From the NCBI RefSeq assembly GCF_008806375.1, contig NZ_WAAT01000044.1, forward strand, positions 1 through 45,287: a DNA stretch of 45,287 nt. Reading direction: 5' to 3'. The position numbers were made by a program, and so were the translations under genes. The notes beneath the pieces were generated by a model that saw only the letters and a program-made list of their open reading frames with translations, was not told the origin of the DNA and did no database searches. The DNA comes from Pseudotamlana haliotis (GTDB lineage: Bacteria > Bacteroidota > Bacteroidia > Flavobacteriales > Flavobacteriaceae). Shown here in pieces: positions 1 to 45,287 of this stretch. Numbering within the stretch: the first letter of the stretch is position 1; each line of letters begins with the position of its first letter.

Positions 1-95
1 TCAAATAGTGAACTTTGGTGTTTTTTTTAATGAAGGGTAACAACCAAATATAAAACATTATAAACATACAACCCGTCCACCGATATATAACCCAA

Positions 96-128
96 CAAAA
101 AAGCCCCAGATAAACTGAGGCTTTTTTT
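96..128 (-). terminator. Terminator of the gatCAB-aspS operon
   Basis: An 11-bp stem (AAAAGCCCCAG pairing with CTGAGGCTTTT, one G-U) around a short ATAAA loop, flanked by A and T runs on both sides, so it can work in either direction. It lies about 55 bases beyond the gatB-aspS stop codon. The rest of bases 1-183 shows no gene. Confidence 0.85.
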
Positions 129-183
129 TAAAGTTTTATATGGGATCCTGAAAGAAGTTCAGGATGATGAAGGTTTTTTAGAT

Positions 184-3100
184 TTATTTCTTCATCACTT
201 TCACATTCATTTCTTCTACTTTTTTATCTGGTAATAGAGAAGGCGCTCCAAAAAGTAAGTCTTCACTGGTTCCTGTTTTTGGGAATGCCATAACCTCTCT
301 AATCGATGCTTTTTTCTCTAAAATCATCATTAAACGGTCTACACCCCAAGCAATTCCGCCGTGTGGAGGTGCCCCGTAGTGGAAGGCTTTGTACATGGTA
401 CCTACGCTGCGCATCATCTCTTCTTTGTTGTAGCCCATATTTTTGTATGTGGCTTCAAGAATTTCAGGTTTGTGAGCACGCACAGAACCACCACCAATTT
501 CGTAACCATTTAAGATTAAATCGTATTGTTGGGCGATAATACTTCCTATTTCTTCCTCTTTACCATTCATGTGTTTGTCTAAATCATAAATGGCTGGCAT
601 AGAAAACGGGTTGTGTGTGAACGTCCAGTGGCCTTCGTCTGTTTTTTCAAACATCGGGAAATCAACTACCCATGCCGGTCTTAATTCCTTAGGATTGATT
701 AAACGTAACATACTTCCTAATTCTTGACGTACCGCGTCTAGAGCTTTATTCGCCGTGGCATAATCGGCAGCCGAGAAGAATACAATATCACCAACTTGTG
801 CCTGAGTGGCTTCAATAATACCTGCAGCAATATCTTCACCTAAAAACTTGATGATTGGCGATTGTAAATCGTTTTCATTTACAATAATATAAGCCAAACC
901 ACCTAAACCGTGTTGTTGGGCAACACCAGTTAGTTTTTCAATCTGCCCTTTAGATAAACGTTTGCTGCCTTGCTCTTCAGCCGAAACTTTAATACATTTT
1001 ACAATACCACCTTCTTCAATAGGTTTACTAAATACCTGGAAAGTAGTGTCTTTAACAATTTCGGTAATGTCTTGTAATTTCAATCCGAAACGTAAATCTG
1101 GACGGTCGCAACCATAAGAATCCATGGCTTCTTTATAGGTAATGACTTCAAACGGGTGTAAAATCCATTTTTTGCCATATATTTTTTGAACAATGCTATT
1201 GAACATGTTCGTGTTCAAATCAATGATTTGTTGCATGCTACCGTAGGCCATTTCAATATCCAACTGTGTAAATTCTGGCTGACGGTCACCACGAGAATCT
1301 TCATCTCTAAAACAACGCGCTATTTGAAAGTACTTCTCGTAACCAGAAACCATCAACATTTGTTTGAATTGTTGTGGTGCCTGCGGAAGGGTGTAGAACG
1401 CACCAGCTTGCTTACGTGTAGGCACGATAAATTCACGTGCACCTTCATCGGTTCCAGCACTTAAAATAGGCGTTTCAATTTCTAAGAAATCTTGATCGTC
1501 TAGAATATCACGCATCATTTTAATCACTTTGTGGCGGTTCACAATCACGCGGCGCACATCGTCATTTCTATGGTCTAAATATTTATATTGAAAACGTACG
1601 TTTTCATTTGTTTTTGTTGCTCTTTTTATTTCGAAAGGCAATGTTTTAGAAAGGTTTAAAATTTCTAAATCTGTTGCTTCTAATTCAATTTTACCGGTAC
1701 GTAAAGCAGCGTTATAATCGTCTTCTTTTCGCTGTAAAACAGTGCCTGTTACCGTAATAACCGATTCTGGTTTTAGGCGTACCAATTCATCTAAATTAGG
1801 AAAAGACTCTCTACTCAAACGCACTTGGAAGATTTGCGTACTAGAATCACGTAAATCGATAAATATCAACTCCCCGTGATCACGCACGCTAGATACCCAT
1901 CCTGAAAGTGTAATGCTTTCAGAAATTTGTGCTTCCGAGACATTGGAAATCACATGAGTTCTATATTCGTCCTTAATAACGATAGGAATTTGTGGTAAAA
2001 CCTCTTCTTCCTTTTTTGTTGTTGGTTGATTGTTGCTGGTTGTTGCTTGCTCTGTGCTTCCGGCATCAGTATTCAATGTGCCGTCATTATTCCCAGAAAG
2101 AGCACCCAAAATGCCTTCGCGGATCACTTTTCCTGAAGCGCCTTTACCAATAATAGCAATCACTTTTCCAACAAGAATTCCGGCTTTACCTGGATTGCCC
2201 GATTTGATGTCGTTAGCAATGGCTTCGTTTTCAGAAATAACCTTGGCAATAGCTTCCTCTATTTGAGATTCAGAAATACTGTTGTCCTTAAAATATTTCT
2301 GGTAATCAAATGCGCGGTCTTTTAAATAGGCTGTTATTGCATTTTGAACCAAAACAGAAGTAACCTTATCTTCCTTAAACATTTGGAAGATTTCGATAAG
2401 GTGTTCAATGCGGTGAATCGAACCATAATCATCGGCTCCAATATTATTTACCAGCGTTTTTGCAACAAACGACGGATCTTTAATCACGTTATTAATCGCA
2501 ACAAAAGTTTCAGAACGTAGCGAATCTGCTGTAAAGAACTTAGCATCCTGAGGTAAAACACCACCTTTAATTAAAATGGATTCAACAGCAAAAGGTAAGG
2601 TTGAAACATCAACATCAATAGATTCAACGACCTCTTTAATGCTTACAAAAGGTAAGTCTGGTTCCGAAATAAAACGGTAATCAGCTTCAAATTCCTTTTT
2701 ACGCATGGTTTTGGTTTGCTTTAATTCAGCATCCCATAAAACCGTAGTCTGATCTGGTCTAAATTCTTTGTTTTCGATGTAGTAATTCAGTTGTTTTTCA
2801 ACTTCTTCCTTTAATGCATCGACCATAAACTTAAAGGAGTTCAGGTTTTTAATCTCGGTACGCGGATTTAACTCGTAGCCACGTTTTTTACGAAGCGACA
2901 CCGATACATCCGATTTAAACTCACCTTTTTCAAGGTTTGCTTCAGAGATTTTTAAATTCTGTACAATACGTTGAATGTACTGCGCGTAAGTTGAAGCATC
3001 TTCAATATGACGAATACATGGTTCAGTCACAATCTCAATTAGAGGAACCCCGGCTTTGTTAAAATCAACTAAAGACACTTTCTTTTCGTGCATCAGTTTT

Positions 3101-3525
3101 GCGGCATCTTCCTCGATATGAACCTGCGTTAAATTTACAGTAAACTGCGACCCATCATTACGGAAACAAGACACTTGTCCGTCTGGAATCACAGGGTTGT
3201 GAAACTGTGTAATTTGTATGTTTTTCGGATTATCTGGGTATTCATAGTGTTTTCTATCCCAAGAAATTACTTCGTTGGAAAAGGTTGATTTTACCGCTTT
3301 ACCAAAATAAATCGCCTTCGTGATAGCTTCTTTGTTTATGGCAGGTAAAACACCCATTTGCCCAGTACAAACCGAACAGATATTTTGATTAGGTTGTTCT
3401 ATTTCTTGATTGGCACAAGAACAGAATAATTTTGTATTGGTGTTTAATCGAACGTGGGTTTCCAGACCGATTACTAATTCTAAGTCGTGCTTTTTTAATA
3501 GCTCGTTTAATTGCTCCAGTTCCAT
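184..3525 (-). CDS. gatB-aspS: GatB-AspRS fusion: amidotransferase subunit B joined to aspartyl-tRNA synthetase
   Basis: One uninterrupted 1113-residue frame. Residues 1-476 are a full GatB: zinc cysteines C35, C37, C50, C53; GLETHV (20-25); HIEED (136-140); KAGVPLIEIVTEP (157-169); and the C-terminal YqeY-like tail (about 350-476). Residues 477-518 are a Ser/Thr/Asn/Glu-rich linker. Residues 519-1113 are a full bacterial-type AspRS: OB-fold anticodon domain (RDHGELIFIDLRD, 548-560), motif 1 around 680-701, motif 2 (FRDEDSRGDRQPEFTQLD, 739-756), a GAD insertion, and motif 3 (GGIAWGVDRL, 1056-1065). AspRS charges tRNA-Asp (and tRNA-Asn if non-discriminating); GatB, with GatA and GatC, converts mischarged Asp-tRNA-Asn or Glu-tRNA-Gln to the amide form. 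The ATG overlaps the gatA stop (TAATG). No Met codon occurs near the AspRS start, so AspRS is probably made only as a fusion. Both halves are identified with high confidence; the joint function is inferred. Confidence 0.97.
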   Translation of the reverse strand: MELEQLNELLKKHDLELVIGLETHVRLNTNTKLFCSCANQEIEQPNQNICSVCTGQMGVLPAINKEAITKAIYFGKAVKSTFSNEVISWDRKHYEYPDNPKNIQITQFHNPVIPDGQVSCFRNDGSQFTVNLTQVHIEEDAAKLMHEKKVSLVDFNKAGVPLIEIVTEPCIRHIEDASTYAQYIQRIVQNLKISEANLEKGEFKSDVSVSLRKKRGYELNPRTEIKNLNSFKFMVDALKEEVEKQLNYYIENKEFRPDQTTVLWDAELKQTKTMRKKEFEADYRFISEPDLPFVSIKEVVESIDVDVSTLPFAVESILIKGGVLPQDAKFFTADSLRSETFVAINNVIKDPSFVAKTLVNNIGADDYGSIHRIEHLIEIFQMFKEDKVTSVLVQNAITAYLKDRAFDYQKYFKDNSISESQIEEAIAKVISENEAIANDIKSGNPGKAGILVGKVIAIIGKGASGKVIREGILGALSGNNDGTLNTDAGSTEQATTSNNQPTTKKEEEVLPQIPIVIKDEYRTHVISNVSEAQISESITLSGWVSSVRDHGELIFIDLRDSSTQIFQVRLSRESFPNLDELVRLKPESVITVTGTVLQRKEDDYNAALRTGKIELEATDLEILNLSKTLPFEIKRATKTNENVRFQYKYLDHRNDDVRRVIVNRHKVIKMMRDILDDQDFLEIETPILSAGTDEGAREFIVPTRKQAGAFYTLPQAPQQFKQMLMVSGYEKYFQIARCFRDEDSRGDRQPEFTQLDIEMAYGSMQQIIDLNTNMFNSIVQKIYGKKWILHPFEVITYKEAMDSYGCDRPDLRFGLKLQDITEIVKDTTFQVFSKPIEEGGIVKCIKVSAEEQGSKRLSKGQIEKLTGVAQQHGLGGLAYIIVNENDLQSPIIKFLGEDIAAGIIEATQAQVGDIVFFSAADYATANKALDAVRQELGSMLRLINPKELRPAWVVDFPMFEKTDEGHWTFTHNPFSMPAIYDLDKHMNGKEEEIGSIIAQQYDLILNGYEIGGGSVRAHKPEILEATYKNMGYNKEEMMRSVGTMYKAFHYGAPPHGGIAWGVDRLMMILEKKASIREVMAFPKTGTSEDLLFGAPSLLPDKKVEEMNVKVMKK

Positions 3526-4925
3526 TATATCGTGTCTTTTAAGAAGTTAGCAAACTTCAAAACGAGTTCGTCATTATTTTTTGCGGCTGTAATTTGTAAG
3601 CCTGTACTTGTGCCTTGTGGTACGGTTAGCGTTGGTAGTTGCCCTAAGCTAAATCCAACCGTGTAAGCATCAGATAAATACATGGCTAGAGGATCTTTTA
3701 AACTATCGCCAATTTTAGGCGGTGTACTTGGTGTTACTGGTGACAGGATGATGTCTACTTCATTAAAATCTTTTTCAAAATTTTCTGAAATTTGATCTCT
3801 CAAGCCTAAACTTTTTAAATAGATTTCATCTGAAAATCCTTGTGATAACACTTGGTTTCCACCAACAATTCTACGTTTGGTTTCTTCTGAAAAATTCTCA
3901 GAACGGGTCACCGAGTAGGTTTCTTTTAAATTTTCAGCTTCAATACGGCTCCCGTAATTGGTGCCATCTAAACGTGAAAGGTTAGAGGCAGTTTCTGCCA
4001 TAGCTAGGGTGTAGTATGTAGAAACTAAAGTATTTGATTCAAAGAAATCTAAAGCTTTCACTTCAATGCCTTTGGCTTTTATTTTTTCGATGGTTGCTAA
4101 GAAATCTGCTTTTACTTCAGCATCAATGGCTTCAGATTCAATGAAATTCTTGAAGTAACCAATGGTTTTTATGTCTTCGGAAGTTGAAATCGCATCTTTA
4201 TCAATTTCCGCGGAAGCGTAAGTCGTTTGGTCCTTTACATCTTTTCCGCTCATAGCGTTTAACACGATGCGAATATCTTCAAGAGACTTGGCAATAGGGC
4301 CAACACAATCGGTTGAAGAGGCATAAGCCATTAATCCATAGCGTGAAATGCGCCCGTAAGTGGGTTTTAAACCATACACATTGTTGTAGCCTGCAGGCTG
4401 ACGAATAGAACCACCGGTATCACCTCCAATAGAGAAAACGGTGTAATCTTTAGCCACATTAACGGCCGATCCACCACTGGAACCACCGCCAACTAAATCG
4501 GGATTGTTGGCATTTTTTACGGCTCCGAAAATGGTGTTCTCACTTGAAGACCCATGCCCGAAACTGTCACAGTTTTCTTTTACTAACGGAATGGCGCCAG
4601 CATCCAATAATTTTTGAATGGCTGTCGCGGTGTATGCCGACTTATAATTTTTAAGCAAGTTTGAACTCGCCGTTGTTATCGTGCCTTGAACCATGTACAC
4701 GTCTTTAATACCAAAAGGAATTCCTTCTAATAAACCAATGCTTTCGCCATTGGCAATTTTAGCATCTACTTTTGCAGCCAGTTCTAAAGCTTTTTCGCCA
4801 AGTAGGGCGTTAACGGTATTGTTGGTGTTTTGCTTTAATGCGTCTAATTTACTTTGCACAAGTGCTGTACAAGTAATTTCCTTGTCCACCAGCTGTTGGT
4901 GGATTGTTTGTATTTGAGAGTCCAT
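3525..4925 (-). CDS. gatA: Asp-tRNA(Asn)/Glu-tRNA(Gln) amidotransferase subunit A
   Basis: A 466-residue amidase-signature enzyme that hydrolyses glutamine and supplies ammonia to GatB. The Ser-cisSer-Lys triad is intact by spacing with known GatA enzymes: K74 in EGIPFGIKD, S149 in GGGSSGGSA and S173 in GGDTGGSIRQPA. Length is close to the usual 480 or so. It sits between gatC (3 bases upstream) and the gatB-aspS fusion (1-base overlap), so translation is probably coupled and the products made in matched amounts. Small deviations from the common signature (VGGGSSGG where PGGSSGG is usual; GGDTGG for GSDTGG) leave the catalytic residues untouched. Confidence 0.97.
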   Translation of the reverse strand: MDSQIQTIHQQLVDKEITCTALVQSKLDALKQNTNNTVNALLGEKALELAAKVDAKIANGESIGLLEGIPFGIKDVYMVQGTITTASSNLLKNYKSAYTATAIQKLLDAGAIPLVKENCDSFGHGSSSENTIFGAVKNANNPDLVGGGSSGGSAVNVAKDYTVFSIGGDTGGSIRQPAGYNNVYGLKPTYGRISRYGLMAYASSTDCVGPIAKSLEDIRIVLNAMSGKDVKDQTTYASAEIDKDAISTSEDIKTIGYFKNFIESEAIDAEVKADFLATIEKIKAKGIEVKALDFFESNTLVSTYYTLAMAETASNLSRLDGTNYGSRIEAENLKETYSVTRSENFSEETKRRIVGGNQVLSQGFSDEIYLKSLGLRDQISENFEKDFNEVDIILSPVTPSTPPKIGDSLKDPLAMYLSDAYTVGFSLGQLPTLTVPQGTSTGLQITAAKNNDELVLKFANFLKDTI

Positions 4926-4928
4926 AAC

Positions 4929-5195
4929 TTATTCTTCGATGACTTTAGAAACGACTAAATAACCGTTTTTTTCTTTTGGGAAGTTTTCAATAATGATTTG
5001 TTTTTCCAGTGGAGAACTGTCAATCACTACGTCTTCTCTCAAATTATTTAATGACACGCAATTATGATTATTATTAAAAGAATTATTATTTGTAAGATTG
5101 GCATTTTTAATAACTTCAAATAATTTGTTCACAGTCTCGGAAGGCTGTGCTCCTTTAATACTCGACAAAACGTCGACTGTCATAATTTTACTCAT
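4929..5195 (-). CDS. gatC: Divergent GatC-like subunit of the amidotransferase
   Basis: An 88-residue protein at the head of the gatC-gatA-gatB-aspS operon. Its C-terminal half (LREDVV at 53-58, then ENFPKEKNGYLVVSKVIEE at the end) matches the GatC tail, which normally reads like LREDxV...aP....gyf.VPkVie and wraps around GatA and GatB. The N-terminal half does not show the usual GatC opening helix and instead has an Asn-rich stretch at about 35-52. Family membership rests on the tail plus position; the N-terminus is atypical. GatC is a structural subunit that helps GatA fold and docks it to GatB. Confidence 0.82.
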   Translation of the reverse strand: MSKIMTVDVLSSIKGAQPSETVNKLFEVIKNANLTNNNSFNNNHNCVSLNNLREDVVIDSSPLEKQIIIENFPKEKNGYLVVSKVIEE

Positions 5196-5473
5196 GTCTT
5201 TTTTATCTATTTTAAAGTGAAACTTTTAAGCGGGTAAAATTACAAAAGATTTTAGGTAGTTTGAGCATTACAAAGCCTAAAGTTGGAATTATGTTATGAT
5301 TATAAAAAAAAGGGAGTAAAGTGTTATGATCATTGAAATATTAATAACAATGAAGCGGGTATAATGCGTTTTTTGCTTTCAATTTGCGACTAAAACAGGA
5401 CTGGTGTTGTTTTCAGGCTTTATTGGTGGTAAAAACCTTAACAAGCCTGTAGTATTAGTCTTTTTTACGACGA

Positions 5474-6763
5474 TTATTTTAAAGCGATTTGGTATTGTAA
5501 AACAGCCATGCCTTTATAGTCAATGTTGTTTAAGCCGACTGTGTCAAAGATAGGGCGGTATTGGTAACCTAAGCTTATTTTGTTGTTGTGAGAACCGCTC
5601 ATTAGAAAGTTAACCGTAAAGTCATAAACAGTCATGGGGTCATTTAGCGCGTTCCATTTGGCATGTTGAATCGCTACATTAGGTTGAATGACGACAACCT
5701 GATTGAATATTTTGTTTTTCTGAAAGGCAAAACCCCATTGAAAGTACCATGTGCTTCCGGTTCCCATCATGGGAAAAGCAACTCCGGCACCATTAAAATC
5801 ACCATTTTCTACACCATTGGTGGGGTTGTTTGCACCAAGATTCCTGATGTAATCTTTGCCGTAATCAAAATTGTAATAGCCTAAATATGCGGTAATCGCT
5901 TGTTGGTTTTTTAGGGGTAAATTTAAAAACGAATCAACCGCCCAGTGCTTCATGTCATATAAGTTGGTATTGGGGTCTTGGGCATCACCATCGCTAAAGG
6001 CTTTTTCTTGAAATTGAAATCCAGCACCAATATTAAAAACTTTTTTAGCAGACAAATAGGTGCCAGCTTGGTAAGCCGATTTGTTTGATTCATTTTCAAA
6101 AAACTGATATTTCACATAAGATGAGGTTTTCCAACGCGGTCTGTTATTTGCAAAATCTACTTTACCATCAGGGATAGCGGAGACTTGCTTAGGTTGATTA
6201 ACCGAAAGTCTGTAATCAAAATGCCCGGCCTGACCTTTAATCCAAATCCCAAATTGACGCCCTAAATCATCATTTTTTTCAACCGTGTTTAATGGAAATA
6301 AAGGTGAGTCTAATCCCATTAAAGAGTAGCTGGAGCGAACATTCCAACGGCTCAAACCTTGGTAACCTGATTTACCTAACCCAACTGTAAACGCTTTAGA
6401 AAAGGCGTATTCGGCATAAAAGTCTAAAACACGAATCCAAGGTCCACTGTACTTGATGTTGTAGTTGTTATCACCAAAAAGTGCAGAAGCGTATAGTTTA
6501 GGTGTAATTTGTGCAGACAGAGGAATTCGTAGTCTACGTATAGAGATGTCAGTAAAATGAGATGTCGGTTCGTTATTGACTAAGGAGCTATTGTTTAAAT
6601 TGGAGTAGCGCAACCAAAATTGAGCACGTACATTCCAGTTAAATGAAGGTTTGAAAGCTTCTTTTTTTAAGTCTTCAGTGGTAGATTCAGCTTCTTGCCC
6701 GATTACTAATTTCGGGGTTGTAAGCAGTGCAATAAATATGACTAAAAGCTTTATGTTTTTCAT
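5474..6763 (-). CDS. OprO/OprP-like outer-membrane porin
   Basis: About 429 residues from the ATG at 6763, which gives a clean signal peptide (MKNIKLLVIFIALL... ending near VIGQ); an ATG seven codons upstream (6784) would put a charged extension ahead of it and is less likely. The mature protein is rich in alternating aromatic and polar residues typical of beta strands, with the RRLRIPLSAQITPKLYASALFG pattern split over two strands near the N-terminus and an aromatic/Lys C-terminal strand (MAVLQYQIALK). This fits the phosphate-selective porin O/P family of 16-stranded channels. Substrate cannot be told. It stands alone; 5196-5473 downstream contains no gene I can support. A TAATTTTG -7-like box lies just upstream (6795-6802, minus). 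Confidence 0.82.
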   Translation of the reverse strand: MKNIKLLVIFIALLTTPKLVIGQEAESTTEDLKKEAFKPSFNWNVRAQFWLRYSNLNNSSLVNNEPTSHFTDISIRRLRIPLSAQITPKLYASALFGDNNYNIKYSGPWIRVLDFYAEYAFSKAFTVGLGKSGYQGLSRWNVRSSYSLMGLDSPLFPLNTVEKNDDLGRQFGIWIKGQAGHFDYRLSVNQPKQVSAIPDGKVDFANNRPRWKTSSYVKYQFFENESNKSAYQAGTYLSAKKVFNIGAGFQFQEKAFSDGDAQDPNTNLYDMKHWAVDSFLNLPLKNQQAITAYLGYYNFDYGKDYIRNLGANNPTNGVENGDFNGAGVAFPMMGTGSTWYFQWGFAFQKNKIFNQVVVIQPNVAIQHAKWNALNDPMTVYDFTVNFLMSGSHNNKISLGYQYRPIFDTVGLNNIDYKGMAVLQYQIALK

Positions 6764-7095
6764 TTTTGAGAACTCTAACTTCATAATTAATAAACAAAAT
6801 TATAAACATTGTTAATGAGGAAAGGTGATATTTCTCATTTTTTAGAAAAAATATTCAGCTGCGGTAAAATTGATGTTAAAATGAATTAATGTGTTCGTTT
6901 TTCTTGAATCTCCGAAGTTAAATAAAGCGCTTAGAGCGGTTTTTGATTTTGTAAGGATTTTGGTGAGGCTAATAAGAAGTGAAATCGATTTTAAGATACT
7001 TTTTAAGCGATTTAAGCATGTTTTTAGTAATTAACAATTGTTGATAATTTTGAGCATCACTCGACGAAATGCTTTAATATGAGGTCATAAAGCCG

Positions 7096-7103
7096 TATAT
7101 TTG
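7096..7103 (+). promoter_or_regulatory. Probable -7 box upstream of gyrB
   Basis: TATATTTG matches the Bacteroidetes TAnnTTTG -7 consensus exactly. No TTTG/TTG is found at the expected 17-20 base spacing upstream, so this is a half-supported promoter. Start of transcription would be near 7110, giving a gyrB leader of about 147 bases that contains the hairpin at 7119-7141. Confidence 0.45.
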
Positions 7104-7118
7104 TTTGTGTTCAAAAGG

Positions 7119-7141
7119 ATGCTCAATGGCATCTTTTTTTA
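7119..7141 (+). terminator. Terminator-like hairpin in the gyrB leader
   Basis: GATGC-TCAATG-GCATC followed directly by seven T. It lies between the -7 box at 7096 and gyrB, not after any gene on the plus strand, so it may be an attenuator or the end of a short leader RNA. The stem is short (5 bp plus A-U closure), so it may be weak. Confidence 0.45.
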
Positions 7142-7197
7142 TGCAAATGTTTCAGCGTTGTCTTGATTTAAATGATAGATAGTTTGAAACTTGTTAC

Positions 7198-7211
7198 GCT
7201 TCCGCGGAAGC
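7198..7211. repeat. 14-bp perfect palindrome GCTTCCGCGGAAGC
   Basis: A copy of the recurrent TTCCGCGGAA palindrome, in the gyrB leader. Other exact cores are at 4206-4215 (inside gatA), 40324-40333 (inside mutA) and 43029-43038 (inside the sugar dehydrogenase gene); a one-mismatch copy is at 41470-41479 (inside udk). Function unknown. Confidence 0.8.
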
Positions 7212-7256
7212 TTGAAAAATCAATTAACAAGAACATTAATTTAGAAAACATAAATT

Positions 7257-9206
7257 ATGAGCGAACCTAAAGAAGAATTTAATAAGCATAATTATTCTGC
7301 AGATAGTATCCAAGCCCTTGAAGGTATGGAGCATGTGCGTATGCGTCCGTCGATGTATATTGGTGATGTAGGTGTACGCGGATTACACCACTTGGTTTAT
7401 GAGGTTGTAGATAACTCCATTGATGAGGCTTTAGCCGGACATTGTAATAATATTACAGTAATTATTAATGAAGATAACTCGATTACTACAGAAGATGATG
7501 GTCGTGGTATTCCTGTAGATTTACACAAAAAAGAAGGGGTTTCTGCTCTTGAGGTTGTAATGACTAAAATTGGAGCAGGTGGTAAGTTTGATAAGGATTC
7601 TTATAAAGTTTCTGGTGGTTTACACGGTGTTGGTGTAAGTTGTGTGAATGCTTTGTCTGATCATTTAAAAGCTACTGTTTATAGAAATGGTGAAATTTGG
7701 GAGCAAGAATATGAGCGTGGTAAAGCCCTTTACCCAGTTAAAAAAGTGGGTGATACCGATAAACGTGGTACCATTGTAACTTTCAAGCCAGATGCGTCAA
7801 TTTTTACCCAAACTTTAGAATATAGTTATGACACTTTAGCGAGTCGTTTGCGTGAGTTGGCTTACCTTAATAAAGGGATTACAGTTCATTTAATTGATAA
7901 GCGTCACGTTAAAGAAGATGGTGAGTTTGAAGGTGAAACTTTTCATTCAGAAGAAGGATTAAAGGAATTTATCACCTATTTAGATGCTACTCGTGAGCCT
8001 TTAATGAAAGATGTGATTGCTTTTGAAGGTGAAAAAAATGGTGTTCCAGTTGAGGTCGCTATGGTTTATAATACTTCTTATGCTGAAAATTTACATTCTT
8101 ATGTAAATAATATTAATACCCATGAAGGGGGAACACACTTATCAGGTTTCCGTCGTGGTTTAACTCATACGCTTAAAAAATACGCCGATGAATCTGGTTT
8201 ATTAGATAAGCTTAAGTTTGATATTGCTGGTGATGATTTTCGTGAAGGTTTAACAGCTATTGTTTCTGTAAAAGTTCAGGAACCTCAGTTTGAAGGTCAA
8301 ACTAAAACTAAACTTGGTAACCGTGAGGTTTCGGCTTCTGTAAGTCAGGCGGTTTCAGAAATGCTTACCGATTATTTAGAAGAGCACCCTGATGATGCTA
8401 AAACCATCATTCAAAAAGTGATTTTAGCGGCTCAAGCACGTCATGCTGCTCAAAAGGCGCGTGATATGGTACAGCGTAAAACGGTAATGAGTATTGGTGG
8501 TCTGCCAGGAAAATTATCAGATTGTTCAGAACAAGACCCTACAAAATGCGAAGTATTCCTTGTAGAGGGAGATTCGGCGGGTGGAACGGCCAAACAAGGT
8601 CGTGACCGTGCATTTCAAGCTATTTTACCTTTAAGAGGGAAAATTTTGAATGTTGAAAAAGCCATGACACATAAGGTTTTTGAAAACGAAGAGATTAAAA
8701 ACATTTTCACTGCCCTAGGTGTAACCATTGGAACAGAAGAGGATAGTAAAGCGCTAAACCTTTCAAAATTACGTTACCATAAAGTCGTTATCATGTGTGA
8801 TGCCGATATTGATGGTAGCCACATTGCGACCTTAATTTTAACCTTCTTCTTTAGGTATATGAAGGAGTTGATTGAAAACGGACATATTTACATCGCAACA
8901 CCACCATTATATTTAGTGAAGCGTGGTGCTAAAAAACGTTACGCTTGGTCTGACCAAGAACGTGATGCGATTATAGCAGAATTTGGTGACGGTGCTAAAA
9001 TACAACGTTATAAAGGTCTTGGTGAGATGAACGCAGAGCAACTTTGGGATACCACAATGAATCCTGAGTTTAGAACTATGCGTTTAGTTCAAATCGATAA
9101 TGGTACGGAAGCCGATAGAATCTTCTCTATGTTAATGGGAGATGAGGTGCCACCACGTCGCGAATTTATTGAGAAAAATGCCGTTTATGCTAATATTGAT
9201 GCGTAA
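7257..9206 (+). CDS. gyrB: DNA gyrase subunit B
   Basis: A 649-residue type IIA topoisomerase ATPase subunit that, with GyrA, introduces negative supercoils. The GHKL ATPase core is visible (VVDNSIDEALAG near 50-61, DDGRGIPV at 80-87, GGLHGVG at 120-126), followed by the transducer domain, the TOPRIM domain (EGDSAGGTAKQGRDR near 438, DADIDGSH near 515) and the C-terminal GyrB tail (YKGLGEMN, near 585). Length and the lack of the roughly 170-residue enterobacterial insert are normal for Bacteroidetes. The ATG follows an AT-rich leader with no Shine-Dalgarno motif, as is common in this phylum. It appears to be transcribed alone and ends before the hairpin at 9331. Confidence 0.98.
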   Translation: MSEPKEEFNKHNYSADSIQALEGMEHVRMRPSMYIGDVGVRGLHHLVYEVVDNSIDEALAGHCNNITVIINEDNSITTEDDGRGIPVDLHKKEGVSALEVVMTKIGAGGKFDKDSYKVSGGLHGVGVSCVNALSDHLKATVYRNGEIWEQEYERGKALYPVKKVGDTDKRGTIVTFKPDASIFTQTLEYSYDTLASRLRELAYLNKGITVHLIDKRHVKEDGEFEGETFHSEEGLKEFITYLDATREPLMKDVIAFEGEKNGVPVEVAMVYNTSYAENLHSYVNNINTHEGGTHLSGFRRGLTHTLKKYADESGLLDKLKFDIAGDDFREGLTAIVSVKVQEPQFEGQTKTKLGNREVSASVSQAVSEMLTDYLEEHPDDAKTIIQKVILAAQARHAAQKARDMVQRKTVMSIGGLPGKLSDCSEQDPTKCEVFLVEGDSAGGTAKQGRDRAFQAILPLRGKILNVEKAMTHKVFENEEIKNIFTALGVTIGTEEDSKALNLSKLRYHKVVIMCDADIDGSHIATLILTFFFRYMKELIENGHIYIATPPLYLVKRGAKKRYAWSDQERDAIIAEFGDGAKIQRYKGLGEMNAEQLWDTTMNPEFRTMRLVQIDNGTEADRIFSMLMGDEVPPRREFIEKNAVYANIDA

Positions 9207-9219
9207 CGTAATAGTACTT

Positions 9220-9313
9220 ATACCAATTATAACCTAAAATGAGCCATAGAATTTGTTTCTATTAAACTCATATTCCAAATTATTTAGGGCGCCTTTTAAG
9301 TCATAATTGGTAT
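9220..9313. repeat. 94-bp MITE-like element with 20-bp inverted ends
   Basis: The left end (9220-9239, ATACCAATTATAACCTAAAA) and the right end (9294-9313) are inverted copies with 18 of 20 bases matching. The interior (about 54 bases) has no coding potential. The outermost ATACCAATT is shared with the left end of the palindromic element at 10768, suggesting a related short dispersed family. Confidence 0.65.
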
Positions 9314-9330
9314 TATTGATATATTGAATA

Positions 9331-9370
9331 AGACCGTCTGAATTTATTTTTCAGACGGTCTTTCTTTTTC
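9331..9370 (+). terminator. gyrB terminator
   Basis: A 12-bp perfect stem (AGACCGTCTGAA with TTCAGACGGTCT) followed by a T-rich run (TTTCTTTTTCT). It is the first strong intrinsic terminator after gyrB. Confidence 0.9.
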
Positions 9371-9483
9371 TAAACGGTTTCAATTTTAAAAATGATACCA
9401 TAAAAACATTTTACTTTAATCAGTGATTTGAGAAGTTTATAAATAATTTCTAAATTTTTATCATAAAAAAATTAGGTAGTCTC

Positions 9484-9514
9484 AAAAAACTAAGGAATAG
9501 CCTATTAGTTTTTT
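9484..9514. terminator. Hairpin with A/T-rich 10-bp stem between gyrB and mdh
   Basis: AAAAAACTAA pairs with TTAGTTTTTT around an 11-base loop. It is symmetrical and could end transcripts in either direction, but no gene ends next to it, so its role is unclear. The rest of 9207-9771 holds the element at 9220, the gyrB terminator and the repeat at 9605; no gene is visible. Confidence 0.4.
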
Positions 9515-9604
9515 ATTAAAAGGGTTTTAATTCGTAAATTAGCGTGGTTTGAACTATAATTTTTAGTGGTAACTGAATGTTGAAAATATGCTTATAGTCA
9601 TTTT

Positions 9605-9671
9605 TGTCATTCAGAACGAAGTGAAGAATCTTCTAATAATCAGTGAGGTTCCTCGTTTTCTCGGAATGACA
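9605..9671. repeat. Dispersed palindromic repeat, copy 1 (TGTCATTC...GAATGACA)
   Basis: Starts TGTCATTCAGAACGAAG and ends TCGGAATGACA, with GAAGAATCTT and GGTTCCTCG inside; the two ends are inverted copies. A second, diverged copy lies at 15324-15394. Such intergenic REP-like repeats are common in Bacteroidetes genomes. Confidence 0.75.
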
Positions 9672-9771
9672 AAATTAAAATAGTTTTAGGTCATGATAAA
9701 TTTCAGGTTATCAACTTATTATAATTCAAACCTAAAAACAAATTAAATACTAATAATAAATAATAGAAAAA

Positions 9772-10698
9772 ATGAAAGTAACTGTAGTAGGAGCAGGAGC
9801 AGTAGGTGCAAGTTGTGCAGAGTATATTGCTATTAAAAATTTCGCTTCAGAAGTTGTGATTCTAGACATCAAAGAAGGTTTTGCAGAAGGAAAAGCAATG
9901 GATTTAATGCAATGTGCATCTTTAAATGGTTTTGATACTAAAATCACAGGTGTCACTAACGATTATAGCAAAACAGCAGATAGTGATATTTGTGTGATTA
10001 CTTCAGGAATTCCTCGTAAGCCAGGTATGACTCGTGAAGAGTTAATTGGTATTAACGCTGGAATTGTTAAAGATGTGTCTACAAGTTTATTAGAACATTC
10101 TCCAAACATGATTCTTATTGTGGTGAGTAACCCAATGGATACCATGACTTACCTAGCACATAAAGCTACAGGCATGCCAAAGAATAGAATTATTGGTATG
10201 GGTGGTGCTTTAGATTCTGCACGTTTCAAATACAGATTAGCTGAAGCTTTAGGAGCTCCTATTAGTGATGTTGATGGTATGGTAATTGGTGGACATAGTG
10301 ATGTTGGTATGGTGCCATTAACAAGTCACGCAACAAGAAACAGTATTAAAGTTTCTGAATTTTTAAGCGAAGAGCGTTTAGAGCAAGTTGCTGCTGATAC
10401 TAAAGTTGGTGGGGCTACCTTAACGAAGTTATTAGGAACTTCTGCTTGGTACGCGCCAGGAGCTGCTGTATCAGGTATGGTACAAGCTATTGCTTGCGAT
10501 ACTAAAAAGATTTTCCCTTGTTCAACTTACTTAGAAGGTGAGTACGGTTTAAATGATATCTGTATTGGTGTACCTGTAGTTTTAGGAAAAGATGGTATTG
10601 AAAAAATCGTTGATATTCCTTTAAGTGATGCTGAAAAAGCACACGTGCAAGCTAGTGCCGAAGGTGTAACAAAAACTAATGGATTATTAAACTTATAA
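9772..10698 (+). CDS. mdh: Malate dehydrogenase (NAD-dependent)
   Basis: A 308-residue LDH-like MDH that interconverts malate and oxaloacetate in the TCA cycle. The N-terminal Rossmann fold has GAGAVG (7-12) and the NAD-selecting D32. Substrate-binding arginines R82, R88 (the residue that distinguishes MDH from LDH is Arg in PRKPGMTREE) and R151, plus N120, are present. The catalytic pair is D148/H175, the latter in GGHSDVGMVP, a variant of the common GGHGDTMVP. Monocistronic by its flanks: a long non-coding stretch upstream and a strong terminator immediately downstream. The leader has no recognisable Shine-Dalgarno motif. Confidence 0.96.
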   Translation: MKVTVVGAGAVGASCAEYIAIKNFASEVVILDIKEGFAEGKAMDLMQCASLNGFDTKITGVTNDYSKTADSDICVITSGIPRKPGMTREELIGINAGIVKDVSTSLLEHSPNMILIVVSNPMDTMTYLAHKATGMPKNRIIGMGGALDSARFKYRLAEALGAPISDVDGMVIGGHSDVGMVPLTSHATRNSIKVSEFLSEERLEQVAADTKVGGATLTKLLGTSAWYAPGAAVSGMVQAIACDTKKIFPCSTYLEGEYGLNDICIGVPVVLGKDGIEKIVDIPLSDAEKAHVQASAEGVTKTNGLLNL

Positions 10699-10723
10699 TA
10701 ATTTAATAAGTCCTTAAAAATAG

Positions 10724-10757
10724 AAAACGTCTGAAAATTAATTTTCAGACGTTTTTT
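10724..10757 (+). terminator. mdh terminator
   Basis: A near-perfect palindrome, AAAACGTCTGAAAAT / ATTTTCAGACGTTTT, followed by further T residues, 25 bases after the mdh stop codon. Confidence 0.9.
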
Positions 10758-10767
10758 TATGTTCTAA

Positions 10768-10927
10768 TACCAATTTAATTTTATAATGTCGTATTCTTAA
10801 TTTGAATTATTTTTTGTTCAGATGAAATAGAAAATCCAAGCATAGCCTTAGCTATGGTTTTATTTTATATTGAAATATGGGCGAAAAAGAAACAAATTAT
10901 ATGCAACATTATATGGTTAAAATGGTA
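10768..10927. repeat. 160-bp imperfect palindromic element
   Basis: The left arm (10775-10804, with TATAATGTCGTAT and TAATTTG) and right arm (10893-10920) are inverted copies with a few mismatches; the symmetry extends to the outer TACCAAT / ATGGTA and to a central hairpin CATAGC-CTTA-GCTATG near 10841-10856. It has no coding potential and fills most of the gap between mdh and the next gene. MITE-like or a long structured RNA. Confidence 0.6.
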
Positions 10928-10942
10928 AAAATTCAAGAAAAA

Positions 10943-11308
10943 TTATAGGCCTACCACTTTAAGGGCTTGCTTTAATAATTTTGGGTTTTTGGTAATGTAG
11001 TCAATAGCATGATCTGTTAACGATTTATTTCCAAGAATTGACTGCATTAAGTTTGAATTGCTAGAAGAATTAGATGCTAAATCCATTACAGACTTTGCTG
11101 TTTCCGGGTCCTTTTTTAAATAATCGATAGTTTTAGATTGTAAATCCTCATCTTTCATTAAGGCTTGTTTCACCTTTTCTGTTTGTGAATCACTTAATTG
11201 TGATGAACCTGCAGCTTGGATGTCTGAAGATTTTAAAGGAAATGATTGCGCTGACATTGAAATAGCTGAAAACGCAAGTCCGATGGTTAATAATACTATT
11301 TTTTTCAT
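10943..11308 (-). CDS. Small exported protein of unknown function
   Basis: 121 residues with a clear signal peptide (MKKIVLLTIGLAFSAISMSA, cleavage probably before QSFP). The mature part of about 100 residues is Ser-, Lys- and Asp-rich and predicted mostly helical, with two similar segments: TIDYLKKDPETAKSVMDLAS (61-80) and AIDYITKNPKLLKQALKVVG (near the end), suggesting an internal duplication. I do not recognise a family. The gene lies alone between mdh and the sulfatase gene on the minus strand. Confidence 0.7.
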   Translation of the reverse strand: MKKIVLLTIGLAFSAISMSAQSFPLKSSDIQAAGSSQLSDSQTEKVKQALMKDEDLQSKTIDYLKKDPETAKSVMDLASNSSSNSNLMQSILGNKSLTDHAIDYITKNPKLLKQALKVVGL

Positions 11309-11409
11309 AATGATTTTAATTTAATGGATTAAAAGTAAAAAGAGGCTTACAAAAAACAATGTGGTCTGTTACGGTTTTAAATAAGCCTGTTTTTACATAT
11401 AAACGGTTT

Positions 11410-12951
11410 TTAATTATTTGTAGGTGTTGATAATTGTTCCATCACTTTGTCTAAACTGAAACTTGCAGCTTTAGCTCGTGGTGGGTAATCTTTAAAGGTT
11501 TTTAAGAAATTGGCAACATAAGCTTGTGCTGGTACTAGTAAAAAGGCATGGTCTAATAACCAATCATAATAGGTGTTAGATGTTATGCTTGCAAATTCAT
11601 AAGGGTCTCTTCTTAAGTTATAAATCATAGGTAACCTTAAAGGTGTAAAAGGTTCTGCCCATACTTGTAATGTACCTGGGCTTCTTTGTTCCATAAAAAT
11701 AAGTTTCCAATCGTCATATCTTAATGCCGTTAAATCGCCATCATCAGAGAAATAAAAGATTTCGTGACGTCTTCCTTCTTTCTCTTCACCTTTTAATAAA
11801 GGTAGCATGTTGTAGCCATCTAAATGTACTTTAAAGGTTTTTCCGTTTGCAGAGTGACCTTTTAAAAGTTTGTCTTTTACTTTATCATCTCCAGCAGCCG
11901 CAAGGAAAGTTGGCATCCAGTCCATACCAGAAATGATCTCATTTGAAATTTGTCCAGCAGGAATTTCAGCAGGCCATCTTACCATAGCAGGTACTCTCCA
12001 ACCGCCTTCCCAGTTCGTGTTTTTCTCACCTCTAAAAGGGTTGATACCAGCATCTGGCCAGGTGTTTTTATGAGGACCATTATCAGTAGAATATAAAACG
12101 ATGGTGTTATCAGTAATGCCTAATTCATCTAATAAGTCTAAGAATAGTCCAATATGCATGTCATGTTCAACCATACCATCACCATATTCGTTTTGTCCAG
12201 AAATTCCTTTATGCTCTTCTTTTACGTGAGTTCTAAAGTGCATACGGGTACCATTCCACCAGCAAAACCATTGTTTTCCTGCTTTATGTTGCTTTCTAAT
12301 CCAGTCCATGGCTGCTTTTGATGATTCGTCATCAATAGTCTCCATACGTTTTTTAGTAAGTGGCCCTGTATCTTCTACCTTACCATCAGCTGTTGAATGA
12401 ATGACACCTCTTGGCCCGTAGTTCTTTCTGAAATTTGGATATTTTTCTGGATCTGGATAATCTCTTAATTCAGGCTCTTCTTCAGCATTTAAGTGGTAAA
12501 GGTTACCAAAAAATTCATCAAAACCGTGATTGGTTGGTAAGTGCTCGTCGCGGTCACCTAAGTGATTTTTACCAAACTGTCCGCTTGTATAACCTAGAGG
12601 TTTTAAAAGTTCTGCAATCGTTGGGTCTTTTTCACTAATACCTTCTTTGGCTCCTGGCATTCCTACTTTACTTAATCCAGTACGGAATACACTTTGTCCT
12701 AAAATAAAAGAAGAACGACCAGCAGTACAACTCTGTTCAGCATAATAGTCGGTAAAGATAACGCCATCTTTAGCTATTTTATCAATATTTGGAGTTTGGT
12801 ACCCTGTGATTCCCATTGAATAGGCACTAACGTTTGATTGTCCAATGTCGTCACCCCAAAGGACAAGAATGTTTGGTTTTTTTTGAGCGGATGCGGATGC
12901 TGCGATTAAGCACATGGCCAGGGCAGCTCCAATTTGTTTGATTGTTTTCAT
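11410..12951 (-). CDS. Exported type I sulfatase (arylsulfatase-like)
   Basis: A 513-residue alkaline-phosphatase-superfamily sulfatase with signal peptide (cleaved near ASASAQ). The modification site is C75-T-A-G-R79, a C-x-A-x-R core whose Cys must become formylglycine. Calcium-binding D34 and D35 (LWGDDIG), FGKNHLGD (near 122-129) and the distal Ca-site motif YSTDNGPHKN (near 288) are present. It hydrolyses a sulfate ester; the substrate is not visible from sequence. No polysaccharide-utilisation genes, SusC/D pair or maturase lie nearby, so the maturing enzyme must be encoded elsewhere. Confidence 0.93.
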   Translation of the reverse strand: MKTIKQIGAALAMCLIAASASAQKKPNILVLWGDDIGQSNVSAYSMGITGYQTPNIDKIAKDGVIFTDYYAEQSCTAGRSSFILGQSVFRTGLSKVGMPGAKEGISEKDPTIAELLKPLGYTSGQFGKNHLGDRDEHLPTNHGFDEFFGNLYHLNAEEEPELRDYPDPEKYPNFRKNYGPRGVIHSTADGKVEDTGPLTKKRMETIDDESSKAAMDWIRKQHKAGKQWFCWWNGTRMHFRTHVKEEHKGISGQNEYGDGMVEHDMHIGLFLDLLDELGITDNTIVLYSTDNGPHKNTWPDAGINPFRGEKNTNWEGGWRVPAMVRWPAEIPAGQISNEIISGMDWMPTFLAAAGDDKVKDKLLKGHSANGKTFKVHLDGYNMLPLLKGEEKEGRRHEIFYFSDDGDLTALRYDDWKLIFMEQRSPGTLQVWAEPFTPLRLPMIYNLRRDPYEFASITSNTYYDWLLDHAFLLVPAQAYVANFLKTFKDYPPRAKAASFSLDKVMEQLSTPTNN

Positions 12952-13075
12952 AAATGTTTGAATTAATTATAAAGTAAAGATAAAAATTATTGCTGTTTAT
13001 TAAGTTTTGTATCTAGAATTAACACTAGTTTAATGCTTAATTTTCCTGAATTTTAATAGCTTTTAATGCTTAACC

Positions 13076-15229
13076 TTAATCTTCGGCTGTCATACCATAG
13101 CTTATTTTAAACTTAGGGAAGGTTCCGGTGTTTTCAGGGTCTTCTTTTTTAGCCTCCTTGATTTCAGTTTTGCTGAAAGCTGCTTGTTCTTTTATGTAAG
13201 TTTCAGTGCTTTGAATTAGGCTGTTTTTGTAAGCGACAACCAAACTGTCCTTTTCAGGTTGTTGCACTAGCTTATTAATGGCATCGTCTAAACTCAAGGA
13301 GTCTGTTTCTGCTTTTGCGAGGACAAACGCTTCAAAGTCTTTGTCTTGCTTTTCGTAGTCTTCTCGGGTTTCTTGAAAAAAGGCTTGACCGAGTTTAGCT
13401 TTTGCCAGGGCTTCCCCTTGCAGCTTGTTATCTACAAAATAGGTCAGGTCGATCTTTAGTTCTGGCTTTTTCTGTTCCAGTTCTAGCAATTTATCAAGCT
13501 GCTTATAGTTCTTTTCAGAAGGGATACTGTCGGTATAACTGAAATCAATTTCTTCTAAATCTTTTGGGTCACCGCCAACCAAACCAACCAAGAAATTTAC
13601 AGGCGCGGCTACGGTTTTGCCAATAACATTCTTGAAAGTTTGCCAAACAATTTTCCCAATGTTGATATCAGGGTCGTTTAAGTTTCCTCTAACAGGAACA
13701 TCTAAATGAATATCTCCATGTTTATCGGTGAGTAGGAAAAAAGCAAACTTTAGGGGTAAATTATAGAGTCCGCCTTTAGTGTTTTCTAATGAGGCGTTTT
13801 TTACTAGTAACTTGTTTTCGCTTTCAATTTGACCATCTACAATTTTTGATTTTGAAGTGTAAAACATGTCTCCCTGTAAAATACTGTGACCCATATAATA
13901 GTTTGTGTAAATGTTTAGGTCTGGTAATAGAAAGTTTTCGATTGAAATGTCTAAAGTTGAATTGTAATAATCGTTAGGATTTAATCCTAAATTGGCTTTT
14001 AAAGTCCCGCGATTGTTAAGTAGCATAGTGGAATAAATATCTATCCACTCAGAAGTGCTGGTTATTGCTTTGGAATTAATTTCTATATCACTTAAATGGT
14101 AGTTGAATGGTTCTCCGGTTAGATTATCGGTGTAATCTAATACACTGTTTTCTACAACAAGTTGGTTTACGGCATAGTACAATGCTTTTTCATTTGAAGC
14201 TAAAGTGTCTTTAACTGCTGTTTCGGTGGTTTCTGGACTATCTAATTTGAAAATTTTGAAAAAGTTATTGGAGGTGGAGTCTAATTGAAAAAAGGTGTAA
14301 GAGTTGTTAATTTTAAAAGTGTCAAAAGTATAAGAGCTGTTGTAATAGTCTATGGCTTTGATTTTTGATTCGATGTGTTTGGCGCCTAAAAACTTTTTAT
14401 TGGCCTTATCTGTCATTTCAAAATTGTTGACATCAATTTTTCCTGAAACAATAGCTTTCGAAGCTTCATTCGTATTTCCCGTAATTAATATTTCAGAATT
14501 GACACTGCCTGATAAACTATTAATTTCAGCATGTTCAGCCACGTATTCGTAGAAGGGTTTTAATTGTAATTCACGAATGGTGAAGTGTGCATCAAATTCG
14601 CCGCTAGACGGATCTACATTGAGTGAAGATTTAAAATAACCGCCATTTTTTAAATTAAATTTTAAGTCGGCATTACTTTTTTCTTCTTGATCCCAACCGA
14701 TGTACGGGATTTCAAAGTTAAAATCTTCCACATGAGTTTCTTTATTGACATTCTGGTCGTTAAAAAAGAAATTGGCATGTTTTAAAGCAATGTCAGAAAT
14801 ACTAAATTTCAAAGGGGGAGAATCTTCTTTTTGTATGGTGTCGGTTGAGTTGTGAAAAGCCACAAGGTCATCAAAGTTAAACGTTGAATCTTTCATAGTG
14901 GTGTTTACCGTGAGGTGGCTAAAGTAAACTTGGTCAATTTCAACCTTATCTTTTATGAGTTTAAGCGGGTTTAAGTTTAGTAGAAAAGTATCTAAAACAA
15001 TAAAATCATCGGTGTCATTCTGTTCAAACATTTTAAAATCATAAACACGAACGGTGCTTGTGAAGTAGTTGTATTTTAAGCTTCCAATGTCTATTTTTCT
15101 CCCTAAAAGGGTTTTGCTATTGTTAATAGCGTAGTTTTTAACCAGAGTTGGTAAAACGGCAAGCCCGATAACAATTATTGCTATAATTGAAAAAAGAATG
15201 ATTTTAGTTTTTTTCTTTATTCTGGTCAT
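13076..15229 (-). CDS. AsmA-like DUF748 envelope protein
   Basis: 717 residues: a positively charged start (MTRIKKKTK), one transmembrane anchor at about 9-29, then a long beta-rich periplasmic region with repeated FDVNNF-like and LxDxxxN strands typical of AsmA/DUF748 proteins, and a charged helical C-terminal part (about 560-690) rich in Glu, Lys and Gln. AsmA-type proteins form lipid-carrying bridges across the periplasm in other bacteria; a role in envelope lipid or outer-membrane homeostasis is inferred from the family only. It stands alone, with about 120 bases to the sulfatase gene. Confidence 0.8.
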   Translation of the reverse strand: MTRIKKKTKIILFSIIAIIVIGLAVLPTLVKNYAINNSKTLLGRKIDIGSLKYNYFTSTVRVYDFKMFEQNDTDDFIVLDTFLLNLNPLKLIKDKVEIDQVYFSHLTVNTTMKDSTFNFDDLVAFHNSTDTIQKEDSPPLKFSISDIALKHANFFFNDQNVNKETHVEDFNFEIPYIGWDQEEKSNADLKFNLKNGGYFKSSLNVDPSSGEFDAHFTIRELQLKPFYEYVAEHAEINSLSGSVNSEILITGNTNEASKAIVSGKIDVNNFEMTDKANKKFLGAKHIESKIKAIDYYNSSYTFDTFKINNSYTFFQLDSTSNNFFKIFKLDSPETTETAVKDTLASNEKALYYAVNQLVVENSVLDYTDNLTGEPFNYHLSDIEINSKAITSTSEWIDIYSTMLLNNRGTLKANLGLNPNDYYNSTLDISIENFLLPDLNIYTNYYMGHSILQGDMFYTSKSKIVDGQIESENKLLVKNASLENTKGGLYNLPLKFAFFLLTDKHGDIHLDVPVRGNLNDPDINIGKIVWQTFKNVIGKTVAAPVNFLVGLVGGDPKDLEEIDFSYTDSIPSEKNYKQLDKLLELEQKKPELKIDLTYFVDNKLQGEALAKAKLGQAFFQETREDYEKQDKDFEAFVLAKAETDSLSLDDAINKLVQQPEKDSLVVAYKNSLIQSTETYIKEQAAFSKTEIKEAKKEDPENTGTFPKFKISYGMTAED

Positions 15230-15323
15230 TTTGAACTTTGAGGGTTAAGTTTTTAAAGACGTAAAAGTTGTTGCAATAATTGATTGTCTGTAAACGGTCA
15301 AAATACTAAAAATATTTTGGTTC

Positions 15324-15394
15324 TGTCATTCAAAAGTATGACTGAAGAATCTTTCAATAATAAGTGTGAGATTCCTCTATTCCTTGGGATGACA
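15324..15394. repeat. Dispersed palindromic repeat, copy 2
   Basis: A diverged copy of the repeat at 9605-9671: begins TGTCATTC, has TGAAGAATCTT and GAGATTCCTC inside, and ends GGGATGACA. It lies in the intergenic space between the DUF748 and DUF6515 genes. Confidence 0.7.
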
Positions 15395-15450
15395 ATAAAA
15401 GACATTAGATATGTTAACAGTTATACAGATTATAATACTATAAATAAAAA

Positions 15451-15490
15451 AAACAAGCTTATTTCTTGTATTTAATAAGCTTGTTTTTTT
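15451..15490 (-). terminator. Terminator downstream of the DUF6515 gene
   Basis: AAACAAGCTTATT pairs with AATAAGCTTGTTT (13 bp) around a 10-base loop, with A and T runs outside both arms. It serves the minus-strand gene that ends at 15513 and could also block plus-strand readthrough. Confidence 0.85.
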
Positions 15491-15512
15491 ATTATAATCA
15501 TGATTTAGAAAT

Positions 15513-16553
15513 TTATTCGTCTTTTACTTCTACAATTTCATACATGTCTTTACCATCAACTTGAATTGGTTGGTAGTATGTTTCTCCAAATTGAACATAA
15601 GTTACGTCTCCTATTTTTACTTCTTCGCCACCTTCAGGTAAGCCAGGAACAATGGTTCCTGCAGTGGCGGGAACAACAATATATCCATCTTTATTTTTCT
15701 CATAAAAAGCGCCACCGTAATAGTAATTGTTGGTTTCGTTAACTTCAACTTTTTGAGCTTCTTTTGGGATTTCTGGAACTTGAGCACCAACTGGAGCTTG
15801 TACAGCTTCAAAGCCATCTTCTGTTTTTAGGTAATAGGTACCGTTATCATAGTGGTATTCTTCGTTTTTATCATCGTTATTGTCACTAATAATCGCTACA
15901 ATAATAGCCGTTCTAGCTAATGAGGTTACAAAATAACCCCATGGGTGCCAAACTGGTCCCCAATAAAAAGGCGTGTAAGGATGGTAATAGTATGGTCTGT
16001 GGCAATAATAGCCTCTTCCGCCATATCTATACGGAGGTCTTGTATATCTTGCATGACTTGATCTTACTCGTGTATTTCTAATGTTGTTATTATGACGGCT
16101 GTTGTTAACGTTGATGTTTACATTGTTGTTGCCTATATGTGTTTTGTTTCCAACTTTATTGCCTCTGTTGTTTCCTATTTTATTGTTAGAAGTACGTTTT
16201 ACCGTAGAAGTTTTTCTGTTGGTAGAAACATTTCTTGAGGTTGATTTATTGGCCACTTTACCTTTTGATTTACTAGAACCAAAACTGCGGTTTCCCGTTG
16301 TTCTACCGCCTCCATTAATAGACCTTATTGGTGTTGATCTGTGGGTTGTTGTCGCTCGAGTATTTGATCGGCTAGGTGTGCTTCTATGACTAGGCATGCT
16401 ACGGCTTGCACCGCCGCCTCTTGATATACCTCCGCCACCTCTTGATGCACCATGCCCCATACGTTGGGCAAGTAAATCAGAAGGAAAGGCTAAAGCTACA
16501 AATACAAATAAAAGTCCAAATTTATGTTTTATGTTTAATGAATATGATGTCAT
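15513..16553 (-). CDS. Exported low-complexity DUF6515-type protein
   Basis: 346 residues. A signal peptide (hydrophobic to about residue 29, ending LLAQ) precedes a Gly/Ser/Arg/Asn-rich disordered region (about 30-165) with many RST/RGG/NNN tracts, a Tyr/His/Pro-rich patch (HARYTRPPYRYGGRGYY), a short hydrophobic segment (SLARTAIIVAIIS), and a C-terminal repeat-like region with YYLKTEDGFEAVQAPVGA, FYEKNKDGYIVVPATAG and TYYQP modules. This architecture matches the DUF6515 family; no function is known to me. The DUF2092 gene lies 26 bases upstream in the same direction, so they may share a transcript. Confidence 0.78.
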   Translation of the reverse strand: MTSYSLNIKHKFGLLFVFVALAFPSDLLAQRMGHGASRGGGGISRGGGASRSMPSHRSTPSRSNTRATTTHRSTPIRSINGGGRTTGNRSFGSSKSKGKVANKSTSRNVSTNRKTSTVKRTSNNKIGNNRGNKVGNKTHIGNNNVNINVNNSRHNNNIRNTRVRSSHARYTRPPYRYGGRGYYCHRPYYYHPYTPFYWGPVWHPWGYFVTSLARTAIIVAIISDNNDDKNEEYHYDNGTYYLKTEDGFEAVQAPVGAQVPEIPKEAQKVEVNETNNYYYGGAFYEKNKDGYIVVPATAGTIVPGLPEGGEEVKIGDVTYVQFGETYYQPIQVDGKDMYEIVEVKDE

Positions 16554-16579
16554 GATGATTAAATTTTAAAGTTAACAAA

Positions 16580-17305
16580 CTACTTTTTTAAGATGCTAAT
16601 GAGTCTTGAGTTAGGTGGTGGAAGAAAGTTAAACTTAGCATCTGGGATGCTAGGGTTTAAGCGCCAGTCACTAAATGTAGCCTCATACTGCATATTTGAT
16701 TTGTCTTTATAGATAATCACAAAATGTTTAGGTAGCACATCTGATTCACTAGATACCCAAATTTGAACATTAAGTTTTTTGTTATTCGCCATAATGTGGT
16801 AGCACTCTTCGTTATCATATGTTTTTTTTCCTAGAAATTTAATACTATCAAAGTCTTCAATTAAATCATCTGTGAAAGCTGGATAGAAAAAATCGGCGGC
16901 AGGAAATTGGAAGTCGTAATTCGCGTGCATGTCGTCGATCATAGCTAATGTGGTTTCTGGAGCTTCAAGAGTCACGTAGTTGTTTTCGTTGTAATTGAAA
17001 AAATTCATGTGTGAACCATCGTACCAAAAACCTTTGTCGTATTCTGTACCTTTTATACGAATATGTAGTTTATCTGGACCAGAAAAAGTAATATCACTTT
17101 CATGGTGTTCTTTAACGATGTGTTTGTTTACATCAAGTTCGTCATTAGAACTGCTCAAGTGAAAATTAACAGCGTGTAAATCGCCAATAACGGCAGTCAT
17201 TTTGTCTAAAATAAATACGGCTGTGGAGTCAATTTCTTTGGTTTCCTGAGTAAATCCTACGGACGTTACCAGAATGAGGGCAAGCGCAAATAATTGGTTT
17301 TTCAT
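16580..17305 (-). CDS. Exported DUF2092-type protein (LolA-like fold)
   Basis: 241 residues with signal peptide (MKNQLFALALILVTSVGFTQ). The mature protein resembles DUF2092 proteins: KLHIRIKGTEYDKGFWYDG, NYVTLEAPETTLAMIDDM and a late KHFVIIYKD...YEATFSDW block, arranged as the half-barrel strands of LolA/LppX-like carriers. Binding of a lipid or other hydrophobic ligand is a family-level guess. It sits just upstream of the DUF6515 gene (26 bases). The 220 bases before it hold no gene. Confidence 0.8.
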   Translation of the reverse strand: MKNQLFALALILVTSVGFTQETKEIDSTAVFILDKMTAVIGDLHAVNFHLSSSNDELDVNKHIVKEHHESDITFSGPDKLHIRIKGTEYDKGFWYDGSHMNFFNYNENNYVTLEAPETTLAMIDDMHANYDFQFPAADFFYPAFTDDLIEDFDSIKFLGKKTYDNEECYHIMANNKKLNVQIWVSSESDVLPKHFVIIYKDKSNMQYEATFSDWRLNPSIPDAKFNFLPPPNSRLISILKK

Positions 17306-17526
17306 AATTATGGAATGGTTTTTAGTGTACTAGAACCGCTTTAACGAATTTAATTAAAGTGAAATCTATTGTCTTTTACGGGATTGTAAATTAATTAATA
17401 TGATTTGTTTGACTACAATGTCTTGTAAATATAATAAAAATCCTTTTGAATTTATGCCGTAATTATTTTAGCAGGTTTTGTAATCCTTCGCTTTACTAGA
17501 AGAGAGAAGTGTTTTTTACTTTTGAA

Positions 17527-18021
17527 TTAATTAGTAGGACTTTTGGAGAAGTTTATTTGGTCACCAACTGAAAGTTGCCAAGTATTTACTAAACCAGCAT
17601 TGACTTCTAAAACATATTGAGCTAAGCCGTTTGAAGGTAACGAAGACTCGTCATAAGGCACGGCGTTTTCTTGAAAACTTACAATAGATTTATCTGCTGA
17701 AATATAAATAAGATCTATTGAGAATTCAGTGTTTTTCATGTAGAATGAGTGTTCTCGTTCATCTTTAAAAACAAAAAGCATAGCTCGGTTGTTTTTCATA
17801 GAATCACGATACATCAGACCCGTTTGTATGTCGAAATCGGTATCGGCAATTTCAATATCTAAAGTGATTTTAGTGCTGTCAGAATCTTTAATGATGCTAA
17901 GGCTTCCTTCTTTGGTAAAGGAAACTTCGGTTTGCTTGATTATTTTTTTATCGTTCTTACAGGCGCTGAATGTTAAAACAGCGAGTAAAACATATATAAT
18001 GACCTTGCGCTTAAGAAGCAT
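17527..18021 (-). CDS. DUF192 lipoprotein
   Basis: 164 residues; lipobox LTFSAC puts the lipidated Cys at 21. The body is a DUF192 domain: QTGLMYRDSMKNNRAMLFVFKDEREHSFYMKNT split around residues 76-108, then IDLIYISADKSIV and the closing YVLEVNAGLVNTWQLSVGD. Function of DUF192 is not established. Its ATG lies one base after the lgt stop codon, so it is almost certainly co-translated with lgt, the enzyme expected to lipidate it. Confidence 0.88.
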   Translation of the reverse strand: MLLKRKVIIYVLLAVLTFSACKNDKKIIKQTEVSFTKEGSLSIIKDSDSTKITLDIEIADTDFDIQTGLMYRDSMKNNRAMLFVFKDEREHSFYMKNTEFSIDLIYISADKSIVSFQENAVPYDESSLPSNGLAQYVLEVNAGLVNTWQLSVGDQINFSKSPTN

Positions 18022-18022
18022 C

Positions 18023-18952
18023 TTATGTTGTAGCCGATTTAGGTTTATAGATAAACATGAAATACAAGCCTATTAGTACAAATGGAATACTTAGCCATTG
18101 GCCTGTATTAAGTCCAAACCAGTTGATGTATTCATCACCTTGAGGTTCTTTTGTGAATTCAATAAAGAATCTGATCGTCCAAAGTAATACTAAAAATAAA
18201 CCAAATAAGAATCCTGGTTGGTCTCTTTTAATCGTTTTTGTGTAGAAGAACCACAAGATTAAAAAGACAAATATATAGCAAAACGATTCGTATAATTGTG
18301 ACGGATGGCGATAAGGCACGGCGTCTAATAAGTTCTGAAACTGCGGATTGGTAGCGATGGCATCATATGCTTTTTGAGCATCATTAATGCCTGTTAGTTG
18401 CATGGCTTCTCTCTTGTAATACTGATCTTGAATAAAACGGACACCAAAATTTGAATCGGTTATCTTTCCAATGATTTCAGAGTTTATAAAGTTTCCAATA
18501 CGTATAAAAATGGCACCAGAAGCCACAGGAATCACCACGCGGTCTAAAATCCAAAGCAATGATTTGTAATTGTATTTTTGTCGGTATAAATACATGCCTA
18601 TTATAATACCTATGGCAGCACCGTGACTGGCTAAGCCTTGAAATCCTGTAAATTCAAAACCACCTTTAAATTTGAAAGGTAAAAAGATGCTGAAGAAATC
18701 TTCTGTAATCAACTCCGATTGATAGAATAAAACATGTCCCAATCTGGCACCAATCATGGTCGCTAAAACGGTATAAATAAAAAGCGGGTCTAAATAAGTT
18801 AAGGATACTTTCTCCTTGGTGAAAATACGTTTCATCAAGTACCAGCCTAAAACAAAAGCGGTCACCCACATGAGGCTATAAAAGTGAATTTTAAAGTTCC
18901 CTATAATATCAATTCCTGTAAGAGGATTCCAATCAAATTTTAATGGATGCAT
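18023..18952 (-). CDS. lgt: Prolipoprotein diacylglyceryl transferase
   Basis: A 309-residue inner-membrane enzyme with about seven hydrophobic segments that transfers diacylglycerol from phosphatidylglycerol to the lipobox Cys of prolipoproteins. Conserved sites are visible: SHGAAIG with H110, the Lgt signature R151-IGNFINSE159, and YRHPSQLYE near 215-223. It is the fourth gene of an apparent five-gene operon (DHH phosphoesterase, gldI, cyclophilin-FKBP, lgt, DUF192); the gap to the upstream isomerase gene is 19 bases and to the downstream gene 1 base. Confidence 0.96.
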   Translation of the reverse strand: MHPLKFDWNPLTGIDIIGNFKIHFYSLMWVTAFVLGWYLMKRIFTKEKVSLTYLDPLFIYTVLATMIGARLGHVLFYQSELITEDFFSIFLPFKFKGGFEFTGFQGLASHGAAIGIIIGMYLYRQKYNYKSLLWILDRVVIPVASGAIFIRIGNFINSEIIGKITDSNFGVRFIQDQYYKREAMQLTGINDAQKAYDAIATNPQFQNLLDAVPYRHPSQLYESFCYIFVFLILWFFYTKTIKRDQPGFLFGLFLVLLWTIRFFIEFTKEPQGDEYINWFGLNTGQWLSIPFVLIGLYFMFIYKPKSATT

Positions 18953-18971
18953 AGACTTTAAGCTTTGTTTT

Positions 18972-20102
18972 TTATTTTAAAAGTTCTAAAATTTCAACTT
19001 CAAATATCAGGTTTGATTTTCCCGGTATTCCTCGGGTTCCACTGTCACCGTAAGCTAAATGATAAGGTATAAACAAGGTGGCCTTGTCTCCAACATGAAG
19101 TTGTTGAAGGCCTTCTTTAAATCCAGGAATCATATGGGCATTAGGTTTGAGCTCCGCTGTAATCGGGTGGTATTTATTGGCGAATTTACGCTTTTTGTTT
19201 ACAGCACCAAGGGCTTCAGCGACATCAATTTTACTGGTTTCTATTAATTTTCCGTTAACAAAAAATACGGAGTAGTCTACCAAGGCTTTGGCGTTTTTGG
19301 GTAGCTTTTGTCCCTCGCCTTTTTCAGAAATATAAAACTTTAAACCTGAATCTAGGGTTGTGGCTTTTTCTTTTTGTTCTTCAAACTTATCGTGAGTGGC
19401 CTTTAAAGTGGCTGCGGCTTTTTCTTTTTTCTCTTTTGCGAGACGTTCTTCTTCAGCAAAGTGATCTTGGAAAATTTTAGGCGCATTAAAGGACTTTGCG
19501 GCTTTACCTTTTCTTATAATAATCACATGTTTTAAAACGATATCGTGTATCGGTCTGTGTTTTTCATTGGTATTTACGTTTGAAATAGAGTCTAAAACAT
19601 CGAGGCCAATAATAACTTCACCAAAAGCCGTATGTACATGATCTAAATGCGGTTTGGCAGCATCAGTAATGAAAAATTGACTTCCGTTAGCGTTTTCACC
19701 AGGATTAGCCATAGATAGAATACCGGGTTTGTCGTGTTTAATATCAGCATGAAACTCGTCCATGAATTTATAACCAGGGTTGCCCTTTCCTGTACCTGTA
19801 GGGTCTCCACCTTGAATCATGAAATCGTTCATTACCCTATGAAAAATGCTTCCATCGTAATATTTTTTACCCTTATAAGGCTTTTTAACCAAGGTGTTGG
19901 TGCCTTCAGCGAGGGAAACAAAATTAGCCACAGTTACCGGTGCTTTTTCGATGTCAAGCTTGGCAATCATGATGCCTTTTGAGGTTTTCAGTTCGGCATA
20001 CAAACCATCTTTCAATTCTGAGTAAGAAGGCTCACATGAGGAGAGGTTCAAGCAGAATATGCAAAGTATAATTTTAATCGTGTGCTTTACTATTATATTC
20101 AT
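18972..20102 (-). CDS. Lipoprotein with cyclophilin and FKBP isomerase domains
   Basis: 376 residues from the ATG at 20102, chosen because it overlaps the gldI stop as ATGA and starts a proper lipoprotein signal (MNIIVKHTI...LNLSSC, lipid Cys 23); a longer frame start at 20138 would bury the signal. Domain 1 (about 35-205) is a cyclophilin: [34 protein letters not shown] and [14 protein letters not shown] charged Glu/Lys/Ala helix (about 215-250) links it to an FKBP domain (about 255-376) with [19 protein letters not shown] and [10 protein letters not shown]. Both fold families catalyse prolyl cis-trans isomerisation; lipidation predicts a periplasmic, membrane-tethered chaperone. It follows gldI, another FKBP lipoprotein. 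Confidence 0.92.
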
Positions 20103-20635
20103 TCGCTTTGAGTAATTGAATTTACAGTAACTTGGCAAATTAAAGGTATGTTGCTTCCAATTCTGTTTTCATCGCCATAATAACCGTAGGCCTTTTGAGA
20201 AGGGAAGTAGAAGGTCACTGTTTCACCTGTTTTCATGAGTTTTAAGCCTTCACGTAGTCCTGTGAATAACTCCTCCTTATCCATGGTGTAATTTTGAGTT
20301 TTTAATTCTTCTGCAGAATAAATTAATTTACCATTAAGTGTTTTTACGTTGTAATTATAGTTTACTAAATCACCAAGATCTGGTGTTTCTAAAGAATCTA
20401 CTTCAATTTTTGTGTTATAGTAGTACCAAAAACCGCTATCGGAAGCCAAGTACTCTTGACCTTCTTGGTTTAATATTTTTTCAATTGTAGCATGTTCCCT
20501 AGCATTAAGCTTTTTGTTACGTTCAACAGAAGCATCAATGAAAGAGCCAGATTTTACAGAAACAGGTTTGCGCGGTTCGGGCATTTTGCAGCCAAAAGCA
20601 ACAAGAGCTAATGCGATTAATAGTAGTTTATGCAT
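20099..20635 (-). CDS. gldI: Gliding-motility FKBP-type isomerase lipoprotein GldI
   Basis: 178 residues, lipobox LVAFGC (Cys 16). The C-terminal two thirds are FKBP-like ([20 protein letters not shown], then [34 protein letters not shown]). The sequence and the company of a DHH phosphoesterase and a second isomerase fit GldI of Flavobacteria, a lipoprotein required for gliding and hence for the type IX secretion/gliding machinery. It overlaps the upstream DHH gene by 8 bases and the downstream isomerase gene by 4 (ATGA). A T9SS sorting domain elsewhere in the window (44048) agrees with the organism having that machinery. Confidence 0.88.
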
Positions 20636-21647
20636 GGTTTAAGTCTTGGTTATAACTAGGCAATATACTAATAAATTTTTCAATAGTTTTATTGAGTGAT
20701 AATTCGCTTCGTCCTCCGGCAGCATTAGTGTGTCCGCCACCATTAAAATGAGCGCGAGACATATTGTTGACCGAAAATTCACCTTTAGAACGCAGGGATA
20801 TTTTAATAATACCTTCTTGTTTGTCTTCAATGAAAATAGCAGCTAATACAACGCCATCTAATGATAAAGCGTAATTCACAATACCTTCAGTATCACCTTT
20901 TTTATAATGATATCGGTTCAATTCCTCTTGAGATAAGCTAATGTAAGCAGCACGTGACTCTGGAATCACCTTCAAATTGGTTAAAGCGCAGCCTAGTAAC
21001 TGTAGGCGTTCAAAGCTATTGGTGTCGTAAACATTGTTGTGAATTGCAGAATTATCGGCACCCTTTTCAATAAGGTTGGCTATAATACGGTGTGTGGTGC
21101 TCGTGGTACAGTTAAATCGAAACGACCCCGTATCGGTCATGATCCCTAAGTATAGACAAGTCGCGATGTTCGTGTCAATGAGGCTTTCGTCACCTAATAA
21201 ATCTATAAAGTGATATACCATTTCACAGGTAGAACTCATGCTTACATCACTATACATGTACGTGGCGTAATCATCTGGTGCTTGGTGATGGTCTATCATG
21301 ACTTTTAATGCATCACTTTCGGCTAAAACCGTTTCCATGTTTCCTGTTCTATGAAAAGCGTTAAAATCTAGGGTAAAAATAACATCTGCATTATTGATTA
21401 GTTGGTTACAAGCACTGGTTTCAGCGTCATGAATACGAATATTATCGTTGCCAGGAACCCATTTTAAAAATGAAGGGTAATCGTTTGGCACGATAACTTG
21501 AGCATTGTGATGGTGTTTTATAAGGTAGTGGTAGAGGCCTAAGGTCGAGCCAATGGCGTCTCCGTCAGGGTTTTTATGTGGTACAATTACAATCTTTTTT
21601 GGTGATGATAATAATTGTTTAATGTTTGATATATCTTGTTTGTTCAT
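20628..21647 (-). CDS. DHH-family phosphoesterase (NrnA-like)
   Basis: 339 residues. The DHH core is intact: HKNPDGDAIGS (24-34), FTLDFNAF (about 91-98), D119-H120-H121, and the DHHA1 substrate motif near the end (RAHFNGGGHTNAAGG). Such two-metal enzymes degrade nano-oligonucleotides or dephosphorylate pAp; which activity applies is not visible. It is the first gene of the gldI-lgt operon. The 165-base gap to the divergent ndk holds the promoters of both. Confidence 0.9.
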   Translation of the reverse strand: MNKQDISNIKQLLSSPKKIVIVPHKNPDGDAIGSTLGLYHYLIKHHHNAQVIVPNDYPSFLKWVPGNDNIRIHDAETSACNQLINNADVIFTLDFNAFHRTGNMETVLAESDALKVMIDHHQAPDDYATYMYSDVSMSSTCEMVYHFIDLLGDESLIDTNIATCLYLGIMTDTGSFRFNCTTSTTHRIIANLIEKGADNSAIHNNVYDTNSFERLQLLGCALTNLKVIPESRAAYISLSQEELNRYHYKKGDTEGIVNYALSLDGVVLAAIFIEDKQEGIIKISLRSKGEFSVNNMSRAHFNGGGHTNAAGGRSELSLNKTIEKFISILPSYNQDLNHA

Positions 21648-21683
21648 AGAGGGCGAAGATACAATTTTTTAAAACTGGTTTAG

Positions 21684-21713
21684 TTGGTTTTTTGTATAAA
21701 TAGGTTACTTTTG
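21684..21713 (+). promoter_or_regulatory. ndk promoter (-33 TTG, 19-base spacer, -7 TACTTTTG)
   Basis: TTG at 21684-21686 and TACTTTTG at 21706-21713 match the Bacteroidetes TTTG-N17-20-TAnnTTTG pattern. Transcription would begin near 21720, leaving a leader of about 93 bases. Confidence 0.7.
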
Positions 21714-21812
21714 CAGCCTAAACCATGGAAGGTTTATTGCTTTGTTTTCAAGAAATTATCATTTTATGAAGACAATTCTTTTATAAAATTAACAATACAT
21801 TAAATATTAAAA

Positions 21813-22232
21813 ATGGCAACAAATAGAACATTTACAATGATTAAGCCTGATGCGGTTGAAAACGGACACATTGGGGCGATATTAGAAAAAATTTCTGCTT
21901 CAGGTTTTAGAATCGTAGCTTTAAAATTAACGCAAATGACCAAAGCTGATGCTGAAGCATTTTACGGCGTTCATAGCGAGCGTCCGTTTTTTGGAGAATT
22001 AGTGGAATTCATGACGCGTGGTGCTATTGTGGCTGCCATTTTAGAGAAGGATAATGCTGTTGAAGATTTCAGAACTTTAATTGGTGCAACAAATCCTGCT
22101 GAAGCGGCTGAAGGAACTATCAGAAAATTATTCGCAACTTCTATTGGGGAAAACGCGGTTCACGGAAGTGATAGCGATGAAAATGCGGCGATTGAAAGTG
22201 CTTTTCATTTTTCAGGAAGAGAGCAGTTTTAG
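21813..22232 (+). CDS. ndk: Nucleoside diphosphate kinase
   Basis: A 139-residue NDK that moves the gamma phosphate between nucleoside triphosphates and diphosphates through a phospho-histidine. The active-site H117 lies in [12 protein letters not shown]; the nucleotide-binding K11 and the KPDAV start are intact, and the Kpn loop (about 95-115) is present. Length is normal for bacteria. It is transcribed alone, away from the gldI-lgt operon, and followed by its own terminator. Confidence 0.98.
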
Positions 22233-22300
22233 TTTTATACAATAAACCAAACTTCTCGACTCCGCTCGAAGACCGAAAACAAACAACTCGTAATAAATCT

Positions 22301-22334
22301 AAATTCCGTAACAACTTTGTTGCGGAATTTTTTG
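22301..22334 (+). terminator. ndk terminator
   Basis: AAATTCCGTAACAA pairs with TTGTTGCGGAATTT (one G-U) around a two-base CT loop or slightly larger, followed by a T run, about 70 bases after ndk. Confidence 0.85.
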
Positions 22335-22379
22335 TTCGTTAAATTTCGACTTGAGGTGGTTTTACCTCAAAAAGAGGCA

Positions 22380-22408
22380 CAAAAAAAACCTATCAAAAAT
22401 GATAGGTT
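22380..22408 (-). terminator. Cold-shock gene terminator
   Basis: AACCTATCA / TGATAGGTT stem with an AAAA loop; on the minus strand it is followed by eight T. It lies 31 bases after the stop codon of the cold-shock gene. Confidence 0.85.
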
Positions 22409-22438
22409 CTTATTGTAATTGTTTAAAATAGTATATTG

Positions 22439-22630
22439 TTAGACTACTTTTACGTTTACGGCGTTTAATCCTTTTCTTCCTTCTTGAAGATCGAATTCTA
22501 CAACATCACCTTCACGAATTTCATCGATAAGTCCTGAAATGTGTACGAAATGTTCTTTGTTGTTGTCTTCTTCAACGATGAAACCAAATCCTTTAGAATC
22601 GTTGAAAAATTTTACTGTACCTTTACTCAT
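22439..22630 (-). CDS. Cold-shock-domain RNA-binding protein
   Basis: 63 residues, a single cold-shock domain that binds single-stranded RNA and DNA. RNP1 (KGFGFI, 13-18) and RNP2 (HFVHIS, 27-32) are intact, as is the opening KGTVKFF. The length is typical of a Csp without extra domains. It has its own -7 box (TATCTTTG, 22659-22666 minus) and terminator. Whether it is cold-induced cannot be told; many Csp genes are constitutive. Confidence 0.96.
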   Translation of the reverse strand: MSKGTVKFFNDSKGFGFIVEEDNNKEHFVHISGLIDEIREGDVVEFDLQEGRKGLNAVNVKVV

Positions 22631-22658
22631 TGTATTTGTATTATAAAAATTTAAGTTC

Positions 22659-22666
22659 CAAAGATA
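22659..22666 (-). promoter_or_regulatory. -7 box of the cold-shock gene
   Basis: Reads TATCTTTG on the minus strand, an exact TAnnTTTG match about 29 bases before the start codon. No -33 TTG is seen at a standard distance. Confidence 0.5.
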
Positions 22667-22728
22667 GTGTAAATAATTGTACGAGATTGTTTTTTATCAA
22701 TTTATTTAAAATTTATTCTTTTTTATAA

Positions 22729-23025
22729 TTATCTTAAAATCAATTTTTTAATGATTTCCTTGCCCAATTCTTCGTTAAGCATGGTAATTATTTTTTGTTT
22801 GCCGTAGCTTAATTCTTCTCGTAATACACTTGAGTTTAATTGTACGTAAAGGGTTTCACGTTCAAGGTTTACAGAGTTGGTGTAATTATTCACGCCATTG
22901 CCCATAAGCTTGGCCCAAGCATCGGCCACGTTAACTTTATCTAGACCTTTTTCCAGTCTATTGGTTTCTACAAATTCTTTTAAGGCGTCTTGTATGCTAA
23001 TGTGGTCGTTATTGCGTTTTGCCAT
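22729..23025 (-). CDS. DUF721 (DciA-like) protein
   Basis: 98 residues of the DUF721 family: a helical N-terminal part (ISIQDALKEFVETNRLEKGLDK), VADAWAKLMGNGV, then LYVQLNSSVLREELSYGKQKIITMLNEELG. DUF721 proteins include DciA, a loader/partner of the replicative helicase in bacteria without DnaC. The neighbour recF, two bases upstream, fits a replication or repair setting. Whether this short form loads helicase is inference. Confidence 0.85.
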   Translation of the reverse strand: MAKRNNDHISIQDALKEFVETNRLEKGLDKVNVADAWAKLMGNGVNNYTNSVNLERETLYVQLNSSVLREELSYGKQKIITMLNEELGKEIIKKLILR

Positions 23026-23027
23026 GG

Positions 23028-24107
23028 TTATAATTTAAAGATTTCATAAGATTGATGTACTTGTTTTACGGCCTTTTCGGTACGGTCGGCATGGGTGTCA
23101 CTAATAAATAACTGTCCAAAATTCTCATCATCTACTAATTTAATGATTTGTGAGACGCGTTGTTCATCTAATTTGTCAAAAATATCATCTAATAATAAGA
23201 TAGGGTTTACGCCACTTTGAGCCTTTAAAAAATCAAATTGTGCTAGCTTTAAAGCAATTAAAAATGATTTTTGCTGCCCCTGGCTTCCAAACTTCTTAAT
23301 GGGATGTTCTTCTATATTAAAATTCAAATCATCTTTATGAATGCCAACACTGGTGTATTGTAATGCCCGATCTTTACTTAGCGCGTTTTTTAGAAGTCCA
23401 CTCAGGTTTTGTTCTGCTAGCTGACTACTATAAACCAAATCAACCACTTCTTTGCCGTTGCTAATGGCTTCGTAGCGTGATTTAAAAATGGGGATGAAAT
23501 CCTTTAGAAAGCTATCTCGTTTTTCAAAAATCACAGTCCCATAATCATTAAGCTGCTCGTTATAGACATCTAAAGTGTCTTGGTTAAAGGTGTGGTTTAG
23601 TGCAAAATACTTTAATAAGGCATTACGCTGAGCCAGTGTTTTGTTGTAGCTAATAAGTTGATTAAGGTAGTTTTTGTCACTTTGCGAAATCACACTATCA
23701 ATAAACTTACGCCTGGTGTCGCTACCTTCAATAATTAAATCGCGATCGGCTGGTGAAATGATTACAAGCGGTAAAAAACCAATGTGCTCACTAAACTTGT
23801 CGTAAATCTTTCCGTTACGCTTAATGACTTTTTTTTGCCCGCGTTTTAAGCTAATAACGATTTTTTCGGTTTTTTCTTCTTTTTCATAGTCGCCATTGAT
23901 GACAAAAAAAGCTTCATCGTGCTTAATATTTTGCGAAGCGATGGGGTTAAAATAGCTTTTTCCGAAGGATAAATGATAAATAGCATCGAGTATATTCGTC
24001 TTTCCAATACCATTATTTCCAACAATGCAATTAATCTTATCGTTGAAAACGAATGATTTGCTGTCAAAGTTTTTATAATTGAGAAGAGAAAGTGATTTTA
24101 AAATCAT
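23028..24107 (-). CDS. recF: DNA replication and repair protein RecF
   Basis: A 359-residue SMC-like ATPase that helps load RecA at single-stranded gaps. Walker A is GNNGIGKT (30-37); the ABC signature region reads [19 protein letters not shown] (about 283-301); Walker B is [12 protein letters not shown] (about 311-322). Unlike in many bacteria it is not next to dnaN or gyrB (gyrB is 15 kb away here); it pairs with the DUF721 gene, an arrangement usual in Flavobacteria. The divergent TPR gene starts 138 bases upstream. Confidence 0.96.
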
Positions 24108-24211
24108 ATAAATAGCAACTTAACGAAGGTTTTGGAGCTTTAGCGATAAAAAGATGTGCAAATTATTGAAAAATAACAAATAAATACCCTTTTAGTTATG
24201 AAGAAAAATTA

Positions 24212-24219
24212 TATTTTTG
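24212..24219 (+). promoter_or_regulatory. -7 box for the TPR-ribH genes
   Basis: TATTTTTG, an exact TAnnTTTG match, 26 bases upstream of the start codon at 24245. The matching -33 element is not obvious. Confidence 0.5.
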
Positions 24220-24244
24220 CGCGACAATAAATTAGACGTAATAA

Positions 24245-25015
24245 ATGGCAACTTATAATAAGAGAGGTTACAAACCAAAAACAAAGGAGGAGAAGCAAGT
24301 TAATGTAGAAGAAGAATCAACTACAGCTGAGGTATTTAATGCCCTTGACGAATCTGCTTCCAAAACCGAAGACTTTGTTGCGAAAAACCAAAAATATATC
24401 TTTATCATTATTGGTATTGTTGCTGTTGTAGTTTTAGGTTCTTTAGGGTATAAGGAATTTATCTCTAAGCCTAAGCAAGCTTCAGCCATGAACGATATGT
24501 TTCAAGCTCAAAAATATTTTGACCAAGCGGTTACTGGTACAGCGAAGGATTCATTATACAACTTAGCCTTAAATGGTGGTGAAGGTAAATTCGGAATGTT
24601 AGATATCATTGAAGAGTACAGCGGTACGTCTTCAGCTAATTTAGCAAACTACTATGCAGGTACAGCTTATTTAAGATTGAAAGATTACAAAAATGCTGTA
24701 GAGTATTTGGGTAACTTTGATAGTGAAGATGAGGTTTTAGCACCTTTAGCTAAAGGAAATATTGGTGATGCTTTTGTGCAATTGAACCAAAATGAGGATG
24801 CTTTAGGATATTACGAAGAAGCTGCTGAAATGCGAGATAACGAATACACAACACCAATGTACTTATTTAAAGCAGGAACAATTGCTTTAGATTTAGGACA
24901 ATCAGATAAAGCATTAAGCTACTTTAAAAGAATTAAAGAAGATTATTCTAATTCTGCTCAAGCTGCTCAAGTAGATGTGTTTATTGGAAAAGCAGAAGTG
25001 TTGGCAAATAAATAA
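24245..25015 (+). CDS. Single-pass membrane protein with TPR repeats
   Basis: 256 residues: a charged cytoplasmic N-terminus (about 1-47), one transmembrane helix (YIFIIIGIVAVVVLGSLGY, about 50-68) and a periplasmic region with tetratricopeptide repeats (SANLANYYAGTAYLRLKDYKNAVEYL, then repeats around 170-230). The architecture resembles YfgM/TPR_21 proteins, which act as chaperone partners at the Sec translocon in E. coli; that role here is only a possibility. ribH follows after 11 bases, probably on the same transcript. Confidence 0.88.
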   Translation: MATYNKRGYKPKTKEEKQVNVEEESTTAEVFNALDESASKTEDFVAKNQKYIFIIIGIVAVVVLGSLGYKEFISKPKQASAMNDMFQAQKYFDQAVTGTAKDSLYNLALNGGEGKFGMLDIIEEYSGTSSANLANYYAGTAYLRLKDYKNAVEYLGNFDSEDEVLAPLAKGNIGDAFVQLNQNEDALGYYEEAAEMRDNEYTTPMYLFKAGTIALDLGQSDKALSYFKRIKEDYSNSAQAAQVDVFIGKAEVLANK

Positions 25016-25026
25016 ATTGCTATTAT

Positions 25027-25512
25027 ATGGCTACGGCAAATAAAAATTTATCAGAATACGATAAAGCAACAATCCCAAACGCGAGTAAATTTCGGTTTGG
25101 GATTGTTGTTTCAGAATGGAACGATACCATCACCGAAGGACTTTATAAAGGGGCTTATGATGCCTTGATCGATAATGGTGTGTTGCCTAACAACATTGTG
25201 CGTTGGGATGTACCGGGAAGCTTCGAACTCATTTACGGTTGCAAGAAAATGCAAGAGCAAATGGTGCATGCGGTTATTGCTATAGGTAGTGTGATTCAAG
25301 GGGAAACTAAGCATTTCGATTTTGTTTGTGAAGGGGTTACCCAAGGCATCAAAGATTTAAACGTGCTACACGAAACACCAGTGATTTTCTGTGTGCTTAC
25401 CGATAATAACATCCAACAATCTGAAGAGCGTTCAGGAGGAATTCACGGTAACAAGGGTACGGAAGCTGCTATTGCTGCGATTAAAATGGCTGAGTTACGC
25501 CGAAACAGTTAA
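25027..25512 (+). CDS. ribH: 6,7-dimethyl-8-ribityllumazine synthase
   Basis: A 161-residue lumazine synthase, the penultimate step of riboflavin synthesis; subunits of this family assemble into pentamers or 60-mers. Substrate-contact motifs are intact: SEWNDTIT, VPGSFEL (about 59-65), AIGSVIQGETKHFDFV (with the catalytic His, about 81-96) and a closing NKGTEAA. It lies alone among rib genes; no FMN riboswitch is seen upstream. Confidence 0.97.
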   Translation: MATANKNLSEYDKATIPNASKFRFGIVVSEWNDTITEGLYKGAYDALIDNGVLPNNIVRWDVPGSFELIYGCKKMQEQMVHAVIAIGSVIQGETKHFDFVCEGVTQGIKDLNVLHETPVIFCVLTDNNIQQSEERSGGIHGNKGTEAAIAAIKMAELRRNS

Positions 25513-25670
25513 ACCTTCCCTTCTTGTTGAAGTTGAGGCTTTTTCTAAATTAGCAATGGCATAGCGTGCTGTTTTGTAAATACATTTAATTTTAGAGCAC
25601 TAATGTCTAAAGGCTCGGAATTGTTAACAATTTTTAGCATTCCTGTTCTTAATATCTACCTATTTTTAAG

Positions 25671-25678
25671 TACTTTTG
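25671..25678 (+). promoter_or_regulatory. Possible -7 box before the small membrane protein genes
   Basis: TACTTTTG matches TAnnTTTG. Transcription from it would start near 25685, only about 14 bases before the TTG start at 25699. No clear -33. Confidence 0.4.
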
Positions 25679-25698
25679 AGGGATAACGGTACGCGAAT

Positions 25699-25932
25699 TT
25701 GTTTAAACAACGTAAACATAAAACTTTCAATTATCAACCTCGGTTTTCTAAGGATGATAGAAACGATTCTAGCTTAGAAGAAAAGCCGGAAACGCCTGAT
25801 TTTGTCTCAAAATGGCGAAAATCAAGTGGTGCTAAGCCGCAAATGCGCGGGGCAATGTCCACGAAAATATTAGTTTTAATCTTGGTATTATTATTAATTT
25901 GTATGTACTTATTAGATAAGAACTACCTCTAA
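25699..25932 (+). CDS. Small tail-anchored membrane protein (first of a related pair)
   Basis: 77 residues, starting at TTG; the frame opens after a stop at 25684-25686 and has no ATG before residue 49, so TTG is the best start. The N-terminus KQRKHKTFNYQPRF is basic, the middle is polar, and a C-terminal transmembrane helix (ILVLILVLLLICMYLL) ends the protein. The next gene encodes a protein with the same plan and the same K-x-RK-x-K-x-F-x-Y-x-PRF opening. Databases often label this type riboflavin synthase subunit beta, probably only because of nearby ribH; nothing in the sequence supports an enzyme. Confidence 0.72.
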   Translation: MFKQRKHKTFNYQPRFSKDDRNDSSLEEKPETPDFVSKWRKSSGAKPQMRGAMSTKILVLILVLLLICMYLLDKNYL

Positions 25933-25949
25933 CTTAAACTTAAGAACTC

Positions 25950-26237
25950 ATGGCATTGTTAAAACCACGTAAAAACAAAAAATTTAGTTATACGCCACGC
26001 TTTTATGATGATAAAGGTGAAGGAAATCCGTTTGAAATCAAGCACAAGTTTGATGATTACCGTAAAACGGTAGGAGATAACAAAAGCTTAAAAGGGAAAT
26101 TTGTTGACGCATTAGATGATTTGAAAAACAATCAGGATAAAGGTGTCAATAAGCGTCTTGTTATTATCATAGCCATCTTACTTTTGGTGTTTTTATTTAT
26201 CATCGAATTTGATTTATCTATATTCTTTTCAAAATAA
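25950..26237 (+). CDS. Small tail-anchored membrane protein (second of the pair)
   Basis: 95 residues: basic opening KPRKNKKFSYTPRF, charged middle (DDKGEGNPFEIKHKFDDYRK), and a C-terminal transmembrane helix (RLVIIIAILLLVFLFIIEF). It shares motif and layout with the 77-residue protein 17 bases upstream and is presumably a diverged duplicate. mutL starts 3 bases after its stop, so it is likely co-transcribed with mutL. Function unknown. Confidence 0.85.
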   Translation: MALLKPRKNKKFSYTPRFYDDKGEGNPFEIKHKFDDYRKTVGDNKSLKGKFVDALDDLKNNQDKGVNKRLVIIIAILLLVFLFIIEFDLSIFFSK

Positions 26238-26240
26238 TTT

Positions 26241-28121
26241 ATGGCAGACATTATACAACTTTTACCCGATCATGTTGCAAATCAAATAGCAGCAGGAGAA
26301 GTTGTTCAACGCCCAGCTTCCGTAGTTAAGGAACTTCTAGAAAATGCGATTGATGCTGGTGCCGATACAATCAAACTTATTATAAAAGACGCCGGAAAAA
26401 CCCTTGTTCAAGTGATTGACAACGGTAAAGGCATGAGTAGCACCGATGCGCGACTGAGTTTTGAGCGTCATGCGACTTCAAAAATTAAAAATGCTGAAGA
26501 CCTTTTTCAATTGCATACCAAAGGATTTCGAGGTGAAGCTTTAGCCAGTATCGCGGCCATTGCTCATGTTGAGCTTAAAACAAAACAAGAGGCTGATGAT
26601 GTTGGGCAGGTGCTTGTGATTGAAGGCAGTGAAGTAACATCGCAAGATGTGGTGGTCACACCTACAGGGACTTCTGTGTCTGTAAAAAATTTGTTTTTTA
26701 ATATTCCAGCCAGACGTAATTTTTTAAAGTCTGATAATGTGGAATTACGTCATGTTATTGATGAGTTTCACCGTGTGGCTTTAGCGCATCCCAACATTAG
26801 TTTCGCGCTGTATAATAATGGCAGCGAATCTTTTAATTTGCCAATTAGTAATTATCGTCAGCGTATCGTCAATATCTTCGGAAATAAAACCAATGAAAAA
26901 TTGGTGCCTGTCGAGGAAGATACCGAAGTTCTTAAAATATCAGGTTTTGTAGGGAAGCCCGAGTTTGCTAAAAAAACCAGAGGCGAACAGTATTTCTTTG
27001 TAAACGATCGTTTTATAAAAAGTGCTTACCTGAATCACGCGATTTCTTCAGCATTTGAAGGTTTATTAAAAACGGGTATGCACGCCAGTTATTTTTTGAA
27101 TTTAACGGTTGACCCGCAAACCATCGATATTAATATTCATCCCACAAAAACAGAAATTAAGTTTGATGATGAGCATACTTTGTATGCCATTTTAAGGGCT
27201 GCTGTAAAGCATAGTTTAGGGCAGTTTAATATTGCTCCTGTTTTAGATTTTGAAAGGGATCCTAATTTAGATACGCCCTATAATTATAAAGAAAACTCAA
27301 CGAGCGCCCCTAAAGTAGAGGTAGACCGTAGTTTTAACCCGTTTAATGAAGCGCCTGCAACGCGTCACCAAAGCAGTGGTGGTTCTAGTAGCTCCTTTCG
27401 CTCAGCTCCTGTTAAACAAACTCCTTCCGATTGGGAGAGTCTTTATGTAGGCCTAGAGTCTAAGAGTAATCATAATACTGAGGAAGGTTTTTCAGAAGTG
27501 CAGTTTGAAAGTGAAGAAGAAACGCTTTCTATGTTTGAAGGGGATAATCAAGTCGAACAAACACATACCACGTATCAGTTACACAATAAATACATTGTAA
27601 GTACGATTAAATCGGGCATGTTAATTATCGACCAATACAAAGCACATCAACGTGTTTTATATGAAGAGTTTTTAAGAAATATGACCACACGTGAGGGGGT
27701 GAGTCAGCAATTATTATTTCCATTACAACTCCATTTTTCACCGCAAGATATCGCCATTGTAAAACAGTTGAAATCAGATTTAGAACATACTGGTTTTGTG
27801 TTTGCAACGGTTGAAGAAGAATTAGTAGAAATCACCGGAGTCCCTGTAGGCGTTCCAGAAAGTGAAGTATCTATTATCTTAGAACAATTAATTAGCGACG
27901 TTGAAAACGAGGTGCCTGATAGTAATTTTAGTGCCACCGATTTATTAGCCAAATCTATGGCTAAAAGTTTGGCCATAAAAACTGGGCAGGCTTTAAAGAA
28001 AGACGAACAAGAGCATTTAGTAAATAAATTATTTGCTTGTAAAGACCCTAATGTATCACCATCAAATCGCGTTACGTTTGTAACCATGAGTGTGGATGAA
28101 TTAGATAAAAAGTTTATATAA
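26241..28121 (+). CDS. mutL: DNA mismatch repair protein MutL
   Basis: 626 residues. The GHKL ATPase region is complete: LLENAIDAGA (32-41), DNGKGM (60-65), ATSKI (78-82), TKGFRGEAL (93-101) and the later GEQYFFVNDRFI. A Ser-rich disordered linker (about 350-440) leads to the C-terminal dimerisation domain. The endonuclease motif DQHA-x2-E-x4-E is degraded to DQYKAHQRVLYE (464-475: H to Y, A to K, E470 to Q) and no CPHGRP-like motif is seen near the end (ACKDPNVSPSNRVTF instead), so this MutL probably lacks nicking activity. MutL couples MutS mismatch recognition to excision. Confidence 0.97.
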   Translation: MADIIQLLPDHVANQIAAGEVVQRPASVVKELLENAIDAGADTIKLIIKDAGKTLVQVIDNGKGMSSTDARLSFERHATSKIKNAEDLFQLHTKGFRGEALASIAAIAHVELKTKQEADDVGQVLVIEGSEVTSQDVVVTPTGTSVSVKNLFFNIPARRNFLKSDNVELRHVIDEFHRVALAHPNISFALYNNGSESFNLPISNYRQRIVNIFGNKTNEKLVPVEEDTEVLKISGFVGKPEFAKKTRGEQYFFVNDRFIKSAYLNHAISSAFEGLLKTGMHASYFLNLTVDPQTIDINIHPTKTEIKFDDEHTLYAILRAAVKHSLGQFNIAPVLDFERDPNLDTPYNYKENSTSAPKVEVDRSFNPFNEAPATRHQSSGGSSSSFRSAPVKQTPSDWESLYVGLESKSNHNTEEGFSEVQFESEEETLSMFEGDNQVEQTHTTYQLHNKYIVSTIKSGMLIIDQYKAHQRVLYEEFLRNMTTREGVSQQLLFPLQLHFSPQDIAIVKQLKSDLEHTGFVFATVEEELVEITGVPVGVPESEVSIILEQLISDVENEVPDSNFSATDLLAKSMAKSLAIKTGQALKKDEQEHLVNKLFACKDPNVSPSNRVTFVTMSVDELDKKFI

Positions 28122-28201
28122 TATTATAGTAAAAAATAGGTTGTAATTTTGAAGTCATAACTTTTGGCAGCCAATTCTTTTATTAACGAAGATTTTAAAT
28201 T

Positions 28202-28954
28202 ATGATGAGGATTTCAGAAACTGTAAAACACTTGATAATCATAAACGTGATTATGTTTGTTGGTACCATGTTTATAGGAGGGGGGAAACTGTTTTATGAA
28301 TGGTTTGCCATGTATTTTCCAAAAAATGATGCGTTTAGACCTTGGCAAATTATCACGCACATGTTTATGCACGGTAGTGTGACCCATATTTTATTCAATA
28401 TGTTCGCGCTTTGGATGTTTGGCTCACCGGTGGAACAGGTGTTAGGGTCAAAGAAATTTTTATTTATTTATATATCAGCTGGTTTGGGTGCAGTCTTATT
28501 GCAAATTGGGTTTTATTATTTTCAATATATTCCTAACTATAACGGCTTATTGGAGTCTGGCTTGTCTGCTGAAACTATTAAGGAAGTGATTGTAAACTCA
28601 AAGGGTTCAAACTTAAGAGTTTCTCAAGACCAGTTGGAAATGTTTAGAAAAGTGATTTCAGCATATAATGCGAGCATGGTTGGAGCTTCAGGGTGTATTA
28701 TGGGCATCATGGCTGCCTTTGGGATGATGAACCCAGAAGCTAAATTGATGATGATTTTCTTGCCTATTCCAATTAAAGCGAAGTATTTTATTCCGGGAAT
28801 TATTCTATTAGATTTAATTTCAGGACTCACCGGTCAGTCTTTCTTTAGTCCGAGTAATACCGCTTATATGGCCCACGTTGGTGGCGCCTTAACCGGTTTT
28901 TTCATCATGTGGTACTGGAAGAAAAATCAGTTTAACCAAAACCGTTGGGATTAA
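28202..28954 (+). CDS. Rhomboid-family intramembrane serine protease
   Basis: 250 residues with six or so membrane segments. The catalytic dyad is S163 in VGASGCIMG and H225 in YMAHVGGALTG; the upstream MHGSVTHILFNMFALW (56-71) gives the oxyanion-side His and Asn. A polar loop of about 50 residues (111-158) is inserted before the active-site Ser helix. The next gene, another rhomboid, overlaps its stop by one base (TAATG), so the two are co-translated. Substrate unknown. Confidence 0.94.
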   Translation: MMRISETVKHLIIINVIMFVGTMFIGGGKLFYEWFAMYFPKNDAFRPWQIITHMFMHGSVTHILFNMFALWMFGSPVEQVLGSKKFLFIYISAGLGAVLLQIGFYYFQYIPNYNGLLESGLSAETIKEVIVNSKGSNLRVSQDQLEMFRKVISAYNASMVGASGCIMGIMAAFGMMNPEAKLMMIFLPIPIKAKYFIPGIILLDLISGLTGQSFFSPSNTAYMAHVGGALTGFFIMWYWKKNQFNQNRWD

Positions 28955-29802
28955 TGAGTACATTGGTCGACGATATAAAGAGTAAATTGTCTAACCTTAA
29001 TGTGTTAGAGAAAATTATCGCCGTTAATGTGGTGGTTTTTTTATTGGCTTTTCTTTTAAAACCTATCATGTCGTGGTTTGAATTACCTAGTAATTTTGGT
29101 GATTTTATTTTAAACCCATGGACCATCATTACCTATGCTTTTCTGCATTTCGATTTCATCCATATTTTGTTTAATATGTTATGGTTGTACTTTTTAGGGC
29201 AAATGTTTTTAAATTTATTTAGTTCTAAAATGGCGCTTAATATCTACTTTCTAGGAGCTATTTCGGGAGGCTTACTCTTTGTTATTAGCTATACCTTATT
29301 ACCTGGTGTTTTCGGCGGAGCTACCAGATTAGTTGGTGCTTCGGCAGCAGTAAGAGCATTACTCATCTTTCTTTGTGCTTATTTGCCAAATCAAGAAATG
29401 CGCTTTTTTACATTCAATATTAAGTTGTGGTATGTAGGGGCTTTTATTGTTGCTCTTGATGTTTTAGGATTATTTGGAGCAAATGCTGGTGGAAGTTTAG
29501 CACATATAGGTGGTTCCTTATTAGGTTTTGTATATGCCAAACAACTTTTGAAAGGAAAGGATATTGGCAAAGGTTTTGAAGGCTTAGCGGATACCGTAGC
29601 TGGATGGTTTAAAGCTTCTAAAAAAGGCCCTTTAAAAACGGTGCATAAAAATAAAAGTAAAGTAGGAGGCTATGCCAAATCTGATTTTAATGCTTTTAAT
29701 AAGCAGAAGAAAATTGACGTTATTTTAGATAAAATTAGTAAAAGTGGTTATGAGAGTTTAACTGCCGAAGAAAAGGAGTTCTTATTTAGAGCAGGAAAAT
29801 AA
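28954..29802 (+). CDS. Second rhomboid protease with C-terminal DUF6576-like tail
   Basis: 282 residues from the ATG at 28954, which overlaps the preceding stop as TAATG; a TTG three codons earlier is a poorer choice. Six membrane segments, catalytic S130 (VGASAAVRAL) and H184 (GSLAHIGGSLLGF), and the FLHFDFIHILFNMLWLYFLG helix. After the membrane domain comes a basic linker and a helical tail ending LDKISKSGYESLTAEEKEFL, the short DUF6576 module found on Bacteroidetes rhomboids. It is paired with the rhomboid just upstream. Confidence 0.93.
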   Translation: MSTLVDDIKSKLSNLNVLEKIIAVNVVVFLLAFLLKPIMSWFELPSNFGDFILNPWTIITYAFLHFDFIHILFNMLWLYFLGQMFLNLFSSKMALNIYFLGAISGGLLFVISYTLLPGVFGGATRLVGASAAVRALLIFLCAYLPNQEMRFFTFNIKLWYVGAFIVALDVLGLFGANAGGSLAHIGGSLLGFVYAKQLLKGKDIGKGFEGLADTVAGWFKASKKGPLKTVHKNKSKVGGYAKSDFNAFNKQKKIDVILDKISKSGYESLTAEEKEFLFRAGK

Positions 29803-29806
29803 TCTC

Positions 29807-30829
29807 ATGAAAAATTTAAGCTTTATAAATAAAATCATCTACTTCATTAACGTGATTTTTGCGGTATTGCTATTAGCGTCTTTTATTTTACCATACTTAC
29901 CACCCCGTACTTTTGCTATTTTAGCCGTGGTTAATTTAGGGGTAACTTTCCTTATTGGTATTAATTTTCTGTTTGTTTTATACTGGCTTATTAAGTTGAA
30001 AAGGCAATGTATGTTGTCTATGGTTATCTTACTCATTGGTTATTTTCTATACGGTTCGCTGTATCGATTTACCACTAAAGAAACGGTTGTGCATTCTGAA
30101 AACATTAAAGTGATGAATTACAACGTGCGCCTTTTTGATTTGTATGATTGGATACCAGAAGATCATACAGAATCTAAAATTGTAGACCTTATTAAAAAAG
30201 AATCTCCAGACATTATTTGTATTCAAGAATTTCATCCTCGCGCAGAATTAGATTTTTCCTTTTATAAATATCAATACAAAAAAATAGAAGGTCTAAAAGT
30301 GAAGCATGGTCAGGCCATTTTCTCTAAATTTCCTATTATAAATTCAGGGTCGCTGGGCTTTGAAAACACATCTAATAATGCCATTTTTGCCGATGTTGTT
30401 AAAGGGGTTGACACGTTTAGGGTCTACAATGTGCATTTAGAATCCATGCATATCAATACACAAATGGATAGTCTGCGTAAGGAAACCTCAGAGAGACTTT
30501 TTAATCGTGTTGGTAGGACTTTTAAAATGCAACAATCACAAGCTGAACTCATATTAGAACATAAAAAAAGCTGCAAGTATAAAGTGATTATCTGCGGTGA
30601 CTTTAATAACACCGCCTTTTCTTATGTGTACCGAACGATTAAAGGCGATCTTAACGATACTTTTGATGAGGCTGGAAATGGTTTCGGACGTAGTTATGAT
30701 TTTAAGTTTTTTCCGGTTAGAATCGATTTCATATTAACTGATCAAGCCTTCAATGTAAATGGATTTAAAAATTACGATGCGCTTTATTCAGACCATTATC
30801 CTATTATGGCGACCTTAAGTTTAGAATGA
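29807..30829 (+). CDS. Membrane-anchored endonuclease/exonuclease/phosphatase-family protein
   Basis: 340 residues. Two to three hydrophobic helices (about 8-90) anchor an EEP domain (about 98-340): VMNYNVRLFD (N at the first metal site), IICIQEFHP (metal-binding Glu), VYNVHLES, ICGDFNNTAFSYVY (Asp/Asn) and the closing SDHYPIMATL (Asp-His pair). All catalytic residues of the fold are present. Substrates of this fold range from DNA to phospholipids; the membrane anchor would suit a phosphodiesterase outside the cytoplasm. It follows the rhomboid gene by 4 bases. Confidence 0.92.
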   Translation: MKNLSFINKIIYFINVIFAVLLLASFILPYLPPRTFAILAVVNLGVTFLIGINFLFVLYWLIKLKRQCMLSMVILLIGYFLYGSLYRFTTKETVVHSENIKVMNYNVRLFDLYDWIPEDHTESKIVDLIKKESPDIICIQEFHPRAELDFSFYKYQYKKIEGLKVKHGQAIFSKFPIINSGSLGFENTSNNAIFADVVKGVDTFRVYNVHLESMHINTQMDSLRKETSERLFNRVGRTFKMQQSQAELILEHKKSCKYKVIICGDFNNTAFSYVYRTIKGDLNDTFDEAGNGFGRSYDFKFFPVRIDFILTDQAFNVNGFKNYDALYSDHYPIMATLSLE

Positions 30830-30850
30830 TTTCCTAAACTGAGCAATTTT

Positions 30851-31156
30851 CTACATCATACTACAGTCAATCAAATCGGCAATAATGTGTACTGCTAAGC
30901 CTAAACCTATTAACCTGGTTTTCTTCGGAATTAATAAAAGAAAATATACAACTATGGCGTAATAGCTGTGTAATGGGTGAAAATTGATACTACAACGATT
31001 AGCTTCAAAAATAGGTGTAGCTAACAAGTGATCCAAATCGATTAGCATACCTGCAATCATGATGAGATATGCCTTTTTCCACTGTGGTTTATACCAAATC
31101 AGGGCAATTCCTAGAGGGACTAAGAAATGACAACCGTAATGCAGTAATGCTTGCAT
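30851..31156 (-). CDS. DUF6122 small membrane protein
   Basis: 101 residues with three to four hydrophobic segments and a polar cluster DLDHLLATPIF...HPLHSYYA (about 41-66), where the Asp and His residues could bind metal as in YdjM-like membrane hydrolases. The DUF6122 assignment is by resemblance. Its start codon overlaps the WbqC-like gene's stop region (shared base 31156), so it is co-translated with it. It converges on the EEP gene with a 21-base gap. Confidence 0.82.
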   Translation of the reverse strand: MQALLHYGCHFLVPLGIALIWYKPQWKKAYLIMIAGMLIDLDHLLATPIFEANRCSINFHPLHSYYAIVVYFLLLIPKKTRLIGLGLAVHIIADLIDCSMM

Positions 31157-31782
31157 TATTTTATCGGTGTTAAGGTTTGTGATTCTAAATAATTTAAGCT
31201 GTTAGGCCCTTCATTAAAAAGTAAATCTAAAATGCTTAGGTTGGGTAAAAAACCATGTTTGTTGCCAAAAACTTGGGTATAAGGCTCGAAATTTTGACTA
31301 GTTTCTTTTTTAGCATGGACCAAAAACCTGTAGTCGTCATGTTGTTCTTCTATGGCTTTATAGGTTTCTGTTTTTGAACTATTCAGCTCCAACTGTAAAC
31401 AGTCAAAAATCACTTCTTGACATTTAAAGTTATGATCTAAAATGAAGTCCGATTTCTCAGTAAACAAAGACTGAAGTTCATCTTCGTAATATTCAAAAAA
31501 AGGGGAAGTTCTGTATGCTGATAATAGTGATTTCCAATGCAGGCTTTGCCAATTTTCAGCATTAAAAATTCTAACGTCCTTATATTTCTGACGGTTTTTT
31601 TGAGAATGTACCACAGGAATATTCAGCGTGAGTTTACCGTTGGCGCCGTAAATATAGCAGCGGTTTCTATAAGTTTGTTTTAAAAAATTATCATCAGTTT
31701 CAAAAACAACAGATTCTGCTTTCGCCATGGCAACACATTGGGCAATACTCGGGAAATATGTAGGGTGAATTAAAACAGACAT
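31156..31782 (-). CDS. WbqC-like family protein
   Basis: 208 residues matching the WbqC family: the opening HPTYFPSIAQCVAM, NRCYIYGANGKLTLNIPV, and WQSLHWKSLLSAYRTSPFFEYYEDEL (around 78-103). WbqC proteins occur in O-antigen and polysaccharide loci, but no enzymatic role is firmly known to me. Here it lies between lepB and DUF6122 rather than in a polysaccharide cluster, as is usual in Flavobacteria. Confidence 0.88.
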   Translation of the reverse strand: MSVLIHPTYFPSIAQCVAMAKAESVVFETDDNFLKQTYRNRCYIYGANGKLTLNIPVVHSQKNRQKYKDVRIFNAENWQSLHWKSLLSAYRTSPFFEYYEDELQSLFTEKSDFILDHNFKCQEVIFDCLQLELNSSKTETYKAIEEQHDDYRFLVHAKKETSQNFEPYTQVFGNKHGFLPNLSILDLLFNEGPNSLNYLESQTLTPIK

Positions 31783-31797
31783 AAGTAAAAAAGATAA

Positions 31798-31822
31798 CGG
31801 TACTGAAAAGTCTTCAGTACCG
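31798..31822 (-). terminator. Hairpin downstream of lepB
   Basis: CGGTACTGAA pairs with TTCAGTACCG around a 5-base loop; on the minus strand it is followed by TTATCTTTTTT. It lies 14 bases after the lepB stop, before the WbqC-like gene, and may partly separate the two. Confidence 0.6.
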
Positions 31823-31835
31823 CTTAAATAGGTTT

Positions 31836-33416
31836 TTAATTATTTGCTTTTTTGTGTTTTCTCCATTTGCTAAATCCGAAATAACCTGCTAGTAAAATTA
31901 AAAACGGAATTAAGAATGAGGTGGCTTTTCCTTCGCCGCTCACGGTCGTAAAGAAACGGTCCCATCTAGCTTTAGCGCCATCCCAACTCATCCAGATAAA
32001 TACAGGTTTACCAACCACGTGATCAAACGGTACGAAGCCCCAAGCACGAGCATCTATAGAATTGTGGCGGTTGTCACCCATCATCCAATAGTAATTTTGC
32101 TTGAACGTGTAGTTATTGGCTACTTCACCATTAATTAAAATTTGATTGCCTTGAACTTTAATGTCGTTACCTTCATATTCTGAAATCACACGTTTGTATA
32201 ATGGCAAGTTTTCTAAGTTAATAGCAATGCTTTTCCCTTCTTCAGGGATATATAATGGTCCGAAAAAATCAACATTCCAATTGTATGCCGGATCATGAGG
32301 AAAGATGTTTGGATCGCGTTGCCCTTTTTCTTGAATGTTAGGTGTGATGCTAACGACATTCGGGTTATTTTTAAAATTCGCTAAGGCCTCATCTGAAATT
32401 GCCGAGAAGTAGTAGGTATTCTTATCGTTTATAATTCCAAAGCCATCAGTAATGTCATAGCGATCCTTAAGAAACTGAGGGTTAAATTGATTGGTTTTAG
32501 GCTGAACAAAATAACTGAATTGCAGATGAGCACGGTCTGGCAATTCATTTTTCTTACCATTGATATATACAAAGCCTTCTCTAATTTCTAAAGTATCGCC
32601 AGCAACACCAACACAACGTTTTACAAGGTTGGTTTTCTTGTCAATAGGTTTGTAATAGTTTCTGTCTGGTTTGAAATTATTCATATCAAGTAGCGTATCC
32701 GCTGGCTGATTAAATACTACAATATCATTACGCTCAATGTCTTCAAAACCAGGAAACCTTAAATAAGGTAGTTGTAATTTGTTTTTCCATGAGGTCTTTC
32801 TTTTATCGTAGCGGTCATCAAATAAATAGGATTTAATCCCTGGGCCAGGAATCGTATCATGAACCATTGGAGCTGCTACGGTAGTCATAGGAACTCTGGC
32901 TCCGTAATGAAATTTACTTACAAATAAGAAGTCACCTACCAATAATGATTTTTCTAAAGATGACGACGGAATGGTAAACGGTTGAATGATATAAGTGTGT
33001 ACTATAGTCGCTGCAACGATAGCGAACAGTATCGAGCTTATCCAGTCACCGCTATTCGTTGTTGGTGATAAGCTGCGGTTTTCAACATAGGTCACCTCTG
33101 CGGCATAGTTCAGGTAATAATTGTAAAAACCTAAGCTTACTATAGCTAAAACAGTATCTAATGTTTCGTTTTTACCAAAGCTTCTTGCGGTTTCTACCCA
33201 AACTACAGGAAACATAATAAGGTTAACAATGGGTAAAAATAAAAGAATAACCCACCATACTGGTCGGTTTATAATTTTCATTAAAACAATGGCGTTGTAA
33301 ACAGGAACAAAGGCTTCCCAAGATTGTCTGCCTGCTTTAATATATAGTTTCCAGGTGCCTAAACCATGTAAAACCTGAATAATTAAAATAAAAATTAACC
33401 ACTGTGTTAATGTCAT
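31836..33416 (-). CDS. lepB: Signal peptidase I
   Basis: 526 residues, longer than the E. coli enzyme (324). An N-terminal block of about four membrane helices (1-115, DUF5684-like) precedes the S26 domain. The nucleophile is S153 in FTIPSSSLEKSLLVGD (the usual following Met is Leu here) and the general base is K266 in LVKRCVGVAGDTLEI; later boxes GDNRHNSIDARAWGFVP and a C-terminal membrane helix are present. It cleaves signal peptides of exported proteins outside the inner membrane. A large insert (about 275-420) lies between boxes, as is common in Bacteroidetes. Confidence 0.96.
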   Translation of the reverse strand: MTLTQWLIFILIIQVLHGLGTWKLYIKAGRQSWEAFVPVYNAIVLMKIINRPVWWVILLFLPIVNLIMFPVVWVETARSFGKNETLDTVLAIVSLGFYNYYLNYAAEVTYVENRSLSPTTNSGDWISSILFAIVAATIVHTYIIQPFTIPSSSLEKSLLVGDFLFVSKFHYGARVPMTTVAAPMVHDTIPGPGIKSYLFDDRYDKRKTSWKNKLQLPYLRFPGFEDIERNDIVVFNQPADTLLDMNNFKPDRNYYKPIDKKTNLVKRCVGVAGDTLEIREGFVYINGKKNELPDRAHLQFSYFVQPKTNQFNPQFLKDRYDITDGFGIINDKNTYYFSAISDEALANFKNNPNVVSITPNIQEKGQRDPNIFPHDPAYNWNVDFFGPLYIPEEGKSIAINLENLPLYKRVISEYEGNDIKVQGNQILINGEVANNYTFKQNYYWMMGDNRHNSIDARAWGFVPFDHVVGKPVFIWMSWDGAKARWDRFFTTVSGEGKATSFLIPFLILLAGYFGFSKWRKHKKANN

Positions 33417-33482
33417 AATCTGATGTTTTTAGTTTTTTGTTAGTAGTAAAGGCGTCTTCTTTTGTTACAGGACGCATGACTA

Positions 33483-34187
33483 TTAACCAATATTTAACAC
33501 GTCATTCATGGTAAACACGCCAGCTTTACCAATGATCCATTCTGCAGCGACAACAGCACCTAAAGCAAAACCTTGTCTGTTGTGTGCAATATGCTCAATG
33601 TTTATGGTATCTACTTCGCTATCATAAGCTACGGTGTGTGTGCCAGGAACATCTTCAATACGTTTAGCAACAATTGGAATGGTCGTTTCGTCACCTTCAT
33701 CTAATTTCCAACCCTTATAGTTTGCATTTTGAGCGATGACATCTTCTGCTAAAGAAATAGCCGTTCCGCTAGGCGCATCTAGTTTTTGAGTATGGTGAAT
33801 TTCTTCCATAGAAATATTGTACTGTTTCAAGGTACTCATCATTTTAGCAAGTGTTTTATTCAGCTCGAAAAAGATATTTACACCCAAACTGTAGTTAGAG
33901 GCATAAATAAAAGCACCATTTTTTTCTTTACAAAGGGCAACAGCTTCATCATAATGGTCTAACCAACCTGTTGTACCAGAAATTACGGGTACGTTGTTGT
34001 TTAAACATTTTGAAATATTATTAAAGGCTACTGTCGGGATGCTGAAGTCTATAGCAACATCGGCTTGAGAGATGTCGTAATCGCTATCATTTTTGTCGAT
34101 AGTTAAAACGATTTCATGACCGCGATTTATGGCGATTTGCTCAATCGTTTTACCCATTTTTCCGTATCCTAGTAAAGCTATTTTCAT
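33483..34187 (-). CDS. dapB: 4-hydroxy-tetrahydrodipicolinate reductase
   Basis: A 234-residue NAD(P)H-dependent reductase of the lysine/diaminopimelate pathway. It has the Rossmann loop GYGKMGKTIE (7-16), the SGTTGW strand and the catalytic EIHHTQKLDAPSGTA block (His-His and Lys). It is shorter than the E. coli form (273) but normal for Bacteroidetes. It lies just upstream of lepB in the same direction (66 bases). Confidence 0.96.
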   Translation of the reverse strand: MKIALLGYGKMGKTIEQIAINRGHEIVLTIDKNDSDYDISQADVAIDFSIPTVAFNNISKCLNNNVPVISGTTGWLDHYDEAVALCKEKNGAFIYASNYSLGVNIFFELNKTLAKMMSTLKQYNISMEEIHHTQKLDAPSGTAISLAEDVIAQNANYKGWKLDEGDETTIPIVAKRIEDVPGTHTVAYDSEVDTINIEHIAHNRQGFALGAVVAAEWIIGKAGVFTMNDVLNIG

Positions 34188-34276
34188 TTGTGTTTTTTAT
34201 TTATTTGGCACCTCAAATAGGTGCGATGGTCAAAAACTAACTGTGTTTAAAAAAGTTTGTTTTTGACAAATTTATA

Positions 34277-34909
34277 TTAAAAATTAAAATTAAGAGTTAA
34301 CCCGAGATTGCTCGAAGCATCAAATTCATTTATTTTATAATGTGGTGCTAGCGTTAAATTTTCGTCAATATTATATTGCATTAAATGCGCATCAACATTG
34401 GCGTCTATAATGTTTAACGCATAGAGGCCTAGGGTAACTAAAAGTGATATTTCCTTGTTTCGGCGGTAAAATTTTTGTCCACGTTCAAGGCCATCTGTTG
34501 TTACTCTAGGTGTATCCAATTGATTGCCGTCACTATCTAAGTAAAACTCATCATTGGTAAAGCCCGCAAGTCTGCTTTTATAAGCATCACGGTATCTGTT
34601 GTATTCTTTGTTGTTTGTGGAGTAAAAGTATATTCCAGTCCCTATGGCACCCCAAACTAGTGGGATTTTCCAATATTTTTTGTTGTAGGCTTGCCCTAAA
34701 CCCGGTAAAATAGCTGAATAAAAAGCAGCTTTTGCTGGGGAAAGCGGATTAATAGGGTCTCTGATTTCAACTATAGAATCTACAGCAATCACATTGGGGA
34801 CCTCTGTTGTAGATTCTTTTTTAACCGTGTTTTCATTGTCTTGAGCTATAATATTAAAGCAACAAAGCAAAAAGAAAATGCCAGTTATTAGTGGTTTATT
34901 TGGAATCAC
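34277..34909 (-). CDS. Exported DUF5683 protein
   Basis: 210 residues with signal peptide (to about residue 22, ending IIAQ). The core SPAKAAFYSAILPGLGQAYNKKYWKIPLVWGAIG spans about 57-90 and includes a hydrophobic helix; DUF5683 is recognised from this block. The C-terminus ends in alternating strands (LGLTLNFNF). Function unknown; in Bacteroidetes it regularly follows parA-parB, and here it overlaps parB by 14 bases, which argues for co-expression with chromosome segregation genes. Confidence 0.88.
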   Translation of the reverse strand: MIPNKPLITGIFFLLCCFNIIAQDNENTVKKESTTEVPNVIAVDSIVEIRDPINPLSPAKAAFYSAILPGLGQAYNKKYWKIPLVWGAIGTGIYFYSTNNKEYNRYRDAYKSRLAGFTNDEFYLDSDGNQLDTPRVTTDGLERGQKFYRRNKEISLLVTLGLYALNIIDANVDAHLMQYNIDENLTLAPHYKINEFDASSNLGLTLNFNF

Positions 34910-35810
34910 CTTGAACTAATTTTTTAATACGATTAAAGTCTTCTTCAGAATGAAACGGTATGGTGATTTTACCTTTTCCATTTTTTGATACTTTAACGTC
35001 AATTTTATGTCCGAAGTATTCAGAAAACGCAGTTACTCCAGTTTTAACAAAATCAGGAACACCTGAGTCTTTTGCTTTCGCTGAAGGCGCTTCTGTTTGA
35101 TTAGAGTCGTTATAGTTACGAACCAATTGTTCTGTTTCCCTTACTGAAAGTTTATTAGCCAGTATTTTTTCGTAAATATCAAGTTGAATATTTTGATCTT
35201 CAATAGTAATTAAAGCACGGCCATGTCCCATAGATAAGAAACCATCGCGCATACCCGTTTGAATAATCGGGTCTAACTTTAATAAACGCAAATAATTAGC
35301 AATGGTAGAACGTTTTTTTCCAACACGTTCACTCATTTGCTCTTGCGTTAAATTAATTTCGTCAATTAAACGTTGGTATGATAAGGCAATTTCAATAGGG
35401 TCTAAATCCTGACGTTGAATATTTTCAACAAGAGCCATTTCTAATGATTCTTGATCATTTGCTATTCTAACATATGCCGGAATGGTTTCTAAACCTAATA
35501 ATTTAGACGCTCTATAACGGCGTTCACCAGAAACCAATTGGTATTGATTTAAGCCTAGTTTTCTAACCGTTATCGGTTGAATAATCCCCAATTCTTTAAT
35601 TGAAGTAGCGAGTTCACGAAGTGACTCTTCACTAAAGTTAGTTCGTGGTTGAAATGGGTTAACCTCAATGAAGTCAATGTCCAATTCAACAATGTTACCA
35701 ATAACTTTATCTGCGTTAGCATCTTGTACCGATTGAATGTCGTTACTAGGGTCTTTTAATAGTGCAGATAAACCTCTACCTAAAGCCTGTTTTTTAGTTG
35801 CCTTAGCCAT
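34896..35810 (-). CDS. parB: Chromosome-partitioning protein ParB
   Basis: 304 residues. The N-terminal ParB/Spo0J CTPase domain has NPFQPRTNF (51-59) and the GERRYR box (95-100); a helix-turn-helix that reads parS follows (TQEQMSERVGKKRSTIANYLRLLKL, about 145-169, discussed here in two halves); a C-terminal dimerisation helix ends the protein. It loads on parS sites near the origin and works with ParA. parA is 5 bases upstream. I saw no parS consensus in the window by eye. Confidence 0.96.
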   Translation of the reverse strand: MAKATKKQALGRGLSALLKDPSNDIQSVQDANADKVIGNIVELDIDFIEVNPFQPRTNFSEESLRELATSIKELGIIQPITVRKLGLNQYQLVSGERRYRASKLLGLETIPAYVRIANDQESLEMALVENIQRQDLDPIEIALSYQRLIDEINLTQEQMSERVGKKRSTIANYLRLLKLDPIIQTGMRDGFLSMGHGRALITIEDQNIQLDIYEKILANKLSVRETEQLVRNYNDSNQTEAPSAKAKDSGVPDFVKTGVTAFSEYFGHKIDVKVSKNGKGKITIPFHSEEDFNRIKKLVQGDSK

Positions 35811-35815
35811 GATAA

Positions 35816-36580
35816 TTATGAGTTTTTATTGATAATTTCTTTTGCTAAACTTAAGTAATTTGAAGCACCTTTACTAGAAGCATCATAGTTAATAATGCTT
35901 TCGCCGTAACTAGGCGCCTCACTTAAACGTACATTTCTTTGAATAATGGTTTGAAAAACCATATCGTTAAAATGCTTTTGAACTTCTTCTACCACCTGAT
36001 TTGATAAACGTAAACGTGAATCATACATGGTTAATAAAAGCCCTTCAATATCTAAATCTGAATTGTGTATTTTTTGAACACTTTTTATGGTGTTTAAAAG
36101 TTTTCCTAACCCTTCCAAAGCGAAATATTCACATTGAATAGGAATGATCACAGAGTCTGCAGCTGTAAGTGCATTTAATGTTAACAAACCTAATGAAGGT
36201 GCGCAGTCGATTAAAATATAATCATACTCATCTTTAATCTCTTGCAATGCATTTTTTAGCATATACTCGCGCTGGTCTTTGTCAACCAATTCGATTTCGA
36301 TAGCGACCAAATCAATGTGAGCAGGAATAATATCAAGATTAGGTGTTTCGGTTGTAATGATGGCTTCCTTTGCAATATTTGAATGTTCAAGAAGCTGGTA
36401 TGTACCAATTTCAACCGTTTCAACATCAAGACCAATACCCGACGTTGCATTTGCCTGTGGGTCTGCATCAATCAATAATACTTTTTTTTCAAGCACGCCT
36501 AATGAAGCTGCTAAATTTATCGAAGTCGTTGTTTTACCTACGCCTCCTTTTTGATTAGCGATAGCTATGATCTTACCCAT
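35816..36580 (-). CDS. parA: Chromosome-partitioning ATPase ParA/Soj
   Basis: 254 residues from the ATG at 36580 (MGKIIAIANQKGGVGKTT). A TTG at 36607 would add nine residues, but that TTG forms part of the TATTTTTG -7 box, so the ATG start is preferred. Deviant Walker A KGGVGKTT, the Asp-rich LIDADPQANAT and DYILIDCAPSLG (Walker B) are intact. It is the ATPase of the ParABS origin-segregation system, first of the parA-parB-DUF5683 operon. Confidence 0.96.
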   Translation of the reverse strand: MGKIIAIANQKGGVGKTTTSINLAASLGVLEKKVLLIDADPQANATSGIGLDVETVEIGTYQLLEHSNIAKEAIITTETPNLDIIPAHIDLVAIEIELVDKDQREYMLKNALQEIKDEYDYILIDCAPSLGLLTLNALTAADSVIIPIQCEYFALEGLGKLLNTIKSVQKIHNSDLDIEGLLLTMYDSRLRLSNQVVEEVQKHFNDMVFQTIIQRNVRLSEAPSYGESIINYDASSKGASNYLSLAKEIINKNS

Positions 36581-36604
36581 AAAGTGATTTGGTTTTATTC
36601 GCGC

Positions 36605-36612
36605 CAAAAATA
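36605..36612 (-). promoter_or_regulatory. -7 box of the parAB operon
   Basis: TATTTTTG on the minus strand matches TAnnTTTG. Transcription would begin near 36598, leaving a leader of under 20 bases before the ATG at 36580. The nearest upstream TTG is 26 bases away, longer than usual. Confidence 0.5.
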
Positions 36613-36693
36613 CGATTATTTAATTAGGAATAAAAATTCAACTTGTTAACAAAATGTTCCTGAAAAACGGCGTTTTTTTTAAATAATTATAAG

Positions 36694-38826
36694 TTAATCT
36701 ATTAAAATCTCTAAGAGTTTGATAGCTGCCTCACTAATTTTTGTTCCGGGGCCAAAAATAGCAACGGTTCCGGCATCAAATAAGAACTGATAATCTTGTT
36801 TTGGGATGACCCCGCCAACGATAACCATAATGTCTTCGCGGTCATATTTTTTCAGGGTTTCAATCACTTGAGGAATGAGTGTTTTATGTCCTGCTGCTAA
36901 AGATGAAATACCTAAAATATGCACATCATTTTCAACGGCCTGCTTGGCGGCTTCCTCTGGGGTTTGAAATAAAGGTCCAATATCAACATCAAAACCCACA
37001 TCGGCATAAGCCGTAGCTACCACTCGAGCGCCACGATCATGACCATCCTGTCCAATTTTAGCAATCATAATACGGGGTCTTCTCCCGTCTTGAAGAGCAA
37101 ATTGATCAGCGAGTTTTTGAGCTTTTTTAAAAGCTTCATCGTCTTTTATTTCTTTACTGTACACGCCTGAAAAAGATTTTGTTTCTGCTTTGTGTCTTCC
37201 AAAAACCACTTCTAATGCTTCGCTAATTTCACCTAAAGTAGCCCGTACTTCAGCTGCTTTAATCGCTAAAGCAAGTAGGTTTGAATCTTCCGAATTTAAT
37301 GAATTTTTAGCAGCTTCAGTTAATTCGTTTAAAGCAACTTTTACTTTTTCAGCATCGCGCTGTGCTTTTATTTGGTTTAAGCGTGTAATTTGAGCATCGC
37401 GTACCGCATGATTATCAACTTCTAAAGTTGAAATGGGACGCTCTTCTTGGGTTTCAAATTGGTTAACGCCCACTATAATATCTTGTCCAGAATCTATACG
37501 AGCCTGTTTTTTTGCAGCGGCCTCTTGGATTCTAATTTTAGGAATACCAGCTTCAATTGCTTTGGTCATGCCTCCAAAAGATTCTATTTCTTGAATGAGT
37601 TTCCAGGCCTTTTCAGCAATATCATGCGTGAGTTTTTCTATGAAATAACTTCCAGCCCAAGGATCTACTGTTTTTGTGATTTGGGTTTCCTCTTGCAGGA
37701 ATAACTGTGTGTTTCGTGCTATTCTAGCCGAAAAATCGGTAGGTAAGGCAATGGCTTCATCTAAAGCATTGGTGTGTAAACTTTGTGTGCCGCCAAAAAT
37801 AGCTGATGTGGCTTCTATGGTGGTTCGTGTCACATTATTAAAAGGCGCTTGCTCAGTTAAACTCCAACCAGAAGTCTGACAATGCGTGCGTAGCATAGAC
37901 GATTTTGGGTTTTTCGGGTTGAAGGGTTTCATCAACTTTGCCCATAACATTCTTGCTGCTCGCATTTTGGCAATTTCCATAAAATGATTTAAACCAATAC
38001 CCCAGAAAAAAGATAGGCGCGGCGCAAAGTCATCGATATCCATACCGGTGGCTAAACCTGTTCGAACATACTCTAAGCCATCAGCCAGAGTATAGGCCAA
38101 CTCAATATCACAAGTGCCTCCGGCTTCTTGCATGTGGTAACCTGAGATGCTAATGCTATTGAAGTTGGGCATGTGTTTACTCGAGAACTTAAAAATATCT
38201 GAAATAATTTTCATTGAAGGTTCTGGCGGATAGATATAAGTGTTCCGTACCATGAACTCCTTTAAGATATCATTCTGAATGGTGCCTTTAAGTTGTTCGG
38301 GTTTTACACCTTGTTCTTGAGCCGCTACGATATAGAATGCTAAAATAGGTAGTACGGCGCCATTCATGGTCATGGAAACCGACATGCTATCTAAAGGGAT
38401 TTTATTGAAGAGTATTTTCATGTCTTCAACAGAATCGATGGCCACGCCAGCTTTTCCAACATCACCAAGTACACGTTCGTGGTCAGAATCGTAACCGCGA
38501 TGCGTTGCCAAATCAAAGGCTACAGAAAGTGCTTTTTGTCCCGATTTTAAGTTCCTACGGTAAAAAGCATTGCTTTCTTCAGCGGTTGAAAACCCTGCGT
38601 ATTGTCTGATCGTCCAAGGTTTGTGAGTGTACATGGTGCTGTATGGTCCGCGTAGATATGGCGGAATACCGGCAGCAAAATGAATGTGTTCTAAATCTTC
38701 AATGTCTTCTTTTGAGTAAGTCGGTTTTACTTGTAAACCTTCGGCAGTCACAAAAGCAGTTTCTTCACTAGTATTATGCTTTCTAGTGCTTTTCTTAAGG
38801 CTAATATGTTGCAGGTTTTTTCTCAA
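36694..38826 (-). CDS. scpA: Methylmalonyl-CoA mutase, large (catalytic) subunit
   Basis: 710 residues. A TIM-barrel mutase domain (about 45-560; [20 protein letters not shown] near the start) is followed by the cobalamin-binding domain with the D-x-H-x-x-G motif in [12 protein letters not shown] (near 590) and the closing [25 protein letters not shown]. It interconverts succinyl-CoA and methylmalonyl-CoA with adenosylcobalamin. The best start is a TTG (38826); no in-frame ATG lies between the upstream stop and the conserved RKNLQHI opening. It follows mutA and a lipoprotein gene in the same direction. Confidence 0.96.
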
Positions 38827-38855
38827 ATTAGAAGGTTTTTGAATATATGGTTTAA

Positions 38856-39500
38856 TTATTCAGGTATTTGGTTGAAATCAACTGGCTCGTTAGGCGTTTT
38901 CTTGTTTACCCGAGACAGGTCGACATCAAACAGTTTTGCATAATATAAATCGAATGCGATATAGCTTGCTAGGTATTTGTCGTTTAAAGCGCTTCTATAT
39001 TTACTGGAAGCAGCAGCGCTATACAGTTTTGGTGTTAAACTGTTTGTTTCTAGTAGCGCGTTAAAAGTTGTTTTTAAGGCCTCATCTTTGATGTTGTCTC
39101 CTATGCAAGTAATCAAATTGCTGTTATAATTTAAATGACTTACAGGGTTGTTGGCATCCCATAAGCCTTTTTCCTTTTTTAAAGCTTCAAAAACTTCTAG
39201 TGTGTGGGGTCTAACGATTTCCTTGTACTTTAGTCTGTTACTAGAAAAGTCTCTTAGAAACCGGTTGTAGGCCTGATTTAAACGGTTTTTAGGCCTGTTT
39301 TTTTTGTAATACATGAAAATGTCTTTTTCAAAACTATATAAAGCTTCCTTTAGTAAAGGGGTGTTGATGCCTTCACAAGTTATGGTTTCAGGTTGATCGG
39401 CATATTCATAATTGTTAAAAGTATTTTCTTTTTTACAACTAAAAGTTACAGTTAATAAAAGCGCGATAAAAGTGAATGTTAAGGATGTTTTAATGTTCAT
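38856..39500 (-). CDS. Lipoprotein of unknown function between the mutase subunits
   Basis: 214 residues from the ATG at 39500, which gives a proper lipoprotein signal (MNIKTSL...LLTVTFSC, lipid Cys 22); an ATG seven codons upstream is also possible. The mature protein is helical, rich in Asn, Tyr and Lys ([20 protein letters not shown] near 60-80; two further Cys). I do not recognise a family. It overlaps the mutA end by about 11 bases and is followed by scpA after 29 bases, so it is embedded in the mutase operon. An envelope lipoprotein has no obvious link to a cytoplasmic mutase. Confidence 0.78.
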
Positions 39501-40851
39501 TTTGTAATCGTTTTTGTTCATGTGTTTCTGCTAATCGTTTTTCTATTATGGGTTCTATTAATGTTTTTCTCGGATTTGTTTTTACAAAAGGAAATAGTTC
39601 CAATTGGTTTTTCATGCGTTCTTCTAGGTCTGAATGTTTGTTACTACCAATTAATGTTATGTCATTATTTTCAAACTGCGTAATTTCTTTTTGGGCACTT
39701 TCTTTAATTTTACGCTGAATGGTGCCTGTTTTTAACTGTTTTAAAAAGCCACCTTGTTGTTCAATATCTTTAAATAAAGTCAAAGCTTTTTCGGCAAGTT
39801 GATTGGTTAGACTTTCAATATAATAAGCGCCATTTGCAGGGTTGTTCACTTTGTCGAAATAACTTTCATGTTTTAAAATGAGCAACTGATTTCTAGCCAT
39901 AGTTTCGCTAAAGGCATTGGTTTTTCTGAAAATACTATCATAAGCTTGGTTGCAAATACTTTGTGCGCCGCCAAGTATGGCACTCATGCATTCGGTGGTA
40001 CTTCGCAACATGTTGCTATGGGCGTCGTAAATGGTTTTGTTGCGTTTTGTTGGGCTAGCCGAAATATGACAAGCCGAATTTATACCGTATTCTTGAGCTA
40101 AGGTATCCCAGAGTGTGTTTAAAGCTCTGAGTTTTGCAATTTCAAAGAAATAATTTGACCCCATCGCCACATGAAAGGTTATCTTGAAATTAGTAAAGTC
40201 TATTTTTTGATTTTCTAGGGCGTTTAAGTACTCATTGGCATGGGCTAGGGCATAGGCTAACTGTTGTACCATATTGGCACCAGCATTTTGATACAAACTA
40301 GTGTCAACCGTAATGGTTTCGCTTTCCGCGGAAATGTTTTTAAAAGTATTGAAATCAGCGTTGAGGTTGTTATACCAGTTGCCGCTTTGGGCAAGCCTGT
40401 TGATGATGTCTATTTCAATATGTGCTTCTGGTATACATTCTAATGTTTTTAGAATAAACGCTTCAGAAAGACACTGCATGCTGAAAATAAGTTGGTGTTT
40501 TTCACAATCTATATTTTCAGTTAACTTTTCAATAGAAATATCTTCTGAAGGGATAATAAATTTAATGCTATCAGCACCATTGTTTAAAGCTTCAGTAGCG
40601 TTGATATTCGATTTTTTAACATCGGCCACATAAATCGTTTGGCAAATTTTCCAAGCGGTTGCTTTGGTATTTGATGTTTCTGGCCAAGTGTTAAAATCTT
40701 CAGTATTATAAAAAGGTTTTACAGCAATGTCTTCATTGGAATGCCAAATGAGCGCACGGTTGTAGTCAGCACCTTGTAAATCGTACTGTATTTTTTGTTT
40801 CCATTGTTTGGCGGAAACGGGGTTAAATTCACTAAACAGACCATCAGTCAT
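39490..40851 (-). CDS. mutA: Methylmalonyl-CoA mutase, small subunit (no B12 domain)
   Basis: 453 residues related to the mutase barrel: FFEIAKLRALNTLWDTL, the MLRSTTECMSAILGGAQSICN region and ANGAYYIESLTNQLAEKAL are aligned with the large subunit. It stops before the cobalamin-binding domain, whereas many small subunits keep a degenerate one (about 600 or more residues). The small subunit stabilises the heterodimer and is not catalytic. It overlaps the DivIC-like gene upstream by 8 bases and the lipoprotein gene downstream. Confidence 0.93.
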   Translation of the reverse strand: MTDGLFSEFNPVSAKQWKQKIQYDLQGADYNRALIWHSNEDIAVKPFYNTEDFNTWPETSNTKATAWKICQTIYVADVKKSNINATEALNNGADSIKFIIPSEDISIEKLTENIDCEKHQLIFSMQCLSEAFILKTLECIPEAHIEIDIINRLAQSGNWYNNLNADFNTFKNISAESETITVDTSLYQNAGANMVQQLAYALAHANEYLNALENQKIDFTNFKITFHVAMGSNYFFEIAKLRALNTLWDTLAQEYGINSACHISASPTKRNKTIYDAHSNMLRSTTECMSAILGGAQSICNQAYDSIFRKTNAFSETMARNQLLILKHESYFDKVNNPANGAYYIESLTNQLAEKALTLFKDIEQQGGFLKQLKTGTIQRKIKESAQKEITQFENNDITLIGSNKHSDLEERMKNQLELFPFVKTNPRKTLIEPIIEKRLAETHEQKRLQNEH

Positions 40852-41167
40852 TCGTGTCGGTTTTTAAACTATCCTCGTACTCAATAATATAAATTTCCTC
40901 GTTATCGTGTTTCATGTAATAGCGTTCACGAGCAAATTTTTCTAAGCCTTCTTCAGTTTCAAGTTGTTTTAGTTCTTTCTTATCTTTAATAATTTCTTTT
41001 TGGTAGTATTCTTTTTCAGTTTCCAGATCATCAATTTCAGCATTTAATTCACTGTGAATTATCCATGAATTGGCATCAAAAAATAGCATCCAAACGATGA
41101 ATCCCGCTCCGATAGGAAGGAATACATTCTTAAAAGGTTTTAAGTATTTGTTCTTTTTGAATTTCAT
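40844..41167 (-). CDS. DivIC/FtsB-like cell-division protein
   Basis: 107 residues from the ATG at 41167, one base after the udk stop. A basic start, one transmembrane helix (NVFLPIGAGFIVWMLFF), then a coiled coil (ELNAEIDDLETEKEYYQKEI) and the septum-formation-initiator motif LEKFARERYYMKHDNEEIY. Such bitopic proteins pair with FtsL-type partners in the divisome. The acidic tail (EDSLKTDTND) is short. Its end overlaps mutA by 8 bases. Confidence 0.92.
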   Translation of the reverse strand: MKFKKNKYLKPFKNVFLPIGAGFIVWMLFFDANSWIIHSELNAEIDDLETEKEYYQKEIIKDKKELKQLETEEGLEKFARERYYMKHDNEEIYIIEYEDSLKTDTND

Positions 41168-41168
41168 A

Positions 41169-41774
41169 CTATAATTTTTGAGCAATAATATTTTTAATAA
41201 TATCTACAGCCACAACATTGTGTTTGTTGTTTGGTATGATGATATCGGCATACTCTTTTGTTGGTTCAATAAATTGGTTGTGCATGGGTTTTAAGGTGTT
41301 CTGGTATCGCGTTAAAACTTCGTCTAAATCACGACCGCGTTCGGAGATGTCACGTTTTAGTCGGCGTATTAGTCGTTCATCACTATCGGCATGCACATAA
41401 ATTTTAATATCACAGAGGGCTCTAAGTTCTGCGTTAGTAAGAATCAAAATGCCCTCAACAATCATCACTTTCCGCGGATGCGTTAAAATAACATCACCCG
41501 TACGGTTGTGTTTTACGAAAGAATATACAGGTTGTTCAATTACTTTGTTGGCTTTTAAGTCTTTGAGATGCGCGGTTAATAATTCAAAATCGATAGATCT
41601 TGGGTGGTCAAAATTTATTTTTGTGCGTTCATCATAACTCAAATGCGTGGTATCCATATAATAGGAATCCTGCGAAATAACACCAACCTCGCCCTCAGGG
41701 AGTTCGTTAAGTATTTTATTGACAACCGTTGTTTTTCCGCAACCTGTGCCACCCGCAATTCCTATAATAAGCAT
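41169..41774 (-). CDS. udk: Uridine kinase
   Basis: A 201-residue P-loop kinase that phosphorylates uridine and cytidine in pyrimidine salvage. Walker A GGTGCGKTT (8-16), SQDSYY (34-39), NFDHPRSIDFELL (near 54-66) and the ERGRDL lid (about 144-149) are all present. It heads the apparent operon udk - DivIC-like - mutA - lipoprotein - scpA, whose members have no obvious common task. A TAACTTTG -7 box lies 29 bases upstream (41803-41810, minus). Confidence 0.97.
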   Translation of the reverse strand: MLIIGIAGGTGCGKTTVVNKILNELPEGEVGVISQDSYYMDTTHLSYDERTKINFDHPRSIDFELLTAHLKDLKANKVIEQPVYSFVKHNRTGDVILTHPRKVMIVEGILILTNAELRALCDIKIYVHADSDERLIRRLKRDISERGRDLDEVLTRYQNTLKPMHNQFIEPTKEYADIIIPNNKHNVVAVDIIKNIIAQKL

Positions 41775-41802
41775 AAGTTTTATTGTTTTATTGACCGTTT
41801 TG

Positions 41803-41810
41803 CAAAGTTA
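41803..41810 (-). promoter_or_regulatory. -7 box upstream of udk
   Basis: TAACTTTG on the minus strand matches TAnnTTTG. The only TTTG upstream is 24 bases away, just beyond the normal spacer range. Confidence 0.5.
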
Positions 41811-41841
41811 GTTAAATGTAAAAGTGATTTGCTGCAAATGT

Positions 41842-42243
41842 TTACTTTTTAATTGCAGCAACTTCTTTTTCGGTAACCCTATTTTTGTTGGTATTGCCCC
41901 ATTGATTTGTGATGTAGTTCATCACATCGGCAATTTCATCATCATCTAGTCCCATGGCGGGCATGCTACCGTTATAAGTGACGCCATTCACTTTTATAGG
42001 GCCGTCAATACCGTATTTTAATAGGTGGATGCTGGCTTTGCGATTTTCTGCTAAATAATCTGATTTGGCTAATGGCGGATAAACGTCTTTCACACCAGCG
42101 CCGTTTGGGAGGTGACAAGTCAGACAAAAATCATTGTAAATTTCTTCGCCTCGAGCCATGCTTTCTTGCATGGGGTCTTGAGGTTTTATATTCATAATGA
42201 TAAGTGAGGTTACACTTATGATGCTTAATAAAAGTAATTTCAT
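41842..42243 (-). CDS. Exported c-type cytochrome
   Basis: 133 residues with a signal peptide or anchor (about 1-20, no lipobox Cys) and a single class I haem site C40-x-x-C-H (CLTCH), with axial Met in GSMPAM and the C-terminal helix DDDEIADVMNYITNQWGN. It starts 8 bases after the sugar dehydrogenase gene, so it is the natural electron acceptor of that enzyme; this pairing is inferred from context. Confidence 0.93.
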   Translation of the reverse strand: MKLLLLSIISVTSLIIMNIKPQDPMQESMARGEEIYNDFCLTCHLPNGAGVKDVYPPLAKSDYLAENRKASIHLLKYGIDGPIKVNGVTYNGSMPAMGLDDDEIADVMNYITNQWGNTNKNRVTEKEVAAIKK

Positions 42244-42251
42244 AGAAGTTA

Positions 42252-43370
42252 TTAGTTTTTAGGAACAATTTTATAAATGCCTTTGCTTTCTACGGCGATG
42301 TAAAGAAAGCCATCTGGGGCTTGAACCACGTTTCTTAAACGGCCGATGTCTTCAAATAACTTTTCGCGTTTTACCACCTTGTTGTTTTCTAAAATCAGGT
42401 GTTCTAAATATTTAAATTTTAAAGCACCAACAAGCAGGTTATTTTGCCATTCAGGATATTTATCTGAAGTCACGAAGGTCATACCGCTAGGGGCTATGGA
42501 AGGTGTCCAATAAAAAACAGGTTGTTCCATGCCTTCTTTGTGGGTGAATTCGGTCAATTCATAACCGCCATAATTAACACCGTATGATATGACTGGCCAG
42601 CCATAATTCTTACCTTTTTCGATGCGATTGATTTCATCGCCGCCTTGCGGACCATGTTCATGGGACCAAATGTCTCCGGTATTTGGGTTTTTAACTAGGC
42701 CTTGCGGATTACGGTGTCCGTAACTGTAAATGGCTTTTTTTGCATTTTTTGAATCTACAAAAGGATTGTCTTCCGGAATGCGGCCATTGTCATAAAGTCT
42801 GTAGATTTTACCACAATCGCGGGTGATGTCTTGAGGATTAACATCCCGACTATAGCGGTCGCCAATAGAGAAATATAAATAACCTTCATCGTCAAAAGCG
42901 ATACGAGAACCCCAGTGGTTACCACTTCTGGTATTTGGTTCCGCTTTGTATAGGAGTTCGTTGTCCACAAGCGCTGTTTGGTCTAAACGGGCACGCATGA
43001 TGGCCGTGTTGCCGCCACTACCTTCGCCTTCCGCGGAAGCGTATGTGAAATAAATCCACTTTGTTTCTTTATAATTAGGATGCAGGGCAATATCTAAGAG
43101 CCCGCCTTGACCACGCACATAAACATCAGGAAGACCAGAAACCGTATGTTTTTTTCCGTCTTTAAAAAGAATGAGTTTACCCGATTTTTCGGTGATAAGC
43201 ATACTACCATCAGGAAGAAAGGCCATGCCCCAAGGAATGTCTAGGTCAGGAACAACCAGTTCGGTTTTATAATTGTAATTGGCTGAGGTAGCCGCTATAG
43301 ATTTTTTTTGTTGTGAACAGGCTGAAAGCGTTGTTAATATTATAAAAAGGGAAATATAAATCTTTTTCAT
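42252..43370 (-). CDS. PQQ-dependent sugar dehydrogenase-type lipoprotein
   Basis: 372 residues, lipobox TLSAC (Cys 18). A six-bladed beta-propeller of the soluble glucose/sorbosone dehydrogenase (Asd/YliI) family: DIPWGMAFLPDGSMLITEK, GQGGLLDIALHP (catalytic His side), GNHWGSRIAFDDEGYLYFS, YGHRNPQGL and WSHEHGPQGGDEIN, the last two contacting PQQ and calcium in relatives. It oxidises sugars in the periplasm and passes electrons to a cytochrome, here encoded immediately downstream. No PQQ synthesis genes are in the window, so the cofactor may be made elsewhere or taken up. Confidence 0.93.
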   Translation of the reverse strand: MKKIYISLFIILTTLSACSQQKKSIAATSANYNYKTELVVPDLDIPWGMAFLPDGSMLITEKSGKLILFKDGKKHTVSGLPDVYVRGQGGLLDIALHPNYKETKWIYFTYASAEGEGSGGNTAIMRARLDQTALVDNELLYKAEPNTRSGNHWGSRIAFDDEGYLYFSIGDRYSRDVNPQDITRDCGKIYRLYDNGRIPEDNPFVDSKNAKKAIYSYGHRNPQGLVKNPNTGDIWSHEHGPQGGDEINRIEKGKNYGWPVISYGVNYGGYELTEFTHKEGMEQPVFYWTPSIAPSGMTFVTSDKYPEWQNNLLVGALKFKYLEHLILENNKVVKREKLFEDIGRLRNVVQAPDGFLYIAVESKGIYKIVPKN

Positions 43371-43506
43371 TTTAGTTTTTTCTTGAGTCTACGGAATGAT
43401 AAGCAATTTACTAAAATAAACCTGAGGAATTTCAAGCAAAAACAATCTTATAGTTTGAAGTCAAAGTATAAATTTACAAACCCATAAAATATTTCACGAA
43501 AATCAT

Positions 43507-43535
43507 TTGTAGAACAAATAAAAAAGGTATATTTG
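43507..43535 (+). promoter_or_regulatory. tRNA-Pro promoter
   Basis: TTG at 43507-43509 (within TTTG), 18-base spacer, TATATTTG at 43528-43535: a full match to the Bacteroidetes consensus. Transcription would start near 43541, about 20 bases before the tRNA. Confidence 0.85.
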
Positions 43536-43561
43536 CATCCCGTTAGAGATAACCTATTATT

Positions 43562-43636
43562 CGGGGTGTAGCGTAGCCCGGTTATCGCGCCGCGTTTGGG
43601 ACGCGGAGGTCGCAGGTTCGAATCCTGCCACCCCGA
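43562..43636 (+). tRNA. tRNA-Pro (anticodon UGG)
   Basis: 75 bases. The acceptor stem is CGGGGTG / CACCCCG with discriminator A; the anticodon stem CCGCG / CGCGG encloses the loop TTTGGGA, giving anticodon TGG; the T arm is GCAGG-TTCGAAT-CCTGC. CCA is not encoded (ACT follows), so it must be added after transcription. It reads codon CCA and, by wobble, other proline codons. Confidence 0.97.
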
Positions 43637-43660
43637 CTAAAGTAAATACCAATAGAATCT

Positions 43661-43696
43661 AAAACCTTGTAAATCGTATGATTTACAAGGTTTTCT
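43661..43696 (+). terminator. tRNA-Pro terminator
   Basis: AAAACCTTGTAAAT pairs perfectly with ATTTACAAGGTTTT around a 6-base loop, 24 bases after the tRNA. Confidence 0.88.
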
Positions 43697-43740
43697 AGTT
43701 TTTAGGCAATCATAAGAATTGAATTAATATGACTTAGAAT

Positions 43741-43760
43741 GGTTCACAATTCGGTTCACA
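43741..43760. repeat. Direct repeat GGTTCACA x2, 12-base period
   Basis: GGTTCACA at 43741-43748 and 43753-43760, separated by ATTC. It lies in the 411-base gene-free stretch 43637-44047 beyond the tRNA, which otherwise holds three hairpins and no supported gene. Paired short repeats beside a tRNA 3' end can be recombinase arm sites, but no integrase gene is in view. Confidence 0.45.
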
Positions 43761-43887
43761 CTTTTAATGGATCATTCCTAAAAGTTGTGTTTAAGCAAAA
43801 ATTGATTTGTTTAAAAAGTGAATCGAGAATAATAGCCAAAGGGTAATACCTGTTTAATTCGGTAACTCGTTGTAAAACAATAAAAAC

Positions 43888-43920
43888 CGCGCAGTCTAAC
43901 ATGAGACTGCGCGTTTTTTG
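43888..43920 (+). terminator. Strong orphan terminator
   Basis: CGCGCAGTCT / AGACTGCGCG, a 10-bp GC-rich stem with a 6-base loop, followed by six T. There is also an A run before it. No annotated gene ends beside it: the tRNA has its own terminator 190 bases upstream and the gene at 44048 is on the other strand. Confidence 0.8.
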
Positions 43921-44003
43921 AGTGATTACCGTTTCTATTAGTTTTTGGTAGACAAGGTCTATTTTTCTTGTATTAGACGTTGGACTACCTATAATAGATA
44001 AAG

Positions 44004-44041
44004 AAAGTATTCATGTATTAAAATACATGAATACTTTTTTG
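44004..44041 (-). terminator. Terminator after the LRR protein gene
   Basis: AAAGTATTCATGTAT pairs perfectly with ATACATGAATACTTT around a short loop; T-rich runs lie on both sides, the stronger on the plus strand. It is about 10 bases beyond the stop codon at 44048. Confidence 0.7.
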
Positions 44042-44047
44042 TAAGTT

Positions 44048-45287
44048 TTATTTTTTAACAATTTTTCTTACTGCTACACTATTTTCAGTGTTTTCTATTT
44101 TCAGTAAATAAATTCCTGAAGGAAATGAAGACATATCGATTGTAGAATTACTAGTTGTTAGTACTTCTTTACCTAACATATTAAATATTTGAGCTTTTTT
44201 GAATTTTTGTCCTACTACTAATTTAATATGTAATGTATTTACTATAGGGTTTGGATATACGTTTATAGCATTGTTGAAATTTTCATCTTCAACACTAGCC
44301 GTATTACAATTCGCATTGTAATCTGCAGTATCATCTTTTGTCCACTCAGTAAAATATGTATGACCTTGATCTATTTGAATACAGGCTAAGTCAGGATTGT
44401 CTTCAGCAGCAAACGTACCCAAATTTGCATTAGCTCCATTAGCAACATTTAAACTTGTTAAACTGTTTATATTACATTTTAATGAATATAAAGCTGGGTT
44501 ATTAGAAACATCTAAACTTGTTAATTGATTATTGTTACAATAAAAATATGCTAAAGCTGGGTTGTTAGAAACATCTACACTAGCTATGCTATTGTTATCA
44601 CAATATAAATATTTTAATGCTGAATGAGCAGAAACATCTATAGCTGATATATTATTTTCTCAAATATCTAATTTAGTTAATGCTGTATTATTAGACACAT
44701 CTAAACTAGTTAAAGTCATAGTGCCACAAGTTAAACTAGTTAACGCTGTATTATTAGACACATCTAAACTAGTTAAAGTCATCGTGCCACAAGTTAAACT
44801 AGTTAACGCTGTATTATTAGACACATCTAAACTAGTTAAAGTCATAGTGCCACAAGTTAAACTAGTTAACGCTGTATTATTAGAGACATCTAAACTAGTT
44901 AATTGATTAGTGTGGCAAGTTAAACTCTTTAAAGCTGTATTATTAGAAAGATCTAAGTTAGCTACACTATTAGAAGAAAAAGATAAAGTTTCTAATGCAG
45001 TATTGTTAGAAACATCTAAACTAGTTACATTATTATTTGAAAAAGACAAATATGTTAATGCTGTATTATTAGAAACATCTAAGCTTGTTAAGCTATTACT
45101 AAAACTATTTAAATATGTTAAGGCTGTATTTTGAGACACATCGAAACTAGTTAAACTATTTTGAGAGCAACGTAAATATGTTAAGCTCGTAAAAGCTTCT
45201 ATTCCTGTTAAGTCAGTAATAGACTTGTTGCTAACATTCATATCCCCTGTAAAAGCAGCAGCTTCGGCACAAGAAATTTCGCCATCA
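44048..45287 (-). pseudogene. Leucine-rich-repeat T9SS-secreted protein, interrupted by an in-frame TGA and cut by the window end
   Basis: The frame runs without a frameshift from the window edge (codon 45284-45286, reading DGEISCAEAAAFTGDM) to the stop at 44048, except for one TGA at 44660-44662. Upstream of it are about nine LRRs of 21 residues (consensus LTSLDVSNNTALxxLxCxxNx); downstream the repeats continue (NNSIASVDVSNNPAL, NNNQLTSLDVSNNPAL) and end in a T9SS type A sorting domain (INVYPNPIVNTLHIKL ... GIYLLKIENTENSVAVRKIVKK). The TGA falls within a repeat at a position filled mainly by Ser. Without readthrough the product loses its sorting domain and cannot be secreted by T9SS. The N-terminus lies outside the window. 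Confidence 0.85.
44701..44889 (-). repeat. Three near-identical 63-bp tandem repeats inside the LRR gene
   Basis: Units 44701-44763, 44764-44826 and 44827-44889 differ by one or two bases (CATAGTG versus CATCGTG; TAGACAC versus TAGAGAC). Each encodes one identical 21-residue repeat with LTCGTMTLTSLDVSNNTA. Neighbouring repeats are much more diverged, so this is a recent expansion. Confidence 0.93.

Follow-up and report, generated by a model that had tools for sequence, protein, structure and literature searches.

Why should a bacterium join the amidotransferase subunit GatB to an aspartyl-tRNA synthetase (AspRS) in a single polypeptide, and what could the joined protein do for the cell? The question is raised by a stretch of 45,287 nucleotides from the marine bacterium Pseudotamlana haliotis (the whole of it is hereafter the window), in which one frame encodes both proteins as the last gene of an operon with the order gatC-gatA-gatB::aspS. 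The features of this locus are as follows.

184..3525, minus strand: gene of the gatB::aspS fusion (1113 codons and a stop), ATG start, no internal stops
2098..3525, minus strand: GatB part, residues 1-476, with GatB_N at 17-298 and a YqeY-like tail to about 476
3367..3423, minus strand: CxC...CxxC of GatB (C35, C37, C50, C53), found in every full-length fused copy of the set (81 of 81, from the window and 80 loci)
1972..2097, minus strand: linker, residues 477-518 (about 42), rich in E, K, T, S, Q, A and N
187..1971, minus strand: AspRS part, bacterial type, residues 519-1113
1657..1914, minus strand: anticodon-binding OB fold, residues 538-623, PF01336
1876..1878, minus strand: codon of His550, aligned with the His of the solved chains 4wj3_M, 4o2d_A and 4rmf_A
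739..1032, minus strand: GAD insertion domain, residues 832-929, PF02938
3525..4925, minus strand: gatA, 466 aa, its stop codon sharing one base with the gatB start
4929..5195, minus strand: gatC, 88 aa, divergent

The initial annotation had described a GatB (residues 1-476), a linker of about 40 residues and an AspRS (519-1113) in one frame, and this layout was borne out by the NCBIfam equivalogs, as residues 14-476 match the GatB model NF004012 (391.6 bits against a cut-off of 338) and residues 520-1112 the AspRS model NF001750 (713.7 bits against 443). In Pfam, GatB_N (PF02934, 17-298) and GatB_Yqey (PF02637, 372-472; 34.9 bits, cut-off 27) both scored above cut-off on the GatB half, whose PDB relatives are 3h0l_B, 3al0_B, 3kfu_F and 4wj3_B, and the class II core of the AspRS half (PF00152) lies at residues 640-1084. 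Models of archaeal-type AspRS remained below cut-off on the fused AspRS (NF003483, 212.2 versus 353 bits; TIGR00458, 187.6 versus 368.4 bits). The catalytic motifs of both halves are intact, as are those of GatA: the motif 2, motif 3 and EIGGGS patterns of the AspRS half are present in 86/86 rows, and K74, S150 and S173 of GatA are conserved in 81/81. The CxC...CxxC of the GatB half is presumably a zinc site. An argument from a GAD domain shared by GatB and AspRS fails for this GatB, because Pfam places GAD in the AspRS half only. The best family of GatA is TIGR00132, at 434.5 bits under its cut-off of 481.1, and GatC scored 25.5 bits on TIGR00135 (far under the cut-off of 47.1) and 22.3 bits on PF02686 (slightly under 23).

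Could the fusion be an artefact? Our relative set comprised the best 80 of 567 confirmed loci in genome_contigs, which together with the window give 81 rows. The fusion was found in all of these best 80 loci, each with gatC and gatA upstream; a gatC homologue is present in 80/80, and with all three genes together at every locus, AspRS and all three Gat subunits are encoded. Within a family sample of 149 Flavobacteriaceae genomes, GatB occurred in 23 and was fused in 23/23 (open frames of 1115-1123 aa); the genomes are related, so that neither the family nor the locus counts are independent samples. In the phylum sample, GatB was found in 247 of 296 genomes, and no fusion outside the family was apparent by length among the matches listed (open frames of 475-621 aa). 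An assembly error or a chance fusion is ruled out by the best 80 loci and the 23/23 fused GatB genomes of the family sample, and the covalent link of a GatCAB subunit to AspRS, as originally proposed, is real and conserved. Judged by the dN/dS of 0.03-0.06 in both halves, where estimable, the two are under strong purifying selection, while the linker has a dN/dS of 0.24-0.54.

A conserved frame might still yield two proteins, if the chain were cut or internally initiated to give separate GatB and AspRS and the fused gene served co-expression only. The linker is fast-evolving and of low complexity, as such processing would allow, and an ATG, GTG or TTG lies in it or at most 10 codons from it in 59 of the 77 measured rows. 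An internal start is, however, unconserved (10 ATGs occur in nine of the 77 rows, at differing places), 18 of the 77 rows have no ATG, GTG or TTG there, and both the window and the best 80 loci retain the frame; we regard separate chains as improbable. The linker is 41-51 residues long, counted from the end of the YqeY part to RTH, which was possible for 77 of 86 fused rows, and has a pLDDT of about 24 in a poor AlphaFold model. With a mean pLDDT of 46.3 and a pTM of 0.27, the model of the fusion is too low in confidence to be of use for the domain arrangement.

What is left for the fused protein to do depends on the other synthetases of the cell. The window's genome (G000, 99.89% complete) has one gatB copy, the fused one, and carries free AspRS, AsnRS, LysRS and GluRS as well as GlnRS (glnS, 710.6 bits, cut-off 425.8). 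Free AspRS, AsnRS and LysRS are all kept in the 25 fused genomes searched, free AspRS having been called by PF00152 score and frame length, and by NCBIfam in the window's genome only. A separate full-length aspS, which the initial annotation had named as refuting its covalent transamidosome, was therefore found in 25/25 fused genomes searched; of that reading, the covalent GatB-AspRS link with intact motifs stands. Since a free AspRS is present, the fusion is not necessarily the cell's AspRS for tRNA-Asp, and since the window's genome has GlnRS, GatCAB is dispensable for charging. The combination of free AspRS, AsnRS and GlnRS without AsnA or AsnB in this genome makes the transamidosome reading stronger and narrower, as it points to asparagine synthesis on tRNA-Asn and not to general charging. 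The fused AspRS is unlikely to be a recent copy of the local aspS, because its identity to the 25 free copies is 36.7-38.8% and its PDB scores (1efw, 459.6; 4wj3_M, 439.9; 6wom, 430.1 bits) do not favour 6wom, the closest chain of the free AspRS (987.8 bits).

The same inventory bears on the idea that GatCAB serves Gln-tRNA-Gln, with the AspRS half as a second AspRS for tRNA-Asp. Other bacteria have GatCAB enzymes able to amidate Glu-tRNA-Gln (PMC4206432), and the tRNA-Gln has U1-A72 (read by eye); yet GlnRS is encoded in the window's genome, none of the fused genomes searched is without a free AspRS, and GatB occurs in the family sample only with AspRS attached (23/23), which leaves a glutamine role very improbable.

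Neither AsnA nor AsnB was found in the window's genome, whose sole PF00733 match (21.1 bits) was rejected as an asparagine synthetase, being MnmA. With AsnB called at BLAST E < 1e-100 in the family sample, AsnB is present in 0/23 fused versus 109/126 unfused genomes, AsnA in 0/23 versus 10/126, and one or the other in 0/23 fused versus 115/126 GatB-free genomes. Within genus g2, AsnB was found in 0/2 fused versus 10/10 unfused genomes tested, the latter being those among the 20 listed of the 49 GatB-free genomes of the phylum sample. AsnB was likewise found in none of 30 named fused genomes, although no fewer than three of these (G467, G453 and G459) were apparently already counted as G202, G300 and G423. 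The AsnA counts leave out G154, G202, the group of 10 unfused genomes from g2 and the 30 named genomes. As the fused relatives are without the usual asparagine synthetase, the fusion is probably their asparagine source.

Alternatively, the fusion could back up AsnRS in supplying Asn-tRNA-Asn, with asparagine imported or made by an AsnB-like paralogue and the loss of AsnB a lineage effect. The genomes are kin, all 25 fused genomes searched have AsnRS, and both AsnA and AsnB are missing in 11/126 unfused genomes, so that asparagine synthetase can be lost without the fusion. In addition, 9/23 fused genomes encode AsnB-like paralogues that exceed the cut-off of TIGR01536 ('asparagine synthase') and may have some asparagine synthase activity. 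They were rejected as true AsnB, since eight of these proteins, from seven of the nine genomes, reach 249.5-312 bits on asparagine synthase B, under its cut-off of 499 (all eight pass TIGR01536); those of G327 and G354 were compared by BLAST only (best E of 6.7e-18 and 9.3e-31). Against such a backup role, 14/23 fused genomes, the window's included, have no match above the TIGR01536 cut-off, and the split in AsnB recurs within a single genus (0/2 versus 10/10 tested); we consider it unlikely.

We favor the interpretation that GatC, GatA and GatB::AspRS form a covalent transamidosome for making asparagine, which we hold to be probable. The scores of GatA and GatC below their NCBIfam cut-offs count against it. 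The fused AspRS2 would load aspartate onto tRNA-Asn, and the tethered GatCAB, going by the chemistry of its family, would amidate Asp-tRNA-Asn to Asn-tRNA-Asn prior to release, the complex taking the place of the asparagine synthetase that was lost. Charging of tRNA-Asp would fall to the free AspRS, and AsnRS would load tRNA-Asn whenever free asparagine is available. The second AspRS of Deinococcus and Thermus is a free protein of archaeal type, whereas here it is of bacterial type with GAD and is fused to GatB. Deinococcus radiodurans and Thermus thermophilus possess AsnRS, GlnRS, GatCAB and a second AspRS, with tRNA-dependent asparagine synthesis (PMC4206432); the window's genome similarly has AsnRS, GlnRS and two AspRSs without AsnA or AsnB, and its system would work like theirs in a differently built form. 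In Bdellovibrio bacteriovorus, one ND-AspRS does both jobs and asparagine is made on tRNA (PMC4206432); AsnRS, GlnRS and GatCAB without AsnA or AsnB are common to both organisms, but there are two AspRSs here and one there. The Asn-transamidosome (4wj3, 3kfu) shares AspRS, GatA, GatB and GatC and a proposed chemistry that is alike; its separate enzymes are held together through tRNA-Asn binding (PMC9499178), whereas here AspRS follows GatB as the C-terminal half of one open frame (window and 80/80 loci).

Does the fused AspRS look suited to tRNA-Asn? Residue 550 is His in 81/81 fused copies and Lys in 24/25 or Leu in 1/25 free copies; the His is shared by two solved AspRSs whose titles read tRNA(Asp/Asn) ligase. 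We take this His of the anticodon domain to occupy the Leu place of E. coli AspRS and to be a mark of a non-discriminating AspRS, an enzyme that charges tRNA-Asn besides tRNA-Asp. Residue 602 is Asp in 80/81 and not Gly as in chain 4wj3_M, so that the anticodon site resembles a known non-discriminating AspRS only partly. Two positions of the catalytic part differ throughout between fused and free AspRS (A716 for S and N972 for H), a further point against the favored reading. The tRNA-Asn has U1-A72 and G73, and its D loop, AGTTGGTTA, appears to hold U20a (all read by eye). The tRNA-Asn of an asparagine transamidosome would have U1-A72 and lack U20a; U1-A72 and G73 speak for this reading, and the apparent U20a, described in tRNA-Asp as an antideterminant for amidation (PMC9976931), speaks against it. 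ARAGORN returned one tRNA-Cys and no tRNA-Asn from 60 loci, and nine tRNAs, one tRNA-Asn among them and no tRNA-Asp, from 40 genome stretches.

A more tentative extension, which we find conceivable but doubtful, is that the fused AspRS became a dedicated Asp-tRNA-Asn synthetase. As all fused genomes searched have a free AspRS for tRNA-Asp, the fused one would have been at liberty to drop that tRNA and specialise, in the way that GluRS2 of H. pylori is specialised for tRNA-Gln (PMC9976931); the tether would then offset a U20a tRNA-Asn that is a poor substrate for GatCAB when free, and this asparagine factory would have replaced AsnB in part of the family. If a complex that tRNA otherwise holds together exists in nature in covalent form, passage of the mischarged intermediate by channelling can be tested directly, and the sharp swap of AsnB for gatCAB::aspS in one family offers matched species pairs for asking when an amino acid is made on tRNA. 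If the favored reading is true, annotating such genomes one gene at a time can overlook an asparagine pathway, and an asparagine auxotrophy predicted for these bacteria would then be wrong. A curated and named family in which AspRS is covalently joined to part of GatCAB is NF009460 (PRK12820), bifunctional AspRS / amidotransferase subunit C. It concerns another subunit, the fusion protein scoring 471.1 bits against its cut-off of 1379 with no GatC domain found in the protein by Pfam, and its AspRS part lies at model positions 24-615 of 723, which implies an AspRS-first order.

The initial annotation of GatB and aspartyl-tRNA synthetase (AspRS) as a single protein was borne out, as the 1113-residue frame is unbroken and both of its halves are NCBIfam equivalogs (GatB at residues 14-476, AspRS at residues 520-1112). 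The fusion and its two upstream genes are arranged as follows.

184-3525, minus strand: gatB::aspS fusion, stop-free open reading frame of 1113 residues
3525-4925, minus strand, upstream of the fusion: gatA, GatA family as best match
4929-5195, minus strand, upstream of gatA: divergent gatC, GatC family as best match

The gatA stop codon shares one base with the start codon of the fusion. Shortly past the fusion stop, near 100-130, inspection by eye shows a hairpin and T run. Both GatA and GatC score below the curated NCBIfam cut-offs, GatC far below. Pfam domains of the fusion comprise GatB_N, a weak YqeY tail, an OB-fold anticodon domain, the class II core and a GAD insertion; the GAD domain, which had been thought common to both partners, is confined here to the AspRS half. 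Structure prediction gave a poor model overall (mean pLDDT 46.3), fair confidence being reached only for the anticodon domain and for residues of about 330-478, the helical tail of GatB. We infer that the fusion remains one chain, is active and forms a complex.

A scan of named genomes confirmed at least 567 relatives, and all of the best 80 that were kept carry the full-length fusion, with gatA and gatC homologues at 80/80 loci; the genera among these 80 include Tamlana, Algibacter, Polaribacter, Lutibacter and Flavobacterium. The fusion is no chance event. The linker, measurable in 77 of 86 fused rows, spans 41-51 residues in these from the end of the YqeY part to the AspRS RTH. An ATG, GTG or TTG lies inside the linker or within 10 codons of it in 59 of these 77 rows and is absent in 18, while the 10 ATGs are spread over 9 rows at varying positions. 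In comparisons of the window with nine relatives, dN/dS was 0.03-0.06 for GatB and for AspRS (a single value per half was not estimable) and 0.24-0.54 for the linker. GatA K74, S150 and S173, which we take to be the amidase triad, occur in 81/81 rows (the window and 80 loci), and GatB CxC...CxxC in 81/81 full-length rows (the other 5 of the 86 lose part of GatB to the locus border), while all 86 show the AspRS patterns of motif 2, motif 3 and EIGGGS. In a tree of the 80 fusions, two named Flavobacterium rows group with Lutibacter (support 93, the fork left open), a grouping which may mean horizontal transfer.

The initial annotation had weighed against its own reading a separate full-length aspS, which was looked for and found. 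The window's genome has four PF00152 proteins, namely the fusion, a free AspRS (584 aa), AsnRS and LysRS, and the same four were recognized by score and frame length in 25/25 genomes searched that carry the fusion (fused genomes), one of which has an additional sub-threshold PF00152 fragment. The fused AspRS shares 36.7-38.8% identity with the free copies. GluRS and GlnRS are also present in the window's genome, the only one searched for them; with AsnRS and GlnRS at hand, GatCAB is unneeded there for charging tRNA-Gln or tRNA-Asn. The GlnRS (locus L006, 1357-3411, plus strand) scores 819 bits on the GlnRS/YqeY fusion family NF011291 (cut-off 681), but the match is limited to positions 7-605 of 769, so the protein may end in a different type of C-terminal tail.

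We compared asparagine synthetases across 149 Flavobacteriaceae genomes, of which 23, including the window's genome, have GatB, fused in 23/23. The query was a true AsnB (951.7 bits on asparagine synthase B) encoded by an unfused genome; matches below 1e-100 were found in 0/23 fused versus 109/126 unfused genomes, the 109 including a few partial genes and some genomes that have only a second AsnB-like type (about 50% identity). AsnA was found in 0/23 versus 10/126, and either enzyme in 0/23 versus 115/126 (Fisher p 4.6e-19, kinship ignored); among genomes at least 90% complete the counts were 0/21 versus 99/104, with p-values likewise ignoring kinship. Within a single genus (g2), AsnB occurs in 0/2 fused versus 10/10 unfused genomes tested, the latter being those among the 20 listed of 49 genomes without GatB. 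It was also absent from the 30 tested of the 80 named fused genomes, at least three of which (G467, G453, G459) appear, by matching places, to be the already counted G202, G300 and G423. Against the fusion as a replacement for asparagine synthetase, these searches found neither AsnA nor AsnB in 11 of the 126 unfused genomes, five of them at least 90% complete; some of the 11 are small or incomplete, and G391 and G416 hold AsnB-like paralogues only. In 8 of the 10 unfused g2 genomes (G068, G142, G218, G021, G174, G025, G206, G170), asnB has another AsnB-like gene within about 2.5 kb, which shares 47-51% identity with the query.

A search of the window's genome for AsnA found none, and its sole PF00733 match is MnmA. 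Also against such a replacement, nine of the 23 fused genomes encode proteins above the cut-off of TIGR01536, a model named asparagine synthase. Against asparagine synthase B (cut-off 499), eight such proteins, drawn from seven of the nine genomes, reach 249.5-312; the best model is the XrtA-type amidotransferase for five, all below its cut-off, and TIGR01536 for three. They resemble polysaccharide-cluster paralogues, but could have some activity.

Most likely, asparagine is synthesized by way of the fusion, whose AspRS half (AspRS2) would load Asp onto tRNA-Asn for amidation by the tethered GatCAB, so that the cell would make asparagine notwithstanding an AsnRS for free asparagine. The same logic is reported in PMC4206432 for Deinococcus, Thermus and Bdellovibrio; 18 of 547 genera there, with Bacteroidetes among the clades, have AsnRS, GlnRS and GatCAB without asparagine synthetase, and 5 of the 18, all Deinococcus-Thermus, have a second AspRS, of archaeal type. 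The Asn-transamidosome is described in a review as tRNA-dependent and stable across both steps (PMC9499178).

In the five listed alignments with solved AspRSs, RDHG is found in the fusion, 4wj3_M, 4rmf_A and 4o2d_A, and RDLG in the two Thermus-type chains. By title, 4wj3_M and 4rmf_A are tRNA(Asp/Asn) ligases, 4o2d_A is an aspartate--tRNA ligase only, and one RDLG chain is a tRNA(Asp) ligase. His550, presumably a mark of non-discriminating AspRS, occurs in 81/81 fused copies, versus Lys in 24/25 and Leu in 1/25 free copies. Position 602 is Asp in 80/81 fused copies, Gly in 4wj3_M and Lys in free copies. The two AspRS sets are fixed differently at 109 columns, among them A716 (Ser in free copies) and N972 (His), which differ throughout. 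The one tRNA-Asn found in the stretches searched is the following.

L204 (a genome stretch) 19175-19249, plus strand: tRNA-Asn with U1-A72 and G73

U1-A72 and G73 of tRNA-Asn are needed by amidation and AspRS. Its D loop, AGTTGGTTA, appears to hold U20a, which in tRNA-Asp is described as a block (antideterminant) to amidation (PMC9976931, section 48); no tRNA-Asp for comparison was found in the genome stretches searched.

None of the open papers searched was found to name a GatB-AspRS fusion, although such a protein may stand in the supplementary tables of PMC4206432. Since NCBI curates NF009460, a family of AspRS-GatC fusions, covalent coupling of AspRS to an amidotransferase is already known by annotation; the present fusion differs in joining another subunit, GatB, in the reverse order, and in accompanying the absence of asparagine synthetase. 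Two other domain combinations were noticed in the window.

18972-20138, minus strand: cyclophilin-type and FKBP-type prolyl isomerase domains in a single frame
31836-33416, minus strand: signal peptidase S26 with an N-terminal DUF5684 domain attached
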